A stretch of DNA of 64,000 nucleotides from Amycolatopsis umgeniensis (GTDB lineage: Bacteria > Actinomycetota > Actinomycetes > Mycobacteriales > Pseudonocardiaceae). Below are positions 1 to 64,000 of this stretch, one piece after another (the stretch's first letter is position 1; every line of letters starts with the position of its first letter). The stretch is from assembly GCF_014205155.1 (NCBI RefSeq), contig NZ_JACHMX010000001.1, forward strand, positions 6,634,001 to 6,698,000, given 5' to 3'. Under the pieces are notes generated by a model. The model was not told the origin of the DNA. It did not search any database and saw only the letters and a list, made by a program, of their open reading frames with translations. A program made the translations under genes and the position numbers.

Positions 1-447
1 TTCCGGATCGCCATCGCCTTGAAGGGGCTCGACGGCGCTTTGCAGCTGATCGGCGGACTGGTCCTGATGGTCGTCCCCGCTTCGGCCATCACCGGTTTCG
101 CGCACGCCGTGGTCACCCGCGATCTGCTCGGCGATCCGGAAGGGACGCTGGCCCGGCATCTCGAACTCGCCGCCGGTCACTTCGTCGAGGGCCGGACGTT
201 CGCCGTCGTGTACCTCGTCGCGCACGGCCTCATCAAACTCGGCCTGGTCTGGGCGCTGGCGCGGAAGGTGATGCGCGCCTATCCCGTGGCCGCGGTGGTG
301 CTTTCGGCGTTCGTGGTCTACGAGATCTTCCGGGCGATCCACACGCACTCGCTCGCGCTGCCGTTCTTCGCCGCCCTCGACGTCGTGATCGTCGTGCTGG
401 TGCTGCGCGAATACCGGCAGCTCAAACGGGATCGCGTCGCGGCCTGA
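1..447 (+). CDS. DUF2127-family membrane protein (5' partial)
   Basis: The reading frame is open from the first base of the window, so the true start lies upstream; 148 residues are visible. The opening FRIAIALKGLDGALQLIGG is typical of DUF2127 proteins, small integral membrane proteins of unknown function. Four hydrophobic stretches are visible, one at the start, then about residues 58-75, 83-100 and 115-133. The protein ends with a basic tail (REYRQLKRDR). Its stop lies 9 bp from the convergent stop of the PP2C phosphatase gene. The family call rests on the KGLDG motif and the membrane pattern; the function is unknown. Confidence 0.75.
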   Translation, partial: FRIAIALKGLDGALQLIGGLVLMVVPASAITGFAHAVVTRDLLGDPEGTLARHLELAAGHFVEGRTFAVVYLVAHGLIKLGLVWALARKVMRAYPVAAVVLSAFVVYEIFRAIHTHSLALPFFAALDVVIVVLVLREYRQLKRDRVAA

Positions 448-456
448 CCGCCCGGT

Positions 457-1155
457 TCAGGCCGCGACGCGAAATTTCTCCGTGACGAGATCCGCGCCGG
501 GCGGATCCACCACGATCGCGGTGGCGTTGTCGGAGCCACCGAGCGAGATCGCCGTCCGCACCAGCTCCGTGGCCGCCCTGCCCGGCATCCCGAGGATGTC
601 GAGCATGGTCGGACCGCTGAGCGTCTTGTGCACACCGTCGCTGGTGAGCAGAAGCCCACCGGTGGAGACGGTGGCCGTGCCGATCTCGTGAGCACCGGCC
701 GTGCGGACGCTGGTGGTGACGACGTGTTCCATCCGCGGTGTCACGGGCTGTTCGTGGTCGCGGAAGTACTGCGCGAGCGTATGGTCCTTCGTCACCTGCC
801 GCACGGTGTAACCGTCCCAAGCGTACGCCCGCGCGTCCCCGACCCACGCGATGCCATACCCCTCGTCGTTCTGGACGGCCACGACGAGGACGCAGTCACC
901 GGTCCCGCCGAGCTCGAGCACAGCGCGCTGAGCAGCGAGAACAGCCTCGACAGCGCCTCGCCCGACCGGCGACCGGGCCGCCGCCGAAGCCGCCGTCCGC
1001 GCCGCGTATCCCGCGTTCGGGTGATCTCCGACTCCGTCGGCCAGCGCGAACACGATCCCCGCCCCGCCCGCGGCCGCGTACGCTCCGACAGCGTCCGCGT
1101 TGTGCTCGCGCGGCCCCTGCGCGCTCGCCGTGTGCCAGTGTGGAAGTTCCCTCAT
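457..1155 (-). CDS. PP2C-family Ser/Thr phosphatase
   Basis: This 232-residue soluble protein has the PPM/PP2C fold, which uses two metal ions to dephosphorylate Ser/Thr phosphoproteins. Visible motifs are HNADAV near residue 18 (the usual RxxNED region), ALADGVGDH (metal-binding Asp), AWVGDARAYAW, LLTSDGVHK and GGSDNATAIVV near the C-terminus. The ATG at 1155 is chosen because AGGAG lies 6 bases before it; the frame stays open further upstream but only through the repeat array. There is no membrane segment and no adjacent kinase, so the partner is unknown. It resembles the phosphatases that counteract Hanks-type kinases or sit in stress-sigma switches; that role is inference. Confidence 0.85.
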   Translation of the reverse strand: MRELPHWHTASAQGPREHNADAVGAYAAAGGAGIVFALADGVGDHPNAGYAARTAASAAARSPVGRGAVEAVLAAQRAVLELGGTGDCVLVVAVQNDEGYGIAWVGDARAYAWDGYTVRQVTKDHTLAQYFRDHEQPVTPRMEHVVTTSVRTAGAHEIGTATVSTGGLLLTSDGVHKTLSGPTMLDILGMPGRAATELVRTAISLGGSDNATAIVVDPPGADLVTEKFRVAA

Positions 1156-1476
1156 GGTCTTCTCCTCACCCCTGGGTGATCCCTGCTTCCAGCATCCGCC
1201 TGTTTGCTGAGTGCGGCCTGAGGGGTGGCTGTCGGGTGGATGTGAGCGAGCACCGCGGTCACGTGAGTTCCGTCCCTGATCACGCGAGTTCCGTCTTTGA
1301 TCACGCGAGTGCGGTGCCTGATCACGCGAGTGCGGTGCCTGATCACGCGAGTCCCGCCTTCGCCCTGATCGCGAGCCCGGCACACCTGCCCGTGGGTTGG
1401 GTGGGTCGTGAGTGGCGCGGCACCGCACTCGCGTGACCAGGCCCGGATCTCGCGTGATCAGGGACCGCACACGCGA
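1156..1476. other. Intergenic region filled by a 21-bp periodic array
   Basis: No gene is seen in these 321 bases. Most of the space is the repeat array described separately (1257-1480). Bases 1156-1256 hold the ribosome-binding site of the phosphatase gene and presumably its promoter, but I see no clear -10/-35 pair. Confidence 0.7.
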
Positions 1477-1480
1477 TCAG
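1257..1480. repeat. 21-bp periodic array, locus 1 (GATCACGCGAGT units)
   Basis: Five copies of a 12-bp unit (GATCACGCGAGT; the first reads GGTCACGTGAGT) start at 1257, 1278, 1299, 1320 and 1341, exactly 21 bp apart, with 9-bp spacers such as GCGGTGCCT. After about 74 bases the same unit returns in opposite orientation at 1427 (ACTCGCGTGACC), 1448 (TCTCGCGTGATC) and, degenerate, 1469. The inverse copies mirror the forward ones around 1389.5, and the spacers are also roughly complementary, so the whole is a long interrupted inverted repeat. It runs into the stop codon of the GT39 gene (1477-1479). Confidence 0.9.
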
Positions 1481-3360
1481 GAGAGCAGGTTGTAGACGGT
1501 CTGTTCGCCCACCGTGGTGGCGGTGAAATTCGCCGCGACCCATTCGGAGATCTCGTTCGAGCCGCCGCCGGGGCCACCGCCGCGGCCGCCTTCGACGTAG
1601 TAGGTGATGTCGCCGTTCGCCACGTACTGCTGGAATTCCGCCAGCGTCGGCGCCGGATCCGAGCCGCTCCAGCCGCCGATGCCGATCACCGACTTCCCGC
1701 TCGCGAGTTCCAGGTTCGCCGCCGACTGCGAACTCGACGTCGCCGCCGCCCACTTCGTCGTGGTCGCCGCGAGCACCGTCCCGAGTTCCGCCGACGAGCC
1801 CTCCTCCATGCCCATCCCGCCCATGCCCCGCGGCTCGCCACTCGAGGCCGGGCCGGAGGTCGGGATCGAACCGGAATGCGCTTGCGAAGCGGTTTCGACG
1901 CCGTACGCGGTGGTGCCGAGGCCGACGGTCAGCACGGCGACGGTCGCGACCACGGCGACGAGTTTGCGCATCGGCGGGACACCCACCAGGACGACGGTCG
2001 CGGTCACCAGGCCGAGCCCGACGATGATCCAGCGCAGCGCGGGCAGCCAGCCGGAATCGCGGTCGAGCAGGATGTACGCCCAGACAGCGCTCGCCGCGAT
2101 CATCAGCGACAGGAACACCCTCGGCGCGAGATGTGCCCGGCCGCGCCATAGCGAGGTTCCGGAGATCGCCACCACCGCGGCGATCGACGGCGCCAGCGCG
2201 ACGGCGTAGTACGGGTGCACGATGCCGCTCATGTAGCTGAACACCAGCGAGGTGACGAGCATCCAGCCGCCCCAGACGATCAGCGCGGCCCGCGTCCGGT
2301 CGGTTCCGGCGGCCCGCCTGGTGAACCACAGCCCCGCCACCAGGCCGATCAGCGCGGCGGGCAGCAGCCAAGACACCTCGCCGCCGAAGCTGGCACCGAA
2401 CATCCGCGTCAGGCCGCTCTCACCGCCGAAGCCGACGTTCCCGCCGCCCATCCCCCCGCCAGTGGTAGCCACCATTTCTCCGCCGCCACCCGTGGTGCCC
2501 ACCGTCATCCCGCCGCCACCACGGCCGAAGATCCGGCCGAGACCGTTGTAGCCCAGCGCCAGTTCGAGCAGGCTGTCGTCGGTCGAACCGCCGATGTAGG
2601 GCCGTGAACCGGTCGGCCACAGGTCGACCAGCGCGATGAACCAACCCGCTGAGACGATCATCGCGACCAAGGCTCCGAGCAGATGAAGCAACCGTTTGCC
2701 CAGCGAGGTCGGAGCGGCGACCAGATAGGCGAGTCCGAAAGCGGGCAGCACCAGGAACGCCTGCATCATCTTGGTCAGGAAGCCGAATCCGATGGCGACA
2801 CCGGCGAAGGCCAGCCAGCGTGGGCCGGCCTTCTCGATCGCGCGGACCGTGCAGTACGCGCCGGCGATCAGCAGGAGGGTCAGCAGCGCGTCGGGGTTGT
2901 TGAACTTGAACATGAGCGCGGCGACCGGGGTGACGGCGAGCGCCGCCCCCGCGAACAGACCGGCGGCCGGTCCGGAGGTCCGCTTCACCGTCAGGTACAG
3001 CAGGCCGACCGAGGCGACCCCCATCAGCGCTTGCGGTGCCAGCACGGTGAAACTCGAGAAACCGAAGAGCCGCGCGAACGCCGTCGTGACCCAGAGCGCG
3101 GCCGGGGGTTTGTCGACGGTCAGCACGTTCCCGGCGTCGAGCGAGCCGAACAGCCACGCCTTCCAGTCCTGCGTGCCGGACTGCACCGCCGCCGCGTAGA
3201 ACGAGTTGCCGTAACCGGAGGCCGTCAGGTTCCAGAAGTACAGCACCGCGGTGGCGGCGAGCAGGCCGAAGACCGAGGGGCGGACCCAGCGGGCCTGTGG
3301 TTCGACGACGTTTTCCTCGACGGGGCCGGGTTCCACCCGGGAAGCGAGTGCGGTGGTCAT
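1477..3360 (-). CDS. ArnT/YkcB-like GT39 glycosyltransferase 1
   Basis: A 627-residue membrane protein of the GT39-type glycosyltransferases, which move a sugar from a polyprenyl-phosphate donor to an acceptor outside the membrane. About ten hydrophobic helices fill residues 30-475. The first outer loop carries an acidic/TVDKPPAALW motif near residues 75-87, typical of the ArnT/YkcB group. A Gly-rich low-complexity loop lies near 278-312 (GGGGEMVATTGGGMGGG). The C-terminal 130 residues form an outside domain (SVIGIGGWSGSD, TLAEFQQYV) shared with the paralogue at 4702-6555. It starts 4 bp after the GT2 stop and ends the kinase-GT operon. The acceptor cannot be read from the sequence. Confidence 0.85.
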   Translation of the reverse strand: MTTALASRVEPGPVEENVVEPQARWVRPSVFGLLAATAVLYFWNLTASGYGNSFYAAAVQSGTQDWKAWLFGSLDAGNVLTVDKPPAALWVTTAFARLFGFSSFTVLAPQALMGVASVGLLYLTVKRTSGPAAGLFAGAALAVTPVAALMFKFNNPDALLTLLLIAGAYCTVRAIEKAGPRWLAFAGVAIGFGFLTKMMQAFLVLPAFGLAYLVAAPTSLGKRLLHLLGALVAMIVSAGWFIALVDLWPTGSRPYIGGSTDDSLLELALGYNGLGRIFGRGGGGMTVGTTGGGGEMVATTGGGMGGGNVGFGGESGLTRMFGASFGGEVSWLLPAALIGLVAGLWFTRRAAGTDRTRAALIVWGGWMLVTSLVFSYMSGIVHPYYAVALAPSIAAVVAISGTSLWRGRAHLAPRVFLSLMIAASAVWAYILLDRDSGWLPALRWIIVGLGLVTATVVLVGVPPMRKLVAVVATVAVLTVGLGTTAYGVETASQAHSGSIPTSGPASSGEPRGMGGMGMEEGSSAELGTVLAATTTKWAAATSSSQSAANLELASGKSVIGIGGWSGSDPAPTLAEFQQYVANGDITYYVEGGRGGGPGGGSNEISEWVAANFTATTVGEQTVYNLLS

Positions 3361-3364
3361 GAGG

Positions 3365-4627
3365 TCAGCTCTCCATCTCGGTGGCGGGCCGTCGGCGGGA
3401 CGAGCGGAAGACCCAGCCGCGCAGCAACAGGAAACGCAGCACGGTGGCCGCGAGGTTCGCGAGCACGAGCGCGGTGATCTCGAGGGGCAGTCCCGGCGCC
3501 GTCATCGTGTGCAGCAGCGCCAGCGCGCCGCTGGTGAGCCCGAGCCCGAGGCCGAACACGACGAGACCCTGGAACTGGTGCAGCCCGGCGCCTCCCCGGC
3601 CGCGGATGCCGAAGGTCAGGCGCCGGTTGAGCGCGGTGTTGCCGATCGCCGTCACCAGCAGCGCGACCAGGTTCGCCGCCTGCGCGCCGGTGAACGTCCG
3701 CAACAGCAGGAAGAGCACGAGGTACGCGACGGTGCTCGCGACACCGATGGCGGCGAACCGCACCAGCTGCCGCACGAGGCTCGGCGCCACTCCCGGCGCC
3801 TGTACCTGGATCGGCGCGCGGCCGAGTTGTTCGCGCAGGCCGCTGATCGGGATCTGCCCGGTCAGCGTCGCTTTGGTCAGCCGCGCGATGCCCTTGAGGT
3901 CGGCGGTCGCGGTGGCGACGATGTTCACCGACGAGTCCGGGTCGTCGATCCAGTCGACCGGGACCTCGTGGATCCGCAGTCCCGCTTTCTGTGCCAGTAC
4001 GAGCAATTCGGTGTCGAAGAACCAGCCCGTGTCCTGGATGTGGGGGAGCAGCCGCTCGGCGACGTCGGCGCGGATCGCCTTGAAACCGCACTGCGCGTCG
4101 CTGAACTTCGCGGCCAGCGTGCCGCGCAGGATCAGGTTGTAGCAGCGGGAAATGAACTCCCGCTTCGGCCCGCGCACCACCCGTGCGCCGCGGGCGAGCC
4201 TGCTCCCGATGGCGAGATCGGAGTGCCCGGACAGCAGCGGTGCGATGAGGGGGCCGAGCGCGGCCAGATCGGTCGAGAGGTCGACGTCCATGTAAGCGAG
4301 CACGGGGGAGTCCGAAGTGGACCAAACGGCGCGCAAGGCACGGCCGCGGCCTTTCTCTTCCAGGTGGCGGACTTCGACGTCGTCGAACTCGCGGCTCAAC
4401 CGTTCGGCCACGTGCAGGGTGTCGTCCGTGCTGGCGTTGTCCGCGACGGTGATCCGGAACGAATACGGGAACTGCTCGACGAGATACGCGTGCAGACGCC
4501 GGATGCACGGCTCGAGGTCGGTTTCCTCGTTGTACACCGGGATGACGACGTCGAGGACGGGGGATCCGGTCGGGGCGATGGCGTGGCGGCGGCCGGTGTC
4601 GGCGCCGGAGATGATCGCGGCTGTCAT
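3365..4627 (-). CDS. GT2 polyprenyl-phosphate sugar synthase fused to GtrA flippase domain
   Basis: A 420-residue two-domain protein. Residues 20-260 are a GT-A glycosyltransferase family 2 domain with VVIPVYNEE, DNASTDD and the metal/nucleotide motif YMDVDLSTD, like dolichyl-phosphate mannose synthases that load a sugar onto polyprenyl phosphate. Residues 290-410 hold four helices of the GtrA family, thought to flip or anchor the lipid-sugar. It is flanked by two GT39 transferases with a 4-bp gap downstream, so it probably makes their donor. An alternative ATG lies 18 bases upstream at 4645. The ATG at 4627 is preferred because a weak GAGA lies before it and because its distance to the upstream CACAG boxes (34 bp) matches the kinase gene. 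Confidence 0.88.
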   Translation of the reverse strand: MTAAIISGADTGRRHAIAPTGSPVLDVVIPVYNEETDLEPCIRRLHAYLVEQFPYSFRITVADNASTDDTLHVAERLSREFDDVEVRHLEEKGRGRALRAVWSTSDSPVLAYMDVDLSTDLAALGPLIAPLLSGHSDLAIGSRLARGARVVRGPKREFISRCYNLILRGTLAAKFSDAQCGFKAIRADVAERLLPHIQDTGWFFDTELLVLAQKAGLRIHEVPVDWIDDPDSSVNIVATATADLKGIARLTKATLTGQIPISGLREQLGRAPIQVQAPGVAPSLVRQLVRFAAIGVASTVAYLVLFLLLRTFTGAQAANLVALLVTAIGNTALNRRLTFGIRGRGGAGLHQFQGLVVFGLGLGLTSGALALLHTMTAPGLPLEITALVLANLAATVLRFLLLRGWVFRSSRRRPATEMES

Positions 4628-4660
4628 AACGTCAATCTCGGACATCGCGCTGAGGTCGGC

Positions 4661-4687
4661 TTGTGTCCCGCCTGTGTCCTCGCTGTG
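4661..4687 (-). promoter_or_regulatory. Triple 11-bp CACAG boxes before the GT2-GtrA gene
   Basis: On the minus strand CACAG (4683-4687), CACAG (4672-4676) and CACAA (4661-4665) are spaced exactly 11 bp apart, 34 bp upstream of the GT2 start. The same three boxes with the same spacing lie before the histidine kinase gene, and 16 consecutive bases (4661-4676) are identical. Direct repeats on an 11-bp period are usual for OmpR-family response regulators; the binding protein here is inferred. Confidence 0.6.
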
Positions 4688-4701
4688 TCCCGTCACGGGG
4701 T

Positions 4702-6555
4702 TCACCGGCTCAGGTCGTAGACGGTGACGCCGTCCACGGTGGTCGGTGTGTAGGTGGCCTGGACCCATTGGGCGATCCGTTCGGCCGCGTCGCTGCCGGT
4801 CTCCCCACGCATCATCATGCCCTCGCCGAGGAAGTAGTGGATCTGTCCACTTCGGACATACTCCTGGAACTGTTCCAAGGTGGGAGAAGGATCCGTGCCG
4901 TTGAATCCGCCGACGGCCATCACCGGCGCACCGCCGCCGAGCTGGTAGCCCGCCGCGTTGTTGGAGCCCACCGTCGCGGCCGTCCAGGTGTAGTCCGCGC
5001 TGTCCTGCCGCAGGAGGGCGGCGAGGCTCTCGCCGGGCAGGCTCGTCCCGAGCAGCCCGCCGCCGGGGCCGCCCATTCTCATACCCCGCCCCGTTTCCGG
5101 CCCGGCGGAAGGGAGTGCGCCGGAATGAGGGGTCGCGGCCGTCGCGACCGTGTACGCGCCGGTGCCCGCGAGAACGGTGATCAGGGCGCCCACGGCGACC
5201 AGACGTCGTGCCGCGCCGGGCAAACTTGCCGCGAAGAAGGCCAGGAACGCGAACAAGAGACCGGCAACGAGGATCGCGATCGCCAAGCCGGGAAGCCAGT
5301 CGGATTGGCGTGACAGCAGGAGATACGCGGTCAGCGCGGTCAAGCCGATCCCGGCGCTCGAGGTGCCCGCGGCGGCCGGATTCCCCCGTGCGCGCCACAA
5401 CCGCGTCCCCGCGATTCCGATGAGCGCGCCGATCGCCGGGGCGAGCGCGATCGTGTAGTACGCGTGGATGATGCCGCCCATGTAGCTGAACACCACGGCG
5501 GTGCCCAGGAACCAGCCGCCCCACAGGATCAGCGCCGCGCGGCCGCGGTCGGTGCGCTCGGCGTGGCGCGTGAACCACAGTCCGGCGGCCAGCGCGATGA
5601 CGGCGGCCGGGAGCAGCCAGGCGATCCCGCCCGCCATCTCGCTGCCGAACAGCCTGTCCCAGCCGGTGCCGCCCCAGCCGCCGTTGCCACCCCCGCCGAC
5701 ACTGCCGACCTCGTCACCGGTGATCCGGCCGAGACCGTTGTAGCCGAAAGCGAGTTCCCACAGACTGTTCTCCTGCGAGCCGCCGATGAACGGCCGGTCG
5801 GCGGCGGGCCACAGCGCGACGACGGCGAGGTACCAGCCGGCGGAGACGAGGGTCGCGACCAGAGCCCCGGACAGATGCAGCAGGCGGCGGCCCACCGACG
5901 TCGGCGCGGCGATCAGATACGCGAGCCCGAACGCGGGCAGCACCAGGAACGCCTGCAGCATCTTGGCGAGGAAGCCGAAACCGACGGCGACCCCGGCCAG
6001 CGCCAGCCAGCGCGGGCTCGCCTTCTCCAGCGAGCGGACGACGCAGTAGGCGCCCGCGGTCAAGAGCAGGACGAGCAGCGCGTCGGGATTGTTGAACCGG
6101 AACATCAGCGCGGCGGCCGGCGTGAGCGCGAGGACCGCGCCCGCCAGCAGACCCGCGGCCGGGCCGGAAGTCCGCCGCACCGCCGCGAACAGCAGGGCCA
6201 CCGAGCCGACGCCCATCAGCGCCTGCGGAACGAGGACGCTCCAGGCGTTGACGCCGAACAGACGCGCGGAAAGGCTCATCACCCACAGCGCGGCCGGTGT
6301 CTTGTCGACCGTGATCGCGTTCGCGGCGTCGCTCGATCCGAAGAACAACGCCTTCCAGCTCAGCGATCCGGCCTGCGCCGCCGCCGAGTAGAAAGCGTTG
6401 GCCCAGCCGGATTCGCCGAGGTTCCAGAGGTAGAGGACGGTGGTGGCGAGCAGAAGCGCGGCAAGGGAGGGCCGGACCCAGCGTGGGTCTTCGGGCCTGC
6501 CTCGGGCGGGTGGAGCGTCTTGATCGGCTTCGTCGCGGGAGGCGAGGAGGGTCAT
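4702..6555 (-). CDS. ArnT/YkcB-like GT39 glycosyltransferase 2
   Basis: This 617-residue paralogue of the 1477-3360 product has the same layout: a cytoplasmic N-terminus, about ten membrane helices (residues 30-475), the ITVDKTPAALWV outer-loop motif near residue 80, RFNNPDALL, and a C-terminal outside domain with VMAVGGFNGTDPSPTLEQF. The two copies diverge most at the N-terminus and in the Gly-rich loop, which is shorter here (GGGGNGGWGGTG). The start lies 4 bp after the histidine kinase stop, so the two are almost certainly co-transcribed. Two transferases around one donor synthase suggest two acceptors or linkages for the same lipid-linked sugar (inference). Confidence 0.85.
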   Translation of the reverse strand: MTLLASRDEADQDAPPARGRPEDPRWVRPSLAALLLATTVLYLWNLGESGWANAFYSAAAQAGSLSWKALFFGSSDAANAITVDKTPAALWVMSLSARLFGVNAWSVLVPQALMGVGSVALLFAAVRRTSGPAAGLLAGAVLALTPAAALMFRFNNPDALLVLLLTAGAYCVVRSLEKASPRWLALAGVAVGFGFLAKMLQAFLVLPAFGLAYLIAAPTSVGRRLLHLSGALVATLVSAGWYLAVVALWPAADRPFIGGSQENSLWELAFGYNGLGRITGDEVGSVGGGGNGGWGGTGWDRLFGSEMAGGIAWLLPAAVIALAAGLWFTRHAERTDRGRAALILWGGWFLGTAVVFSYMGGIIHAYYTIALAPAIGALIGIAGTRLWRARGNPAAAGTSSAGIGLTALTAYLLLSRQSDWLPGLAIAILVAGLLFAFLAFFAASLPGAARRLVAVGALITVLAGTGAYTVATAATPHSGALPSAGPETGRGMRMGGPGGGLLGTSLPGESLAALLRQDSADYTWTAATVGSNNAAGYQLGGGAPVMAVGGFNGTDPSPTLEQFQEYVRSGQIHYFLGEGMMMRGETGSDAAERIAQWVQATYTPTTVDGVTVYDLSR

Positions 6556-6559
6556 GGCC

Positions 6560-8098
6560 TCAGGGTCGGATGCCGAGCTGGGGTGTGGTTGTGCCGAACC
6601 TGTGCACCCGCTGTGAGGATTCGATCACCGGCAGATACACGGCGAATTCGGTGTGCCCCGGACGGCTGTGCACCTCGATCGTGCCGTGGTGGGCCACCAC
6701 GATCGCCGACGCGATCGCCATCCCGAGCCCGGTGCCGCCCGCCGTCCGCGAACGGGAGGAGTCGCCGCGGGCGAAGCGTTCGAACACGCTGGGCAGGAGT
6801 TCCGGTGCGATACCGGGGCCGTCGTCCGTCACGGTCAGGACGGCGTGCCCGGTGTGGGAGCGGCCCAGCGCGGTGACCACGGTGGTGCCGGGCGGGGTGT
6901 GCGTCCGGGCGTTGGACAGCAGGTTCGCCAGCACCTGGTGCAGACGCTGGACGTCGCCGCGGACGGTCAGCGGCCCGTCCGGCAGCCGCAGTTCCCAGCG
7001 GTGGTCCGGGCCCGCGACCTGCGCGTCGCCGACCGCGTCCGCGGTCAGCCGGGTGAGGTCGGCGACGCCCGCTTCGAGCGGCCGTCCGGCGTCGAGTCTC
7101 GCCAGCAGGAGGAGATCCTCGACCAGCGTCGTCATGCGGGCGGCCTCGGACTGGATCCGGGACATCGAACGCGCGACCTCCGGCGGCACCAGCGCGCTGC
7201 CGCGGCCGGCGAGTTCGGCGTACCCCCGGATCGCCGCGAGCGGGGTGCGGAGTTCGTGGCTCGCGTCCGCGACGAACCGGCGGACACGGGTCTCGCTGGC
7301 GTGCCGGGCTTCCAGCGCCTGCGCGATATGCCCGAGCATGAGGTTCAGCGCCGAACCGACCTGGCCGACCTCGGTCCGCGGATCGGTGTCGATCTCGGGC
7401 ACCCGCACGGAAAGCGCGACCTGGCCCCGGTCGAGCCGCATCGCCGACACCCGGCCCGCCGTCGCCGCGACGCGGTCGAGCGGCCGCAACGTGCGCCGGA
7501 CCGCGAACGCCCCGAGGAACCCGGCGCCGACGACACCCGCCGCCGCGACCCCGAACAGGATCCACCCGACCGTGGTCAAGGTGTCCTGCATCGGCCCGAG
7601 AGGGAGCCCTGTGACGACCACGCCGCCGGGGATCGAAACGGCCTGCACCCGGTAGTCGCCCAGACCGCCGAGCGCCATCGTCATCGGCGGCCGGCCCGAC
7701 GGGATCGCGAACAGGCCGGACTCCTGTTCGGCCGAAAGTCCTTGGGGGAGCCCTTGTACCGTCAGGACTCCCGCGTAGAGCACCCGATCACCGGAGAAGC
7801 GCACGCTCAACGTCCCCGACGCTTGGCCCGGCGCGTTGAGCGGGTTGGGGCCGGGGCCGGGCGAGTCCTCCGGCGGCCGGTTCGCGTAGTCGTGGGCACG
7901 GGCCGACGCGGCCGAGAGCTGCCCGTCGATCTGGCCGATGAGGAACGACCGCAGCGCGATCTCGCTCGCGACACCGATCACCAGGCAGACGAAGGTGAGC
8001 AGCAGCACCATCGAGCCGGTCAGCTTGGTGCGCAGGGAAAGCCGCCCGGGCCGGGACCACCGGCGCGGGCCGGTGGTCGGGACCGATCCGGGTGCCAT
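6560..8098 (-). CDS. Membrane sensor histidine kinase
   Basis: A 512-residue orthodox sensor kinase. Helix one is near residues 27-46, an outside sensor region spans about 50-175, helix two is near 177-200, followed by a HAMP linker, a HisKA domain with the phosphoacceptor His281 (DASHELRTPLAAIRGY), an N-box (LANLLSNARTH), a G1 box (VTDDGPGIAP) and a G2 box (GGTGLGMAIA). No response regulator gene adjoins it or occurs elsewhere in the window, which is unusual for this class. It heads the operon with GT39, GT2-GtrA and GT39, so it may sense envelope state and control sugar decoration. The CACAG boxes upstream suggest control by its unseen cognate regulator. Confidence 0.92.
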   Translation of the reverse strand: MAPGSVPTTGPRRWSRPGRLSLRTKLTGSMVLLLTFVCLVIGVASEIALRSFLIGQIDGQLSAASARAHDYANRPPEDSPGPGPNPLNAPGQASGTLSVRFSGDRVLYAGVLTVQGLPQGLSAEQESGLFAIPSGRPPMTMALGGLGDYRVQAVSIPGGVVVTGLPLGPMQDTLTTVGWILFGVAAAGVVGAGFLGAFAVRRTLRPLDRVAATAGRVSAMRLDRGQVALSVRVPEIDTDPRTEVGQVGSALNLMLGHIAQALEARHASETRVRRFVADASHELRTPLAAIRGYAELAGRGSALVPPEVARSMSRIQSEAARMTTLVEDLLLLARLDAGRPLEAGVADLTRLTADAVGDAQVAGPDHRWELRLPDGPLTVRGDVQRLHQVLANLLSNARTHTPPGTTVVTALGRSHTGHAVLTVTDDGPGIAPELLPSVFERFARGDSSRSRTAGGTGLGMAIASAIVVAHHGTIEVHSRPGHTEFAVYLPVIESSQRVHRFGTTTPQLGIRP

Positions 8099-8132
8099 GC
8101 CTTCGAGCGTGCGCCGCGGTCGTATGCGCGTG

Positions 8133-8159
8133 TTGTGTCCCGCCTGTGAGCCCGCTGTG
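8133..8159 (-). promoter_or_regulatory. Triple 11-bp CACAG boxes before the histidine kinase gene
   Basis: On the minus strand CACAG (8155-8159), CACAG (8144-8148) and CACAA (8133-8137) repeat every 11 bp, 35 bp before the kinase start. A weak promoter could be TCACAG with CATACG (8121-8126) at 17-bp spacing, overlapping the middle box. The arrangement is the same as at 4661-4687. Confidence 0.6.
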
Positions 8160-8198
8160 CGGTCCGGTGGTGCACGGGCGCTTCACAGTGAAGGCGTG

Positions 8199-8302
8199 AC
8201 TCACGTGATCAAGGACCGAACTCGCGTGACCAGAGACGGATCTCGTGTGATCACGCGAGTTACGCCTCTGATCACGCGAGTTACGGGCCTGATCACACGA
8301 GT
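8199..8302. repeat. 21-bp periodic array, locus 2 (symmetric inverted repeat)
   Basis: Three units in reverse orientation start at 8199 (ACTCACGTGATC), 8220 (ACTCGCGTGACC) and 8241 (TCTCGTGTGATC). Three in forward orientation start at 8249 and 8270 (GATCACGCGAGT) and 8291 (GATCACACGAGT). The period is 21 bp in each arm. The array is two-fold symmetric about the TGATCA at 8248-8253, so the 104 bp can form one long imperfect hairpin. It sits 22 bp after the desaturase stop and about 100 bp before the kinase gene. Confidence 0.9.
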
Positions 8303-8324
8303 CACGGGTCGCGGAACCGACGAC

Positions 8325-10403
8325 TCAGGAGTCGTAGTCCACGGTCAGCTCGGCGGACGTCGCCACCGCCCGGCAGGTCAGGATCCGCCCGGCGGCGACC
8401 TCGTCGCCGGTGAGCGCGTAGTGCACGTCCATCCGGGCGCTGCCTCGCACCACCGTCGCGCGGCATGTGCCGCAAGCCCCGCCGACGCACGCGTACGGCG
8501 CGTCCACACCGTGCCGCAGCGCGGCGCTGAGCACGGTTTCGCCCACCGTCGCGGGGATTTCGGCGGTCTTCCCGCCGGCGGTCACCGTGAGCACCGGGCC
8601 CGGCCGCCGCGAGGGGCGGACGGGAAGCGCGCCTTGGAACAGCTCGAAGTGGATGTTCTCCTCGGGGACGTCCTTGTCCGCCAGCGTCCGGCGGGCCATG
8701 TCGACCAGTTCGCGCGGGCCGCACAGGAACCAGTCGTCCACCTTCGCCGGATGCAGCCGCGCCTGGAGCAGCGCGCGCAGGCGGGTGCCGTCGAGGCGGC
8801 CGCGCTGGTAGCGCTCGTGCGAGATCGCCAATGCCTCGCCGACGGTGTCGAACGGTTTCCCGATCCGCTGCGTGCGCAGATCCGGGTCGCGTTCGTCGGT
8901 GCGGTAGTGCACGACGTGCAGCCGTCCGCCCAGTCGCGCGGCGAGGACGCCGAGTTCGGCGGCGAACATCGTGGTGGCGCCGGAGGTGTTGACGTAGAGC
9001 AGGGTCGCCTTGCTGTTCGGCTCGTCCAGCAGGGTCGCGGTCAGGATCGAGAGGATCGGCGTGATCCCGCTGCCCGCGGCGAGCGCGACGTACCGGCCGG
9101 TGCGGCCCTGTTCCGGGGTTAGCGTGAACATCCCGTCAGGGGGGAGCACTTCCAGTTCGTCGCCCGCCTCCAGTTCGGTGGTGGCGAACGTCGAGAACGC
9201 GCCGCCGATCTGGTGCTTGATCGCGATCCGCAGCACGCCGGAGTCCGGTGTCGAGCAGATCGAGTAAGCGCGCCGCACCTCTTCACCGTCGACATCCGCG
9301 CGGATGACGAGATGCTGTCCGGGCGTGAACCGGAAGGTCTCCCGCAGCCGCTCCGGCACGTCGAACGTCACGGTGACGGCGCCCTCGCACAGCGGCCGGA
9401 CCTCGGCGACCCGCAGCGAGTGGAACCGGCTCGGCTGCCGGGGCTGCGGAGCGGGCGGCTCCTCGTCGAACGAGCCGGTGAGCTGCCGCCATTCGCGGTA
9501 CTCCGTGGACGTCAGTTCGCGGCCCCAAGCGGTCGCGATCGGGACGTCCCTGGCGAGGTAGGCGTCGCGGTTGTCCTTCCACGCGCGCAGGTACCGGTAG
9601 AACGGGATCGCCGGGTGGAGATGGTGCACCAGGTGATAGTTCTGGCACAGCATGATCGGCGTCATCAGCCATTCGAGCCCGACGCGGACGCGGGTGGCGC
9701 CGAACCGGTTCTGCCGCCGCGCGCCGAGGTCGTGATGGGGGAGCCAGTCGAACCACCAGGCCAGTACGGCGAGGCCGACGCGCTGCGGGATCAGGTAGAC
9801 CACCAGCAGTTCCCAGCCGTGGCCGGTCGCGGTCAGCCAGGCGAACGCGGCGAGGCTCAGCAGGACGACGGCCGCGGTCTCGACGCGTTCCGCCGGTGGC
9901 CGCGTGCGCTGCCGCGCCACGTAGAAGCGGGCGTACCAGAAGTCGATCGTCAGCCACCGCAGCGGCAACTGCCACCAGGGGCCGTGCGCGGTCCAGGCGT
10001 CGGGATCGGTGTACGCGTCCTCGTTGGTGTTGCGATGGTGTTCGAGATGGATGTAGCGCACCAGGGAAAAGGCCCCGTAGCTCGCCACGAACGGCATCGC
10101 GAGTCTGCCGAGCAGTTCGTTGACCCAGGTGAGCTGTCCGGCCGCGTGGTGCGTCGACTCGTGCAGCACGGTGAACATCGTGAAGGTGACGAGCGCGTGC
10201 AGCGGGATGGTCACCCACAGCGGCGCGGCCTCGTTGACCACCAGCCAGGTGGCGCCCGTCCAGACCATGGCCCCGCCGGTGAACAACAGCACCGTCGGCA
10301 TCGAGACGACGGGCAGCGGGATCCGCGGGTTGGGCACCCCGCGTCTCGGTGTTCTCTCGGCCAGTTCCCCCGTGTCCTCGGACCGGGTGGCGGCGACGGT
10401 CAT
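8325..10403 (-). CDS. Membrane desaturase/hydroxylase fused to ferredoxin reductase
   Basis: This 692-residue protein joins an electron-transfer chain to its oxidase. Residues 1-330 are a membrane di-iron fatty-acid desaturase/hydroxylase with three histidine boxes: HESTHH (81-86), HLEHHRNTNED (119-129) and HLVHHLHP (257-264). Residues 347-590 are an FAD/NAD(P)H reductase (RRAYSICSTP, AAGSGITPILSIL, FLCGPRELVD). Residues 600-692 are a plant-type [2Fe-2S] domain with Cys639, 644, 647 and 677. In mycobacteria the equivalents (DesA3 and the Rv3230c reductase) are separate adjacent genes. The substrate is unknown: an acyl chain is likely, and a carotenoid or other lipid is possible. A promoter with an overlapping operator lies upstream. 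Confidence 0.9.
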   Translation of the reverse strand: MTVAATRSEDTGELAERTPRRGVPNPRIPLPVVSMPTVLLFTGGAMVWTGATWLVVNEAAPLWVTIPLHALVTFTMFTVLHESTHHAAGQLTWVNELLGRLAMPFVASYGAFSLVRYIHLEHHRNTNEDAYTDPDAWTAHGPWWQLPLRWLTIDFWYARFYVARQRTRPPAERVETAAVVLLSLAAFAWLTATGHGWELLVVYLIPQRVGLAVLAWWFDWLPHHDLGARRQNRFGATRVRVGLEWLMTPIMLCQNYHLVHHLHPAIPFYRYLRAWKDNRDAYLARDVPIATAWGRELTSTEYREWRQLTGSFDEEPPAPQPRQPSRFHSLRVAEVRPLCEGAVTVTFDVPERLRETFRFTPGQHLVIRADVDGEEVRRAYSICSTPDSGVLRIAIKHQIGGAFSTFATTELEAGDELEVLPPDGMFTLTPEQGRTGRYVALAAGSGITPILSILTATLLDEPNSKATLLYVNTSGATTMFAAELGVLAARLGGRLHVVHYRTDERDPDLRTQRIGKPFDTVGEALAISHERYQRGRLDGTRLRALLQARLHPAKVDDWFLCGPRELVDMARRTLADKDVPEENIHFELFQGALPVRPSRRPGPVLTVTAGGKTAEIPATVGETVLSAALRHGVDAPYACVGGACGTCRATVVRGSARMDVHYALTGDEVAAGRILTCRAVATSAELTVDYDS

Positions 10404-10803
10404 CGATCGGTCCCCTCGGTCGATGGCTACCGGGACAAAGCTGTCACACCGTAGACAATTAGTACTGGTTTGTAAACTTCATCTACCTGCCGAAACACCT
10501 CGGCACGGCGCCCGATGGTGAAGCGTGGCACGCATCCGTGTCCAGGAATGGGCCGCTTCGTAACAGAGAAGAACCGAAAACTGGTCCGATCGGGTGGTCA
10601 GGGGCCGGTTCGCCGGACGGCTCCCGAAACCTGTGATCGGCCCGGGAGGGCGGGTGCGACGGGGCCGGGATGGCCCCGGGACCGGACCGATGAGCCGCGG
10701 GGCCTAGACTCGGACGGCCCGGTCTGCAAGCTGGCCAGGGCACATCCGCTGTCGACCGCATGCGGATGCTCAATCACATCGTTTACCGCTCGAGGAGAAT
10801 ACG
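10404..10803. other. Divergent intergenic region between desaturase and tig
   Basis: These 400 bases carry the desaturase promoter at one end and the trigger-factor leader at the other. A TAGACT -10-like hexamer lies at 10705-10710, about 95 bp before tig, without a convincing -35. AGGAG at 10793-10797 serves the tig TTG start. No conserved ORF is seen between. Confidence 0.5.
10448..10477 (-). promoter_or_regulatory. Promoter and candidate operator of the desaturase-reductase gene
   Basis: On the minus strand TTTACA (10471-10476) and TACGGT (10448-10453) are 17 bp apart, a good housekeeping-type pair about 45 bp before the start. The imperfect inverted repeat GTTTGTAAAC (10468-10477) overlaps the -35 and could bind a repressor; no regulator gene adjoins it. 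Confidence 0.5.
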
Positions 10804-12174
10804 TTGAAGAGCACCGTCGAGCAGCTCAGCCCGACGCGAGTCAAGATCAATGTCGAGGTGCCGTTCGACGAGCTCAAGCCGAACTTCGACCGCGCCTACC
10901 GCAAGATCGCCCAGCAGGTGCGCATCCCCGGCTTCCGCCCGGGCAAGGCGCCGGCTCGCGTGCTGGAAAGCCGGATCGGGCGAGCCCCGGTGCTCGACGA
11001 GGTCGTCAACGAGGTCATTCCGGCCAAGTACATGGAAGCCGTGCGCGCGGGCGAGGTCCGCACGCTGGGCCAGCCCGAGTTCGAGGTGACCAAGCTCGAA
11101 GACCGTGAGGTCCTGGAGTTCACCGCCGAAGTCGACATCCGCCCGGAGATCTCGCTGCCCGACCTCGAAGGCTTCACGGTCAGCGTCGACGACGTCGAAC
11201 TGACCGACGCCGAGATCGACGAGCAGCTCGACGAGCTGCGCGCCCGCTTCGGCACGCTGACCGGCGTCGAGCGCGCGGCCGAGAACGGCGACTTCGTCTC
11301 GATCGACCTCGCGGCCACCGTCGACGGTCAGGAGGTCGAGGAGGCCTCGACCACCGGCCTGTCCTACGAGATCGGCTCCGGCCAGCTCGTCGACGGGATC
11401 GACGAGGCGATCATCGGCGCGAACGCGGGCGAGACCAAGACCTTCACCACGAAGCTGGTCGCCGGCGAGCACGCGGGCAAGGACGCCGACGTCACCGTCA
11501 CCGTGCAGACCATCAAGCAGCGCGAGCTGCCCGAGGCCGACGACGAGTTCGCCCAGCTGGCGAGCGAGTTCGACACGATCGACGAGCTGAAGGGCGACCT
11601 TCGCGAGCGTCTGGGCCGCGTCAAGAAGATGCAGCAGGGCGTCCAGGCCCGTGACAAGGTCCTCGAGGAGCTTCTCGAGCGCACCGAGGTCGCGATCCCG
11701 GAGAAGGTCCTCGAGGCCGAGATCGAGAACCGCAAGCACGACGCGATCCACCCGTTCGACCACGACGAGGCGCAGTTCGCCAAGGCGCTCGAGGCCGAGG
11801 GCAAGACCGTCGAAGAGTTCGACACCGAGGTCCGCGAGGAGTCGGAGAAGGCGGTCCGCACCCAGCTGCTGCTGGACAGCATCGCCGACGCCGAGCAGAC
11901 GTCGGTCAACGACGGCGAGCTCACCGAGCGGATCATCTACCAGGCCCAGCGCTTCGGTGTCAGCCCGGACGAGTACGTCCAGCGGGCGCAGCAGTCCGGT
12001 CAGCTGACCGCGATCTACGCCGACGTCCGCCGCGGCAAGGCGCTGGCCACCGTGGTCCGCAGGACCACCGTGACCGACGCCTCCGGCACCGCGGTCGACC
12101 TCGAGGAGCTGTTCGGTCCCGCACCCGAGGAGACGCAGGTCACCGAGGAAACCGCGAAGACTGCGGCCGAGTAG
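10804..12174 (+). CDS. tig: Trigger factor
   Basis: This is the ribosome-associated chaperone that receives nascent chains at the exit tunnel; it also has peptidyl-prolyl isomerase activity. All three domains fit the 456 residues: a ribosome-binding N-terminal domain with the signature GFRPGKAPARV (about residues 43-53), an FKBP-like domain near 150-240 (GDFVSIDLAATVDG, IGSGQLVDGIDEAI) and a helical C-terminal chaperone domain. The C-terminus is acidic (EETQVTEETAKTAAE). The TTG start at 10804 is supported by GAGGAG 7 bases upstream and by the canonical beginning MKSTVEQLSPTRVKI. It heads the conserved tig-clpP1-clpP2-clpX block. Confidence 0.97.
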   Translation: MKSTVEQLSPTRVKINVEVPFDELKPNFDRAYRKIAQQVRIPGFRPGKAPARVLESRIGRAPVLDEVVNEVIPAKYMEAVRAGEVRTLGQPEFEVTKLEDREVLEFTAEVDIRPEISLPDLEGFTVSVDDVELTDAEIDEQLDELRARFGTLTGVERAAENGDFVSIDLAATVDGQEVEEASTTGLSYEIGSGQLVDGIDEAIIGANAGETKTFTTKLVAGEHAGKDADVTVTVQTIKQRELPEADDEFAQLASEFDTIDELKGDLRERLGRVKKMQQGVQARDKVLEELLERTEVAIPEKVLEAEIENRKHDAIHPFDHDEAQFAKALEAEGKTVEEFDTEVREESEKAVRTQLLLDSIADAEQTSVNDGELTERIIYQAQRFGVSPDEYVQRAQQSGQLTAIYADVRRGKALATVVRRTTVTDASGTAVDLEELFGPAPEETQVTEETAKTAAE

Positions 12175-12215
12175 GGAATACCCGGTCCGGGCGAAACGGA
12201 CCGTAAAGCTGTAAG

Positions 12216-12257
12216 CGAACTTGGGCGGTGTCAGGCATTCTGCACCGCCCAAGTTCG
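12216..12257 (+). terminator. Hairpin after tig
   Basis: A perfect 15-bp stem (12216-12230 with 12243-12257) closes a 12-base loop, 41 bp after the tig stop. There is no T-run, as is common in high-GC actinobacteria. It probably ends or attenuates tig transcription before clpP1. Confidence 0.7.
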
Positions 12258-12359
12258 TTAGGGTCGGTTGCAAGATCCTCAGCACTTGGACACAGCATCT
12301 GGACATACAGCGGCGGCCGAGGCACGGCTGGCCGCCGTCGGCGAAAAGGCAGGCATGAC

Positions 12360-12962
12360 GTGACGCAGCACACGCCCGAGGCGCGGACCGGTACCGCGGG
12401 GCTCAACCTCACCGACTCGGTCTTCGAGCGGTTGCTCCAGGAGCGCATCGTCGTCCTCGGCTCCGAGGTCAACGACGAGGTCGCGAACCGGATCACCGCC
12501 CAGTTGTTGCTGCTCGACGCAGACGACTCCGAGTCGGACATCCGCTTCTACATCAACTCGCCCGGTGGCTCGGTCACCGCGGGTTTCGCGATCTACGACA
12601 CCATGCAGCTGATCCGCCCGGACGTCGCGACCTACGCGATGGGCCTGGCCGCGTCGATGGGGCAGTTCCTGCTCTCCTCCGGCACGCCCGGCAAGCGGTA
12701 CGCGCTGCAGCACGCGCGCATCCTCATGCACCAGCCCTCGGCGGGTGTCGGCGGCACGGCCTCCGACATCGCCATCCAGGCCGAGGTGTTCGGCAAGTGG
12801 AAGCAGGAGCTGGCCAAGATCACGGCCGAGCAGACGGGTCAGAGCGTCGAGCAGATCGTCAAGGACGGCGACCGTGACCGCTGGTTCACCGCGCAGGAGG
12901 CGAAGGACTACGGCTTCGTGGATCAGGTCCTCACCCGCGAGAACCCGCTTCCCACCAGCTGA
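12360..12962 (+). CDS. clpP1: ATP-dependent Clp protease proteolytic subunit 1
   Basis: A 200-residue serine protease subunit that forms the ClpP1P2 barrel fed by ClpX or ClpC. Catalytic Ser99 lies in GLAASMGQF and His124 in [10 protein letters not shown]; the Asp is in the DRDRWF region near 170. The fold markers [13 protein letters not shown] and [14 protein letters not shown] are intact. The GTG at 12360 ([13 protein letters not shown] follows) is chosen because it gives the usual family length; the ribosome-binding site is weak (AAGGCAGG), and an ATG at 12356 is out of frame. clpP2 follows after 27 bp, so the pair is co-transcribed. In actinobacteria both subunits are needed for an active heterocomplex. 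Confidence 0.96.
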
Positions 12963-12989
12963 TCCGCGCCGGCACACAGGAGAATTTCA

Positions 12990-13661
12990 ATGAACGACTT
13001 CCAGCTTCCGATCGGGTCGCAGGCGCCGGGGATGCAGTCGCGGCTCCAGCTGCCGCAGTCGCGGTACGTCCTGCCCTCCTATGTCGAGCGCACGAGCTAC
13101 GGCATCAAGGAGTCGAACCCGTACAACAAGCTCTACGAAGAGCGTCAGATCATGCTCGGCGTGCAGATCGACGACGCGTCGGCCAACGACGTGATGGTCC
13201 AGCTGCTGCACCTCGAGCACGAGGACCCGGACCGCGACATCATGATCCTGATCAACTCGCCCGGTGGCTCGTTCACCGCGCTGATGGCGATCTACGACAC
13301 GATGCAGTACGTCCGCCCCGACATCGTCACCATGTGCATCGGCCAGGCCGCTTCGGCCGCCGCGGTGCTGCTGGCGGCCGGTACCCCCGGCAAGCGGTTC
13401 ACGCTGCCGAACTCGCGCGTGCTGATCCACCAGCCCGCCACCGAGGGCACCTACGGCCAGGTGTCGGACCTGGAGATCCAGGCCAACGAGATCCAGCGCG
13501 TGCGCCGTCAGATGGAGGTCATCCTGGCGAAGCACACGAACAAGGACGCCGACGAGGTCAAGAAGGACATCGAGCGCGACAAGATCCTGACGGCCGACGA
13601 GGCCAAGGCGTACGGGATCGTCGACGAGGTCCTCGAGTACCGCAAGGCTTCGAGCAGCTGA
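12990..13661 (+). CDS. clpP2: ATP-dependent Clp protease proteolytic subunit 2
   Basis: The second subunit of the mixed ClpP1P2 peptidase, 223 residues. Ser122 sits in GQAASAAAVLL and His147 in VLIHQPATEG. An N-terminal stretch of about 35 residues ahead of the ClpP core (VERTSYGIKESNPYNKLYEERQ) is typical of ClpP2 and holds a propeptide removed on activation. AGGAGA lies 7 bases before the ATG. It differs clearly from ClpP1 in the handle region. A strong hairpin follows immediately, separating it from clpX. Confidence 0.96.
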   Translation: MNDFQLPIGSQAPGMQSRLQLPQSRYVLPSYVERTSYGIKESNPYNKLYEERQIMLGVQIDDASANDVMVQLLHLEHEDPDRDIMILINSPGGSFTALMAIYDTMQYVRPDIVTMCIGQAASAAAVLLAAGTPGKRFTLPNSRVLIHQPATEGTYGQVSDLEIQANEIQRVRRQMEVILAKHTNKDADEVKKDIERDKILTADEAKAYGIVDEVLEYRKASSS

Positions 13662-13668
13662 TCGTGCG

Positions 13669-13709
13669 GGGATCCGGTGCGTGTCGGGAGACGACACGCA
13701 CCGGATCCC
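13669..13709 (+). terminator. Terminator after clpP1-clpP2
   Basis: A perfect 17-bp stem (13669-13685 with 13693-13709) with a 7-base loop begins 7 bases after the clpP2 stop. There is no T-tract. It implies that clpX has its own promoter in 13710-13891. Confidence 0.8.
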
Positions 13710-13891
13710 TGGTCTAAGGTCAGCTTCTGGCGTGCTCAGATGTGACGTTGGTTCTCCCGCCGGCGGCATCGGACGGGTACCGTCAGTGGCAATGTGTGAG
13801 GCTCCGAGAGGTCATCCGTGACCGGGGTACGACAGTCAGGCACGACAGTGCAGGCGCAGACAATGCGCCGGAGGGGACGAGGTCAACGGCC

Positions 13892-15187
13892 ATGGCACGG
13901 ATCGGTGACGGCGGCGACCTGCTGAAATGTTCTTTCTGCGGCAAGAGCCAAAAGCAGGTGAAGAAGCTCATTGCCGGCCCCGGGGTCTACATCTGCGATG
14001 AGTGCATCGATCTCTGCAACGAGATCATCGAGGAAGAACTGGCGGAGGCCGGTGAGGTCAAGCTCGACGAGCTGCCCAAACCCGCCGAGATCCACGAGTT
14101 CCTCGAGCAGTACATCATCGGCCAGGACGACGCGAAGCGTTCGCTGGCCGTGGCGGTGTACAACCACTACAAGCGTGTGCAGTCCGACGACAAGGCCGGA
14201 CCGAAGGATTCCAAGGACGAAACCGTCGAACTGGCGAAGTCCAACATCCTGATGCTGGGCCCGACGGGCTGCGGCAAGACCTACCTGGCCCAGACGCTGG
14301 CGAAGATGCTGAACGTCCCGTTCGCGATCGCGGACGCCACGGCGCTCACCGAAGCCGGCTACGTGGGCGAGGACGTCGAGAACATCCTGCTCAAGCTGAT
14401 CCAGGCGGCGGATTACGACGTCAAGCGGGCCGAGACGGGCATCATCTACATCGACGAGGTCGACAAGATCGCCCGGAAGTCGGAGAACCCGTCGATCACC
14501 CGCGACGTGTCCGGCGAGGGTGTGCAGCAGGCGCTGCTGAAGATCCTCGAGGGCACCACCGCTTCGGTGCCGCCCCAGGGCGGCCGCAAGCACCCGCACC
14601 AGGAGTTCATCCAGATCGACACGACGAACGTGCTGTTCATCGTGGCCGGCGCGTTCGCCGGACTGGAGAAGATCATCAACGAGCGGGTCGGCAAGCGCGG
14701 CCTCGGTTTCGGCGCGGAGATCCGCACCAAGGCCGAGATCGACGAGAGCGACATCTTCTCCGACACCATGCCGGAGGACCTGATCAAGTTCGGGTTGATC
14801 CCGGAGTTCATCGGGCGGCTCCCGGTCGTGGCGACGGTGACCCACCTGGACAAGGACTCGCTGGTCAGCATCCTGACCACGCCGCGCAACGCGCTGGTGA
14901 AGCAGTACAAGAAGCTCTTCGAGATGGACAACGTCGAGCTGGAGTTCACCCAGACCGCGCTCGAGGCGATCGCCGACCAGGCCGTGCTCCGCGGCACCGG
15001 CGCCCGTGGCCTGCGCGCGATCATGGAAGAGGTCCTGCAGCCGGTCATGTACGACATCCCCAGTCGCGACGACGTCGCGAAGGTCGTCATCACCGAGCAG
15101 ACGGTCCGCGAGAACGTGAACCCGACGATCGTGGCACGTCAGCCGTCACGTCGTCGCAGCAGCGAGCGCGGCGAGAAGTCCGCCTGA
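13892..15187 (+). CDS. clpX: ATP-dependent Clp protease ATPase subunit ClpX
   Basis: A 431-residue AAA+ unfoldase that threads substrates into ClpP. The N-terminal C4 zinc domain is complete (CSFCGKSQ...CDECIDLC, about residues 13-43). The Walker A motif GPTGCGKT lies near 123-130, the pore loop GYVGED follows, then Walker [11 protein letters not shown], and the sensor-2 region [11 protein letters not shown] near the C-terminus. LGFGAE fits the ClpP-docking loop. The ATG at 13892 precedes the family-typical [24 protein letters not shown] lies about 14 bases upstream. The frame is open a further 150 bases upstream, but that sequence does not resemble ClpX. Confidence 0.97.
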
Positions 15188-15204
15188 GCGGAGATCTTTC
15201 GTCA

Positions 15205-15245
15205 CCGACGCCCCGGCCGGACCCTTCCGGCCGGGGCGTCGGTTT
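15205..15245 (+). terminator. Rho-independent terminator after clpX
   Basis: A 16-bp perfect stem (15205-15220 with 15227-15242) with a 6-base loop is followed by TTTCT, starting 17 bases after the clpX stop. Confidence 0.85.
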
Positions 15246-15291
15246 CTCCGGTCCCGCCGGCCGGTGACGCAGACCGAGATAGGATGCGATC

Positions 15292-15672
15292 GTGCCGCTG
15301 ACTTCCACGAAGGACGAGAACGAGGCTCCCGAACTGGCAGCCGCGAGTCCGCGCGAGGTCAGGGGACTCGTCGAACTCACCGAACGCATCGTCATCGGGG
15401 CCTACCGCGGGCATCCGTGGATCCCGCGCGCGCTGACGATCGCGCTCGGCGTGCTGGTGGCGACCTGCCTGGTGGCGGGCGTCGTCCGGCTGTCGCCCCT
15501 GCCGTTGATCCCGCTGCCGCTGTTCGCCGGTTCGGCGTACGCGCTCATCCGGATCAAGACGGCGCGGAGCGCGGAGGCGAACCGTGCGCTCGTCGCCTGG
15601 ACCGGACTGTTCACCGGTGCGACGCTCGCCGGATTCTGGTTGATCTCGATGGCGGGACGCTGGCTCGGCTGA
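15292..15672 (+). CDS. Small membrane protein of unknown function
   Basis: This 126-residue protein has a charged cytoplasmic N-terminus (about 40 residues, ending RIVIGAYRGHPWIPRA) and three hydrophobic stretches near 47-64, 66-83 and 98-118. I do not recognise the family. The GTG start at 15292 is the first in frame and gives a start close after the clpX terminator. It stands alone between clpX and the MEDS regulator, 76 bp from the latter. Confidence 0.65.
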   Translation: MPLTSTKDENEAPELAAASPREVRGLVELTERIVIGAYRGHPWIPRALTIALGVLVATCLVAGVVRLSPLPLIPLPLFAGSAYALIRIKTARSAEANRALVAWTGLFTGATLAGFWLISMAGRWLG

Positions 15673-15712
15673 TCAGCCCGGAGACCAATTTCGACTTTTC
15701 CTCCGTTAGCAG

Positions 15713-15739
15713 GGTTTCAGAATCGGTTCCACGGGGTAA
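15713..15739 (+). promoter_or_regulatory. SigB/SigF-type stress promoter of the MEDS regulator gene
   Basis: GGTTTC (15713-15718) and GGGTAA (15734-15739) are 15 bp apart, close to the GTTT...GGGTA pattern of SigB/SigF-like stress sigma factors of actinobacteria. The GTG start lies only 9 bases after the -10, so the transcript should begin at or within a few bases of the start codon. Confidence 0.65.
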
Positions 15740-15748
15740 GACGAGTCC

Positions 15749-16669
15749 GTGACAGTCACCGCAGGGCCCTTCTCGCATGTGGGACTGCTCTACTCCGGTG
15801 ACTCCGAGTATCTGAACGGTACGGTTCCGTACATCCTGGAGGGCCTGAAGCTCGACGAACCCGTCGCGGTGGCCGTACCGGGCCGAAATCTGACGCTGAT
15901 CGAAGAGGCCCTGGGCGATTCGGCCGCCGAAGTCGAGTTCATCGACATGACCGAAGCGGGCCGCAACCCGGGCCGCATCCTTCCCGGCGTGCTCCTCGCG
16001 TTCGCGGACAACCGATCCGGGCCGGTCCGGATCATCGGCGAGCCGATCTGGGCGGGGCGGTCGGCCATCGAGTACCCGGCGTGCGCGCAGCACGAGGCGC
16101 TCATCAACTTCGCCTTCGGTGACCGCGACCTCAGCATCCTGTGCCCGTACGACCGGACCAGGCTCGAGGACGACGTCCTCGCCGACGCGGAGCGGACCCA
16201 CCCGACCTTCTCGGGTGTCGAAGGCGATCGCCCGAGTGAGGACTACGCCCCCGACGCTGTCGTCGAGAAGTACAACCTGCCGTTGCCGGAGCCGTTGTCG
16301 GCCGACGCGTTCCGCTTCGATCTCTCCAGGCTCGGCGCGGTGCGCCATTTCGCGCAGGACCGGGCCGTGGAGAGCGGGCTGGCCCCGGACCGGGTGGAGG
16401 ATCTCGTGCTCGCGGTGGCGGAACTGTCCGCCAACAGCGTGCTGCACGGTTCCGGACACGGTGTCGTCCGAGTCTGGCGTGACGACGGCTACGTGCTCTG
16501 CGAGGTCATCGACGAAGGCACGCTGAGCGACCCACTGGCGGGCCGCCGTCCCGCGTCACCGGGGCAGATCGGCGGCCGCGGACTGGTGCTGGTGAACCAG
16601 GTCGCCGATCTGGTCCGGCAGTACCGGAGACCGGGCTCGACCGTCACCAGGATCTTCTTCCGGGTCTAG
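15749..16669 (+). CDS. MEDS-domain and HATPase anti-sigma-type regulator
   Basis: This 306-residue soluble protein has two parts. Residues 8-165 look like a MEDS (DcmR-type sensory) domain: HVGLLYSGDSEYLNGTVPYILEGL, then IIGEPIWAGRS and the Cys/His-bearing EYPACAQHEALIN. Residues 185-300 are a GHKL ATPase of the RsbW/anti-sigma kinase type (LAVAELSANSVLHGSGHG, then the G-box GQIGGRGLVLVNQVAD). It lacks a HisKA domain, so it is not a classical two-component kinase. Such proteins are thought to bind sigma or anti-anti-sigma factors in partner-switching. The stress-type promoter at 15713-15739 fits feedback control by that same sigma factor (inference). The ligand is unknown. Confidence 0.82.
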   Translation: MTVTAGPFSHVGLLYSGDSEYLNGTVPYILEGLKLDEPVAVAVPGRNLTLIEEALGDSAAEVEFIDMTEAGRNPGRILPGVLLAFADNRSGPVRIIGEPIWAGRSAIEYPACAQHEALINFAFGDRDLSILCPYDRTRLEDDVLADAERTHPTFSGVEGDRPSEDYAPDAVVEKYNLPLPEPLSADAFRFDLSRLGAVRHFAQDRAVESGLAPDRVEDLVLAVAELSANSVLHGSGHGVVRVWRDDGYVLCEVIDEGTLSDPLAGRRPASPGQIGGRGLVLVNQVADLVRQYRRPGSTVTRIFFRV

Positions 16670-16724
16670 GCGTGTGGCCGGCAACGGCGCGCGACCATCT
16701 GCCTGGCCGAATTCGGTACTTCAC

Positions 16725-16825
16725 GTGACTGGGTGGACGACACGCGTGATTGAACGGACGACACGCCGCGAGCGAGCCGACACGCTTGCCTCACCTCAAG
16801 AGAACGCGACGCGTCGTCCAGTCAC
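16725..16825. repeat. Diverged 21-bp periodic array, locus 3
   Basis: GGACGACACG occurs at 16735 and 16756, exactly 21 bp apart, with a looser third copy (CCGACACG) ending at 16784. GTCGTCCAGTCAC at 16813-16825 is the inverse complement of 16725-16740 apart from a 3-base insertion. The locus separates two convergent genes and may act as a terminator. The unit differs from loci 1 and 2 but the period is the same. Confidence 0.55.
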
Positions 16826-16835
16826 GAGACCGGGT

Positions 16836-17777
16836 TCAGGCGTTCTTCGGGACGTGCTTGCCGAGGAACGCGATCAGGCTTGGCACGACCGTGCGGTTGA
16901 ACGCGTCGCCGTGCTTGCCGCGCGCGGTGTGCGCGACCATCGGCCGCGCTTCGGAGATGAACTTCCGCACCCCGCCGATGAACGGGTCTTCGGTCCCGCA
17001 CCAGATCCCGGTCGGCACGCTCTTGGTGACGTCGATGTGGCGCAAGGGGTCCAGCGCGCCCCAGTCCGCGGCGTCCCGGAACGCGCGCCGTTTGCTCATC
17101 TCCGGCCACGACGTGATCAGCGCGGGCGCGAGCGCCGCGACCGCGGACGGCGGGCGACGGCGTTCCAGGCGGCGCCGGGTGTAGAGCAGCGCGCCGAAGC
17201 CGCCCATCGAAAGCCCGGTGGCGGCGAACGGCAGCCCGTCCCGGCCGCCGAGACCGCGTGCGGCCAGCCAGCGGGGGACCTCTTCGAGCAGCATCGCCAT
17301 CGGGTTGTCGCCGGGCTTGTTTTCGTGCCAGTAGTGGTCGCCGCCGTCGACCGCGACGAACCCGAACGGGGGCACCGCCTTGCGGGCGACGTCGCTGCCG
17401 AGTTGCTTGAGCAGTCCGGTGGGGGCCGCGTGCCGCGCGGTGCCGTGGAGGCCGTGCAGCATCAGCGACATCGGCAGGCCCTTGGGCGGTGCCTTGGTGG
17501 GCAGCATCAGGACGAGGTCGACCTCGCGGCCGCGGGCTTCGGAGTAGACGCGTTCCACGCGCGGGCTGCCGAGCTGGGTGGCCGGGGTCGGCGAAGCGAC
17601 GCCGAGTGCCCGCTGGAGCGCTTCGCTGAACGGAAGGGCTCCGGTCGCCGTTCCGGCGGCGAGCCCCGCGACGCCGAGACCGGAAGCGCCGGCGATCAGC
17701 ACGGAACGACGGCTCAGCCAGCGGCGGGCGCCATGCACCCCTGGCAGCGTCGTCTGCCCCTGGTCGTCGTCGTTCAC
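16836..17777 (-). CDS. Secreted alpha/beta-hydrolase, putative esterase
   Basis: A 313-residue exported protein. The N-terminus has a Tat-type signal (WLSRRSVLIAGASGLGVAGLAAG). The body matches the esterase/antigen-85-like hydrolase family: oxyanion region LMLHGLHGTA, nucleophile elbow GLSMGGFGALL and acid region WCGTEDPF; a candidate catalytic His is in ARGKHGDAFN. The start ATG is the one that leaves the twin-Arg motif near residue 23. It converges on the MEDS regulator across locus 3 and lies 97 bp downstream of the TetR gene on the same strand. The substrate is unknown. Confidence 0.8.
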   Translation of the reverse strand: MNDDDQGQTTLPGVHGARRWLSRRSVLIAGASGLGVAGLAAGTATGALPFSEALQRALGVASPTPATQLGSPRVERVYSEARGREVDLVLMLPTKAPPKGLPMSLMLHGLHGTARHAAPTGLLKQLGSDVARKAVPPFGFVAVDGGDHYWHENKPGDNPMAMLLEEVPRWLAARGLGGRDGLPFAATGLSMGGFGALLYTRRRLERRRPPSAVAALAPALITSWPEMSKRRAFRDAADWGALDPLRHIDVTKSVPTGIWCGTEDPFIGGVRKFISEARPMVAHTARGKHGDAFNRTVVPSLIAFLGKHVPKNA

Positions 17778-17874
17778 CCGTCCCCGTTCCCCCGTTGATC
17801 TTCTCTCAGATCAGACGTGCGCCGATGCCCGAAGGTTGCACGTGTCGCCGACCTGTGACCGGGGTATCGCCGGA

Positions 17875-18573
17875 TCAGGTGCCGATGTTTCCCTCTTTCG
17901 CGCGCCATGACTCGATCGAGATCCGCGCGGACCGCGTCGCGGCCTCCAACGTGTCGCCGAGACCCACGCCGAGGGCGGTGGCCAGGGGGATCAGGATCTG
18001 CTCCACGCCGTTCTCGCCGTCGCCGAAGTGGCCGGCGACCTCCAGTGTGATGTAGCCGTGCACGGCGCTCCAGAGCTGGGCGGCGACGGCGAATTCGGGG
18101 GCGGGGCGGAACCGGCCCGCCTCGATCACGCGCTTCGCGGCGCGGACGAGGTAGCCGAAGGCCTCGATGCCCTCTTCGCTGAGGTTCTGACGGGTTTCCT
18201 CGTTGGTCATGTCGCCCAGCGCCGCCTTCTGCCCGCTGGGCTGGCTCTGGCCGAAGGTCACCGCGTAGAGCTGCGGGTTTTCCACCACGGTCCGCCGGTA
18301 CGCCAGCGCCAGCGTGAGGATGTCGGCCGCCGGGTCGCCGGTGTCTTCGACCTTGCCCAGATTCGCCGACAGCCGCCGGAATCCCTCGCGCGCGACCTCG
18401 TCCACCAGCGGCCCCATCCCGCCGAAGTGGGTGTACACGGCCATGGTCGACGCGCCGATCTCGGCGGCCAGCTTGCGGGCCTGGAGCGCCTCGGGGCCGC
18501 CGTCGGAGAGCAGCCGGATCGCCGCCTCGATCAGCTTGGCCTTGACCTCGGCGGCAGCGGGCTTGGGTGACAT
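17875..18573 (-). CDS. TetR-family regulator of the carotenoid oxygenase
   Basis: A 232-residue repressor with an N-terminal helix-turn-helix (KLIEAAIRLL, ALQARKLAAEIGASTMAVYTHFGG, residues 13-52). The C-terminal ligand domain carries LWSAVHGYITLEVAGHF, as in the TetR C-terminal families with a WxxxHG signature. It is divergent from the carotenoid oxygenase gene with only 75 bp between starts, and two identical-looking palindromes lie there. It most likely represses itself and the oxygenase, released by a carotenoid-derived or hydrophobic ligand; the ligand is inference. Confidence 0.88.
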   Translation of the reverse strand: MSPKPAAAEVKAKLIEAAIRLLSDGGPEALQARKLAAEIGASTMAVYTHFGGMGPLVDEVAREGFRRLSANLGKVEDTGDPAADILTLALAYRRTVVENPQLYAVTFGQSQPSGQKAALGDMTNEETRQNLSEEGIEAFGYLVRAAKRVIEAGRFRPAPEFAVAAQLWSAVHGYITLEVAGHFGDGENGVEQILIPLATALGVGLGDTLEAATRSARISIESWRAKEGNIGT

Positions 18574-18588
18574 GCTTGCCAGTATTCC

Positions 18589-18624
18589 ATAACCCTGTTA
18601 TAAATGTATCCATAACCGCGTTAT
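18589..18624. promoter_or_regulatory. Twin TetR operators ATAAC-N3-GTTAT
   Basis: Two 13-bp palindromes, ATAACCCTGTTAT (18589-18601) and ATAACCGCGTTAT (18612-18624), lie 23 bp apart centre to centre between the divergent tetR and carotenoid oxygenase starts. Only the three central bases differ. TATAGT at 18622-18627 may be the oxygenase -10, so binding would block it. Confidence 0.8.
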
Positions 18625-18648
18625 AGTCACCGATCCAGGGGGCCTGTG

Positions 18649-20085
18649 ATGGGAAACAAGTTCCTCGAGGGCAACTTCGCCCCGGTCAGCCGTGAGCACA
18701 CGATCACCGAACTGCGCGTCACCGGGCACATCCCGGAGTACCTGGACGGGCGCTATCTGCGGAACGGGCCGAACCCGCTGTCCGAAGTGGACCCGGCGAC
18801 CTACCACTGGTTCATGGGCGACGGCATGGTGCACGGCATCCGGCTGCGCGACGGCCGCGCCGAGTGGTACCGCAACCGCTGGGTGCGCAACCCCCGGCTT
18901 TCGGCGGAACTCGGCGAGGGCTGGGCGGGCGGGGCCGCTTCCATGGGCGCCAACACGAACGTGATCGGCCACGCGGGCAAGACCCTCGCGCTGATCGAGG
19001 GCGGCGCGACGAACTTCGAGCTGACCGAGGAACTCGACACCGTCGGCCCCTGCGACTTCGACGGCACCCTGCCCGGCGGCTACACCGCCCATCCGAAGCG
19101 CGATCCGGAGACCGGCGAACTGCACGCCGTGTCGTACTTCTTCGGCTGGGGCAACAAGGTCCAGTACTCGGTGATCGACGCCCAGGGCCGCGCGCGGCGC
19201 AAGGTGGACATCGAGGTCACCGGTTCGCCGATGATGCACGACTTCTCCCTGACCGAGAAGTACGTCGTGTTCTACGACCTCCCGGTGACGTTCGACACCG
19301 AACAGGCCGTCGCCACGTCCGTCCCGCCGTTCCTGCGCACGCCGGCCCAGCTGGTGGTGTCCGCGCTGGTGGGCAAGGTGAAGGTGCCCGACCCGCTCAG
19401 CGCGAGGCTGCGCCAGCGGATCTCGGGCAACGCGGGCCTGCCGTACCGGTGGAACCCCGACTATCCGGCGCGGATCGGGGTCATGCCGCGAGAGGGCGGC
19501 AACGGCGACGTCCGCTGGTTCGAGATCGAGCCGTGCTACGTGTTCCACCCGATGAACGCCTACGACGACGGCGACGACATCGTGCTGGACATCGTCCGGC
19601 ATCCGAGGATGTTCGCCACCGAACTCCTCGGACCGGCCGAGGGGCCGCCGACCCTGGACCGCTGGACCGTCGACCTGACCGTCGGCAAGGTCGTCGAGGA
19701 ACGCCTCGACGACCAGGGCCAGGAGTTCCCGCGCGTCGACGAGCGGCTCGTCGGGCGACCGCACCGGTTCGGCTACTCGGTGTCCACAAAGGATGGGTCG
19801 GCGTCGTCGGGGTCGCTGCTGAAGCACGACCTGTGGAAGCGTTCTGTCGCGTCGAGGGAATTCGGACCGGGCAGCCAGGTGGGGGAGTTCGTGTTCGTCC
19901 CGTCCTCTGTGGACGCGGGTGAGGACGAGGGCGTGCTGATGGGATTCGTCTACGACCCCGCGACGCAGAAGAGCGACCTGACCATCCTGGACGCGGGGAC
20001 GCTGGAGACCGTCGGCGCCGTGCACCTGCCGGACAGGGTGCCCAACGGCTTCCACGGCAACTGGGACCCGGCAGGGGAGGGCTGA
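18649..20085 (+). CDS. Carotenoid oxygenase (RPE65/CCD family)
   Basis: A 478-residue non-heme iron dioxygenase of the carotenoid-cleavage family, predicted to cleave a C=C bond in carotenoids, stilbenes or related compounds. The seven-bladed propeller family motifs are present: YLDGRYLRNGPNP near the N-terminus, FMGDGMVHGIRL, TAHPKRDPETGEL, MMHDFSLTEKYVVFYD, CYVFHPMNAY and the terminal GFHGNW. The four His in the last four motifs are the expected iron ligands. A GTG lies directly before the ATG; the ATG at 18649 is better spaced from AGGGGG. It is under the divergent TetR repressor. No carotenoid biosynthesis gene is in the window, so the substrate cannot be told. Confidence 0.9.
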   Translation: MGNKFLEGNFAPVSREHTITELRVTGHIPEYLDGRYLRNGPNPLSEVDPATYHWFMGDGMVHGIRLRDGRAEWYRNRWVRNPRLSAELGEGWAGGAASMGANTNVIGHAGKTLALIEGGATNFELTEELDTVGPCDFDGTLPGGYTAHPKRDPETGELHAVSYFFGWGNKVQYSVIDAQGRARRKVDIEVTGSPMMHDFSLTEKYVVFYDLPVTFDTEQAVATSVPPFLRTPAQLVVSALVGKVKVPDPLSARLRQRISGNAGLPYRWNPDYPARIGVMPREGGNGDVRWFEIEPCYVFHPMNAYDDGDDIVLDIVRHPRMFATELLGPAEGPPTLDRWTVDLTVGKVVEERLDDQGQEFPRVDERLVGRPHRFGYSVSTKDGSASSGSLLKHDLWKRSVASREFGPGSQVGEFVFVPSSVDAGEDEGVLMGFVYDPATQKSDLTILDAGTLETVGAVHLPDRVPNGFHGNWDPAGEG

Positions 20086-20099
20086 GGGGAAAGGCCCCT

Positions 20100-20933
20100 T
20101 CAGCTCCCGAGGCCGAGCACCCGCTGCTCCCCGGTGTACAGGTTCATGCTGTCGCCGCGCAGGAAGCCGATGAGGGTCATGCCGTTCTCCTCGGCCAGTT
20201 CCGCGGCGAGCGACGACGGCGCGGAAACCGCCGCCAGCAGGCCGATCCCGGCCATGGCGGCCTTCTGCACCAGTTCGAACGAGGCGCGGCCGGACACCAG
20301 CAGACCGGCGTCCGCCGCGGGGATCCGGCTCTCCTGCAGCGCCCAGCCGAGGACCTTGTCGACGGCGTTGTGCCTGCCGACGTCCTCCCGGACGACGGCG
20401 AGATTCCCCTCATCGTCGAACAGGGCGGCCGCGTGCAGACCGCCGGTGCTGGAGAAGACCTTCTGGTGCGCGCGCAGCGTGTCCGGGAGCTTGGACAGGA
20501 CGTCGGTGCTCACCGCGAACTCGGACTTCTCCGGCGAGAAGCGGCTTCGCAGTTTGACAGCGTCGAGCGCCGCCTTGCCACAGACGCCGCACGAAGACGT
20601 GGTGTAGAAGTTCCGCTCGACGCCCGTCTCCGGCGGAGCGACGCCTTCGGCCAGCGCGATGTCCAGGACGTTGTAGGTGTTGCGGCCCTGGTCGTCGACG
20701 CCGTCGCAGTACCGGGCGACAGCGATGTCCTCGCGAGAAGCGAGCACGCCCTCGGACAGCAGGAACCCGTGCGCCAGCTCGACGTCGTTGCCGGGGGTCC
20801 GCATGGTGACCGCGAGCGCCTTGCCGCCGACCCGGATCTCCAGCGGTTCCTCGGCCGCGAGCGCGTCGGGGCGTCGCACGTCCCGGGTCGCGGAGATCTT
20901 CCGCACCGGACGGCGCACCGTCACCCTGCCCAC
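20100..20933 (-). CDS. fdhD: Formate dehydrogenase accessory sulfurtransferase FdhD
   Basis: A 277-residue sulfurtransferase that moves sulfur from a cysteine desulfurase to the bis-MGD cofactor of formate dehydrogenases. The key CxxC pair is Cys115 and Cys118 ([14 protein letters not shown]). Other family motifs are [41 protein letters not shown] and [18 protein letters not shown]. The GTG at 20933 is chosen because AAGGGTGG precedes it and it gives the normal length. Divergent from the MFS permease gene; its likely client, the FdhF/YdeP-type enzyme, is encoded 6 kb away on the same strand. Confidence 0.95.
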
Positions 20934-20965
20934 TTGTCCACCCTTCTGACCGGTTGTTCCACACT

Positions 20966-21004
20966 CGGATACTGCAACGTTGGGAATTAAGTAATACATT
21001 CCCA
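20966..21004. promoter_or_regulatory. fdhD promoter and divergent operator
   Basis: On the minus strand TTACTT (20989-20994) and TATCCG (20966-20971) are 17 bp apart. A 7-bp inverted repeat TGGGAAT (20981-20987) / ATTCCCA (20998-21004) with a 10-base spacer overlaps the -35. It lies between fdhD and the MFS gene and could co-regulate both. GGAGG at 21024-21028 serves the MFS start. Confidence 0.45.
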
Positions 21005-21034
21005 GTGCACATCCTCAGAGTACGGAGGCGCCGG

Positions 21035-22396
21035 ATGGCTGTCGGCTTCCTGGACCGTTCACGCATTGTCGCCCCGCCGGGCTGGAGCCGCTGGCTGGTG
21101 CCACCCGCCGCGCTGGCCGTCCACCTGTCGATCGGGCAGGCGTACGCGTGGAGCGTCTTCAAACCGCCGCTGGAGAAGACGCTCGGGCTCACCGGCACCC
21201 AGAGCGCGCTCCCGTTCCAGCTCGGCATCGTGATGCTCGGGCTGTCGGCGGCGTTCGGCGGGACACTGGTCGAGCGCAACGGCCCGCGCTGGGCGATGTT
21301 CGTCTCGATGGTCTGCTTCAGCTCGGGTTTCCTGCTCTCCGCGCTCGGCGTGGCGACCTCGCAGTACTGGCTCGTCGTCCTCGGCTGGGGCGGGATCGGC
21401 GGCATCGGGCTCGGGATCGGCTACATCTCGCCGGTGTCGACGCTGATCAAATGGTTCCCGGACCGGCCGGGGATGGCCACCGGGATCGCGATCATGGGCT
21501 TCGGCGGCGGAGCGCTGATCGCGTCGCCGTGGTCTTCGCAGATGCTGGGCACGGCGCCGTGGACGATCAGCACGGTCGCGACGGCGTTCCTCGTGCACGG
21601 CCTGGTCTACGCGGTCTTCATGAGCCTCGGCATCTTGCTGATCCGGGTGCCCGCGGACGACTGGAAGCCGCGGGGCTGGGAACCGAAGGCCGATCACGGC
21701 AACGCGATGATCACCACCGCGAACGTGTCCGCGCGCAACGCCATCAAGACGCCGCAGTTCTGGCTCCTCTGGGTGGTCCTGTGCTTCAACGTGACGGCGG
21801 GCATCGGCATCCTGGAGAAGGCGTCGCCGATGATCGCGGACTTCTTCCGTGAGACCTCGACACCGGTCGGCACCGCCGCCGCGGCCGGGTTCGTCGCGCT
21901 GCTTTCGCTGACCAACATGCTCGGCAGGTTCGTCTGGTCGTCCACTTCGGACCTGGTGGGGCGCAAGAACATCTACCGGCTTTACCTCGGCGCGGGTGCC
22001 CTGCTGTACCTCGTGATCGCGCTGACCACCAACGCCTCGAAGCTCGTGTTCGTCCTGTGCGCCATGCTGATCCTGTCCTTCTACGGCGGCGGTTTCGCGA
22101 CCGTCCCCGCGTATCTGAAGGACCTTTTCGGCACCTACCAGGTGGGCGCGATCCACGGCAGGCTGCTGACAGCGTGGTCGATGGCGGGCGTGCTCGGGCC
22201 GCTCATCGTCAACGCCATCGCCGACAGCCAGAAGTCGGCGGGCAAGGTCGGCCCCGACCTCTACACGACATCGCTGTTCATCATGATCGGCCTGCTGGTC
22301 GTCGGCTTCGTCGCCAACGAGCTGGTGCGGCCGGTCAACCCGAAGTTCCACGAGCCGGCGTCGTCCGGCGAGCCCGCGAGGAGTGAGACCCGATGA
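21035..22396 (+). CDS. OFA-type MFS transporter (oxalate/formate antiporter family)
   Basis: A 453-residue permease with twelve predicted helices. The first helices read AALAVHLSIGQAYAWSVFKPPLE, typical of the oxalate:formate antiporter (OFA) family; further markers are GGIGLGIGYISPVSTLIKWFPDRPGMATG and, in the second half, TNMLGRFVWSSTSDLVGRKN. The ATG at 21035 has a strong GGAGG. It is divergent from fdhD and overlaps a 42-aa ORF downstream by 4 bases. The context favours formate or a related small organic acid, but OFA members also carry other carboxylates, so the substrate is uncertain. Confidence 0.88.
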   Translation: MAVGFLDRSRIVAPPGWSRWLVPPAALAVHLSIGQAYAWSVFKPPLEKTLGLTGTQSALPFQLGIVMLGLSAAFGGTLVERNGPRWAMFVSMVCFSSGFLLSALGVATSQYWLVVLGWGGIGGIGLGIGYISPVSTLIKWFPDRPGMATGIAIMGFGGGALIASPWSSQMLGTAPWTISTVATAFLVHGLVYAVFMSLGILLIRVPADDWKPRGWEPKADHGNAMITTANVSARNAIKTPQFWLLWVVLCFNVTAGIGILEKASPMIADFFRETSTPVGTAAAAGFVALLSLTNMLGRFVWSSTSDLVGRKNIYRLYLGAGALLYLVIALTTNASKLVFVLCAMLILSFYGGGFATVPAYLKDLFGTYQVGAIHGRLLTAWSMAGVLGPLIVNAIADSQKSAGKVGPDLYTTSLFIMIGLLVVGFVANELVRPVNPKFHEPASSGEPARSETR

Positions 22397-22521
22397 CCGA
22401 ACAGGCTCCCGAGCGCCGCCGCACCGGGCTGATGGTCTTCGCGTGGCTGTGGGTCGCGCTCCCGTTCGCCTACGGTGTCTACGAACTGTTCCGGAAGGTC
22501 GTCCAGCTCTTCGGCGGCTGA
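22393..22521 (+). CDS. MFS transporter small subunit, 42 aa
   Basis: A 42-residue single-helix peptide (MTEQAPERRRTGLMVFAWL, then a hydrophobic run with LPFAYGVYELFRKV) whose ATG overlaps the permease stop as ATGA, indicating translational coupling. The layout of Arg-rich N-terminus, one helix and a terminal GYELF-like stretch fits the tiny partners annotated next to OFA permeases in actinobacteria; that assignment is from memory of the family. Its role is unknown, perhaps stabilising the transporter. Confidence 0.7.
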   Translation: MTEQAPERRRTGLMVFAWLWVALPFAYGVYELFRKVVQLFGG

Positions 22522-22534
22522 GTAGGGTCGAACC

Positions 22535-23293
22535 GTGGGAGTTCTGGTAACCGGGGCATCGCGCGGCATCGGCCGTGCGATCGCCCGCGCCTTCGCGGAC
22601 AAGGGCGACCGTGTCGCCGTTCACTACGCCTCGAACCGGGAGGACGCCGAGCGGACGCTCGCGGATCTGCCCGGTTCCGGCCACGGTCTGGTCCAGGGCG
22701 ACCTCTCGGACCCCGAAGTGGCACAACGGGTCGCCGACGAGGCCGAGGCCTCGGTGGACGGTGTCGACGTCCTGGTGAACAACGCCGCCTTCGCGCCGTC
22801 CGCGGCTTCGGCGCATCCCGTCGCCGAAGTGTCCTATACGGACTGGCAGCGGATCTGGCGGCGGATGGTCGACGTCAACGTGCTCGGCACGGCGAACGTG
22901 ACCTACTGCGTGGCGCGGCACATGATCGAGCGCGGCGCGCCCGGCCGCGTGGTCAACATCGGCTCGCGGGGCGCCTTCAAGGGCGAGCCGGAGTTCCCCG
23001 CGTACGGCGCGAGCAAGGCCGCGCTGCACTCGCTCGGGCAGTCGCTCGCCGTCGCGCTCGCCCCGCACGGGATCGCGGTGACCTCGATCGCGCCCGGCTT
23101 CACCGCCACGGACCGAGTCGCGATGAAGCTCGAGGGCGCGAGTGGCGAGGCTCTCCGCGAGCAGAGCCCGTTCGGCCGGGTCGGCACGCCGGAGGAGGTC
23201 GCCGCGGCGGTGCTCTACCTCGCGTCCGCCGAGGCCGCTTGGGCGTCCGGCGCGATCCTCGACCTGAACGGCGCGTCACATCTGCGGATGTGA
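22535..23293 (+). CDS. SDR-family oxidoreductase
   Basis: A 252-residue classical short-chain dehydrogenase. The NAD(P) motif TGASRGIG is at residues 6-13, LVNNAAF near 86, and the active-site Y-x3-K in AYGASKAALHSLG near 152-156. The C-terminal AAVLYLASAEAAWASGAILDLNGA is typical of the FabG-like group. HYASNR after beta-2 suggests NADP preference. The GTG start 13 bp after the 42-aa gene places it in the permease operon. The substrate is not predictable. Confidence 0.85.
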   Translation: MGVLVTGASRGIGRAIARAFADKGDRVAVHYASNREDAERTLADLPGSGHGLVQGDLSDPEVAQRVADEAEASVDGVDVLVNNAAFAPSAASAHPVAEVSYTDWQRIWRRMVDVNVLGTANVTYCVARHMIERGAPGRVVNIGSRGAFKGEPEFPAYGASKAALHSLGQSLAVALAPHGIAVTSIAPGFTATDRVAMKLEGASGEALREQSPFGRVGTPEEVAAAVLYLASAEAAWASGAILDLNGASHLRM

Positions 23294-23341
23294 AGTGGAT
23301 CACCTATGCAGCAATAATCGCCTCCCGCGCGTCCTAGGAAC

Positions 23342-24748
23342 GTGCACAAGCTGGGGAAGGTCCTGGTCGCCGTTCTCGCGGTGGCGGTGTTCAGCGGGAC
23401 CGCGTACGGATACTCGACCATGAGTTCGCTGGAAGAGGTCGCCCGTGAAGACGTGATCGACGAGGCGCAGGCGAAAGGGGAACAGCCCGCCGACGGGTCG
23501 CTGGACATCCTGCTGGTCGGCCGTGATTCGCGGACCGACGAGCACGGCAACCCGCTGTCCCCGGAAATGCTGCGTGAGCTGCGCGTGGGCGCGAACGGCG
23601 ACGACCTGACCGACACGCTCATCGTGCTCCGCATCCCCAACGGCCAGAAAGCGGTGAAGGCCTTCTCGATCCCGCGCGACTCCTGGGTCGCGGAGCCGGG
23701 GACGAAGGACAAGACCAAGATCAACGGGGTCTTCGGTCACGCCAAGTTCGCTTCGGCGAGTGCACAGCGCGAGGCGGGCAAGACCGACAAGGCCGAGATC
23801 GACAAGGTGGCGATCACGGCCGCGCGGAAGGCGACCTTGAAGGCGGTCGAGGATCTCACCGCCGTCAAGATCGATCACTTCGCCGAGGTCAACCTGCAGA
23901 GTTTCTACGACATCAGCAAGGCCGTCGGCGGCGTCGAGGTGTGCTTGACGCGGGACACCAAGGACATCAAGTCCGGGGCGAATTTCAAAGCGGGCAAGCA
24001 GACGATCCAGGGTGCCGACGCGCTGGCCTTCGTCCGCCAGCGCGAGGACCTGCCTCGCAGTGACCTCGACCGCGTCCGCCGTCAGCAGGTGTTCCTCGCG
24101 GGGCTGGCGAAGCAGGTGCTCTCCGCCGGGACGCTCGCCAACCCGGCCCGCCTCTCCGAACTGATCGACGCGGTGAAACGTTCGGTCGTACTCGACGGCT
24201 CGTGGGATCTGCTCGACTTCGTCCGGCAGATGCGGGGCGTCTCCGGCGGCGGTATCGCCTTCGACACGATCCCGGTGGTCAACCCCGACTATCGCTACAA
24301 CCCCAAGCAGCCGACCTGGACCGCCGTGCAGGTGGACCCCGTCCAGGTCCGGGCTTTCGCCGCGTCCCTGATCGGCGCCCAGCCCACGACACCGCAGGCG
24401 CCCGCGGGCCCCAAGGTCGACGTCGTCAACGCGAGCGGCAAGGACGGCCTCGCCGCCCGCGTCGCGGATCTGTTGGCGGAAAAGGGATTCGGCAAAGGCG
24501 AGGCGACGGCCGAGACCGGACGGCGGACCTCCGTCGTCCGGTTCAGCGACGCGTCCGGGCCCGCCACGGAGATCGCGAAACTGCTCGGCGGGTTGGAAAC
24601 CGAGAAGGTCGCTTCCGTCGCGGCGGGCCAGGTGCAGGTCGTGCTCGGACAGGTCTACAAGGGACCGGGCGTGTCCGCGGGTGGCGGGGCGGCCGGGGTC
24701 CGGACCGACCAGCCGATCACCTCCGAAGACGCCGGGTGCATCAACTGA
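23342..24748 (+). CDS. LytR-CpsA-Psr family cell-wall ligase with LytR_C domain
   Basis: A 468-residue membrane-anchored enzyme that transfers polyprenyl-linked glycopolymers to peptidoglycan (LCP family, such as Lcp1 for arabinogalactan). One N-terminal helix (VLVAVLAVAVFSGTAYG) leads to the LCP domain: DILLVGRDSR near 58-67, LTDTLIVLRI, the phosphate-binding AFSIPRDSWV, and FVRQREDLPRSDLDRVRRQQ near 230-250. A LytR_C domain follows at about 350-440 (KVDVVNASGKDGLAARVADLL). The GTG start has only a weak AGGA. It ends 3 bp from the convergent repeat-protein gene. The glycopolymer substrate is not known. Confidence 0.9.
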   Translation: MHKLGKVLVAVLAVAVFSGTAYGYSTMSSLEEVAREDVIDEAQAKGEQPADGSLDILLVGRDSRTDEHGNPLSPEMLRELRVGANGDDLTDTLIVLRIPNGQKAVKAFSIPRDSWVAEPGTKDKTKINGVFGHAKFASASAQREAGKTDKAEIDKVAITAARKATLKAVEDLTAVKIDHFAEVNLQSFYDISKAVGGVEVCLTRDTKDIKSGANFKAGKQTIQGADALAFVRQREDLPRSDLDRVRRQQVFLAGLAKQVLSAGTLANPARLSELIDAVKRSVVLDGSWDLLDFVRQMRGVSGGGIAFDTIPVVNPDYRYNPKQPTWTAVQVDPVQVRAFAASLIGAQPTTPQAPAGPKVDVVNASGKDGLAARVADLLAEKGFGKGEATAETGRRTSVVRFSDASGPATEIAKLLGGLETEKVASVAAGQVQVVLGQVYKGPGVSAGGGAAGVRTDQPITSEDAGCIN

Positions 24749-24751
24749 CGG

Positions 24752-25639
24752 TCACTCCCTCGGCGGGATCTTGCCGTTCTTGGCGACCGGAAGGCCCAGC
24801 TGGGTCGGTTCGGTGATGGTGACCTGTTCCGAGGGAAGGCCAGCCAGTACCGGGTTCAGATGGGTCAGTTTCAGCGTGACCGGCCCGATGACGCTCGGTC
24901 CGGTGCGGACGTCGTACTTCGCCAGATCCAGCCACTGCACGGTGTTCAGCACCTCCCGGGGGATCTCGTCACCGCGTTTGGAGACCGGGACGCACAACTG
25001 CCGTGCGTTGCCGACCTGCACCTCCGCCTTCGGCCGGTCGGCCAGCACCGGGTTGAGATGCCCCAGCGTCAACGGGAAGGGGCGGCCGGGGATGCCGAGG
25101 ACACGCAGCGCGTAGCACTCGAGATCGATGTGCCGCACGAACGACAGGATCTCCGGCGGCGGCAGCACACCGTTCTTCGCGACGGGCACGCACAACTGCT
25201 CCGGCGACAGCATGGTCACGGGCGCGTCTTGGATCCCCAGCCGTTGCACGACCGGGTTCAGCTGGCTCAACGTCAGCGGGACGTTCCTCGCGCCGCCTTC
25301 GATCCGGTAGCAGGAAAGATCCACCCAGCGGACGAAGTCGAGGATCCCGGGCGGCGGGATGACGCCGTTCTTCGCGACCGGCACGCAGAATTGCTGCCGT
25401 TCCCCCAACTTGACCGTTTCGACGGGCAGATCCGCGAGTACGGGGTTGAGGTGTTTCAGCGTGACAGCCGTCGGTGGCGGTTTGTAGCCTTCGGCCCGAT
25501 AGCAGGACAGGTCGAGCTGGGAGACGAAGGGGAGCGGCGGTGGGGCCGCCTGAGCGGCGGTGGCCGCACCGGGCAGCGTGGTGACGAGGACGAGCGAGGC
25601 GAGGACGGCGAAGCCGCGCAGGACCGATCTTCGTGACAT
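24752..25639 (-). CDS. Secreted four-repeat protein with paired cysteines
   Basis: A 295-residue exported protein with a signal peptide bearing an RR pair (MSRRSVLRGFAVLASLVLV) and four tandem repeats of about 64 residues. Each repeat has a DLxCY box, an LTLxHLNPV box and a LCVPVAKNG box. Repeats 1-3 have one Cys in the first box and one in the last. In repeat 4 both are lost together (DLAKYDV, QLGLPVAKNG), which suggests an intra-repeat disulfide. The CY...LCxPV pattern recalls DUF7450-type repeats; this is a tentative impression. The function is unknown; a binding or wall-surface role is plausible. Confidence 0.75.
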   Translation of the reverse strand: MSRRSVLRGFAVLASLVLVTTLPGAATAAQAAPPPLPFVSQLDLSCYRAEGYKPPPTAVTLKHLNPVLADLPVETVKLGERQQFCVPVAKNGVIPPPGILDFVRWVDLSCYRIEGGARNVPLTLSQLNPVVQRLGIQDAPVTMLSPEQLCVPVAKNGVLPPPEILSFVRHIDLECYALRVLGIPGRPFPLTLGHLNPVLADRPKAEVQVGNARQLCVPVSKRGDEIPREVLNTVQWLDLAKYDVRTGPSVIGPVTLKLTHLNPVLAGLPSEQVTITEPTQLGLPVAKNGKIPPRE

Positions 25640-25726
25640 GGCAAGGCCTTTCCGCGAGCACGTGAACGGGTTTCCCCTTCACGGTGGTCGCGGATCGGCC
25701 TCGTCCGGCACCGCCAAGCGGGCAGC

Positions 25727-27286
25727 CTAAGGTGCGGCCAGCGTGCCCGAGGCCTCGATGACTTCGGGAGCGGGGCCGTCCGGGCGAAGCCTCCGGCGCA
25801 ACCGCACGATCTCCGCGAGCGGGGCCCCGCCCGTGATCTCGATCGCGGCCAGCGAAGGCAGCGTGACACCGGCGTCCAGCAGCCGCCGGACCTGCCCGTC
25901 GTCCAGGATGAGCACCCGCAGCGCGGCCAGTTCGCCGACGCGTTCCAGCTCGGGCACGTCGAGACCGGCGAGGCCGAGCCTGATCAGCCCCGGAAGTCCC
26001 AGCAGCGGGTCGAAGTCGATCGGATGTTTCACCCCGGCGAGCGAAAGGCTCCACAGGGTGGGGTGCCCGGCGATCCCGGTGAGATCCAGCTTCGAGGTCT
26101 CGATGCTCGCCGCTTCGAGTGCCGGGAACCCGGAGAGATTCGCGACGACGGAATCGGCGCGGTTGACCCGCAGATGACGCAACGACGACAACGGGTTCAG
26201 GATCGAGAGGTCCACCGAGCCCGGGTCGTTGAGGTACAGCTCCTGGACGAGTTCCGGATCGGTGACGCCGCCGAGGTCCGTCGTCTCGGTCAGCACTTGG
26301 TCGTGGCCGCGGGCGGGCTCATTGTGAAAGGCGGCTTCGGCGACGAGATACGGCGACTCGGGCTCGTCCTCGTACTCGCCCGCCTTCAGCGCGCGGACGA
26401 CCTCTTCCATCATCCCGGTGATCGAGGCCGCGACGTACCGGACAGGGCCCCAGACGTTCCGCCCGTACTCGAGGATCTGGCCGCTCTCCCCGGCTTCGGC
26501 CGGATCGAGGTCGACGGCGACGAAATCGCCGGCGTGATCGCTGCCGAAGGTGATCCACCAATCGTTGCGGGACAAGCGTTTCACCCGGCCGGCGGGCTGG
26601 GTCTCGAAGACCACGCCGTCTTCGGAGACGGGGTCTTCCCAGCCGTAGGAACCGGGATCGCCTTCGACGTACCGCTCGACGAGCAGGTGCAGTGGATCGT
26701 GGGCGTACCGGCCGAGCAGCCCGGACTCGTTGTCCCAGCCCGTCACCCGGAACAGGGCGCGAAGGTCCTCGGGCAGTCGCGCGCCGATCCGCTCCTCGGC
26801 CTCGGCGAGCTCGGCTTCGCTGTGGCCGGGCTCCCAATCCGGCGCCTGGCCCTTGATCTTTTCGTACAGTGCCGCGAATTCCGCGGCGAGGCCGGTGATC
26901 CGCGCGAGCACCGCGGGGTCGGTCGGCGCCCCGGTCGGCCGGGATCGCGCGGGCAACGGCAGACCCGGCAGCGGATGCCCCGGATAGCGAAAGCCGTCGT
27001 CGAACACGAGCCAGGCCGGGGACATGGTGGCTACGTCCGGCGTCGCGAGGAGGGTGTACTCCCCGGTGTGGTTCAGCCGGACCTCGTAGATCGACGAGGG
27101 CAACGGCCGGAACAACTCCGACAGCGCCCTCATGTCGGGACTCGGGTACCGGCCGGTGTCCGTCTCCGCCTGCAGCGAGAATCCGCCACCGGTGTTGTGT
27201 ACCCGCAACACGGCGGAGGTCCAGTCCGATTTCGCGCTCTCGCGCAGCAGTCGCGCCATTTCGCGGGCGACGTCCCCAGGGATCAT
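25727..27286 (-). CDS. SMI1/KNR4-domain protein with leucine-rich C-terminal part
   Basis: A 519-residue soluble protein. The middle (about residues 140-290) reads like a SMI1/KNR4 domain: SEAELAEAEERIGARLPEDLRALFRVTGWDN, then SRNDWWITFGSDHAGDFVAVDLDP. The C-terminal 190 residues contain leucine-rich segments (LSSLRHLRVN, PGLIRLGLAGLDVPELERVG, LAALRVLILDDGQ). The N-terminal 130 residues are unassigned. The ATG overlaps the fdhF-like stop as ATGA, so translation is coupled to the oxidoreductase. SMI1 domains are best known as immunity or scaffold modules, but no toxin gene is nearby, so a partner role with the enzyme is only inference. Confidence 0.75.
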   Translation of the reverse strand: MIPGDVAREMARLLRESAKSDWTSAVLRVHNTGGGFSLQAETDTGRYPSPDMRALSELFRPLPSSIYEVRLNHTGEYTLLATPDVATMSPAWLVFDDGFRYPGHPLPGLPLPARSRPTGAPTDPAVLARITGLAAEFAALYEKIKGQAPDWEPGHSEAELAEAEERIGARLPEDLRALFRVTGWDNESGLLGRYAHDPLHLLVERYVEGDPGSYGWEDPVSEDGVVFETQPAGRVKRLSRNDWWITFGSDHAGDFVAVDLDPAEAGESGQILEYGRNVWGPVRYVAASITGMMEEVVRALKAGEYEDEPESPYLVAEAAFHNEPARGHDQVLTETTDLGGVTDPELVQELYLNDPGSVDLSILNPLSSLRHLRVNRADSVVANLSGFPALEAASIETSKLDLTGIAGHPTLWSLSLAGVKHPIDFDPLLGLPGLIRLGLAGLDVPELERVGELAALRVLILDDGQVRRLLDAGVTLPSLAAIEITGGAPLAEIVRLRRRLRPDGPAPEVIEASGTLAAP

Positions 27287-29598
27287 GGGGTGGAATCTAG
27301 CGGCTCCAGCCTCACCACGATCGCCTTCGACACCGGGGTGTTCGACTTGTCCGCCACCGAATCCAGCGGGACCAAGGCGTTCGCCTCGGGGAAGTACGCC
27401 GCCGCGCAGCCCTGCGCCGTCGGGTAGGACACCACGCGGAACCGCGGCGCCCGGCGTTCGCCGTCCCGCCATTCCGAGACCAGGTCGACCATCGCGCCGT
27501 CGGTCAGCCCGAGCGAGACCAGGTCTTCGGGGTTCACCAGCACCACGCGCCGGGCGTCCTCGATGCCGCGGTAGCGGTCGGAAAGGCCGTAGATCGTGGT
27601 GTTGTACTGGTCGTGGCTGCGCATCGTCTGCAGCAGCAGCCTGCCTTCGGGCACCTGCGGATACTCGAGTTCGGAGACGGTGAAGTTCGCCTTGCCGTTC
27701 GCGGTTCCGTTGAACTGCCGGGAATCGCGCGGCGCGTTCGGGAGGACGAACCCGTCGGGCTCGCGGACGCGGGCGTTGTAGTCGTGACAACCGGGGACGA
27801 CGCGCGCGATCCGGTCGCGGACGAGGTCGTAGTCGGTGTGGAAGTCCCGCCACGGCACGGCGTGCCCGGCGCCGAACAGCGCTTCCGCGAGGTGACAGAC
27901 GATCGCGACCTCCGAAAGCAGGTGCTCGCTGGCCGGGGTCAGCCTGCCGCGCGAGGTGTGCACCTGCGACATCGAGTCCTCGACGGTGACGAACTGCTCG
28001 CCGGCGGCCTGGGTGTCGCGTTCGGTGCGGCCGAGGGTGGGCAGGATCAGCGCGGTCTTGCCGGGGACGACGTGCGAACGGTTGAGCTTCGTCGACACGT
28101 GCGCCGTGAGGGAGCAGGACTTGAGCGCCTTCTCGGTCAGCTCGGTGTCCGGGGTGGCGGAAGCGAAGTTGCCGCCGACGGCGAAGAAGACCTTGCCCTT
28201 CCCGTCCCGCATCGCGCGGATCGCGGCGACGGTGTCATAGCCGTGCTCTCGCGGGACTTTGATGCCGAACTCGTCGTCGAGACTGTCCATGAAGGACTCC
28301 GGCATCTTCTCCCAGATGCCCATCGTCCGGTCGCCCTGGACGTTGGAGTGCCCGCGCACCGGGCACAGGCCCGCGCCCGGTTCGCCGATCATGCCGCGCA
28401 GCAACGCCAGGTTCGCGACCTCGGAGATCGTCTGCACCGCGTGTTTGTGCTGGGTCAGGCCCATCGCCCAGCAGTAGATGGTCCGCTTCGACGTCGCGAT
28501 CATCCGCGCCAGCCGCTCGATCTGCTCACGCGGCAGGCCTGTCGCCGCGTCGACCTCGGCCCAGTCGATTTCCCGCAGATGCTTCGCGTAGTCCTCGAAG
28601 CCCTCGGTGGACGACTCGACGAACGCGCGGTCCACGATCGTGCCGGGAGTCTCCTGTTCCCACTGCAACAGGAGATGCCCGATCGCCTGGAACAGCGCGA
28701 GGTCACCGCCGAGCCGGATCTGCGCGAACTCGTCGGCCAGCGGGGTTCCCTTGCCGATCACGCCCCGGACGTTCTGCGGGTTCTTGAACCGCATCAAACC
28801 GGCTTCGGGCAGCGGATTGACCGCCATGATCTTCGCGCCGTTGCCCTTGGCCTCTTCCAGCGCGGACAGCATGCGCGGATGGTTGGTGCCCGGGTTCTGG
28901 CCGACCACCACGATCAGGTCCGCCTTGTGGATGTCGGCGAGCGTCACCGAGCCCTTGCCGATCCCCGTCGTGGCCGCGAGCGCGGCGCCGGAGGATTCGT
29001 GGCACATGTTGGAGCAGTCCGGGAGATTGTTGGTGCCGTAGGACCGCACGAGCAGCTGGTAGAGGAACGCGGCCTCGTTGCTGGTGCGCCCGGAGGTGTA
29101 GAAGATCGCCTCGTTGGGGTCCCCGAGTGCGCGGAGTTCGTCCGCGACCAGGGTGAACGCGTCGTCCCAGGAGATCGGTTCGTAGTGCGATGCCCCTTCG
29201 CGCAGCACGAACGGCTCGGTGATCCGGCCCTGCTGGCCGAGCCAGAAGTCCGTCTTCTCCGCCAGCACCTGGATGGAGTGCTCGGCGAAGAACTCGCGAC
29301 CGACCCGGCGTTTGGTCGCCTCCTCGGCGACGGCCTTCGCGCCGTTCTCGCAGAACTCCGCGAGCTTGCGGTGCTCTCCGTCGACCTCGCGCGGCTCCGG
29401 CCAGGCGCAGCCGGGACAGTCGAAGCCGTCGCGCTGGTTCAGCAGGCGCAGCGTCTTCACCGTGCGTGCGGCGCCCATCTGCTCCATGCCGCGCACCAGG
29501 GAGACGGCGACCCCGGGGATCCCGGCCGCCCAGCTCTTCGGTTTCCCGACCTCGAGCTGTGTCTCGTCAACGTCGTTCGCGGGTGCTTCGCGGGTCAT
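27283..29598 (-). CDS. FdhF/YdeP-family molybdopterin oxidoreductase
   Basis: A 771-residue bis-MGD enzyme of the FdhF/YdeP family, related to formate dehydrogenase alpha subunits. The N-terminal Cys61-x2-Cys64 (CPGCAWPEP) is the family's characteristic motif; a full four-Cys cluster is not obvious. LPDCSNMCHESSG (Cys195, Cys199) is where formate dehydrogenases carry their Mo ligand. The body has VVVGQNPGTNHPRM and CPVRGHSNVQGDRTMG, and the C-terminal cofactor domain MRSHDQYNTTIYGLSDRYRG. FdhD nearby supports a sulfurated Mo centre. The substrate in this family is unproven; formate is likely but not certain. It is third in a four-gene minus-strand operon. Confidence 0.9.
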   Translation of the reverse strand: MTREAPANDVDETQLEVGKPKSWAAGIPGVAVSLVRGMEQMGAARTVKTLRLLNQRDGFDCPGCAWPEPREVDGEHRKLAEFCENGAKAVAEEATKRRVGREFFAEHSIQVLAEKTDFWLGQQGRITEPFVLREGASHYEPISWDDAFTLVADELRALGDPNEAIFYTSGRTSNEAAFLYQLLVRSYGTNNLPDCSNMCHESSGAALAATTGIGKGSVTLADIHKADLIVVVGQNPGTNHPRMLSALEEAKGNGAKIMAVNPLPEAGLMRFKNPQNVRGVIGKGTPLADEFAQIRLGGDLALFQAIGHLLLQWEQETPGTIVDRAFVESSTEGFEDYAKHLREIDWAEVDAATGLPREQIERLARMIATSKRTIYCWAMGLTQHKHAVQTISEVANLALLRGMIGEPGAGLCPVRGHSNVQGDRTMGIWEKMPESFMDSLDDEFGIKVPREHGYDTVAAIRAMRDGKGKVFFAVGGNFASATPDTELTEKALKSCSLTAHVSTKLNRSHVVPGKTALILPTLGRTERDTQAAGEQFVTVEDSMSQVHTSRGRLTPASEHLLSEVAIVCHLAEALFGAGHAVPWRDFHTDYDLVRDRIARVVPGCHDYNARVREPDGFVLPNAPRDSRQFNGTANGKANFTVSELEYPQVPEGRLLLQTMRSHDQYNTTIYGLSDRYRGIEDARRVVLVNPEDLVSLGLTDGAMVDLVSEWRDGERRAPRFRVVSYPTAQGCAAAYFPEANALVPLDSVADKSNTPVSKAIVVRLEPLDSTP

Positions 29599-29641
29599 GT
29601 CACCATCGTGCGCCTTGCCGCCCCGGCGCGCGACCGAGGGG

Positions 29642-29965
29642 TCAGGCGCCCACGTCGAGGCGGGTGATCTGCGACTCGTCCAACGGGAACCACGGCACCT
29701 CGTTGACGCCGCGTTCCTGCACCGCGTTCACCGTCACCGCGGCCAGGACCAGCACGACCAGGCCGACGATCGCGGCGACCCCGGGCCACCGGCTCGAACC
29801 CGGCTCGCGGTAACCGCCGCCGGAGGTCGCCGCCTTGCGCTGTTTGCGGCGCTTCTTCTTGAGTTCCTTCTTCGCACCCAGCCAGGCGTCGAGCTCGGCG
29901 TGCTTCTGCCAGTTCGGGTCGGCCAGGTCCGGATGGGTCTCGATCCGGCGGTCCTCTTCGTCCAT
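29642..29965 (-). CDS. Single-pass membrane protein with ETHPDL motif (short paralogue)
   Basis: A 107-residue protein with an N-terminal charged region (IETHPDLADPNWQKHAELDA, then GAKKELKKKRRKQRK), one helix near 62-82 and a 25-residue outer tail. The N-terminal 50 residues clearly match those of the 328-residue protein encoded immediately upstream, so the two arose by duplication and this one lacks the outer domain. It lies 43 bp before the FdhF/YdeP gene on the same strand. The function is unknown. Confidence 0.7.
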   Translation of the reverse strand: MDEEDRRIETHPDLADPNWQKHAELDAWLGAKKELKKKRRKQRKAATSGGGYREPGSSRWPGVAAIVGLVVLVLAAVTVNAVQERGVNEVPWFPLDESQITRLDVGA

Positions 29966-29995
29966 CTCGGTCCTCTTCCCCAGGGGTTGGGCCTG

Positions 29996-30982
29996 CTACC
30001 CGCAGGTGTTCAGCGACGGCAGGGGTTTCGTCGGGTCGTAGGTGGCGACTTCGTCGACAGCGGGCGCGCCGACGACGACCGGTCTGTCCTTGTCAGCGTA
30101 CTGGGGCGCGAGGATGCCGGTCTTGATCGCGTCACAGGCCATGCGTGTCTTGTAGGCCGTGCCGTCTCCGAGGCTGAGCCCGGCGTCGGCCGTCGCGAAC
30201 GGCGGCGCCTTGCGGATCACGTAGTCCTGCTCCTCGCGGACGAACGGGACGATGTCGGCCGGAGTCCTGGCCTCGCTCGGTAGCGCGTCGAAGGCGTAGG
30301 CGGTCGTGTAACTCGCGTGGATGATCAGCTCGCCTTCGCCGCCGGGCTTCGCGGTGAGGAAGCCGGTCATTCGCGGGCTCACCGGCAGCAGGCGTTTCGG
30401 CCCGATGAGGGTCAGGTAGTTGCCCTTCTCGGCGGTGACCGGACCCGTGAGCGTCGGTGCGAGCCGGGCGCGTTCGTTCGGGGTCAGCAAGGCGAGCAGC
30501 TCCGAGCCGTCGTTGTCCTGCAGGGCCCGGGAGCCGAGCTGTGCGGCCGCGATCGCCCCCGTCACCGTCCGATACCCCGCGTCGACCTCCTGCGCGGTGA
30601 AGCCACCGACGGCCTGCCCCGCCGGCACGGTGATCCCGGCGAGGCCTTCACCCCAGTTCGCGGCGGGGGTGCGGTCGTAAGGCCGGGCGAGGTCGACGCC
30701 GCCGACCACCGGAGCCGGTTGCGGCGACCCTCCGGAGCTGTGCCCCCGCAACTGCGGCATGACGACGGCCGCGACCACGAGCACGACAGCCGTCAGGCTC
30801 AGGAACAGGGTCACGACGAGCCCCCGGGACATCCGGAAACCCGGCCGGAAGCGACGGCGCGGAGCCTGCTTCCGGCGCTGTTTGCGGTCCTTCTTCGCGC
30901 CACGCCGGGCGTCGAGTTCGGCGCGCCTGCTCCAAGCCGGATCCATCAGATCCGGATGTGTCTCCATCCGGCTGTCTTCCAT
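29996..30982 (-). CDS. Single-pass membrane protein with ETHPDL motif and outer domain
   Basis: A 328-residue protein. The cytoplasmic N-terminus carries METHPDLMDPAWSRRAELDA and a Lys/Arg-rich GAKKDRKQRRKQ stretch, then one helix near 53-75, then about 245 residues outside. The outer domain (GVDLARPYDRTPAANWGEGLAGI, FTAQEVDAGYRTVTGAIAAA, LTLIGPKRLLPVSP) contains two Cys (CDAIKTG and the terminal TCG). I do not recognise the family. It starts the operon 29996-29642-27283-25727, 30 bp before the short paralogue, and may be an envelope partner of the oxidoreductase (inference). Confidence 0.7.
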   Translation of the reverse strand: MEDSRMETHPDLMDPAWSRRAELDARRGAKKDRKQRRKQAPRRRFRPGFRMSRGLVVTLFLSLTAVVLVVAAVVMPQLRGHSSGGSPQPAPVVGGVDLARPYDRTPAANWGEGLAGITVPAGQAVGGFTAQEVDAGYRTVTGAIAAAQLGSRALQDNDGSELLALLTPNERARLAPTLTGPVTAEKGNYLTLIGPKRLLPVSPRMTGFLTAKPGGEGELIIHASYTTAYAFDALPSEARTPADIVPFVREEQDYVIRKAPPFATADAGLSLGDGTAYKTRMACDAIKTGILAPQYADKDRPVVVGAPAVDEVATYDPTKPLPSLNTCG

Positions 30983-31089
30983 GAACGAGCCCTCTCCCCA
31001 GTGCGTCGAGACAAACCCTCATCGGCGGGGAACGGCGAGCGTTACGGCCGGTGAGGAACGCGGTGGAGGGGGTTCGTAGACTTGACAAT

Positions 31090-33723
31090 GTGACCGAGAA
31101 CGCCCAGCCGCAGCAGACCGACCTACCGGGTGCCTGGAACCCGGCCGACGAAGAAGCCTCGCTCTACCAGCGTTGGGTAGACGCCGGGTACTTCACGGCC
31201 GACCCCACGTCGGACAAGCCGCCGTTCACGGTAGTCATCCCGCCGCCGAACGTGACCGGTTCGCTGCACATCGGGCACGCGTTCGAGCACACCCTGATCG
31301 ACGCGAGCACCCGTTTCCACCGCATGCTCGGCGACGAGACGCTGTACCTGCCCGGGATGGACCACGCGAGCATCGCGGTCCACGCGCTGGTCGAGAAGCA
31401 GCTCCGCGCCGAGGGCACCAGCCGCCGCGAGCTCGGCCGCGAGGCCTTCGTCGACCGCGTCTGGCAGTGGAAGAACGAGCACGGCGGCAAGATCCTCGCG
31501 CAGATGAAGCGCCTCGGCGAGGGCGTCGACTGGACCCGCGAGCGGTTCACCATGGACGACGGCCTGTCCAAGGCCGTCAACACGATCTTCAAGAAGCTCT
31601 TCGACGACGGCCTGATCTACCGCGCCGAGCGGCTGGTCAACTGGTCGCCGGAGCTGCGGTCGGTGCTTTCCGACGCCGAGGTGAAGCACGAGGAGGTCGA
31701 GGGCGAACTCGTCTCCATGCGCTACGGCGACGGGGACGACGCGATCGTCGTGGCCACCACCCGGATGGAGACGATGCTCGGCGACACCGCCGTCGCGGTC
31801 CACCCGGACGACGAGCGCTACACGCATCTCATCGGCACCGAGGTCGAGCTCCCGCTGACCGGGCGCAGGATCCCGATCGTCGCGGACAAGCACGTCGACC
31901 CGGAGTTCGGCACCGGCGCGGTCAAGGTGACCCCCGCGCACGACCCGAACGACTTCGAGATCGGCCAGCGCCACGACCTGCCGATGATCACGATCATGGA
32001 CGAGCAGGGCCGCATCGACGGCACCGGCACCGAGTTCGACGGCATGGACCGTTTCGAGGCCCGCGTCGCGGTGCGGGAGAAGCTGCGCGAACAGGGCCGC
32101 ATCGTCGCGGAAAAGCGTCCGTACCTGCACAGCGTCGGGCACTCCGAGCGCTCGAAGGAGCCGATCGAGCCGCGGCTTTCGCTGCAGTGGTTCGTCAAGG
32201 TCGGCCCGCTCGCGAAGGCCGCGGGCGACGCGGTGCGCGACGGCCGGGTGAACGTCCACCCGCCGGAGATGGAGAAGCGCTACTTCGACTGGGTCGACAA
32301 CCTGCACGACTGGTGCATCTCGCGCCAGCTGTGGTGGGGCCACCGCATCCCGGTCTGGTACGGCCCGAACGACGAGGTCGTCTGCGTCGGACCGGACGAG
32401 GAGCCGCCCACGGGCGAGGGCTGGACCCAGGACCCGGACGTCCTCGACACCTGGTTCTCCTCGGGCCTGTGGCCGTTCTCGACCCTCGGCTGGCCGGAGA
32501 AGACACCGGACCTCAACAAGTTCTATCCGACGTCGGTGCTGGTCACCGGCTACGACATCCTGTTCTTCTGGGTCGTGCGGATGATGATGTTCGGCCTCTA
32601 CGCCACCGGCGAGGCGCCGTTCAAGACCATCGCGCTGCACGGCATGGTCCGTGACCAGTACGGCAAGAAGATGTCGAAGACCGCGGGCAACGGCGTCGAC
32701 CCCATCGAGTGGATGGACCGCTACGGCACCGACGCGCTGCGCTTCACCCTCACCCGCGGCGCCAACCCGGGCACCGACGTGCCGATCGGCGAGGAATGGG
32801 TCGCGGGCTCCCGGAACTTCACCACGAAGCTCTGGAACGCCACCAAGTTCGCCATGATGAACGGCGCGGACGCGAACGCCCCCCTGCCGCCCGCCACCGA
32901 ACTCACCGAGGCCGACCGCTGGATCCTCGGCAGGCTCGGCAACGTCGTCGACGAGGTCACCGGCTACCTGGCGGACTACCAGTTCGCCAAGGCCACCGAC
33001 ACGCTCTACCAGTTCACCTGGACCGAGCTGTGCGACTGGTACCTGGAGCTGTCGAAGGTCCAGGTCTTCCAGGGTGACGAGGCTCGCGTGACGGCGACGC
33101 GCGCGGTGCTCGGGCACGTGTTCGACACGGTGTTGAAGCTGCTGCACCCCTTCATCCCGTTCATCACCGAGAAGCTGTGGACGGCGCTGACCGGCCGCGA
33201 GTCGCTGGTGATCGCCCCGTGGCCGGTGGCCGACGCCTCGTACGCCGACGCCGTGGCGGACAAGCGGATCGCCGACGTGCGGAAGCTGGTCACCGAGGTC
33301 CGCCGGTTCCGTGCGGACCAGGGCCTCAAGCCCAGCCAGAAGGTGGCCGCGCGGCTGTCCGGAGACGGCTTCGCCGAGATCACCGGGCACGACGAGCCGA
33401 TCCGCTCGCTGGTCCGGCTCACCTCGCCCGAGGACGGCTTCGCGCCGAGCGCGTCGCTGGAAGTCGGGCTGTCGGCCGGTGTCGTCACCGTCGAGCTGGA
33501 CCTGTCCGGCACGATCGACGTCGCCGCGGAGCGCAAGCGCCTGCAGAAGGACCTCGGCGCCGCGGAGAAGGAACTCGCGCAGGCCGAAGCCAAACTCGGC
33601 AACCAGGCCTTCATCGACAAGGCGCCGGAACCGGTGATCGGCAAGATCCGGGCCCGTAAGGAGACCGCGGCCGCCGATATCGAGCGCATCAACGCCCGAT
33701 TGGCGACACTGCCGGCGTCCTGA
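31090..33723 (+). CDS. valS: Valine--tRNA ligase
   Basis: An 877-residue class I synthetase. The HIGH motif ([11 protein letters not shown]) lies near residue 60 and KMSKT near 527 ([14 protein letters not shown]); the large editing domain sits between, and a coiled-coil tRNA-binding C-terminus ends the protein ([25 protein letters not shown]). The GTG at 31090 gives the normal length. TAGACT at 31077-31082 lies 8 bases before it, so the mRNA is probably leaderless; no T-box is present. It sits before folC in the conserved actinobacterial order, although here an SGNH hydrolase and a methyltransferase intervene on the other strand. Confidence 0.97.
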
Positions 33724-33725
33724 GG

Positions 33726-34601
33726 TCAGCGGAGGTGGCGGAGGATCACCCCCGCCACCCCCGCCATCCCGGTGCGATAGGGGTGGTACGCCGCCGCGGC
33801 GAGCAGTTTCGTGTGCTGCCCGTTGATCCACGCGGCCCCGTTCGACGCGCAGGCGTCGTGCCCGGCGGACGGTCCGAACGTGTCCACGAAGGACGCCTTG
33901 CCGTCGGCGGCGACGGCCTTCTCGATCGCCGAGTTCAGCGCCTTCTCGACGCTGTTGAGCCAGGCGTAGTCACCCTCGGCGAAGGGCAGGATCTTCGGGC
34001 AGTAGCCGGATTCCGGCGCGATCCGCGGGTAGCCGATGACGAGCACGTCGGCGCGCGGCGAGCGGGCGTGGATCCCGGCCAGCACCTTCTCGACGTTCTT
34101 GCCGGTTTCGACGACCTTGGCCTTCATGGTGTCGACGCCGCCCACGGTGAACTTGTCCTGGCAGGGGTTCCCGGTGGGATCGCTCGCGCGCAGTGACGGG
34201 CAGGTGCCGACCAGGGTTCCGAAGACGCCGTGGTCGTTGCCGCCGATGCCGACGGTGACCAGGTCGGTGTTCGCGCGCAGGGCGCTGAACTGCGGCGGGT
34301 TGCTGCCGAGGAACACGCTCTGCGACCGCGTCATGTTGGTGGTGTCCGCGCCGCCGCAGCTGATGTCGGTGTAGGAACGGACACGCAGCGCCGCGGCGAG
34401 GATCGACGGGTAGTTCTGCGTCGATTTCCCGCAGAAGAGCGGATCGAGGCGGGGGAGCGGGATGAGCGGTCCGGAAGTGTAGGAATCACCCAGCGCGACG
34501 TAATTCCGGTAGGACCGCCCGGCGGCGGTGGCCGCCGTGGTGGAGGCGATCAGCAGGACGACGGTCGAGACGGCCGCGAACAGGACGCGTCTGAAGCGCA
34601 T
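33726..34601 (-). CDS. Secreted SGNH/GDSL hydrolase
   Basis: A 291-residue exported lipase/esterase. The signal peptide is MRFRRVLFAAVSTVVLLIA...TAATAA. Block I is VALGDSYTSG (nucleophile Ser), block III is GIGGNDHG (Gly and Asn of the oxyanion hole) and block V is AYHPYRTG (catalytic His), as in the Streptomyces SGNH lipases. Six or more Cys suggest disulfides. The ATG at 34601 places the signal peptide first; the open frame continues upstream without similarity. Convergent with valS, 2 bp between stops. It likely acts on acyl esters outside the cell. Confidence 0.9.
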   Translation of the reverse strand: MRFRRVLFAAVSTVVLLIASTTAATAAGRSYRNYVALGDSYTSGPLIPLPRLDPLFCGKSTQNYPSILAAALRVRSYTDISCGGADTTNMTRSQSVFLGSNPPQFSALRANTDLVTVGIGGNDHGVFGTLVGTCPSLRASDPTGNPCQDKFTVGGVDTMKAKVVETGKNVEKVLAGIHARSPRADVLVIGYPRIAPESGYCPKILPFAEGDYAWLNSVEKALNSAIEKAVAADGKASFVDTFGPSAGHDACASNGAAWINGQHTKLLAAAAYHPYRTGMAGVAGVILRHLR

Positions 34602-34708
34602 GAGGACCCCGATCTCCGGACTGGGTGGCCTCTCAAAAATGAACCGGATCCGCCCTCGTCGGCGCCGCCGATCGGGTGGTCGGGGGCGAGCTTCACCCGC
34701 TTGGGGTG

Positions 34709-35338
34709 TCACATCGGGTGGTCGTCTTCGCTTCTGCGGTAGACCAGGAGGTAGCGGTAGAAGAGCAGGTTCCGGAGCTTGCTCCCCGGCAGCAGCCGGG
34801 CCGCGTCGCGCCGGATCCGGTTCATCGGCGGGAAAGCCTCCAGGATCGGCGCCGACGGCAGCGGATCGATCCCGCCGTTGAGCCGCTCGCCCGCGTACAC
34901 GACCACCCTGGCCAGCGCGTTGACCGGCGAGGCCACCAGGGCGCGGACGTAGTCGGCGGGCGTACTGGGCCTGCCGAGGCCGAGCACCGCCAGCACCCCG
35001 CCGGGGACCAGCGCGTCCCGCAGCTTCGTGACCGTGTCGAACGGGACGTGGTGGAGGGACGCGAGACAGGAGATGAAGTCGTACGCACCCTCCGGCAGCT
35101 TCTCGGTGGCGACGTCGGCCTGCCGGTACGAGATCGTGCCGGGGCCCGGTGAGCCGGCGGCGCGGGCGAGGTCGACCATCGGGCCGGACCGGTCGATCGC
35201 CTCGACGTGCATCCCGGTCGCCGCGAGCCGCCGGGCGAAGCGCCCGCTGCCGCAACCCACGTCCAGGGCCACCCCCGGGCCCGGAGGCAACTGGTCGAGC
35301 AGCAGCGGGTGGTAGTGGTCGTTGTGGTTGAACCCCAT
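34709..35338 (-). CDS. Class I SAM-dependent methyltransferase
   Basis: A 209-residue methyltransferase of the UbiE/Methyltransf_11 type. Motif I is VALDVGCGSGRFARRLA (residues 24-40), motif II is near EAIDRSGPMVDLARA, and motif post-I is YDFISCLASLHHVPFD. The C-terminal part, ERLNGGIDPLPSAPILEAF, is specific to a subgroup I cannot name. The ATG at 35338 is divergent from folC with 70 bp between starts. The substrate is unknown. Confidence 0.85.
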   Translation of the reverse strand: MGFNHNDHYHPLLLDQLPPGPGVALDVGCGSGRFARRLAATGMHVEAIDRSGPMVDLARAAGSPGPGTISYRQADVATEKLPEGAYDFISCLASLHHVPFDTVTKLRDALVPGGVLAVLGLGRPSTPADYVRALVASPVNALARVVVYAGERLNGGIDPLPSAPILEAFPPMNRIRRDAARLLPGSKLRNLLFYRYLLVYRRSEDDHPM

Positions 35339-35408
35339 GCGTCGAGAGTGCCAGCAAAAGCCGCACGTAGACTCGGGCCGACAGGGAGTAACGCTAAGAG
35401 GAGAGTTC

Positions 35409-37085
35409 GTGCCGCGAGGTGACGGCCGGGATTCTGAAGAAATCGCAGAATCCCCGGACCTGGCAGATCTGGACAGTTTCGCCGGCGTCGACGAATTGGG
35501 GGCGCGCGCCCACGATCCGTCCGACGACACCGACCCGGATCTGGACGCACCCGACGCCGCGTACCAGGCGGGCGGCGGCGCGGGCGGCGGGATCGGCGGG
35601 ATCGGGCAGCTGGGGGACAACCTCGCGCTCGGACCCGTGCCGGACCTGCACGCCCCGGAAGACGTGGAACTCCACGAACTGGACGATCAGGGCGACGACT
35701 TCGCCCCGTCCGACCCCAACGGGCAACAGGCACGCCGCGAACTGCTCGCTGTCGAGGCCGAGCTGAACCTGCGCTGGCCCGAGACCAAGATCGAGCCGTC
35801 CCTGGCCCGGATCGCGGCACTGGTCAACCTCATGGGTGAACCGCACCGCGGCTACCCGGTGGTGCACGTCGCCGGGACCAACGGCAAGGGCTCGACCACG
35901 CGGATGATCGACGCGCTGCTGACCCGCATGGGCCTGCGCGTCGGCCGGTACACGAGCCCTCATCTGCAGCTGGTCACCGAGCGGATCGCGCTCGACGGGG
36001 TCCCCCTCTCCGCCGCCGCGTACGTCGACCTGTATCGCGACGTCGCGCCGTACGTGACCATGGTGGACAACGCGGGCGGGCCCGACGCGGTGCCGATGAG
36101 CAAATTCGAAGTGCTCACCGGGATGGCGTTCGCGGCCTTCGCCGACGCGCCCGTCGAGGCCGCTGTCGTCGAAACCGGTCTGGGCGGCTCCTGGGACGCC
36201 ACGAACGTCGTGGACGGCGACGTCGCCGTCATCACTCCGATCGGCGTCGACCACGTCGAGTACTTCGGCGGCGATCCGGCCAAGGCCGCGGTGGAGAAGG
36301 CCGGGATCATCAAGCCCGGCAGCGTCGCGGTCATCGCCGAACAAGACCCCGAGGTGCGGAAGATCCTGCTGGAACGCGCCGTCGAGGTCGACGCGAGCGT
36401 TGCCCGCGCGGGCAGCGAGTTCGGCGTGCTGGAACGCGAGGTCGCCGTCGGCGGTCAGATGCTGAAGCTGCAGGGCCTCGGCGGCGTCTACGACGAGATC
36501 TTCCTGCCGCTGCACGGCGCGCACCAGGCGGCCAACGCCGCGCTCGCGCTGGCCGCCGTCGAAGCGTTCTTCGGCGCGGGCAAGGACAGGAAACTGGTCG
36601 TCGAAGCGGTCCGCGAAGCCTTCGCCGAGGTCGAGACCCCCGGCAGGCTGGAGCGCGTCCGCGCCGCCCCGACCGTCCTGCTCGACGCCGCCCACAACCC
36701 GCACGGCGCCAAGGCTCTCGCCACCACCGTCGCCGAGGAGTTCGCCTTCCGCCGCCTCGTCGCCGTCGTCGGCGTCATGGCGGAGAAGGACGCTCGAGGC
36801 ATCCTGGACGCCCTCGAACCGGTCGTCTCCGAGATCGTCGTCACCAAGAACTCGTCCCCGCGCGCGATGCCGCTCGACGAACTCAACGACATCGCCATCT
36901 CGATCTTCGGCGAAGACCGCGTCGTGGCCGAAGCCAGTCTGGACGCCGCGATCGAAACGGCCATCGGGCTCGTCGAGCAGAACGACGACCCCGAAGAACC
37001 CTTGGCGGGCGGCGGCGTGCTGGTCACGGGCTCGGTCGTCACCGCGGGCGAGGCCAGGACCCTGTTCGGTAAGGAGCCGGCGTGA
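35409..37085 (+). CDS. folC: Bifunctional folylpolyglutamate/dihydrofolate synthase
   Basis: A 558-residue Mur-ligase-fold enzyme that adds glutamate to folates. The P-loop AGTNGKGSTT is at residues 155-164, followed by RYTSPHLQLVTERI, VETGLGGSWDATNVV and the C-terminal LLDAAHNPHGAKAL. The core is preceded by about 100 residues of acidic, Gly/Asp-rich sequence (DDTDPDLDAPDAAYQAGGGAGGG) not found in short FolC proteins. The GTG at 35409 has GAGGAG just upstream; TAGACT at 35368-35373 is a candidate -10. It overlaps the DUF4233 gene as GTGA. Confidence 0.95.
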   Translation: MPRGDGRDSEEIAESPDLADLDSFAGVDELGARAHDPSDDTDPDLDAPDAAYQAGGGAGGGIGGIGQLGDNLALGPVPDLHAPEDVELHELDDQGDDFAPSDPNGQQARRELLAVEAELNLRWPETKIEPSLARIAALVNLMGEPHRGYPVVHVAGTNGKGSTTRMIDALLTRMGLRVGRYTSPHLQLVTERIALDGVPLSAAAYVDLYRDVAPYVTMVDNAGGPDAVPMSKFEVLTGMAFAAFADAPVEAAVVETGLGGSWDATNVVDGDVAVITPIGVDHVEYFGGDPAKAAVEKAGIIKPGSVAVIAEQDPEVRKILLERAVEVDASVARAGSEFGVLEREVAVGGQMLKLQGLGGVYDEIFLPLHGAHQAANAALALAAVEAFFGAGKDRKLVVEAVREAFAEVETPGRLERVRAAPTVLLDAAHNPHGAKALATTVAEEFAFRRLVAVVGVMAEKDARGILDALEPVVSEIVVTKNSSPRAMPLDELNDIAISIFGEDRVVAEASLDAAIETAIGLVEQNDDPEEPLAGGGVLVTGSVVTAGEARTLFGKEPA

Positions 37086-37477
37086 CCGACGAGACCCCGA
37101 AGCCGCCGGCCAAGGACCCGATGAAGTCCTTCCGCGGCGTGATGGCCGGTTCCCTGATCATGGAGGGCATCACCGTCGCGCTCGCGCTGCCGGTGGTCGC
37201 GAAACTGGGCGGCGGGGTCGGTTCGGTCACCGGCTGGTCGGTGATCGTGATCGCGGTCGCGCTGATCGTGCTGTGCGGTTTCCTGAAGAAGCCCTGGGCG
37301 GTGCCCGCGGTGCTCGTCCTGCAGGTCGCGCTGGTCGCGTTCTTCGTGGCGCTGCCCGCCGTGGCGATCCTCGGCGTGATCTTCCTCGGGTTCTGGCTGT
37401 GGTTGTTGTGGCTGCGGCGGGACGTGGCGCGGCGGATGGCGGCCGGAACGCTCCCGAGTCAGCAGCAGGCTCAGTAG
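37082..37477 (+). CDS. DUF4233 membrane protein
   Basis: A 131-residue protein with four helices (near 25-42, 50-64, 72-88, 90-108). It belongs to DUF4233, which in actinobacteria lies between folC and ndk, as Rv2446c does in M. tuberculosis. The GTG start overlaps the folC stop by four bases (GTGA), indicating coupled translation. The function is unknown. Here ndk is displaced by 5.5 kb. Confidence 0.9.
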   Translation: MTDETPKPPAKDPMKSFRGVMAGSLIMEGITVALALPVVAKLGGGVGSVTGWSVIVIAVALIVLCGFLKKPWAVPAVLVLQVALVAFFVALPAVAILGVIFLGFWLWLLWLRRDVARRMAAGTLPSQQQAQ

Positions 37478-37481
37478 AAAG

Positions 37482-37532
37482 CCGTGAAGGCCTCCTTCCC
37501 TACGTTCACAGTAGGGAAGGAGGCCTTCACGG
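37482..37532. terminator. 22-bp perfect hairpin between DUF4233 and acylase genes
   Basis: 37482-37503 and 37511-37532 are perfect inverse complements around a 7-base loop, with the core GTGAAGGCCTCCTTCCC. It lies between two convergent genes and should terminate in both directions. The sequence type recurs at 47825-47867. Confidence 0.85.
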
Positions 37533-37552
37533 ACCTCGCGGAAGCAAGGCCG

Positions 37553-39934
37553 CTAGCGCAGCCGCACCACCTTCAGGTCCGGTGAGGCGGCGATGTCCGC
37601 ACCGCAGAACCGGCCTCGAACCCAGCCTCCTCCGGAGTACAACCGCGTCTGGTCGGCGAAATGCGGCGACGTGACGTCGGTCGACTGCGAGTAGGTCTGG
37701 ATCGTCGAGACGTCCGGGCAAGCCTTGCCGCTGAAGCCGACCACCTGCACGAAGCTGGATCCATGCGCGACCTCGTGGTTGCCGCCGGCCGGGTCCCACG
37801 GTGCCGTGATCACGTTGAGCACGCCCAGACCGCCGGGCCCGCCGTGGATCGGGATCCGCTGCCCCGCCCGCGTCACGGCCTGGTTGTCGCCGAGCCTGCC
37901 GTCGACGGGGATTCCGACGGCGCGGAATTCCGCGAGCGTGTCACCGAAAGCCTTCTGCACGGTGGCGTTCCCCGTCGCGAGTGAATGCGGCGTGGTGACC
38001 GGCCGGGCCGGATCGAAGGGGACCTGCCAGAAGTCCCGTAGCCCGCCGAGCCGTGCCACGAACCGCTGGAAGAAGAGCGCGCCGCGGCTGTCGAGCCGGA
38101 ACGTGCGGTCCCAGGACGCGAGCGTCGCGCAGGCATCGCCGACGGGTACCGGTCCCGACGTGGACGGTGCCTGCCCGCCGGGGAAGGCCGCGCACATCTT
38201 CGCCGTGTCGGCGGCCGCGAGTTCGGCGGTTCGGCTCCGGTCGCGGTACAGCATGTCCTTCATCGACGTCGGCGTGAAACTCTTGTCCGCCAGGCCTTCC
38301 TCGGCGGAGATCAGCGCTTCCCGCGTCCGGTCCGACCGCGTTGTCCCGGTCGCTCCGACGATCCGGGGGAGCGGGGCGATCGGCGCGCGGGCGTTGGCGA
38401 GCCAGGCGCTGTCGTTGGCGTTCAGTTCGTAGTCGCGCCGCTGCTGCAGCGGCAGCCGGGACGGTGCGAACAGACCCGGCTCGAGGGCGCCCGGATCGGT
38501 TCCCCAGTCGCACGAGGATTTCGATCCGTCCAAAATGGATAGTCCGCTACCGGGGAACAGCACGCGCCCGAGCGGGGTACCACAGGTCGCGGCCCGTTCG
38601 TCGGTGACGTGCGGGACGACCTGGATGTCGCTGTACAGCGCGTTGCCTACCCTGTCCGCGGCGATGGTGTTGACCCACGGGACACCCTGCGTGCGCGCGA
38701 GGGCCTCGGCGACGTCCTTGGTGCTGCGCGCTTTGCTCAGTTCGAACCACGTGTTGAGGCCGCGCAGGTTGCCCGCGTTCCCGTCCCGCAGCGCGTGCGC
38801 GGACTTCGTCGTCCACGGTAGGGGTACCTCGAAGGCCGATCCGATGACCTGGCCGTATCTCGTCCCGTAGAACGTGCGGCTGATCTCTTTCCGCTCGCCG
38901 TTCGGTTCCTTGACCTCGACCTTCACTTCGCGCGCGGTCATCTTCTCCGGTTTGCCGTCGACGAGGTACGTCGTCGGGTCACCGGGGGTCAGCGGCACCT
39001 CGAAGAGACCGAAGGTGGTCGCTGTCGACACCGTATGCGTCCACGCGAGGTCGGCGGTGTGCCCGATCTGCGGCAGCGGGATGCCCAGCAGGCTCCCGCC
39101 CGCGACGTCGAACCGGCCGGGGATGGTCAGCTGCGACTGCCAGAACCGGCGCCCGCCCTGCCACGGATAGTGCGGGTTCCCCAGCAGCAGGCCGCCGCCG
39201 GACCGTGTCCCGTCCCCGCCGATGGCGATACCGTTGCTGCCGAGCTCGCCGGTGCCCATGGCCTTGCGGAATCCTTCCGCGATACGCGGCGCCGTGTCCG
39301 GCTCGGCGGCCGGTACGTCCTTTGTGGACGGAGGCTGGGTCCTGGCGAGATCCGAGGCGAGTACGCCCTGCCCGCCCACGGAGGCGATGGCGTAGAAGTG
39401 CCGGTAGAAGTCGAGCGCGGTGATGGGCCGGACCCAGTCCGCGCCGCGGCACACCGGATCGGTGATGCGGGCGACGCCGGTCTGCTTCAGGTACGCGTTG
39501 TATCCCTCGACGTACCCGGAAACCAGTTCTCGCACTTCCGTCCGCGGGCCGTGCGGCGCTGGTTGCGCGAGGAGCCTCTCGACCACGCCGGAATCGTTGA
39601 TCCGCTGGAAGTGCAGGTCGCTGTCGAGGTTGTTCTCCGCCTCGCTCATCGCCGGGTTGCCCTGGCCGCCCGCCCCCAGATGCGCGGACCTCCGCGCGGA
39701 CACGGTCAGATAGGTGTTCGCGAGTTCGCAGATGTTGTCCTTGGCCGCGGCGAACCCGTAGCCGTAGCCGAGACCGTCGAAATCCTTCGCCGCGATATGC
39801 GGGATCCCGTACTCGGTGTAGCTGATCACCGCCCTCGACCGGCCCAGCTCGTCCGCGGACGAGACCCCCGTCGTCAGGCTTGACGCCGCCAAGGCCGCCG
39901 TGAGCAGCACCAGGCCACGCTGGAATCTTCGCAT
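37553..39934 (-). CDS. Secreted penicillin-acylase-type Ntn hydrolase
   Basis: A 793-residue exported acylase precursor (signal peptide about residues 1-26). It should autoprocess into alpha and beta chains: the new N-terminal nucleophile is Ser233, following Gly232 in GELGSNGIAIGG. Further family motifs are GNPHYPW, HTADLAWTHTVS and NGDSAWLANA-like NANDSAWLANA; near the end, HGGPGGLGVLN and GSSFVQVVGF. The family includes aculeacin A, penicillin and N-acyl-homoserine-lactone acylases, so the substrate could be an acylated lipopeptide, beta-lactam or AHL. It is alone, convergent with DUF4233 over the hairpin. Confidence 0.92.
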   Translation of the reverse strand: MRRFQRGLVLLTAALAASSLTTGVSSADELGRSRAVISYTEYGIPHIAAKDFDGLGYGYGFAAAKDNICELANTYLTVSARRSAHLGAGGQGNPAMSEAENNLDSDLHFQRINDSGVVERLLAQPAPHGPRTEVRELVSGYVEGYNAYLKQTGVARITDPVCRGADWVRPITALDFYRHFYAIASVGGQGVLASDLARTQPPSTKDVPAAEPDTAPRIAEGFRKAMGTGELGSNGIAIGGDGTRSGGGLLLGNPHYPWQGGRRFWQSQLTIPGRFDVAGGSLLGIPLPQIGHTADLAWTHTVSTATTFGLFEVPLTPGDPTTYLVDGKPEKMTAREVKVEVKEPNGERKEISRTFYGTRYGQVIGSAFEVPLPWTTKSAHALRDGNAGNLRGLNTWFELSKARSTKDVAEALARTQGVPWVNTIAADRVGNALYSDIQVVPHVTDERAATCGTPLGRVLFPGSGLSILDGSKSSCDWGTDPGALEPGLFAPSRLPLQQRRDYELNANDSAWLANARAPIAPLPRIVGATGTTRSDRTREALISAEEGLADKSFTPTSMKDMLYRDRSRTAELAAADTAKMCAAFPGGQAPSTSGPVPVGDACATLASWDRTFRLDSRGALFFQRFVARLGGLRDFWQVPFDPARPVTTPHSLATGNATVQKAFGDTLAEFRAVGIPVDGRLGDNQAVTRAGQRIPIHGGPGGLGVLNVITAPWDPAGGNHEVAHGSSFVQVVGFSGKACPDVSTIQTYSQSTDVTSPHFADQTRLYSGGGWVRGRFCGADIAASPDLKVVRLR

Positions 39935-40092
39935 CGTTCCCCCTCCGGATCGATCATTCCCGTGATCGAAACTACCGGCGGCGAGATCCGGGAAGCATCG
40001 GCCGAACGGTTGAGTCGGCTACCGTCCGTTCGTTCATCACCAGGTAAACCGCCGTTGGTCCACCGGCCGTGGCCACGGGATAGAACCGCGCC

Positions 40093-41654
40093 ATGACCGC
40101 TTCCCACCACAACCGCCGCACGCTGCTCAAAGCCGGTCTCACCGGCGCCGGGGCCGTCGCGGGCGGACTGCTCCTCCCCGGGACCGCGACCGCCGCGCCC
40201 GGCGCCGTCCCGCTGCTCCGCCGCGACCGCCCCGTACTCACCCATGGTGTCCAGTCCGGCGACGTCACCACCGGCTCCGGCATCGTCTGGTCGCGCGCAG
40301 ACAGGCCTTCGAGGCTGATCGTGGAGGTCTCCAGGGATCCGTCGTTCCGTCACGCGCGCCGCGTGCGCGGGCCGGTGATGAGCCCGGAGACCGGCGGGAC
40401 CGGCAAGGTCCGCGTCGCCGGTCTCCCGCCGGGACCGAGATCCACTACCGCGTGACCGCCGAATCCCTCGACGGCCGCACGTGCGGCGAGGCCGTCACCG
40501 GCCGGTTCGCCACCGCGCCGCTCGGCCGCTCGGACGTCCGTCTGGTGTGGTCCGGTGACGTCGCCGGGCAGAACTGGGGTATCAACCCGGAACGCGGCGG
40601 TATGACGATCTACCGCGCGATGGCCGACCGCCGTCCCGACCTGTTCCTCCACTGTGGAGACACGGTGTACGCCGACGCGCCGCTCACCGAGACCGTCGCG
40701 CTGCCCGGCGGTCGCGTGTGGCGCAACATCGTCACCCCGGAGAAGTCGAAGGTCGCCGAGACGCTCGACGAGTACCGCGGCCAGTTCGCCTACAACCTCC
40801 TCGACGACAACCTCAAGCGCTTCACCGCGAACGTCCCCGCCCAGGTCCAGTGGGACGACCACGAAGTCGTCAACAACTGGTACCCGGGCGAGATCCTCAA
40901 CGATCGTCCCGAGTACACCGAGAAGCGTGTCGACGTGCTCGCCGCGCGGGCGTTCCAGGCGTTCCACGAATGGCATCCGATCGACCGCCGCCAGGCCGTC
41001 GACGGCCGCGTGTACCGCAATTTCCGCCACGGTTCCCGCGCCGAGGTCTTCGTGCTGGACATGCGGACGTACAAGGACGCCAACACCGCGGACCAGACCG
41101 CGCCGGGCCGGATCCTCGGTGACCGCCAGGCGCGTTGGCTCGTCGACGCGCTCGACCGCAGCACCGCCACCTGGAAGATCGTCCAGGCGGACCTCCCGAT
41201 CGGTCTCACCGTCCCGGACGGCAAGGGCATCGAAGGCGTCGCCAACGGTTTGCCCGGCGCGCCCGGCGGCCGCGAGACCGAACTCGCCTGGGTGCTGCGG
41301 GAGATCGCGCGGCGCCGGGTGCGCAACGTCGTCTGGCTGACCGCCGACGTGCACTACACCGCCGCGCACCACTACTCGCCGGATCGCGCTTCCTTCACCG
41401 ATTTCGACCCGTTCTGGGAGTTCGTCTCCGGTCCGCTCAACGCCGGCGCGTTCGGTCCGAACACGCTCGACCCGACCTTCGGGCCAGAAGCGGTGTTCGT
41501 GCACGCGCCGCCCGCCGCGAACACCTCGCCCGCCGACGGTTTCCAGCACTTCGGCGAGGTGAACATCGACGGACGAAGCGGCACGCTCACAGTCGACCTG
41601 AGGGACGCTACGGGCGCTTCGCTGTGGTCGAAGACCCTGCAACCTCAACGCTGA
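40093..41654 (+). pseudogene. PhoD-family phosphodiesterase/alkaline phosphatase, frameshifted
   Basis: Two adjacent frames together encode one PhoD protein. Bases 40093-40455 give a Tat signal (NRRTLLKAGLTGAGAVAG) and most of the N-terminal PhoD domain up to VAGLPPG. Shifting by one base at the GGG of 40431-40433 restores TEIHYRVTAESLDG and continues to 41654 with all metal-ligand motifs (VWSGDVAGQN, HCGDTVYAD, WDDHEVVNNW, WLTADVHYTA). One G seems missing from what was a GGGG run. The 3' frame has a GTG at 40452 overlapping the stop, but that would drop conserved residues. It is either a real recent mutation or a sequencing error; without the error it would be an exported phosphatase or phospholipase D-like enzyme. 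Confidence 0.85.
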
Positions 41655-42501
41655 GCAGCTCCGTCAGGATCGCGATGCTCTGATCGCCGTGCCCGGCCTC
41701 GGCGGCCCGCCGCACGAGGTCGTGCAGCGGACGCTGCCATGCGACGTCGACGCCTTCCTCGGCCAGTTCGAGGTCGGCGACGGCGCCGGCGTGGAAGATG
41801 TCCACCGACGCGGCGGGGGCCGAGTAGTCGCGACTGTCGATTTCCTTGGCGTACATCGGAAGTGCCGAGATGATCATCTCGAACCACTTGGTGGCGTACG
41901 GCAGGAGCGTTCCGGCTTCGAGCCCGCGCGACCGCAGCGCGGCGGCACCCTGGAAGAACCCGACCAGCGCGGGCAACAGGGTGCCGCCGACGGCCATTTC
42001 GTACAGCGCGGCGAGATCGGTCTCCTCACCGAGGTGGACGGTGTCGCCGCCCAGCACGCGCAACGTGTCCCCGTGTTCGTCGAAGACGGCCTTGTCACCG
42101 CCGTAGTACAGCAACGTGTCCGGCGCGCCCACGGCCGACGGGATGTTCTTGACCGCGCCGTCGAGGAACCGCGCGCCCCGGCCCGTCGCCCACTCGGCCA
42201 TCCTGCGCGCTCCCGCCGGGGAACCGCTGTTCAGGGTGACCAGCGCGTGTCCTGTCAGCGTGGCCGGTTCCAGCACCGCGCGGGTGTCCTCATAGGTGGT
42301 CAGGCAGGCGATGATCAACGGGCTCGCGCGCACGGCGTCCTCGATCGTCCCGGCTCGGCGTGCTCCGCGGGCGACAAGGGGATCGGCCTTCGAAGCCGTC
42401 CTGTTCCACACCGTTGTCGGATGCCCGGCCGAAAGGAAAGCGCCCGCCAGGGCGGCGCCCATCGAACCGAGCCCCAGGACGGTCACCGGTGTTTTCGGCA
42501 T
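41608..42501 (-). CDS. NAD(P)-dependent oxidoreductase, imine-reductase-like
   Basis: A 297-residue enzyme of the 6-phosphogluconate/3-hydroxyisobutyrate dehydrogenase superfamily. The NADPH motif GLGSMGAALAG is at residues 10-20 and TTVWNRTASKADPLVARGA follows, a pattern shared with bacterial imine reductases (which have WNR and a Lys after it). LNSGSPAGARRMAEWA and FLDGAVKNIP continue the match. The C-terminal half is helical and would dimerise. It is divergent from the HxlR gene and overlaps the 3' end of the PhoD gene by 47 bp on the opposite strand. The natural substrate is unknown. Confidence 0.82.
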   Translation of the reverse strand: MPKTPVTVLGLGSMGAALAGAFLSAGHPTTVWNRTASKADPLVARGARRAGTIEDAVRASPLIIACLTTYEDTRAVLEPATLTGHALVTLNSGSPAGARRMAEWATGRGARFLDGAVKNIPSAVGAPDTLLYYGGDKAVFDEHGDTLRVLGGDTVHLGEETDLAALYEMAVGGTLLPALVGFFQGAAALRSRGLEAGTLLPYATKWFEMIISALPMYAKEIDSRDYSAPAASVDIFHAGAVADLELAEEGVDVAWQRPLHDLVRRAAEAGHGDQSIAILTELLSVEVAGSSTTAKRP

Positions 42502-42554
42502 TTTTTGCTCCAGTCAAAGGAAATCTTCGGGATGACTTCATGCTGGGGCGTCGC

Positions 42555-42592
42555 GTACCTTTGCTCAAGTACCTACTATTTTGCCGGGTACT
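42555..42592. promoter_or_regulatory. HxlR operator between imine-reductase-like and hxlR-type genes
   Basis: GTACC occurs at 42555-42559 and 42569-42573, and GGTAC at 42587-42591. AGTACC (42568-42573) and GGTACT (42587-42592) form a 6-bp inverted repeat with a 13-base spacer. GTAC half-sites of this kind are common for HxlR regulators. It lies in the divergent promoter region. Confidence 0.6.
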
Positions 42593-42613
42593 GACAAAAA
42601 TGTGAGTGTGACG

Positions 42614-42961
42614 ATGACCAAGAACCGGACGTTCACCTGTGGCCTCGACGCCGCGATCGCCGTCATGGGCGGAAAATGGAAAGGGCTCATCCTGTTCGCC
42701 CTCCAGGACGGGCCGGTGCGCTTCGGGGAGTTGCGGCGCGCGGTGCCGGGCATCAGCGAACGGGTGCTGATCCTGCAACTGCGCGAGATGGAGGCCACCG
42801 GGCTGCTGTATCGCGAGGTGTACCACCAGGTCCCGCCGAAGGTGGAGTACTCGCTGACCGGGTTCGGTCATTCGTTGAACACCGCGATGGCCAGGCTGGG
42901 AGCGTGGGGCGAGGAGCACATGGAGCGTATCGAGGCCATTCCCTGGTCCGACGTGAAGTGA
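42614..42961 (+). CDS. HxlR-family winged-helix regulator
   Basis: A 115-residue transcription regulator: TCGLDAAIAVMGGKWKGLILFAL at the N-terminus, RFGELRRAVPGISERVLILQLREME (recognition helix region, residues 40-64) and YHQVPPKVEYSLTGFG in the wing. The Cys in FTCGLDAA is the conserved redox or aldehyde-sensing position of several HxlR proteins. GTG at 42602 and 42608 are alternative starts; the ATG at 42614 is preferred because a TTG further upstream would fall inside the operator. It probably controls the divergent imine-reductase-like gene and itself. Confidence 0.88.
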   Translation: MTKNRTFTCGLDAAIAVMGGKWKGLILFALQDGPVRFGELRRAVPGISERVLILQLREMEATGLLYREVYHQVPPKVEYSLTGFGHSLNTAMARLGAWGEEHMERIEAIPWSDVK

Positions 42962-43025
42962 GCGGCGAAGCACCCAGTAGGCTCCGGGCGAATAGCACGA
43001 AACCCACCCAAGGAGAAATACCGCC

Positions 43026-43436
43026 GTGACTGAACGCACGCTGGTCCTCGTCAAGCCCGATGGCGTCGCGCGCGGCCTCGTCGGCGAGGTCATCTCGCGC
43101 ATCGAGCGCAAAGGCCTGAAGCTCGTCGCCCTCGAACTGCGCACCGTCGAGCGCTCGGTCGCCGAGGAGCACTACGCCGAGCACAAGGAGCGCCCGTTCT
43201 TCGGCGACCTCCTCGAGTTCATCACCTCGGGCCCGCTGGTCGCGCTCGCCGTCGAGGGCCCGCGCGCCATCGCCGCCTTCCGCCAGCTCGCCGGCGGCAC
43301 CGACCCGGTCGAGAAGGCCACCCCGGGCACCGTGCGCGGCGACTTCGCGCTGGAGACCCAGTACAACCTCGTGCACGGTTCGGACTCCCCGGAGTCGGCC
43401 GAGCGCGAGCTCAAGCTCTGGTTCCCCGAGGTCTGA
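43026..43436 (+). CDS. ndk: Nucleoside diphosphate kinase
   Basis: A 136-residue enzyme that balances NTP pools. The phosphorylated His117 is in [13 protein letters not shown]; other conserved segments are [18 protein letters not shown] and [15 protein letters not shown] [23 protein letters not shown] precedes the GTG start. TAGGCT at 42978-42983 is a candidate -10. In relatives it directly follows the DUF4233 gene; here about 5.5 kb of accessory genes come between. Confidence 0.97.
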
Positions 43437-43442
43437 CACACT

Positions 43443-43475
43443 CGTGGATGGCGCGGGAAGACCGCGCCATCCACG
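43443..43475 (+). terminator. Hairpin after ndk
   Basis: A 14-bp perfect stem (43443-43456 with 43462-43475) with a GAAGA loop begins 6 bases after the ndk stop. No T-run follows. Confidence 0.75.
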
Positions 43476-43491
43476 GACCTGGGGGTTGTCG

Positions 43492-44235
43492 ATGACACCG
43501 GACGAGTACCTGGCGCGACTGCGGGAGCTCACCACTGGTTTCGCGCAGGTGGTGCGCACCGGGGACCACGCCGCGCCGGTCCCGTGCTGCGGCGACTGGA
43601 GCCTGCGTGACCTGGTCGTCCACCTCGGCAACGTCCACCGCTGGGCGACGGAGATCGCCCGGACCGGCGAGCCCGCCCCGCAGGACTTCGCCGTCGAGCC
43701 GGGTGCGGATCTCGCCGCCTGGTACGCCGAATGCGCGGACGGACTCGTCGAGGCGCTGCGCGGGGCTTCCCCGGAAGACAGCGCCTGGAACTTCACCTCC
43801 GCCGCCAAGATCAAGGCTTTCTGGTTCCGCCGCCAGGTCCACGAGACCGCGGTGCATCTGCTCGACGCGCATCGCGCGGCCGGAACCGAGTACACGCTTG
43901 ACCCGTCCGTCGCCGCCGACGGCGCGGACGAGGTCCTCATCGGCATGCTGCCGAAGGTGAAGCGCTGGCACACCCCGCCGGTGGTCACCGTTCCGTTGCT
44001 GCTGAAGACGTCCGACACCGGACACGCCTGGTTGATCACACCGCCGGGCGAAGACGACGTTCCCGGCTCCCGACAGGTCGATCCCGCCGAAGCGGCGGAC
44101 GCCGTCGTCGAAGGCCCCGCGGAAGGGCTGGACTTGCTGCTGTGGCAACGGGTCGGGCTCGACGAGTCGGGCCTCGAGATCACCGGTGACGTCACCGCGG
44201 CGAAAACCTTCCTCGCCGGGCCTTTCACACCCTGA
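43492..44235 (+). CDS. Maleylpyruvate-isomerase-type (MDMPI/DinB-like) protein
   Basis: A 247-residue protein of the actinobacterial MDMPI N-terminal/DinB-like superfamily, often involved with mycothiol-dependent or metal-dependent reactions. The helical domain has CGDWSLRDLVVHLGNVHRWA and, later, FRRQVHETAVHLLDAHRAAG, whose His residues (HLGNVH and HETAVH) would bind a metal. The C-terminal 100 residues form a second domain (LLLKTSDTGHAWLITPPG, GLDLLLWQRV). The ATG at 43492 follows GGGGG at a good distance. The exact role is unknown. Confidence 0.8.
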   Translation: MTPDEYLARLRELTTGFAQVVRTGDHAAPVPCCGDWSLRDLVVHLGNVHRWATEIARTGEPAPQDFAVEPGADLAAWYAECADGLVEALRGASPEDSAWNFTSAAKIKAFWFRRQVHETAVHLLDAHRAAGTEYTLDPSVAADGADEVLIGMLPKVKRWHTPPVVTVPLLLKTSDTGHAWLITPPGEDDVPGSRQVDPAEAADAVVEGPAEGLDLLLWQRVGLDESGLEITGDVTAAKTFLAGPFTP

Positions 44236-44345
44236 CCTTCGGCGCCCTACGCCGTTCGGTTCACGTTCACCTCGGGGTCTTCTCCTGGCGGCTCACGTCC
44301 GCTGTGCTGAGCTGAGCCGCCTGTCACTCGATCGTGGGGTATTTC

Positions 44346-47300
44346 GTGAGAAGATCACGCCTGCTGTTGCTCGCTGCCCTGCTGCCCGGTTTGTTCGTCG
44401 CCGCGCCGGCGCACGCCGATCCGTTGACCGCTCCGCTCGGACCGGCGCCCGTCGAGGCCGCCCCGGCCGCTTCGTCGGCGAAGGAGGGCCCGTCCGCGTA
44501 CGCCGTGGCCGCGCCCGACGACGGTCTCGTGACCACCAGCGCGACTTCGCGCGTGGCACCGGGCTTGAATCTCACCGAGTTCGACCGGTACGACCCGGCG
44601 GGCTGGATCCGCGGCGACACCCTCGCCGTCGACCTGACCAGCAAGACGCTCAAGCCGGCGTACCTCAGCCCTGGCACGGTTTCCGCGCGGACACCGCTTT
44701 CACAGCAGGTCGCCAGGTCCGGCGCGGTCGCCGGGGTGAACGGGGACTTCTTCGACATCAACGCCACCGGCGCGCCGATCGGCGTCGGCATCGACGCCGG
44801 GAAACTCCAGACGGCGCCCGCGCGCGGCCACAACCTGACCGCGTCGATCACCGAAGAAGGCAAGGCGCGTCTCGCGGAAGTGTTCCTCGAGGCGTCGGTC
44901 ACCTTGCCCGGCGGCGAGGTCGTGCCCGCGTCGAACTTCAACAGTCCCGTGCTGACGGGTGCCGCGATCGGCGTCTACACGCCGCTGTGGGGCGCTTCTT
45001 CGCGGCGGACCTCGGTCGCCGGTGCCCAGCGCGTCGTCGAGGTCGAACTCTCCGACGGTGTCGTCACGCAGGTGCGGCCGGAGCCCGCGGACGGCCCGAT
45101 CCCCGCGGGCGGGACGGTTCTGCTCGCCCGTGACGGCGGCGTGGACTCGTTGTCCGGCTTGAAGACCGGCGACAGGGTGGGCGTCGCGTACGCGCCGAAG
45201 AGCGACGCGGGCAAGCTGTCCGTGTCGATCGGCGGGAACATCGTCCTGCTGCGCGACGGCGCGATCCAGCCCGTCGACAACGTCGCCATGCACCCGCGGA
45301 CCGCGGTCGGGTTCTCCGCCGACGGCACGAAGATGTGGCTCGCCACCGTCGACGGACGGCAGGCCGACAGCCGCGGCATGACGGAACTCGAACTCGCGCG
45401 CCACATGAAGTCGCTCGGCGCGGACGACGCCATCAACCTCGACGGCGGCGGCTCGTCGACCATGCTCGCCCGTGAAGAAGGCGAGAAGGCGCCGCTGGTT
45501 CGCAACTCGCCCTCCGACGGCGGGGAACGCTTGGTGCCCAACGGGATCGGCGTCACCACCGTTCCCGGTAGCGGCCGTCTGACCGGCTTCTCGCCCCGTC
45601 CCGCGCAGGACACCGCCGACGCGACTCGCGTGCTTTCCGGGCTGACGCGGAAACTCGCCGCCGGCGGCCACGACGAGACCGGCGCCGCCGTCGACGGCAA
45701 GGCACAGTGGCTCAGCACGAATCCCTTCCGCGGCACGCTGACGAACGGCGTCTTCACCGCGCACGCCGACCGGTTCCGCCCGGACGCGCCCGCGTATGTC
45801 GACGTCTACGCGAAGCGCGGCGGTGTCCTGGGCAAGACCACGCTGAACGTCCTCGGTTCGCCGGTCCGGCTGAGCACCAGCGTCGAGCAGGTCGCGTTGT
45901 CCGGTGAAGGCGCGAAGAGCGCGTTCAAGGTGCTCGGCTACGACGCCGACGGTTACGGAACGTGGATCGAACCCGACGACGTCAAACTCGATTACGACCC
46001 CGCGGTGGTGCGGATCGAGCCGTCCGGTGACGGGTTCGCGGTGACCGCGTTGAAGGCCTCGGGCGCTTCGGCGATCACCGCGACCGCGGGCGGGAAGGTG
46101 ACGCATCTGGCGGCGTCCGTCGGCACGGAATCCCGCGTGGTCGCGTCGCTGGACGGTCCGGCGGGCTGGAGCGCCAGCGTTTTCCCGGCCGTCGTCGGAG
46201 CCGCGCTTTCCGAGGCGGCCGGCCGCGACGGCGGCCGCGGTCTCGCACTGGACTACCGGCTGAACGGGACCAACGCCACGCGCGCGGCCTACGTCAACTC
46301 GGCGGCGCCGATCGCGTTGCCGCCCGGCACCCAGCGCGTCGGCCTGTGGGTCAACGGTGACGCGAAGGGCGCCTGGCTGCGGGCGGAACTCCGTGACGCC
46401 GCCAACGTTCCGTCCGTTGTGGACTTGTCGTTGAGCGTCGACTGGACGGGCTGGCGCTACCTTCGCGCGGCGATCCCGGCCGGACTCCCCGACGGACAGC
46501 GGCTGACGAAGTTCTACGCCGTCGAGAACGTCCCCGATCAGCAGTACGAAGGAAAACTGGTCTTCGACGACCTCACCTTCGAGGTCGCGCCCGCGGCCGC
46601 CGTCCCCGCCGATCCGGCGCCGCGCGATCCCGCGGTGATCATCGACGGCGCCGCGACCGGCGGACTCCGGATCGCCGTGGTCAGCGACGCCCAGTTCACC
46701 GCCGACCAGCCGGACGGGCCGCTGGTCGCCCAGGCCCGGCGCGCGCTGCGCGAGGCGGTGGCGGCGAAACCGGATCTCGTGCTGATCAACGGCGACTTCG
46801 TCGACCGCGGGACAGCGGCCGATTTCGTGCTGGCGCGGTCGATCATCGATCAGGAACTGGTCGGCAAGGCGCCGTGGTACTACGTGCCCGGCAACCACGA
46901 GGCCGACGGCGGGCACGGGCTCGCCGAGTTCCAGGCGGCGTTCGGCGAGACCCACCGCGTCGTCGACGTCGCCGGGATCCGGCTGGTGCTGATGGATTCC
47001 TCGCGGGGTTCGCTGCGCGCGGGCGGATTCGACCAGATCCGGATGCTGCGCGAGACACTCGACGGTGCGAAGACCGACAGGCGGATCCGCGGTGTGGCCG
47101 TCGCGATGCACCATCCGGTCAAGGATCCGAGCCCCACCGGGAATTCGCAGCTGGCCGACCGCAAGGAGGCCGCCATGCTGACAGGCTGGCTGACAGCCTT
47201 CGAACGCGAGTCGGGAAAGCAAGCGGCCGTGATCGCCTCGCACGCGGGCGTGTTCAGCCTGTCGCGCGTGGACGGCGTGCCGTACCTGGTGAACGGCAAC

Positions 47301-47708
47301 TCCGGGAAGTCGCCCGCGGCGGCACCCGGCGACGGCGGATTCGTCGGCTGGACGATGGTCCGGTTCGAGCCGGGGGACAAGGCGCAGCCGGTGCGGTTCG
47401 AGACGCGGCCGAACGTCGACGCGCTGACGCTGTCCGGCCCCTCGTCGCTGGCGCGCGGGCAGAAGGCGGACATCCGGGCCGTGGTGACGCAGGGAGCGCG
47501 TCAGGTGCCGGTTTCGTATCCGGTCAGCGCGGACTGGAAGGGCGGCTGGGGCACGCATGTCGCCGACGGGTTCCTGCCCGCGATGCCTTGGGACGTCGCG
47601 TCCTTCGACCCGGCGACCGGGGTGCTGACCGCGCTGCGGCCGGGGGTGGCGAACCTTTCGGTCACCGTCAACGGGGTCACGAAGAGCCTGTCGGTCACCG
47701 TGAAGTGA
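44346..47708 (+). CDS. Secreted phosphodiester glycosidase-metallophosphoesterase fusion
   Basis: A 1120-residue exported protein. After a signal peptide (RRSRLLLLAALLPGLFVAAPAHA) comes a phosphodiester glycosidase (NAGPA/DUF2233) domain in about residues 110-400: VAGVNGDFFDINATGAPIGV and AINLDGGGSSTMLA. Two beta-rich linker regions follow (about 430-750). A calcineurin-like phosphoesterase occupies about 780-1010 (AVVSDAQFTA, LINGDFVDRG, YVPGNHEADGG, AMHHPVKD, ASHAGVFSL). A final beta domain ends LSVTVNGVTKSLSVTVK. It may trim or recycle phosphodiester-linked wall glycopolymers (inference). The GTG at 44346 is chosen over 44334. Confidence 0.88.
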   Translation: MRRSRLLLLAALLPGLFVAAPAHADPLTAPLGPAPVEAAPAASSAKEGPSAYAVAAPDDGLVTTSATSRVAPGLNLTEFDRYDPAGWIRGDTLAVDLTSKTLKPAYLSPGTVSARTPLSQQVARSGAVAGVNGDFFDINATGAPIGVGIDAGKLQTAPARGHNLTASITEEGKARLAEVFLEASVTLPGGEVVPASNFNSPVLTGAAIGVYTPLWGASSRRTSVAGAQRVVEVELSDGVVTQVRPEPADGPIPAGGTVLLARDGGVDSLSGLKTGDRVGVAYAPKSDAGKLSVSIGGNIVLLRDGAIQPVDNVAMHPRTAVGFSADGTKMWLATVDGRQADSRGMTELELARHMKSLGADDAINLDGGGSSTMLAREEGEKAPLVRNSPSDGGERLVPNGIGVTTVPGSGRLTGFSPRPAQDTADATRVLSGLTRKLAAGGHDETGAAVDGKAQWLSTNPFRGTLTNGVFTAHADRFRPDAPAYVDVYAKRGGVLGKTTLNVLGSPVRLSTSVEQVALSGEGAKSAFKVLGYDADGYGTWIEPDDVKLDYDPAVVRIEPSGDGFAVTALKASGASAITATAGGKVTHLAASVGTESRVVASLDGPAGWSASVFPAVVGAALSEAAGRDGGRGLALDYRLNGTNATRAAYVNSAAPIALPPGTQRVGLWVNGDAKGAWLRAELRDAANVPSVVDLSLSVDWTGWRYLRAAIPAGLPDGQRLTKFYAVENVPDQQYEGKLVFDDLTFEVAPAAAVPADPAPRDPAVIIDGAATGGLRIAVVSDAQFTADQPDGPLVAQARRALREAVAAKPDLVLINGDFVDRGTAADFVLARSIIDQELVGKAPWYYVPGNHEADGGHGLAEFQAAFGETHRVVDVAGIRLVLMDSSRGSLRAGGFDQIRMLRETLDGAKTDRRIRGVAVAMHHPVKDPSPTGNSQLADRKEAAMLTGWLTAFERESGKQAAVIASHAGVFSLSRVDGVPYLVNGNSGKSPAAAPGDGGFVGWTMVRFEPGDKAQPVRFETRPNVDALTLSGPSSLARGQKADIRAVVTQGARQVPVSYPVSADWKGGWGTHVADGFLPAMPWDVASFDPATGVLTALRPGVANLSVTVNGVTKSLSVTVK

Positions 47709-47789
47709 GGGTGTCACGGCCGCCACCCCACTGGACACGGTCGCCCTCCCCGCCGAGAGAACTCACGAGCCCCTGTGGCGAACGCTAGC

Positions 47790-47872
47790 GGGCTGAAAGC
47801 GTCCTTCACCGCGTCGGACGCACCGAAGGGGCCCTTCACCGCGTCACGTGCGGTGAAGGGCCCCTTCAGCCC
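47790..47872. terminator. 18-bp perfect hairpin with outer arms between convergent genes
   Basis: 47825-47842 pairs perfectly with 47850-47867 around a 7-base loop (core GAAGGGGCCCTTCACCGC). GGGCTGAA (47790-47797) and TTCAGCCC (47865-47872) form an outer pair. A third related unit, GTCCTTCACCGCGTC, starts at 47801. This is the same sequence type as 37482-37532. Confidence 0.8.
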
Positions 47873-47879
47873 ACGAGCG

Positions 47880-48905
47880 TCAGGCGGCTTCGTGCGCCTC
47901 TTCCACCGTGCCCGGCAGCGCCGGACCCCGCGGCGGGATCGCATCGGCCTTCGCCGGGTCCACCTTCCGCACCGAACCGTCGGCCGCGGTCCGCGCGATC
48001 GCGAGCATCGACGCCAGCGCGTCCTGGATCTGCTGCTGCTCCCGCTCCGGGATGAGGCTCAGTTCGATCAGCACGCTGCCGTTGCCGAGCAGCCCGTACC
48101 CGTTGCGCGCGATGCCCTGGTAGTCACCGCCGGGGTACTGCGAGACGTAGCCGCCGTTGCCGTCGATCGACCGCTGCACCACGACCGCGATCTGCTTCGC
48201 GAAGTCCACATCGGACTGTTTCACGCCCGCGTTCGTCGGCCACAGCGTCGAAGCGGTGATCTCGCGGCCGTTCGCGTCGCGGTAGCGGCCCTGCATGTGG
48301 TAGTCGACCATGATGTCCGGCTTGAACGACGCGTTCCGCCGCTGGATCAGACCCGCTTCCGTGGCCGGGTTGTCCTTGGGCGCGACAGCCGGGTCGTGAT
48401 AGCGGTTGATGTCGTACCCCTTGCCCTTCTCACCGTATTCGGGAGTGGCGTCAGGGTCGTAGTTGTAGCGCCAGTCGCGCTCGTGCCCGTCGGGATTGGC
48501 GCGCACGACGATGTCGACGGTCACCTTCGAGAGCAGCTTCTGCGCCCACGGACTGTGCCCGACGCCGACCTGGCGCAGGAACTCGAGCGCGGCGGGGGTG
48601 CCGAGCGGCTCGTCGCCGTGCTGCTGGGTGACGTACTGGATCCGCGTCTTGCCGTGGCCGACCCTGGCCGCCCACACCGGACGGCCCTCGTTGCTGCGGC
48701 CGATCTTGTCCACACGGATCTTCCCGTGGCTGAGCAGCGCGAGTTTGTGCAGCTCGAAGGCCAGTTTGGCGGTGGAGGGCCGCGGATCGACGGTCCGACC
48801 GTCCACAGAGGTCTCGGCGGTCTCGGCTGCCTGCGCGGCGGGCGCCACCAGGAGCCCGGCGCTGACAAAAACGGACAACAGGGCGATTCTGGGCTTGAGA
48901 CTCAT
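47880..48905 (-). CDS. Secreted M14 zinc carboxypeptidase
   Basis: A 341-residue exported metallopeptidase (signal peptide to about residue 27, APAAQA). The zinc ligands are His96 and Glu99 in QQHGDEPLGTP and His203 in DYHMQG; NPDGHERDWRYN (near 138-148) is the substrate-carboxylate region. VLIELSL near residue 290 may hold the catalytic Glu. M14 members cleave C-terminal residues of peptides or peptidoglycan stems. The ATG at 48905 gives a complete signal peptide. Convergent with the phosphodiester glycosidase gene. Confidence 0.88.
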   Translation of the reverse strand: MSLKPRIALLSVFVSAGLLVAPAAQAAETAETSVDGRTVDPRPSTAKLAFELHKLALLSHGKIRVDKIGRSNEGRPVWAARVGHGKTRIQYVTQQHGDEPLGTPAALEFLRQVGVGHSPWAQKLLSKVTVDIVVRANPDGHERDWRYNYDPDATPEYGEKGKGYDINRYHDPAVAPKDNPATEAGLIQRRNASFKPDIMVDYHMQGRYRDANGREITASTLWPTNAGVKQSDVDFAKQIAVVVQRSIDGNGGYVSQYPGGDYQGIARNGYGLLGNGSVLIELSLIPEREQQQIQDALASMLAIARTAADGSVRKVDPAKADAIPPRGPALPGTVEEAHEAA

Positions 48906-48996
48906 GGTCGGTGAGTATCGACGAGCCGGGACCGTCCAACAAGGGTGCGGATAAACCGGTCGAATTTTGTCGGTGGCAGGTCCTAGGGTGCGAACC

Positions 48997-49938
48997 GTGG
49001 GTGACTCAGAGCACGAACCGGCGATGGTGCAGGCGAAGGCGTTGGTCAAGCGTTTCGGCGACTTCGAGGCCGTACGCGGGATCGATGTCGAGGTCCGCCC
49101 CGGGGAGGCGTTCGGCTTCCTCGGGCCCAACGGCGCGGGCAAGTCCTCCACCATGCGGATGATCGCGAGCGTGTCCCCCCGCAGCGACGGCGACCTGCGG
49201 GTCCTCGGCATGGATCCGGACGTCGAGGGGCCGAAGATCCGCGCGCGGCTCGGCGTGGTGCCGCAGCAGGACAACCTCGACACCGAGCTCACCGTCCGGC
49301 AGAACCTCCAGATCTACGGCCGCTACTTCGGGCTCTCCCGCTCGCACGTGCGGAGCAAGGCCGAGGAGCTGATGGAGTTCGCCCAGCTCACCGACCGGGC
49401 GGACGCGGAGGTCGATTCGCTCTCCGGCGGGATGAAGCGGCGGCTGACCATCGCGCGGTCCCTGGTCAACGACCCGGAGCTGCTCCTGCTCGACGAGCCG
49501 ACCACGGGGCTGGATCCGCAGGCCCGTCACCTGCTGTGGGACAGGCTGTTCCGGCTCAAGGCGGGTGGGACAACGCTGATCATCACCACGCACTACATGG
49601 ACGAGGCCGAGCAACTCTGCGACAGGCTGGTCGTGATGGACAACGGCCGCATCGCCGCCGAAGGCTCGCCCGCCGACCTGATCAGCCGGTACTCCACCCG
49701 CGAGGTCGTGGAGCTGCGATTCCCGAACGGCGAGCAGGAAGCGGCCGCGAAGCAGATCGAGGGCCTCGCCGAACGCGTCGAGGTGCTGCCGGACCGAGTC
49801 CTGCTTTACACGATGACCGGCGAGGCCACCCTCGAACAGGCGCACGCGCGCGGGCTGCGGCCGCTGTCGAGCCTGGTCCGCCGGAGTTCGCTGGAGGACG
49901 TCTTCCTCCGCCTCACCGGCCGGACGCTGGTGGACTGA
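48997..49938 (+). CDS. ABC exporter ATP-binding protein (DrrA-like)
   Basis: A 313-residue nucleotide-binding subunit. Walker A is GPNGAGKSS (43-51), the signature is DSLSGGMKRR, Walker B is LLLLDEPTTGLDPQ and the H-loop is in TTHYMDEAEQ. The C-terminal 80 residues are the extra domain of the DrrA/NodI-type drug and polysaccharide exporters. The GTG at 48997 lies 8 bases after TAGGGT (48984-48989), so a leaderless mRNA is likely; an ATG at 49024 is possible. It overlaps the first permease by one base (TGATG). Confidence 0.92.
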   Translation: MGDSEHEPAMVQAKALVKRFGDFEAVRGIDVEVRPGEAFGFLGPNGAGKSSTMRMIASVSPRSDGDLRVLGMDPDVEGPKIRARLGVVPQQDNLDTELTVRQNLQIYGRYFGLSRSHVRSKAEELMEFAQLTDRADAEVDSLSGGMKRRLTIARSLVNDPELLLLDEPTTGLDPQARHLLWDRLFRLKAGGTTLIITTHYMDEAEQLCDRLVVMDNGRIAAEGSPADLISRYSTREVVELRFPNGEQEAAAKQIEGLAERVEVLPDRVLLYTMTGEATLEQAHARGLRPLSSLVRRSSLEDVFLRLTGRTLVD

Positions 49939-50753
49939 TGACCACGGCGGAGACGAAGGCCTCGACGGGCCGCGTGGTGTCGACCTGGCTCGGCGCCTGG
50001 CTGCGGGTCGAGGGGTACTGGATGTGGTACCGCCGGTATTGGCTGTCGACGTTGTATTCGACAGGCCTGCAGCCGGTGCTGTTCCTGGCCGCGATGGGGC
50101 TCGGATTCGGGTCGCAGGTGCAGGCGGGTGCCGCGACAGGCGGGTTCTCGTACCTCGAGTACGTCGCGCCCGCGCTGCTCGTCGCCGGCGGCGCGCAGCT
50201 GGCGGTGGGGGAGTCCAGCTATCCGGTGCTGTCCGGGTTCAAATGGCAGCAGAGCTACGTGGCCGTCACCGCGTCCCCGATCACCCCGGGACAGGTGCTC
50301 GGCAGCCAGATCATCTGGGTCGGGATCCGGCTCACCCTGGCGGGGTCGATCTACGCCGTGATCGCCGCGCTGTTCGGTTCGTGGACGAGTTTCGGCGTGC
50401 TCGCGGTCATCCTGATCGGGACGCTCACCGGCATCGCCTGCGGCACCCCGGTGATGGCGCTCGCCGCGACCACCTACGACGAGGGCGCCCGGTTCGGCCT
50501 GGTGTTCCGGTTCATCCTGATCCCGATGACGTTGTTCTCCGGGACGTTCTTCCCGATCGCCGAACTGCCCGTGCCGCTGCGGTGGATCGCCTGGCTTTCC
50601 CCGCTGTGGCACGGAAACGAGGCCGCCAGGGCGGTCAGTCTCGGCACCGTCGGACCGCTCGCCACGCTGGGACACCTCGCCTTCCTCGTCGTGCTGGCCG
50701 GGGTGGGCTGGGCGTTGGCGCACAAGTACTTCTACCGACGGCTGGTGGTCTGA
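49938..50753 (+). CDS. ABC-2 type permease 1
   Basis: A 271-residue membrane subunit with six helices (residues about 40-60, 75-95, 125-150, 155-180, 190-212, 240-262). The ABC2_membrane family feature LSPLWHGNEAARAVSLG is present near the C-terminus. The ATG overlaps the ATPase stop, and the second permease follows after one base. The three form a complete heterodimeric exporter. The cargo is not known; drug, lipid or glycan export are all possible. Confidence 0.9.
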   Translation: MTTAETKASTGRVVSTWLGAWLRVEGYWMWYRRYWLSTLYSTGLQPVLFLAAMGLGFGSQVQAGAATGGFSYLEYVAPALLVAGGAQLAVGESSYPVLSGFKWQQSYVAVTASPITPGQVLGSQIIWVGIRLTLAGSIYAVIAALFGSWTSFGVLAVILIGTLTGIACGTPVMALAATTYDEGARFGLVFRFILIPMTLFSGTFFPIAELPVPLRWIAWLSPLWHGNEAARAVSLGTVGPLATLGHLAFLVVLAGVGWALAHKYFYRRLVV

Positions 50754-50754
50754 A

Positions 50755-51582
50755 ATGGCTGTGCTCACCACGGATCCGCCGCGCGGGGTGCTGCTGCGCG
50801 TCCTGCCGCCGTCGATGTACAGCGGCCGTTCGAAGGCGGTGATGGAACGCACCTTCCTGACGTACTCGCACGTCTGGATGCTGTTCGTGTCCGGCGCCTT
50901 CGAGCCGCTGTTCTACCTGATGGCCTTCCAGCTGGGCTTCGGGAAACTCGTCGGCGAGGTCGTCGGTCCCGGCGGCCAGACGATGACGTACGTCGCCTTC
51001 GTCGCGCCCGGTCTGCTCGCGGCGTCGGCGATGAACGGCGCGATCCTGGACTCGACGTACAACCTGTTCTTCAAGCTGAAGTACGCGAAGCTGTACGACG
51101 CCATGCTCGCCACCCCGATCGGGCCGCTGGACATCGCGCTCGGCGAGGTCGGCTGGTCGGTACTGCGCGGCGGGATCTACTCGGTGACCTTCCTCGGCGT
51201 GATGACAGCGATGGGGCTGCCAGGGTCCTGGTGGGCCGTGCTGATGATCCCGGCGGCTCTGCTGATCGCGATGGCGTTCTCGGCCGTCGGCATCGTGCTG
51301 GTGACCTTCCTGCGGTCGGTGTCGCAATTCGACTACATCAATCTCGTGCTGATGCCGCTGTTCCTGTTCTCCACGACCTTCTACCCGCTTTCGGTCTACC
51401 CCGAGGCGATCCAGTGGATCGTGCGGATCTTCCCGCTGTACCACGGGATCGAGCTGATGCGCGGCCTCTCGGTCGGCGTGCTGTCGTGGAGCATGGCCGG
51501 GAACGTCGCGTACCTGCTGGCGCTGGCGGCGATTGGCATCTACGGGGCGTCGCGGCGGTTCGGGAAACTCCTGCTGCGCTGA
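50755..51582 (+). CDS. ABC-2 type permease 2
   Basis: A 275-residue partner of the preceding permease, with six helices and the same layout (YLMAFQLGFGKL, VAPGLLAASAMNGAI, FPLYHGIELMRGLSVG). It is homologous but clearly diverged, so the transporter is a heterodimer of DrrB/NodJ type. It ends 8 bp before the convergent protease gene. Confidence 0.9.
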   Translation: MAVLTTDPPRGVLLRVLPPSMYSGRSKAVMERTFLTYSHVWMLFVSGAFEPLFYLMAFQLGFGKLVGEVVGPGGQTMTYVAFVAPGLLAASAMNGAILDSTYNLFFKLKYAKLYDAMLATPIGPLDIALGEVGWSVLRGGIYSVTFLGVMTAMGLPGSWWAVLMIPAALLIAMAFSAVGIVLVTFLRSVSQFDYINLVLMPLFLFSTTFYPLSVYPEAIQWIVRIFPLYHGIELMRGLSVGVLSWSMAGNVAYLLALAAIGIYGASRRFGKLLLR

Positions 51583-51590
51583 CCCGAGGC

Positions 51591-53021
51591 TCACCAGGCC
51601 GCGTTCGAGCCCGCCCGCCGGGGCGCGACAGCGGCCAGCGCGTCGACCATCCCGTGCCCGTAGAAGCCGTTGAACCCCGCGTACCCGGTGCAGTACGCGT
51701 CCTGCGAGCCGTCGCCGGTCAGGTCGTAGTCGGCGGGACACGCGATCGGTGCCGCCTGCGCGTCCAGCGTCCGTTTCAGCTGGCGGGCGCCGTAACCGGG
51801 GTGTTCCGAAGCGAGCAGCGCCGCGACACCGGCGACGTGCGGCGCCGCCATCGACGTCCCGCACAGCGGCGCGTAGCCGCCGGGGACGGTCGAGAGCACG
51901 CATCGCCCGGCCTCGCCGCCGGGCGCTGTCACGGCGATCACGCCCAGTCCGTACGAGCTGTAACCGGCCTTGACCCGCTCCGCGCTCACGGACGACACCG
52001 CGACGACGTCACGCAGGCCGGCGGGCAGCGCCTGGCAGCCTTCGGCCTGGATCCGGACCCCCGAGCGCGCCGACGGCACCAGTTCGACGGCCTCGTTGGT
52101 CGCCGCCGCGACGTTGAGCGTGCCCGCCGAGGTCGCGTACTCGACGGCACGGGCCATGACCTCGTTCACCACGCCGCGTTTGTCGTCGTGGGCGCACGAG
52201 AGCGACCACGGATCGACGAAGTAACTGCTGTTCGTCACGTTCATGCCCTGTGAAACGGCCCACATCAGCCCGCAGACGGCGGCCTCGGGGTCGGCGTAGC
52301 CGCGGTCGTCGATCACCTTCACCGAGGCGATCCGCACGCCGGGGGCCACGCCGGTGACGCCCTTGCCGTCGTCGGCCGCGGCGATGATCCCCGCCACGTG
52401 GGTGCCGTGCACCGACGTGGTCGCGGCCCAGTTCCGGTCGGGCACGCCGGTCAGGCAGCCCGCGGATCTGCCGGGGTCGAGGGCGGTCGCCAGCTCGGGA
52501 TGGGCGGGGTCGACACCCGAGTCGAGGACTCCGACGACGACGTCGCGGCTGCCGCGTTCGATCACGCGGGCCTTGTCGGCGCCGATCGCGCGCATGTCCC
52601 ACTGCTCGCCGGTGCGGTCGGCCGTGTCCACTTTCGCCGGATCCGTCGGTTCGAGCTCGGCGCGCGCGGGCGCCGACTTGGCCGACGGCGTGCCGTTGGC
52701 CCGCTGCACCGCCAGCCGTTCCGCCTGCGCGCTGAACGCGGCGGCGGGCCGGACCAGTTCGGCGAACTCCCGGTCGGCCGAGGTCGCCACGGCCACCGCG
52801 ATCTGCGGGTAGTAGATCGTCGTGCGGCCGCAGCCGCCGGTGATGGCGGCCCTGGCCTCGGCTTCGGAGGTACCCCTGTCGAAGGCGACGACGTAGCGCA
52901 GCGACCGTCCTTCGGGATGGCAGGATGGCTCCGCGTCCGCCGTCGCGACAGCGGCGACCGAGCCGCAGAGCACCATGAAGGCGCACACGGCCGCTCGCAG
53001 GGACCGTCCCAGCAGGGACAC
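51591..53021 (-). CDS. Secreted S8 subtilisin-like serine protease
   Basis: A 476-residue exported protease. The signal peptide is residues 1-31 (AAVCAFMVLCGSVAAVATADA). A prodomain (about 40-145) precedes the catalytic domain with Asp167 (VGVLDSGVDPAHPEL), His205 (SVHGTHVAGI) and Ser390 (CGTSMAAPHVAG). The oxyanion Asn is in AAATNEA. Around ten Cys in the mature part suggest disulfides. There is no C-terminal membrane helix, so it is not a mycosin. The GTG at 53021 has GGGAGG 4 bases upstream. A promoter is visible at 53069-53097. Confidence 0.92.
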   Translation of the reverse strand: MSLLGRSLRAAVCAFMVLCGSVAAVATADAEPSCHPEGRSLRYVVAFDRGTSEAEARAAITGGCGRTTIYYPQIAVAVATSADREFAELVRPAAAFSAQAERLAVQRANGTPSAKSAPARAELEPTDPAKVDTADRTGEQWDMRAIGADKARVIERGSRDVVVGVLDSGVDPAHPELATALDPGRSAGCLTGVPDRNWAATTSVHGTHVAGIIAAADDGKGVTGVAPGVRIASVKVIDDRGYADPEAAVCGLMWAVSQGMNVTNSSYFVDPWSLSCAHDDKRGVVNEVMARAVEYATSAGTLNVAAATNEAVELVPSARSGVRIQAEGCQALPAGLRDVVAVSSVSAERVKAGYSSYGLGVIAVTAPGGEAGRCVLSTVPGGYAPLCGTSMAAPHVAGVAALLASEHPGYGARQLKRTLDAQAAPIACPADYDLTGDGSQDAYCTGYAGFNGFYGHGMVDALAAVAPRRAGSNAAW

Positions 53022-53524
53022 CGGACCTCCCACCGGAGAAACAGGGGGACTTCGGTACCCCCAGCGGCACGCTAGCCACCCTCGGCCGGGTCGACAAGCT
53101 CTCGCGCGAAGTTCGCTCGGCCGGTGGCCGCGGCGCGCCCGGGAGTCAGGTCTGTGGCACCGAGTACACCGGAGTGGGGCCGGGGTGTGGGATACTCGCG
53201 GTGGCCGCTGGCCGACGGGCACACGTGAGAGGTGGTGCTCGCGGTCCCGTGGCCCGGTGGTGTGCTGCACATCCTCCACACGCGTCGCCGCTGCATGCGG
53301 CTCGACGACGTGGCGGGCGGCCCGATGTCGCGAACGTGGCCAGCGCTCCGCCGAGCAGACCTTCAGCCGTACGCGGCGCCCGGACAATCCCGGCGCCGTC
53401 GCGGTGCCGGGCAAGGATTCCCGCTGCTGGTGACCACCACGGCGGAACGAACAGAAAGGGGCCCCTGCGCGGCCGCGTCGAGCCGGTGTGAGCCAGCCGA
53501 CGCGCCCGGGGGCGGAGGAGATAT
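53022..53524. other. Divergent region upstream of rne with a long leader
   Basis: These 503 bases carry the protease promoter on the minus strand. For rne, an extended -10-like TGGGATACT (53188-53196) would give a leader of more than 300 bases. GGAGGAG at 53514-53520 is the rne ribosome-binding site. I see no conserved ORF. Long leaders are usual for RNase E genes because the enzyme cleaves its own message; that this happens here is inference. Confidence 0.45.
53069..53097 (-). promoter_or_regulatory. Candidate promoter of the S8 protease gene
   Basis: On the minus strand TTGTCG (53092-53097) and TAGCGT (53069-53074) are 17 bp apart, about 50 bp before the GTG start. Confidence 0.45.
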
Positions 53525-56500
53525 ATGTCGAACGCGGACACACCCGCCGTCACCGGCGGGAATACCGCCACACCCATCGCAGGCCAGCTGGCCGAACTGC
53601 CTCCCCGGATCCGGGTGCACGCCCTGGCGAAGCTCTTGGGATCCAACAGCCGTGAACTGATGGCCAAGCTCGGTGAGCTCGGCGAGACCGTCCGCAGCGC
53701 GCAGTCCAGCGTCACCCGCGATGTGGCCATCAAGCTCGCCGAAGCCCTCACCGGCGGAGACGAGCCCGAGACCACCGAAGCGGTCCCGGTCGCCGAGGCT
53801 CCTGTCGAGACCCCGAAGGCTCCCGAGCCCGAGGTCAAGGCCGAAGCGAAGCCCGAGGTCAAGCCGGAGCCCGCTCCGCAGGAGGAAGCGCCTTCGCGGC
53901 GTGTTCCGCCCGCGCTGGCCGCCCCGGTGACCCCGGAGCAGCCGCAGCGGACGACCCGGCCGTCGAAGGCCGCCGTGCACGTCCCCGTGTTCGCGGCGCC
54001 GTCGCCGGTGTTCCTGCCGCCGGAGCCGGTCGCGTCGAAGCCCGTCCGCAAGCCGGAGCCGGCCTTCACCCCGACCGAAGAGACCCCCGCCGACGAGGAC
54101 GAGACGCAGTCCGAACAGGCCGACCAGTCCGATCACCAAGACGGTGACGACGACGGTGACGGCCGTCGCCGCCGCCGTCGCGGGCGTCGTGGCCGTGGCC
54201 GCGGCAAGGGCGGCGACGAGAACTCGGCCGAGTCCGAGAACGAGGACGAGCAGTCCGAGCCCCCTCGTGGCCGTCAGCCGCGCGGTAAGGACAAGAACGA
54301 AAAGGACACCGAGGCCGAAGAGGCCGACACCGCCGGAGAGACGTCGGCCGCGGCTGATTCGGCCGCAGCCGATTCGGCGGAGTCCGATTCGGACAATGAC
54401 GCCGATTCCGACAACGGCAGCAAGCGTCGCCGTCGCCGCCGCCGTCGCAAGGGCGGGGACGACGACAACGCCGAGGCCACCGGCGACGACCCGCCCAACA
54501 CGGTCACCCACGTGCGCCAGGCGAAGGCCGCCGAGACCGAGCGTCCCGCCAGGGACGAGGTCCGCAGCGTGCGCGGCTCGACCAGGCTCGAGGCCAAGCG
54601 CCAGCGCCGCCGGGACGGCCGCGAGGCTGGCCGTCGCCGCGCGCCGATCCTGTCCGAGGCCGAGTTCCTCGCCCGCCGCGAGTCGGTCGAGCGCACCATG
54701 GTCGTCGCCGAGAAGGGCGAGTCCACGCAGATCGGCGTGCTCGAGGACGGTGTCCTGTGCGAGCACTTCGTGACGTCGTCGGGCACCGGCTCGATCGTCG
54801 GCAACGTCTACCTCGGCCGCGTGCAGAACGTGCTGCCGTCGATGGAGGCCGCCTTCATCGACATCGGCCGCGGCCGCAACGCCGTGCTCTACGCCGGTGA
54901 GGTCGACTGGGACGCCGCCGGTCTCGAGGGCAAGGCCCGCAAGATCGAGCAGGCGCTCTCCACCGGCGACTCCGTGCTGGTCCAGGTCACCAAGGACCCG
55001 GTCGGGCACAAGGGCGCCCGGCTGACCACACAGATCTCGCTGCCGGGCCGCTTCCTGGTCTACGTGCCCGCGGGCGGTGCCACCGGCATCTCGCGGAAGC
55101 TCCCGGAGAACGAGCGCCGCCGCCTGAAGGACATCCTCAAGCGCATCGTCCCCGAGGACGCCGGTGTGATCATCCGCACCGCGTCCGAGGGCATCAGCGA
55201 GGAGGAGCTGGACCGCGACGTCCGCCGCCTCAAGGCGCAGTGGGACGTCATCAAGGAGAAGGCCGAAGCCGGCAACGGCGGCAAGAAGAACAGCGCCCCG
55301 GTGATGCTCTACGAAGAGCCGGACCTGCTGGTCAAGGTCGTGCGTGACCTGTTCACCGAGGACTTCGCCAAGCTGGAGATCCAGGGCGACAAGGCCTGGG
55401 ACACCATCTTCAACTACGTGCAGCACGTGGCGCCGGATCTGGCCGACAGGGTCAAGCGGTACACGGGCACCGGTTCGGCCTTCGCCGACCACCGGATCGA
55501 CGAGCAGATCACCAAGGCGCTGGACCGCAAGGTCTGGCTGCCCTCGGGTGGTTACCTGGTCATCGACCGCACCGAAGCGATGACGGTCATCGACGTCAAC
55601 ACCGGCAAGTTCACCGGATCGGGTGGAAACCTCGAGGAGACGGTGACCAGGAACAACCTGGAGTCGGCGGAGGAGATCGTCCGTCAGCTCCGGCTCCGGG
55701 ACATCGGCGGCATCATCGTCATCGACTTCATCGACATGGTGCTCGAGTCGAACCGTGAGCTGGTGCTGCGCCGCCTGACCGAATGCCTCGGCCGCGACCG
55801 CACCCGTCACCAGGTCGCCGAGGTCACCTCCCTCGGCCTGGTGCAGATGACCCGCAAGAAGATCGGCACCGGGCTGCTCGAGGCGTTCTCGACGCCGTGC
55901 GAGCACTGCAAGGGCCGCGGTGTGGTCGTCTCGACCGAGCCGCAGCGCACCGGTGGCGGTGGCGGTGGCAACGGTCACAGCCACGGTGGTGGCAGCGGCG
56001 GCGGAGGCGGCAAGGAGCAGCAGCAGGGCTCCCGCCGGTCCCGTGGCCGGGGCAAGGGCGAGGAGCAGGCGCAGAGCGAGCCCGCCGCGGCCAAGACCGA
56101 GGCTCCGCCGGCTTCCGGCCAGCGCGAGTCGGTGGTTTCGGCGGTCCACGCCGTCGCCAACGCCGCCAAAGCGGCCAAGGGCGAGCACCCGCACGAGATC
56201 ACCGAGAACGTCGAGGGCGCCGCGCTCAACGGCCACGCCCCGCAGGCCGCTGAGCCGGCGAAGGACGCTTCGGAGCCCGTTGCCGAGGCGACCGTCGAGC
56301 AGGCCGCCGAGGCGGCCGCTGAGCCGGTTTCCGAGCCGGTCGCCGAGGCGCCCGCGACCGAAGTCGCCGGCGAACCGGTGACGACCCCGGACGACGAAGC
56401 TCCGGCCGCGCGCGAAGAAGAAGTCGCCGCTGTCAGGGAATCGAGCCCCGAGCCCGAAGCCCCCGAGGTCCCGGTGACTCCTGAGGCTGTTGTGACACCA

Positions 56501-56644
56501 GAGGTTTCTCCGGCGGCTCAGGAGGAGACCGAACCCGAGGTAGACGTCCCGGCCCCGGCCGGTCGTTCCACCACCCGCCGCCGTCCGCGACGGACGGCCT
56601 CACGGCCGGCCGGACCCCCGGTCAAGGCGTCGGAAAAGAGCTAG
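53525..56644 (+). CDS. rne: Ribonuclease E/G with N-terminal IF2_N-like domain
   Basis: A 1039-residue endoribonuclease for mRNA decay and rRNA processing. Residues 22-70 (RIRVHALAKLLGSNSRELMAK) resemble the IF-2 N-terminal domain. Residues 75-390 are disordered, with acidic blocks and two RRRRRR-type basic runs. The catalytic core spans about 400-830: S1 domain (IVGNVYLGRVQNVLPSMEAAFIDIG), the magnesium Asp near 690 and 734 (VIDVNTGKF, IIVIDFIDM), and the zinc-link Cys792 and Cys795 (CEHCKGRG). A Gly/Ser linker and an Ala/Glu/Pro-rich tail follow. GGAGGAG precedes the ATG. It is next to rplU as in other actinobacteria. Confidence 0.95.
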   Translation: MSNADTPAVTGGNTATPIAGQLAELPPRIRVHALAKLLGSNSRELMAKLGELGETVRSAQSSVTRDVAIKLAEALTGGDEPETTEAVPVAEAPVETPKAPEPEVKAEAKPEVKPEPAPQEEAPSRRVPPALAAPVTPEQPQRTTRPSKAAVHVPVFAAPSPVFLPPEPVASKPVRKPEPAFTPTEETPADEDETQSEQADQSDHQDGDDDGDGRRRRRRGRRGRGRGKGGDENSAESENEDEQSEPPRGRQPRGKDKNEKDTEAEEADTAGETSAAADSAAADSAESDSDNDADSDNGSKRRRRRRRRKGGDDDNAEATGDDPPNTVTHVRQAKAAETERPARDEVRSVRGSTRLEAKRQRRRDGREAGRRRAPILSEAEFLARRESVERTMVVAEKGESTQIGVLEDGVLCEHFVTSSGTGSIVGNVYLGRVQNVLPSMEAAFIDIGRGRNAVLYAGEVDWDAAGLEGKARKIEQALSTGDSVLVQVTKDPVGHKGARLTTQISLPGRFLVYVPAGGATGISRKLPENERRRLKDILKRIVPEDAGVIIRTASEGISEEELDRDVRRLKAQWDVIKEKAEAGNGGKKNSAPVMLYEEPDLLVKVVRDLFTEDFAKLEIQGDKAWDTIFNYVQHVAPDLADRVKRYTGTGSAFADHRIDEQITKALDRKVWLPSGGYLVIDRTEAMTVIDVNTGKFTGSGGNLEETVTRNNLESAEEIVRQLRLRDIGGIIVIDFIDMVLESNRELVLRRLTECLGRDRTRHQVAEVTSLGLVQMTRKKIGTGLLEAFSTPCEHCKGRGVVVSTEPQRTGGGGGGNGHSHGGGSGGGGGKEQQQGSRRSRGRGKGEEQAQSEPAAAKTEAPPASGQRESVVSAVHAVANAAKAAKGEHPHEITENVEGAALNGHAPQAAEPAKDASEPVAEATVEQAAEAAAEPVSEPVAEAPATEVAGEPVTTPDDEAPAAREEEVAAVRESSPEPEAPEVPVTPEAVVTPEVSPAAQEETEPEVDVPAPAGRSTTRRRPRRTASRPAGPPVKASEKS

Positions 56645-56654
56645 TGAACACCGA

Positions 56655-56688
56655 GGGGCACCCCGGTGTGATCGCACCGGGGAGCCCC
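56655..56688 (+). terminator. Hairpin after rne
   Basis: CCCCGGTG (56661-56668) pairs with CACCGGGG (56675-56682) around TGATCG. The stem continues through an A-A mismatch to GGGGC/GCCCC (56655-56659, 56684-56688). No T-run follows. The rest of 56689-56813 is the rplU leader, with CAGGAGA at 56802-56808. Confidence 0.65.
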
Positions 56689-56813
56689 CCGTAACCTGTA
56701 GAGCGGCCCGCCACTAGAGGCGGGCACCTTGCGCAGAACCTGGACCACCGAGAGAGATCCGGTGGGCCGGTCACGCAAGCCCCCACCCGTTGTCGAGTAA
56801 GCAGGAGACTTCC

Positions 56814-57128
56814 GTGTCGGCGTACGCGATCGTCAAGACTGGCGGCAAGCAGTACAAGGTGGCCGTCGGCGACGTCGTCGAGGTCGAGAAGCTCGAAGGC
56901 GAGCCGGGTACCGAGCACACCTTCCCCGCAGTCCTTTTTGTGGACGGTGGCGACGTCACCACGGACGCCGACGCGCTGGCGAAGGTCTCGGTCACCGGCA
57001 AGGTCGTCGAGCAGACCAAGGGTCCGAAGATCCGGATCCACAAGTTCAAGAACAAGACCGGCTACCACAAGCGCCAGGGTCACCGGCAGAAGCTGACCCG
57101 CGTCGAGGTCACCGGCATCTCCAAGTAG
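56814..57128 (+). CDS. rplU: 50S ribosomal protein L21
   Basis: A 104-residue ribosomal protein. It begins [19 protein letters not shown] and ends [22 protein letters not shown], the L21 signature. The GTG at 56814 has CAGGAGA 5-6 bases upstream; the open frame further upstream is not part of L21. The order rne-rplU-rpmA-obgE is conserved. Confidence 0.97.
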
Positions 57129-57166
57129 AACTTTCTCCGGATCTTCGTCAGAAAGAGGATTGAGCC

Positions 57167-57424
57167 ATGGCTCACAAGAAGGGTGCGTCCAGCTCCCGCA
57201 ACGGTCGCGATTCGAACGCGCAGCGGCTGGGCGTCAAGCGCTACGGCGGCCAGGAAGTCAACGCGGGCGAGATCTTGATCCGCCAGCGTGGCACCAAGTT
57301 CCACCCCGGCGTGAACGTCGGCCGCGGCGGCGACGACACGCTGTTCGCGCTGGCCGCCGGTGCGGTCCAGTTCGGCGAGAAGCGTGGCCGCAAGACGGTC
57401 AACATCGTGCCGTCCGAAGCCTGA
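57167..57424 (+). CDS. rpmA: 50S ribosomal protein L27
   Basis: An 85-residue ribosomal protein near the peptidyl-transferase centre. [25 protein letters not shown] and the L27 signature [15 protein letters not shown] are intact. There is no N-terminal cleavage sequence of the Firmicutes type. It follows rplU after 38 bp and ends before a strong terminator. Confidence 0.97.
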
Positions 57425-57450
57425 ATTTCGGCTTCTAGTTAGACCTCTGA

Positions 57451-57500
57451 CGAGGGGTGGGCCGGAATATCCGGGCCCACCCCTCGTTTGTTTTGTTTGT
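57451..57500 (+). terminator. Rho-independent terminator after rpmA
   Basis: A 13-bp perfect stem (57451-57463 with 57474-57486) is followed by TTTGTTTTGTTTGT, the clearest intrinsic terminator in the window. It separates the rplU-rpmA unit from obgE. Confidence 0.9.
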
Positions 57501-57530
57501 ATCCCTTTTCGCGAGTGAAAGAGGCAAGTC

Positions 57531-58988
57531 ATGGCGTCCCGTTTCGTGGACCGCGCGGTGATCCATCTGACCGCCGGTGACGGTGGGAACGGCTGCGCCT
57601 CGGTGCACCGCGAGAAGTTCAAGCCCCTCGGTGGCCCGGACGGCGGCAACGGCGGCAACGGCGGCGACGTCCTGCTTATCGTCGACCCCAACGTGCACAC
57701 CCTGCTCGACTTCCACTTCCGCCCGCACGCCCGTGCCGGCAGCGGAAAGATGGGCCAGGGCGGCAACCGCGCCGGAGCGGCGGGCGACACGCTGGAGATG
57801 CGCGTCCCGTCCGGCACCGTGGTGATGACCGAGGGCGGCGAGATCCTGGCCGACCTGGTCGGCTCCGGTGCCACCTTCGTCGCCGCCCAGGGCGGCCGTG
57901 GGGGCCTCGGCAACGCGTCCCTGGCCTCCAGCACGCGCAAGGCCCCCGGGTTCGCGCTGCTGGGCGAGCCGGGGGAGAGCCGGAACCTCGTCCTGGAGTT
58001 GCGGTCGGTCGCCGACGTCGGCCTGCTCGGCTTCCCGTCCGCGGGCAAGTCTTCGCTGATCTCGGTGCTGTCCGCGGCCAAGCCGAAGATCGCCGACTAC
58101 CCGTTCACCACCCTGGTGCCGAACCTGGGTGTGATCACCGCCGGATCGACCGTGTTCACCATGGCCGACGTGCCGGGACTGATCCCGGGCGCGAGTGAGG
58201 GGAAGGGCCTCGGCCTGGACTTCCTGCGCCACATCGAGCGGTGCGCGGTGCTGGTGCACGTCATCGACTGCGCCACCTTCGAGCCGGGGCGAGACCCACT
58301 GTCCGATATGGACGCTCTTGAAGACGAACTGGCCCGCTACACCCCGAGCCTCGGCGGCGACCTCGCCGACCGGCCGCGGGTGGTGGTGCTCAACAAGATC
58401 GACGTCCCGGACGCCGCCGAACTCGCCGAATTCGTCCGCCCGGAGCTGGAAGCCCGCGGGCTCAGTGTGTTCGAGATCTCCACGGCGTCCCGCCAGGGGC
58501 TGAAGGAGCTGACCTACGCGCTCGCCGCCGTGGTCGAGAAGTACCGCGCCGAGCAGCCGGAACCGGAGCCGGAGAAGGTCGTGCTGCGGCCGATGGCCGT
58601 CAACGACGCGGGCTTCACCGTCGAGATCGACCCGGAGGAGGACGGCGCCTTCATCGTGCGCGGTGTCCGCCCGGAGCGGTGGATCCGTCAGACGACCTTC
58701 GGCAACGACGAGGCCGTCGGCTACCTCGCGGACCGGTTGCAGCGGCTCGGCGTCGAGGAAGCGCTGGCCCGCAAGGGCGCCGTACCGGGGAGCCCGGTCA
58801 CCATCGGCGACGTCCAGTTCGAATGGGAGCCGTCGACCCCGGCCGGGGTCGCGGTGCACATGTCGGGCCGTGGCACGGACGTGCGGCTGGAGAACAACAG
58901 CCGGATCGGTGCCTCCGAGCGCAAGGAAGCCCGCCGGATCCGTCGCGACGGCCCGGACGGTGTCGAAGAAGAGACGGACGACGAGTGA
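57531..58988 (+). CDS. obgE: Obg-family GTPase
   Basis: A 485-residue ribosome-assembly GTPase. The Gly-rich Obg fold occupies residues 1-157 ([17 protein letters not shown]). The G domain follows with P-loop GFPSAGKSS (about 167-175), FTTLVPNLG, the G3 box [10 protein letters not shown] and the G4 box NKID. The actinobacterial OCT domain is at about 345-425 ([18 protein letters not shown]). A charged tail ends EETDDE. The stop overlaps the proB start as GTGA. Confidence 0.97.
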
Positions 58989-60094
58989 GCTCTGCCCGTG
59001 GTGCGATAGCCGACGCGAAGCGGATGGTCGTCAAGGTCGGCTCGTCCGCGTTGACCACCGCCGGCGACGGTCTCGACGTCGCAAGGCTGGACGCGCTGGT
59101 GGACGCGATCGCCGAGCGGGTCTCCCGCGGTACGCAGATCGTCCTGGTGTCCTCGGGGGCGATCGGCGCGGGACTTGCGCCGCTCGCGCTCGGCAAGCGG
59201 CCGCGTGACCTCGCCACCCAGCAGGCCGCGGCCAGTGTCGGCCAGCTCGCGCTGGCCCACGCCTACGCCGAGTCGTTCGGCCGGTTTTCCTTGACCGTGG
59301 GCCAGGTTCTGCTGACGTCCGACGACGTCGTGCGCCGGGCCCACTACCGCAACGCCCAGAACACGTTCACCCGCTTGCTGGCTCTCGGCGCGGTTCCCGT
59401 GGTCAACGAGAACGACACCGTTGCCACCGAAGAGATCCGCTTCGGCGACAACGACAGGCTGGCCGCGTTGGTGGCCCACCTGATCGGTGCCGACGCGCTC
59501 GTGCTGCTGTCCGATGTGGACGGTCTGTACGACGGAGATCCCCGCGACGGCGCGACTCGCAAGATCGCAGAGGTCGCCGGGGAGTCCGATGTGGACGGGA
59601 TCACCGTCGGCATGTCGAGCTCCGGGCTCGGCACCGGCGGCATGGTCTCGAAGCTCGCGGCGGCCCGCACCGCCGCCGGCGCCGGGATCCCGGTCCTGCT
59701 CGCCGCCGCTTCCGAAGCCGCACGCGCCCTCACCACCGCCGAGGTCGGCACGGCGTTCGCCCCCGCGGATTCCCGTCTGTCGGCCCGCCGGTTCTGGCTG
59801 GGCTACGCAGCGGGAGCGTCCGGGAAGCTGTGTCTCGACGACGGCGCGGTGGCCGCTGTCGTCCGTCGCCGACGCTCTCTTCTCGCCGCCGGGATCACCG
59901 GCGTCGAAGGTGACTTCCACGCGGGCGACGTCGTCGACCTGGTCGACCATCGGCAGCGGACCGTGGCGAGAGGGGTCGTGGCCTTCGACGCGGGCGAACT
60001 GCCCGATCTCATCGGCCGCTCCAGCCACGACCTTCCCACCGAACAGCGGCGCGAGGTCGTCCACGCGGACGACCTCGTCCCCCTTCGCCGCTAA
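58985..60094 (+). CDS. proB: Glutamate 5-kinase
   Basis: A 369-residue enzyme for the first step of proline synthesis. The amino-acid kinase domain (1-260) has [39 protein letters not shown] and [15 protein letters not shown]-terminal PUA domain (about 280-360) holds [17 protein letters not shown]. The GTG start overlaps the obgE stop, so translation is coupled. The stop overlaps the convergent 268-aa gene by four bases. Confidence 0.96.
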
Positions 60095-60897
60095 GGCACC
60101 AGGCCCGGCGTCGCCGCGATTTCCTGAAGCTGAGTCGCGGTCAGCGGAGGCTCGGCTCGTTCCACCGGCAGGTGGACACCGTCGCCGGTTTCCACGGCAC
60201 CGGTGTTGTTGGTGATGAGGTAGATGGTGCCGGTCGGCGTTTTGAGATGGGCCGTGCGGACGATCAGGCCTTCTTCATTGCGGGTAGTCAGCTCCAGCAG
60301 GACACCCTCGGCGGTCTGCCGCACGGAGCAGGAGGCGGTCTTGGGGATGGTCGGGTCTTCGCAGCTCTTCAACCCGTCATAGACGGGCGGAAGAACGCGG
60401 ACGTGAAGCGAGCCCGCACCGCGGTCGTCGCTCACGCGCACGTCCAAGTAGTAGAGCAGGGGAGAGCCTTCTTCCTCCTCGTACCGTTTGGCCGTCAGGA
60501 GGAACGGATCCGACGGCGGGATCTCGCCGGGAAGAGTGAGCTTTTCGATCCGCGCTCCCGGCGTGACCCGGGATCGCACCGCGGTACCGACGACGCAGCT
60601 CAACCGGGTGAGCACCTGCTGTGCGGTCTCGTCGGCGGCTCTCGTTCCGCAGCGATCCACCTCGACCGGCTGGGCGGGCTGCGGCGGCGTTTGTGGTTGT
60701 TGAGGTGGTGCGGTCATCAGGGAGGTGACTCCGAGGATCGCCACCACGGCGAGCGCGGCACCTGTGACACCGGCCGAGAGGCGGCGTCGTTGCGATCGTC
60801 GGCCCGCGGCGAGCACATCGCGGCCGGTGAGCCGGATGGGCGGCTCGGCTTCCGTCACGTACTCCGTCAGTGCGGAGCGGACATCGAGGTCATCCAT
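60091..60897 (-). CDS. Membrane protein paired with SigE-family sigma factor
   Basis: A 268-residue single-pass protein: a cytoplasmic N-terminus of about 40 residues ([20 protein letters not shown]...GRRSQRRRL), one helix near 42-62, a Pro/Gln-rich stretch and an outer domain of about 190 residues with four Cys. The gene follows the sigma factor by 2 bp. This layout is usual for the partner of SigE-type ECF factors, so an anti-sigma or sensing role is likely, but no zinc anti-sigma (HxxxCxxC) motif is present. Confidence 0.75.
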
Positions 60898-60899
60898 CG

Positions 60900-61391
60900 C
60901 TACTCCTTGCTCGTCGGAGAGGGCAGGGCGGTTCGCAGCGCTTCGACACCGCGGGCCGTCTGGCTTTTGACGGTGCCTTCGGCGACGCCGAGCAGCGAAG
61001 CCACTTCAGTGACCGAGAGGTCCTCAAGGAAGCGAAGAACGACCATCGCGCGCTGGCGCGGCGTCAGGCCGCTCAACACTCGCTCCAGGTCGATCCGCTC
61101 ATGGCTGTCGTGCCCCGGTGGCACGGCCCGTTCGGGTGGAGACGAGGTCACCAGTTCGTGGCCGCGTTTGCGCCGCCCGGTGAGAAAGGCGTTCAGCAGG
61201 ATCCGGCGCGCATAGGCGTCGACGGTGTCCGGCCGCACGCGCCGCCAGCGCCGGTACAGCTGGATGAATGTGGTCTGCACCAGGTCTTCGGCGTTGTGCC
61301 AGTCGCCGCACATGCCGAACGCCAACCGCCGGAACCGCTGTACGCGGGCCTCGAAGTACTCGCTGAAGTCGGTGTCGCTCGCTTGCCCCAC
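60900..61391 (-). CDS. ECF sigma factor, SigE family
   Basis: A 163-residue sigma factor. Region 2 is FSEYFEARVQRFRRLAFGMCGDWHNAEDLVQTTFIQLYRRW and region 4 is LERVLSGLTPRQRAMVVLRFLEDLSVTEVASLLGVAEGTVKSQ. The length and WxxAEDLVQ motif match the SigE-family (TIGR02983-type) ECF group of actinobacteria. The GTG at 61391 gives the usual length; the open frame continues upstream. It is co-transcribed with the membrane protein downstream. Confidence 0.9.
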   Translation of the reverse strand: MGQASDTDFSEYFEARVQRFRRLAFGMCGDWHNAEDLVQTTFIQLYRRWRRVRPDTVDAYARRILLNAFLTGRRKRGHELVTSSPPERAVPPGHDSHERIDLERVLSGLTPRQRAMVVLRFLEDLSVTEVASLLGVAEGTVKSQTARGVEALRTALPSPTSKE

Positions 61392-61471
61392 AGGCTGCCC
61401 CCTTTTTTTCTTCCTGCACTCTCTAGGCCGGAAGGTGCTCGGAAGGTTCAAGCGGTAGCGGGGGACCTTTG

Positions 61472-62107
61472 CTATCGCTTCCCGGGATCGGCGAGGTGAC
61501 CGACCAGGCGTGCCAGCTGTTCGCCGTAGGCCTCGGCGAATTCGGCCGAGTTCGGGTCCTGGCCCGAGACGGCCCGGACGACACGGGGAAAGGCCAGCGC
61601 GGCGCTGGACGCGGCCATGAAGATCACCAGCAGGAACGCCGGATCGAGGTCGGCGGGGAAGTCACCCGCGGCTTGACGGGCCCGCACGTACTCCACCTGC
61701 CGCTGGAGGAATCCGCGCTGGCCCTCGACGCCGATCGCGTCGGGGGCGCCGTCGGTCAGGTTCTCCCAGAGGAACAGTTTGGCGAGATCGTGGTCCCGGA
61801 TCCCCGACTGGGCGAAGAACCGGACCACCTCCGCGAACGGCGTTTCGTCGTCGGAGGCCGCGACGTAGTCGTCGTACATCGTCGCGGTCAGCGCGTTGTA
61901 GAGCCCTTCCTTGCCGCCGAAGTAGTACGAGATCAGCTGCTTGTTCACGCCCGCCCTCGCGGCGATCTCGCTGACGCGTGCCGCGGCATAGCCCTTCGCG
62001 CCGAACTCGGCTTTCGCCGCGTCCAAGAGCTGCGTCTTGGTGCGCTCGGGATCGCGCTGGCGTTCGACGGGGGCGCGGCGAGGACTGCGCGGGACGGCTT
62101 CGGACAT
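61472..62107 (-). CDS. TetR-family regulator of the FAD monooxygenase
   Basis: A 211-residue repressor. The helix-turn-helix is QLLDAAKAEFGAKGYAAARVSEIAARAGVNKQLISYYFGGKEGLY (about residues 26-70). The C-terminal domain is RutR/AcrR-like. It is divergent from an FAD monooxygenase with 89 bp between starts that contain a palindrome and a good promoter. It probably represses the monooxygenase and responds to its substrate (inference). Confidence 0.88.
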   Translation of the reverse strand: MSEAVPRSPRRAPVERQRDPERTKTQLLDAAKAEFGAKGYAAARVSEIAARAGVNKQLISYYFGGKEGLYNALTATMYDDYVAASDDETPFAEVVRFFAQSGIRDHDLAKLFLWENLTDGAPDAIGVEGQRGFLQRQVEYVRARQAAGDFPADLDPAFLLVIFMAASSAALAFPRVVRAVSGQDPNSAEFAEAYGEQLARLVGHLADPGKR

Positions 62108-62133
62108 GGGGTCACCTTAGTCGCTGACTCTTT

Positions 62134-62173
62134 CAAACGTTTGGTTGACTTTATTATCTATCTGGTTGATAGT
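62134..62173 (+). promoter_or_regulatory. Promoter and operator of the FAD monooxygenase gene
   Basis: TTGACT (62145-62150) and GATAGT (62168-62173) are 17 bp apart, 24 bp before the start. The 10-bp palindrome CAAACGTTTG (62134-62143) lies directly upstream of the -35. CTATC/GATAG (62158-62162, 62168-62172) overlaps the -10. Both are candidate TetR sites. Confidence 0.7.
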
Positions 62174-62196
62174 GGTCGGCGAAGAGAGGAGATCCC

Positions 62197-63471
62197 ATGA
62201 CCACGAGGATCGCGATCATCGGCGGTGGCACGGGTGGGCTCTGTCTGGCGCAAGGTCTGCGCAAGGCGGGGGTCGACGTGTCCGTCCACGAGCGGAGCCG
62301 CACCCGGACCGAGCGGCTGCAGGGCTATCGCGTGCACATCAATCCGCACGGCTCGGCCGCACTGCACGAATGCCTGCCATCCGAACTCTGGGAGCGGTTC
62401 TTGGCGACGACCGGCACCACGAGCGGTGCGTTCACGTTCGTGACCGAGCGACTGAAGGATCTGATGGTGATCGACAGCGAGCTGACCTGGAGCCCGGATC
62501 CTGCGTCGAGCCATCACTCGGTCAGCCGGATCAGCCTGCACCAGGTGCTGTCCGACGGGCTCGGCGGAGTTCTGCACCACGGCAAGGAGTTCACCGGCTA
62601 TCGCCGCGAGGGGGAGGTGGTCGTCTGCGAGTTCGCGGACGGGAGCACCGTCGAGGCCGATCTGGTCATCGGCGCCGACGGGGCCAATTCCCGGGTGCGC
62701 AAACAGTTCCTTCCCGAAGCCGAGCGGGTGGACACCGGGATCATCGCGATCGCGGGCAAGCATCCATTGACCGAAGACACCCGCAAACGCTTGCCCGCCA
62801 AGCTCACCGACGGTCCGAGCATGGTGATGCCGCGTACCGGCGCGGGACTGTTCACCGCGCCGCACGAGCTGAACGGCGTCCTGTCGGTCAACGACGAGAC
62901 CGCGAGCCACGACCCCGTCCTGTTCGACAACACTTCGAGCTACATCATGTGGGCCCTCGCCGCCGGCAACCGGCGCTACCCGGACAATGTGTCCTCATTG
63001 GACGGAGAAGCCCTGCGGGCTCTCGTACTCGACCTGATCGACGGCTGGGACCCGGCGTTCAAGGAACTGGTCGCCGGCTCGCCCGCGGGCTCGGTGTCCC
63101 TGCTGCCGATCTTCACGTCGAAGCCCGTCGGGCCATGGCCGACCAGCAACATCACCCTGCTCGGCGACGCGATCCACAGCATGACGCCGTTCCGCGGCAT
63201 CGGCGCGAACACCGCGCTCCGGGACGCGCGACTGCTGTGTCGCAACCTCGTCGCGGCGCGCGAGACCGGCGCGGTGCGTACCGCGATCGCCGACTACGAG
63301 CACCAGATGCGGGACTACGGCTTCGCGGCGGTGCGCGACTCGGAACGCAGTGCGCGCCAGTTCGTGTCGGAGAACAGGGTGGGCCGCACGACGGCGCGGG
63401 GGATGTTCCGCTTCTTCCAGGCCGTCCCTCCGTTGAAGCGCAAGGTCTTCAGCGACCACGGCGACTCATAG
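62197..63471 (+). CDS. FAD-dependent monooxygenase
   Basis: A 424-residue group A flavoprotein hydroxylase. The Rossmann motif is IAIIGGGTGGLCLAQGL (residues 5-21), the second FAD motif DG is in DLVIGADGANSRVR near 163-176, and GDAIHSMTPFRGIGANTALRDA (about 326-347) is the GD box. The C-terminus is helical. Such enzymes hydroxylate aromatic or polycyclic compounds, for catabolism or antibiotic tailoring or inactivation. GAGAGGAG precedes the ATG. The stop overlaps the argS stop by 6 bases on the opposite strand. Confidence 0.9.
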   Translation: MTTRIAIIGGGTGGLCLAQGLRKAGVDVSVHERSRTRTERLQGYRVHINPHGSAALHECLPSELWERFLATTGTTSGAFTFVTERLKDLMVIDSELTWSPDPASSHHSVSRISLHQVLSDGLGGVLHHGKEFTGYRREGEVVVCEFADGSTVEADLVIGADGANSRVRKQFLPEAERVDTGIIAIAGKHPLTEDTRKRLPAKLTDGPSMVMPRTGAGLFTAPHELNGVLSVNDETASHDPVLFDNTSSYIMWALAAGNRRYPDNVSSLDGEALRALVLDLIDGWDPAFKELVAGSPAGSVSLLPIFTSKPVGPWPTSNITLLGDAIHSMTPFRGIGANTALRDARLLCRNLVAARETGAVRTAIADYEHQMRDYGFAAVRDSERSARQFVSENRVGRTTARGMFRFFQAVPPLKRKVFSDHGDS

Positions 63472-64000
63472 CCGGGCAGGAGCGGAGATGCCCAGCAGGG
63501 ACAAACCCAGCGTCAGCGTCTTCGCGGTGAGTTCGGCCAGCAGCAGTCGTGAGTCGCGGACGCCGGGACCTTCCGCGTCCAGCACCGGGCACTGTTCGTA
63601 GAACCGCGAGAACACGACCGCGGTTTCGTAGAGGTACGTGCACAGCTTGTGGGGGAGATATCCGGCGGTCGCCGCGCCGATCGCCTCGGGGAAGCGGGCA
63701 AGGGCGAGTGCCAGCGCCCGTTCGGCGGGATGGCCGAGCAGGACCCGTGCGCCGGTGAGATCCTGATCCGCCTTCGCCAGCACGGAACGGATCCGCGCGT
63801 GGGCGTATTGCAGATAGACCGAGGTGTTCCCGTTCTTGGAGAGCATCCGTTCCCAAGAGAAGACGTAGTCACGTTCGCGATCGCCGGAAAGGTCGGCGTA
63901 CTTGACCGCGCCGATCCCGATCGCCGCCGCGACCTCTTCCCTGACCTCGGGGGAGAGGTCGCCTCGCCCGTCGAGCACTCCAGCGGCGTGGGCGACAGCC
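63466..64000 (-). CDS. argS: Arginine--tRNA ligase (C-terminal part, truncated by window)
   Basis: The frame is open to the window end, so only the C-terminal 177 residues of the synthetase are seen. AAAIGIGAVKYADLSGDRERDYVFSWERMLSKNGNTSVYLQYAHAR is the catalytic-domain end of ArgRS, and the rest is the DALR anticodon-binding domain, ending LTLGLSLLGI. The 5' part lies beyond base 64000. Confidence 0.92.
   Translation of the reverse strand, partial: AVAHAAGVLDGRGDLSPEVREEVAAAIGIGAVKYADLSGDRERDYVFSWERMLSKNGNTSVYLQYAHARIRSVLAKADQDLTGARVLLGHPAERALALALARFPEAIGAATAGYLPHKLCTYLYETAVVFSRFYEQCPVLDAEGPGVRDSRLLLAELTAKTLTLGLSLLGISAPARL

Follow-up and report, generated by a model that had tools for sequence, protein, structure and literature searches.

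Response regulators of the PhoB/PmrA kind activate class II promoters from a repeat array that overlaps the -35 region and lies next to a weak -10 element. The mycobacterial TcrXY, TrcRS and PhoPR systems presumably belong to the same broad branch of OmpR-type systems as the Amycolatopsis regulator considered here. In the operator of Mycobacterium tuberculosis PhoP, TCACAGC repeats recur every 11 bp; arrays of three and four repeats are bound more tightly and cooperatively, and the residues that contact bases are N212, V213, E215, S216, Y217 and Y220 (accessible portion of PMC4832192). TcrXY of the same organism is autoregulated; the TcrX site is described as a mirror repeat, with no consensus in the other targets (PMC10883919, available excerpt). 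In Bacillus subtilis, ykcBC belongs to the YclJ and YrkP regulons and ykoST is controlled by YkoH-YkoG (PMC5836110, available excerpt). In the literature searched, which lay mostly outside subscription journals and included the accessible part of PMC9739842, we found no description of the regulon reported here.

The window, a 64,000-nucleotide stretch of the Amycolatopsis umgeniensis genome, contains an operon in which GT2, GtrA and PMT/GT39 domains are encoded together (Table 1), as in three-component transmembrane glycosylation genes. The arrangement recalls B. subtilis ykcBC and ykoST, where a lipid-sugar synthase and a GT-C transferase are placed under two-component control (PMC5836110, excerpt), but those are two-gene operons of another phylum, whereas in Amycolatopsis the GT2 is fused to GtrA and accompanied by an orphan paralogous kinase. 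As the initial annotation had observed, no regulator gene adjoins this HisKA/HATPase kinase; tblastn found none beside it in its own region or in 52 fetched same-genus regions. The second GT39-type gene, GTb, has no box of its own and starts 4 nt past the GT2 stop codon.

Table 1. Genes, repeat arrays and predicted -10 elements of the operon (positions in the window)
Feature	Position	Strand	Remark
Orphan histidine kinase	6560..8098	-	HAMP, HisKA, HATPase_c
GT39a (GTa), GT39-type membrane glycosyltransferase	4702..6555	-	PMT_2 + YkcB_C
GT2-GtrA, GT2 glycosyltransferase fused to GtrA membrane domain	3365..4627	-	
GTb, second GT39-type membrane glycosyltransferase	1477..3360	-	PMT_2 + YkcB_C
PP2C-like gene	457..1155	-	Pfam PP2C_2 20.3 bits, below curated cut-off 24
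Four-unit array CACAG-CACAG-CACAA-CATA, 11-bp step	8123..8159	-	before orphan kinase
Array CACAG-CACAG-CACAA-CCCA	6579..6615	-	third array, inside 3' end of kinase reading frame, before GT39a
Array CACAG-CACAG-CACAA-CTCA	4651..4687	-	before GT2-GtrA
Degenerate four-unit array CACAT-GACAG-CTCAG-CTCAG	1191..1244	-	before PP2C gene; possible further target
Predicted -10 hexamer CACGCT	8106..8111	-	7 nt before kinase ATG
Predicted -10 hexamer GACCCT	6562..6567	-	6 nt before GT39a ATG
Predicted -10 hexamer GAGATT	4634..4639	-	6 nt before GT2-GtrA ATG

Two minus-strand triple boxes, CACAG-N6-CACAG-N6-CACAA at 8133-8159 and 4661-4687, had been reported to have 16 identical bases, and a re-reading of the sequence agrees, the 16 contiguous bases common to both being CACAGGCGGGACACAA. 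The initial annotation saw no third copy in the window; there is one, an exact match at 6590-6615 in front of the GT39a gene, at the same distance from the start codon as the other two. Its assignment of boxes to the kinase and GT2-GtrA genes stands, and its count of two boxed genes has to be corrected to three. The earlier description also lacked two elements that accompany each triple box: a fourth, weaker unit of the form CnnA and an nAnnnT hexamer at a fixed position. With up to two mismatches allowed, the window contains seven triplet matches (three exact, three that are the same arrays shifted by one unit, and a solitary one with two mismatches at 40642-40667) against 0.25 expected from shuffles; the triple boxes are genuine and greatly exceed chance expectation. 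The degenerate array before the PP2C-like gene has GATGCT at the -10 column.

Five exact triplets occur in the 9.2-Mb genome. Three belong to this operon, one adjoins a dnaA-like reading frame, and the fifth is found 34 nt upstream of an OmpR/PhoP-type response regulator gene, 2.65 Mb from the window (locus L036, 7745-8494, minus strand), the only other exact box at a promoter-like distance. The longer pattern of triplet, fourth unit and hexamer gives four perfect sites in the genome, the three of the operon and that of the regulator. Several other sites were discarded. The reading frame at L002 was recognised by eye as what we take to be DnaA, and its triplet was dismissed as presumable DnaA boxes; at L305, an acyltransferase/DUF418-type gene starts at the wrong distance; L306 and L307 have no convincing gene start; and L312, an ECF sigma gene preceded by CTCAG repeats on the same 11-bp step, was set aside as what looks to us like an MprA-type array.

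The distant regulator has a receiver domain (PF00072) and a winged-helix Trans_reg_C domain (PF00486), both above cut-off, as expected for the OmpR/PhoB family; among relatives of solved structure, M. tuberculosis PhoP comes closest (E 1.2e-80). At the positions of the six PhoP base-contact residues it has N, I, E, L, Y and Y: four are identical, V213I is conservative and S216L is different. Neither the regulator nor either kinase reached an NCBIfam equivalog cut-off among the best 25 rows for each. Among the 120 homologue rows listed for the regulator, drawn from up to 8000 candidates, one source gives the name TcrX to a family member from Amycolatopsis. The regulator adjoins a kinase of its own, HK2, a paralogue of the orphan kinase with 56% identity. 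The proposal of an OmpR-family regulator encoded elsewhere and acting on the kinase gene and on an internal lipid-sugar promoter fits this boxed distant gene, as well as undivided boxed operons in relatives (see below), with binding predicted; the regulator had been imagined as an orphan, which HK2 contradicts. The boxes are very probably the docking site of this one regulator. As for M. tuberculosis PhoP, an OmpR/PhoB-type regulator is predicted to bind CACAG-core half-sites on an 11-bp step in up to four repeats (PMC4832192, accessible portion), although Ser216 is replaced by Leu, the boxed genes are those for the kinase, GT39/GT2-GtrA and an HlyD-type protein, and the promoters look leaderless with a single box-to-hexamer spacing. 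TcrX, a putative relative, differs in that a mirror repeat is reported for it (PMC10883919, excerpt) in place of the direct 11-bp repeats of Amycolatopsis.

The geometry of these promoters is rigid. Every orphan-kinase, GT39a, GT2-GtrA and regulator promoter read in the 60 same-genus genomes is boxed, including 53/53 kinase promoters. The nAnnnT hexamer occupies columns 48-53 in 53/53 kinase, 50/51 GT39a, 33/33 GT2-GtrA and 56/56 regulator promoters, with identical counts for RTG at column 60 or 61, which gives 192 of 193 promoters with the hexamer at one offset and the start codon 6-7 nt later (the regulator count excludes the G002 region, which was read separately and fits too). Where the ATG is shifted by one, the hexamer stays tied to the box. 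A -10 element this close to the start codon is expected of leaderless promoters, and the fixed offsets predict leaderless promoters of class II type; against this, a possible Shine-Dalgarno sequence, AGGA, overlaps the hexamer before the regulator gene. Like PhoB/PmrA class II promoters, they combine a repeat array overlapping the -35 region with a weak -10 element, but with four units in place of two and with a start predicted at the initiation codon. The HlyD-type efflux gene, present in 43 genomes, has box, hexamer and a start at 60/61 in 30/30 promoters read.

The box also tracks the kinase family across genomes. In the genus, 57/57 kinase-positive and 0/3 kinase-negative genomes have the box; in the family the figures are 49/57 and 0/63, although a perfect composite site is lacking in 8 of the 57 kinase-positive family genomes. 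Among 80 loci of named relatives, 18 contain 30 exact boxes, 25 of them with hexamer and start; control steps of 9, 10, 12 and 13 bp together with the reversed pattern gave no exact and two one-mismatch matches in these loci. An undivided regulator-kinase-glycosyltransferase operon is found in 29 of the 80, and 27 of these are boxed, although 36 of the 80, including 13 of Microbacteriaceae and 11 of Mycobacteriaceae, have no box with up to one mismatch. The orphan kinases form one clade and HK2 falls in a separate one. Nor is the operon neatly divided, for in some Amycolatopsis loci (L178, L189, L202) glycosyltransferase genes come after HK2 too.

We consider it likely that the PhoP-type regulator binds the boxes and that the orphan kinase, the lipid-sugar glycosylation genes and the HlyD-type efflux gene are activated by it together with its own operon. 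The regulon would reach beyond the earlier description to the regulator operon and the HlyD gene, and perhaps to the PP2C-like gene and a divergent gene. A rival reading concerns the orphan kinase, which might merely be co-regulated with the distant regulator and now signal to another one. Its 56% identity to HK2, the separate clades and the five differences in the 26-residue scored DHp window point that way; with 21/26 residues matching HK2 and another kinase of the genome reaching 19/26 (23 of 28 kinases read), the phospho-accepting helix does not single out one partner. Against this, an uninterrupted 26-residue run around the histidine is identical in the two paralogues, and in neither the 52 same-genus regions nor the four regions of a neighbouring genus with the same arrangement does a regulator gene accompany the orphan kinase, which argues that no new partner was acquired there. 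We regard the loss of the original partner as rather unlikely; the orphan kinase has probably been kept as a second input, by putative phosphotransfer, to the same regulator.

It is improbable that the sites are mainly repressive or are bound by another PhoP/MprA-type regulator with a similar 11-bp CACAG/CTCAG-like code. The genome has 61 Trans_reg_C matches (30 loci examined), and the regulators of L017 and L018 fit at 4/5 scored helix positions in a comparison that obtained a segment from 27 of the 30 loci, about six of which (e.g. L008, L010, L019, L022, L026, L034) plainly yielded segments other than the recognition helix; the CTCAG repeats of L312 indicate that related codes exist. However, the L036 regulator gene is the only one found boxed among sites with up to one mismatch, or up to three in the longer pattern, the box is confined to family genomes with this kinase family, and in undivided operons of relatives the regulator sits with the boxes. 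An array adjoining a fixed -10 element is, moreover, typical of activation by PhoB/PmrA-type proteins, which favours activation here.

Relative to the kinase stop codon, the GT39a array is inside the frame in 37 genomes, across the stop in 7 and downstream of it in 6, one of them doubtful (L095, L105 and L107, each boxed by separate reading, are omitted, and a broken frame may distort the L120 position). This position was examined in place of synonymous sites because the available sequences were too alike or too divergent: in the 14 closest, which are too alike, the box window ranks about 18th of 487, not clearly exceptional, and the other 37 diverge too much at this array. That the arrays reflect chance or coding constraint, as the one within the kinase frame, where codon use is not clearly exceptional, might suggest, can be dismissed, given that the GT39a array is kept whichever side of the stop it occupies, that arrays recur before four different genes in one fixed geometry, and that the reversed pattern scores zero in every genome searched.

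On the co-activation reading, the phosphorylated regulator would bind the 11-bp repeats in tandem, occupying a strong pair of units, then a third and, closer to the -10 element, a weak fourth, and recruit RNA polymerase at the nAnnnT element that starts 22 bp after the triple box. Transcripts would begin at or within one base of the start codon, yielding leaderless mRNAs of the regulator operon and of the orphan kinase, GT39a, GT2-GtrA and HlyD-type genes, with GTb expressed by read-through from GT2-GtrA. A lipid-linked sugar would be produced and consumed by the GT2-GtrA and GT39 proteins at the outward-facing side of the membrane. The arrangement may have originated from an ancestral regulator-kinase-glycosyltransferase operon by duplication followed by loss, one copy keeping kinase and glycosyltransferases without the regulator and the other retaining the regulator, its kinase and, in some species, glycosyltransferase genes too. 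More tentatively, these sites may represent a widespread actinobacterial promoter class that combines four 11-bp half-sites with a fixed nAnnnT and a leaderless start codon. A single PhoP-type regulator would serve the class, with two paralogous kinases as its inputs in Amycolatopsis. Because it would induce HK2 and the orphan kinase alike, its activation would add a second sensor at the same time as lipid-sugar glycosylation and efflux are switched on, and one operator would lie in the coding tail of the orphan kinase.

The analysis connects an orphan kinase with one particular distant regulator purely on the strength of sequence. The arrangement is retained in related soil bacteria, so the outline of a dispersed control circuit can be deduced without data beyond the DNA. 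Box, -10 element and start codon make a rigid, searchable promoter signature, which reveals a regulon across several families of Actinobacteria that includes glycosyltransferases. If borne out, it would clearly exemplify a two-component system whose genes have separated in the genome although the regulon has stayed coherent, and one could ask there whether a regulator is able to draw in a second kinase.

The operon comprises four genes (see table), and the two CACAG-CACAG-CACAA triplets described in the initial annotation, at 8133-8159 and 4661-4687, proved exact on re-examination. It noticed no third copy in the window; a third exact triplet is, however, present at 6590-6615. This one falls within the 3'-terminal part of the kinase reading frame and is placed before the first GT39-type glycosyltransferase gene (GT39a) as the other triplets are before their own genes. 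The second such gene, GT39b, lacked a box in all regions where the gene was found. A simple sigma-70 consensus scan detected no promoter in 3300-8400.

Genes of the kinase-glycosyltransferase operon
Gene	Position	Strand	Place in operon
Kinase	6560-8098	minus	first
GT39a	4702-6555	minus	second
GT2-GtrA	3365-4627	minus	third
GT39b	1477-3360	minus	fourth

Both flanks of the operon (1277-1460 and 8199-8302) carry intergenic TGATCACGCGAGT repeats, mainly at 21-bp intervals and in either orientation. At up to one mismatch the window has 11 matches where 0.16 would be expected; across the genome there are 25 adjacent pairs, against 0 for the reversed repeat. Upstream of the kinase, 8325-10403 encodes a fusion of a fatty acid desaturase with an FAD/NAD/2Fe-2S reductase; many of the same-genus regions retrieved also have a homologue upstream.

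Only five exact triplets exist in the whole 9.2-Mb genome. The reading frame beside one of them, recognised by eye, is presumably DnaA, and the fifth (~3.986 Mb) lies 34 nt before a distant OmpR-type regulator gene (ATG at position 8494 of locus L036). The expectation of an orphan OmpR-family regulator acting from elsewhere thus held as to the exact box before such a gene but not as to its being an orphan, since the regulator adjoins its own kinase, HK2, which is identical to the window kinase at 273 of 491 aligned positions. With one mismatch allowed, the triplet had 11 genomic matches versus 7 for the reversed pattern; a longer pattern that adds a fourth unit, CnnA, and a putative -10 hexamer, nAnnnT, had 15 versus 3 at up to three mismatches. 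Exactly four sites match it perfectly, those of the kinase, GT39a, GT2-GtrA and the regulator.

The best solved relative of the distant regulator is Mycobacterium tuberculosis PhoP, which recognizes TCACAGC repeats separated by a 4-bp spacer, with Kd values of 4.6 nM for tri-repeats, 2.2 nM for tetra-repeats and ~19 nM for the pair (PMC4832192). Four of the six base-contacting residues of PhoP are identical in the distant regulator (V213 is replaced by I and S216 by L), and its helix NIVELYISY is found in 53 of the 55 same-genus regulators read. Among the 30 loci examined from the 61 Trans_reg_C matches of the genome, 27 of which gave a segment and ~21 a believable helix, only the distant regulator agreed at all five scored helix positions.

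The names given to regulators 96-98% identical to the distant one probably place the genome in Amycolatopsis. The kinase family (E<=1e-60) was detected in 57 of 60 same-genus genomes, from which 52 orphan-kinase and 55 regulator upstream regions were read, with the G002 regulator region added later. At up to one mismatch, the box precedes the kinase in 53/53 regions (own genome included), GT39a in 51/51 and GT2 in 33/33 with a readable start (unreadable for GT2 in 20 of the 53), and the regulator in 56/56 as well as in G002. In two genomes (G016 and G039) the GT2 gene lies farther away and the box still adjoins it. Counted from the box start, nAnnnT occupies columns 48-53, and ATG or GTG column 60 or 61, in 53/53 kinase, 50/51 GT39a, 33/33 GT2 and 56/56 regulator promoters; displacement of the start codon by one leaves the hexamer-to-box distance unchanged. 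The fourth unit (column 33) hardly varies, its C and A each having a frequency of 0.99. This fixed geometry points to a regulator array that would extend toward the -10 element, with transcripts predicted to begin at the start codon (leaderless). Relative to the kinase frame, the GT39a operator lies inside in 37 genomes, across the stop codon in 7 and downstream in 6 (3 were not located by the script), and this changing place speaks for DNA-level selection on the operator. One regulator upstream region (G018) has a pair of exact boxes, identical to each other, at a distance of 66 bp. In G015 and G052 the orphan kinase gene reads as two pieces, which suggests either a broken frame or a fault of the assembly.

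Across 120 genomes of the family, the kinase family (E<=1e-90) was scored in 57 and a perfect composite site in 49. All 49 are kinase-positive, and the 63 kinase-negative genomes have no such site (Fisher 1.3e-25, which overstates independence because the genomes are related). Among the 60 same-genus genomes, the 57 with the kinase family are also the 57 with the site. The reversed composite pattern was absent from both sets.

The regulon is probably not confined to these genes in sequence terms: an HlyD-type efflux adaptor gene (L304 1501-2763), present in 43 of 60 genomes, has a box with an altered third unit, the hexamer and a start at 60/61 in all 30 promoters read, and its start is likewise predicted to be leaderless. 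Weaker candidates are a PP2C-like gene (457-1155), with a conserved degenerate four-unit 11-bp array upstream (to 1244) whose promoter-proximal units are the best in relatives, and the gene divergent from the regulator (L036 8581-9264; no Pfam or NCBIfam match), with a degenerate four-unit array of its own; both have a hexamer in the -10 column and a leader. CTCAG repeats before an ECF sigma factor gene (L312 1501-1554), also on an 11-bp step, are probably read by a different regulator.

In Bacillus subtilis, comparable GT2/GT-C pairs are under two-component control (PMC5836110), so such control of these genes is already a known kind. A literature search of limited depth retrieved no account of this actinobacterial regulon, of its rigid, predicted leaderless promoter form, or of the split with a retained paralogous kinase.

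The orphan kinase and HK2 are identical across a 26-residue run around the histidine, RVRRFVADASHELRTPLAAIRGYAEL, and diverge directly after it; a 26-residue span shifted C-terminally gives 21 for this pair and 19 for the next kinase of the genome. These comparisons favour a shared regulator for the two kinases without proving it.

Of 586 matching stretches from named relatives, the best 80 were kept; 29 of these loci have the order regulator, kinase, glycosyltransferase, the last starting within 1 kb after the kinase, and 27 of the 29 (all except L209 and L221) carry a box at up to one mismatch, several boxed genes occurring per locus in, for example, Allokutzneria (L234), Saccharothrix (L201), Herbihabitans (L177) and A. 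bartoniae (L178). The 30 exact boxes, in 18 loci, all point in the gene direction; 26 have nAnnnT, 26 a start at 60/61 and 25 both. Allowing one mismatch gave 73 matches in 44 loci, of which 47 have the hexamer and 44 both hexamer and start; some of the 73 are four-unit arrays matched in a shifted register. Reversed and mis-spaced patterns gave no exact match and two with one mismatch. No box at up to one mismatch was found in 36 of the 80 loci, among them, judged by name, 13 of Microbacteriaceae and 11 of Mycobacteriaceae.

The same-genus orphan-kinase regions, which cover ~2.5 kb upstream (less for G050), yielded no regulator gene. A tree of 98 kinases, built by a quick method without bootstrap from HK2, 77 named relatives and 20 of the 53 orphan kinases, places the orphan kinases and L180 in one group (SH-aLRT 99) separate from the Amycolatopsis HK2 group, within which the Allokutzneria kinase falls. 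Four neighbouring-genus genomes outside the tree (G084, G121, G148 and G168) encode two kinases each, the first in the orphan layout of box, kinase, box and GT39 gene with the regulator gene absent. The kinase/regulator split predates the one genus label. Some loci of Amycolatopsis (L178, L189, L202) have also kept boxed glycosyltransferase genes behind HK2, as would fit a duplication with uneven loss afterwards.
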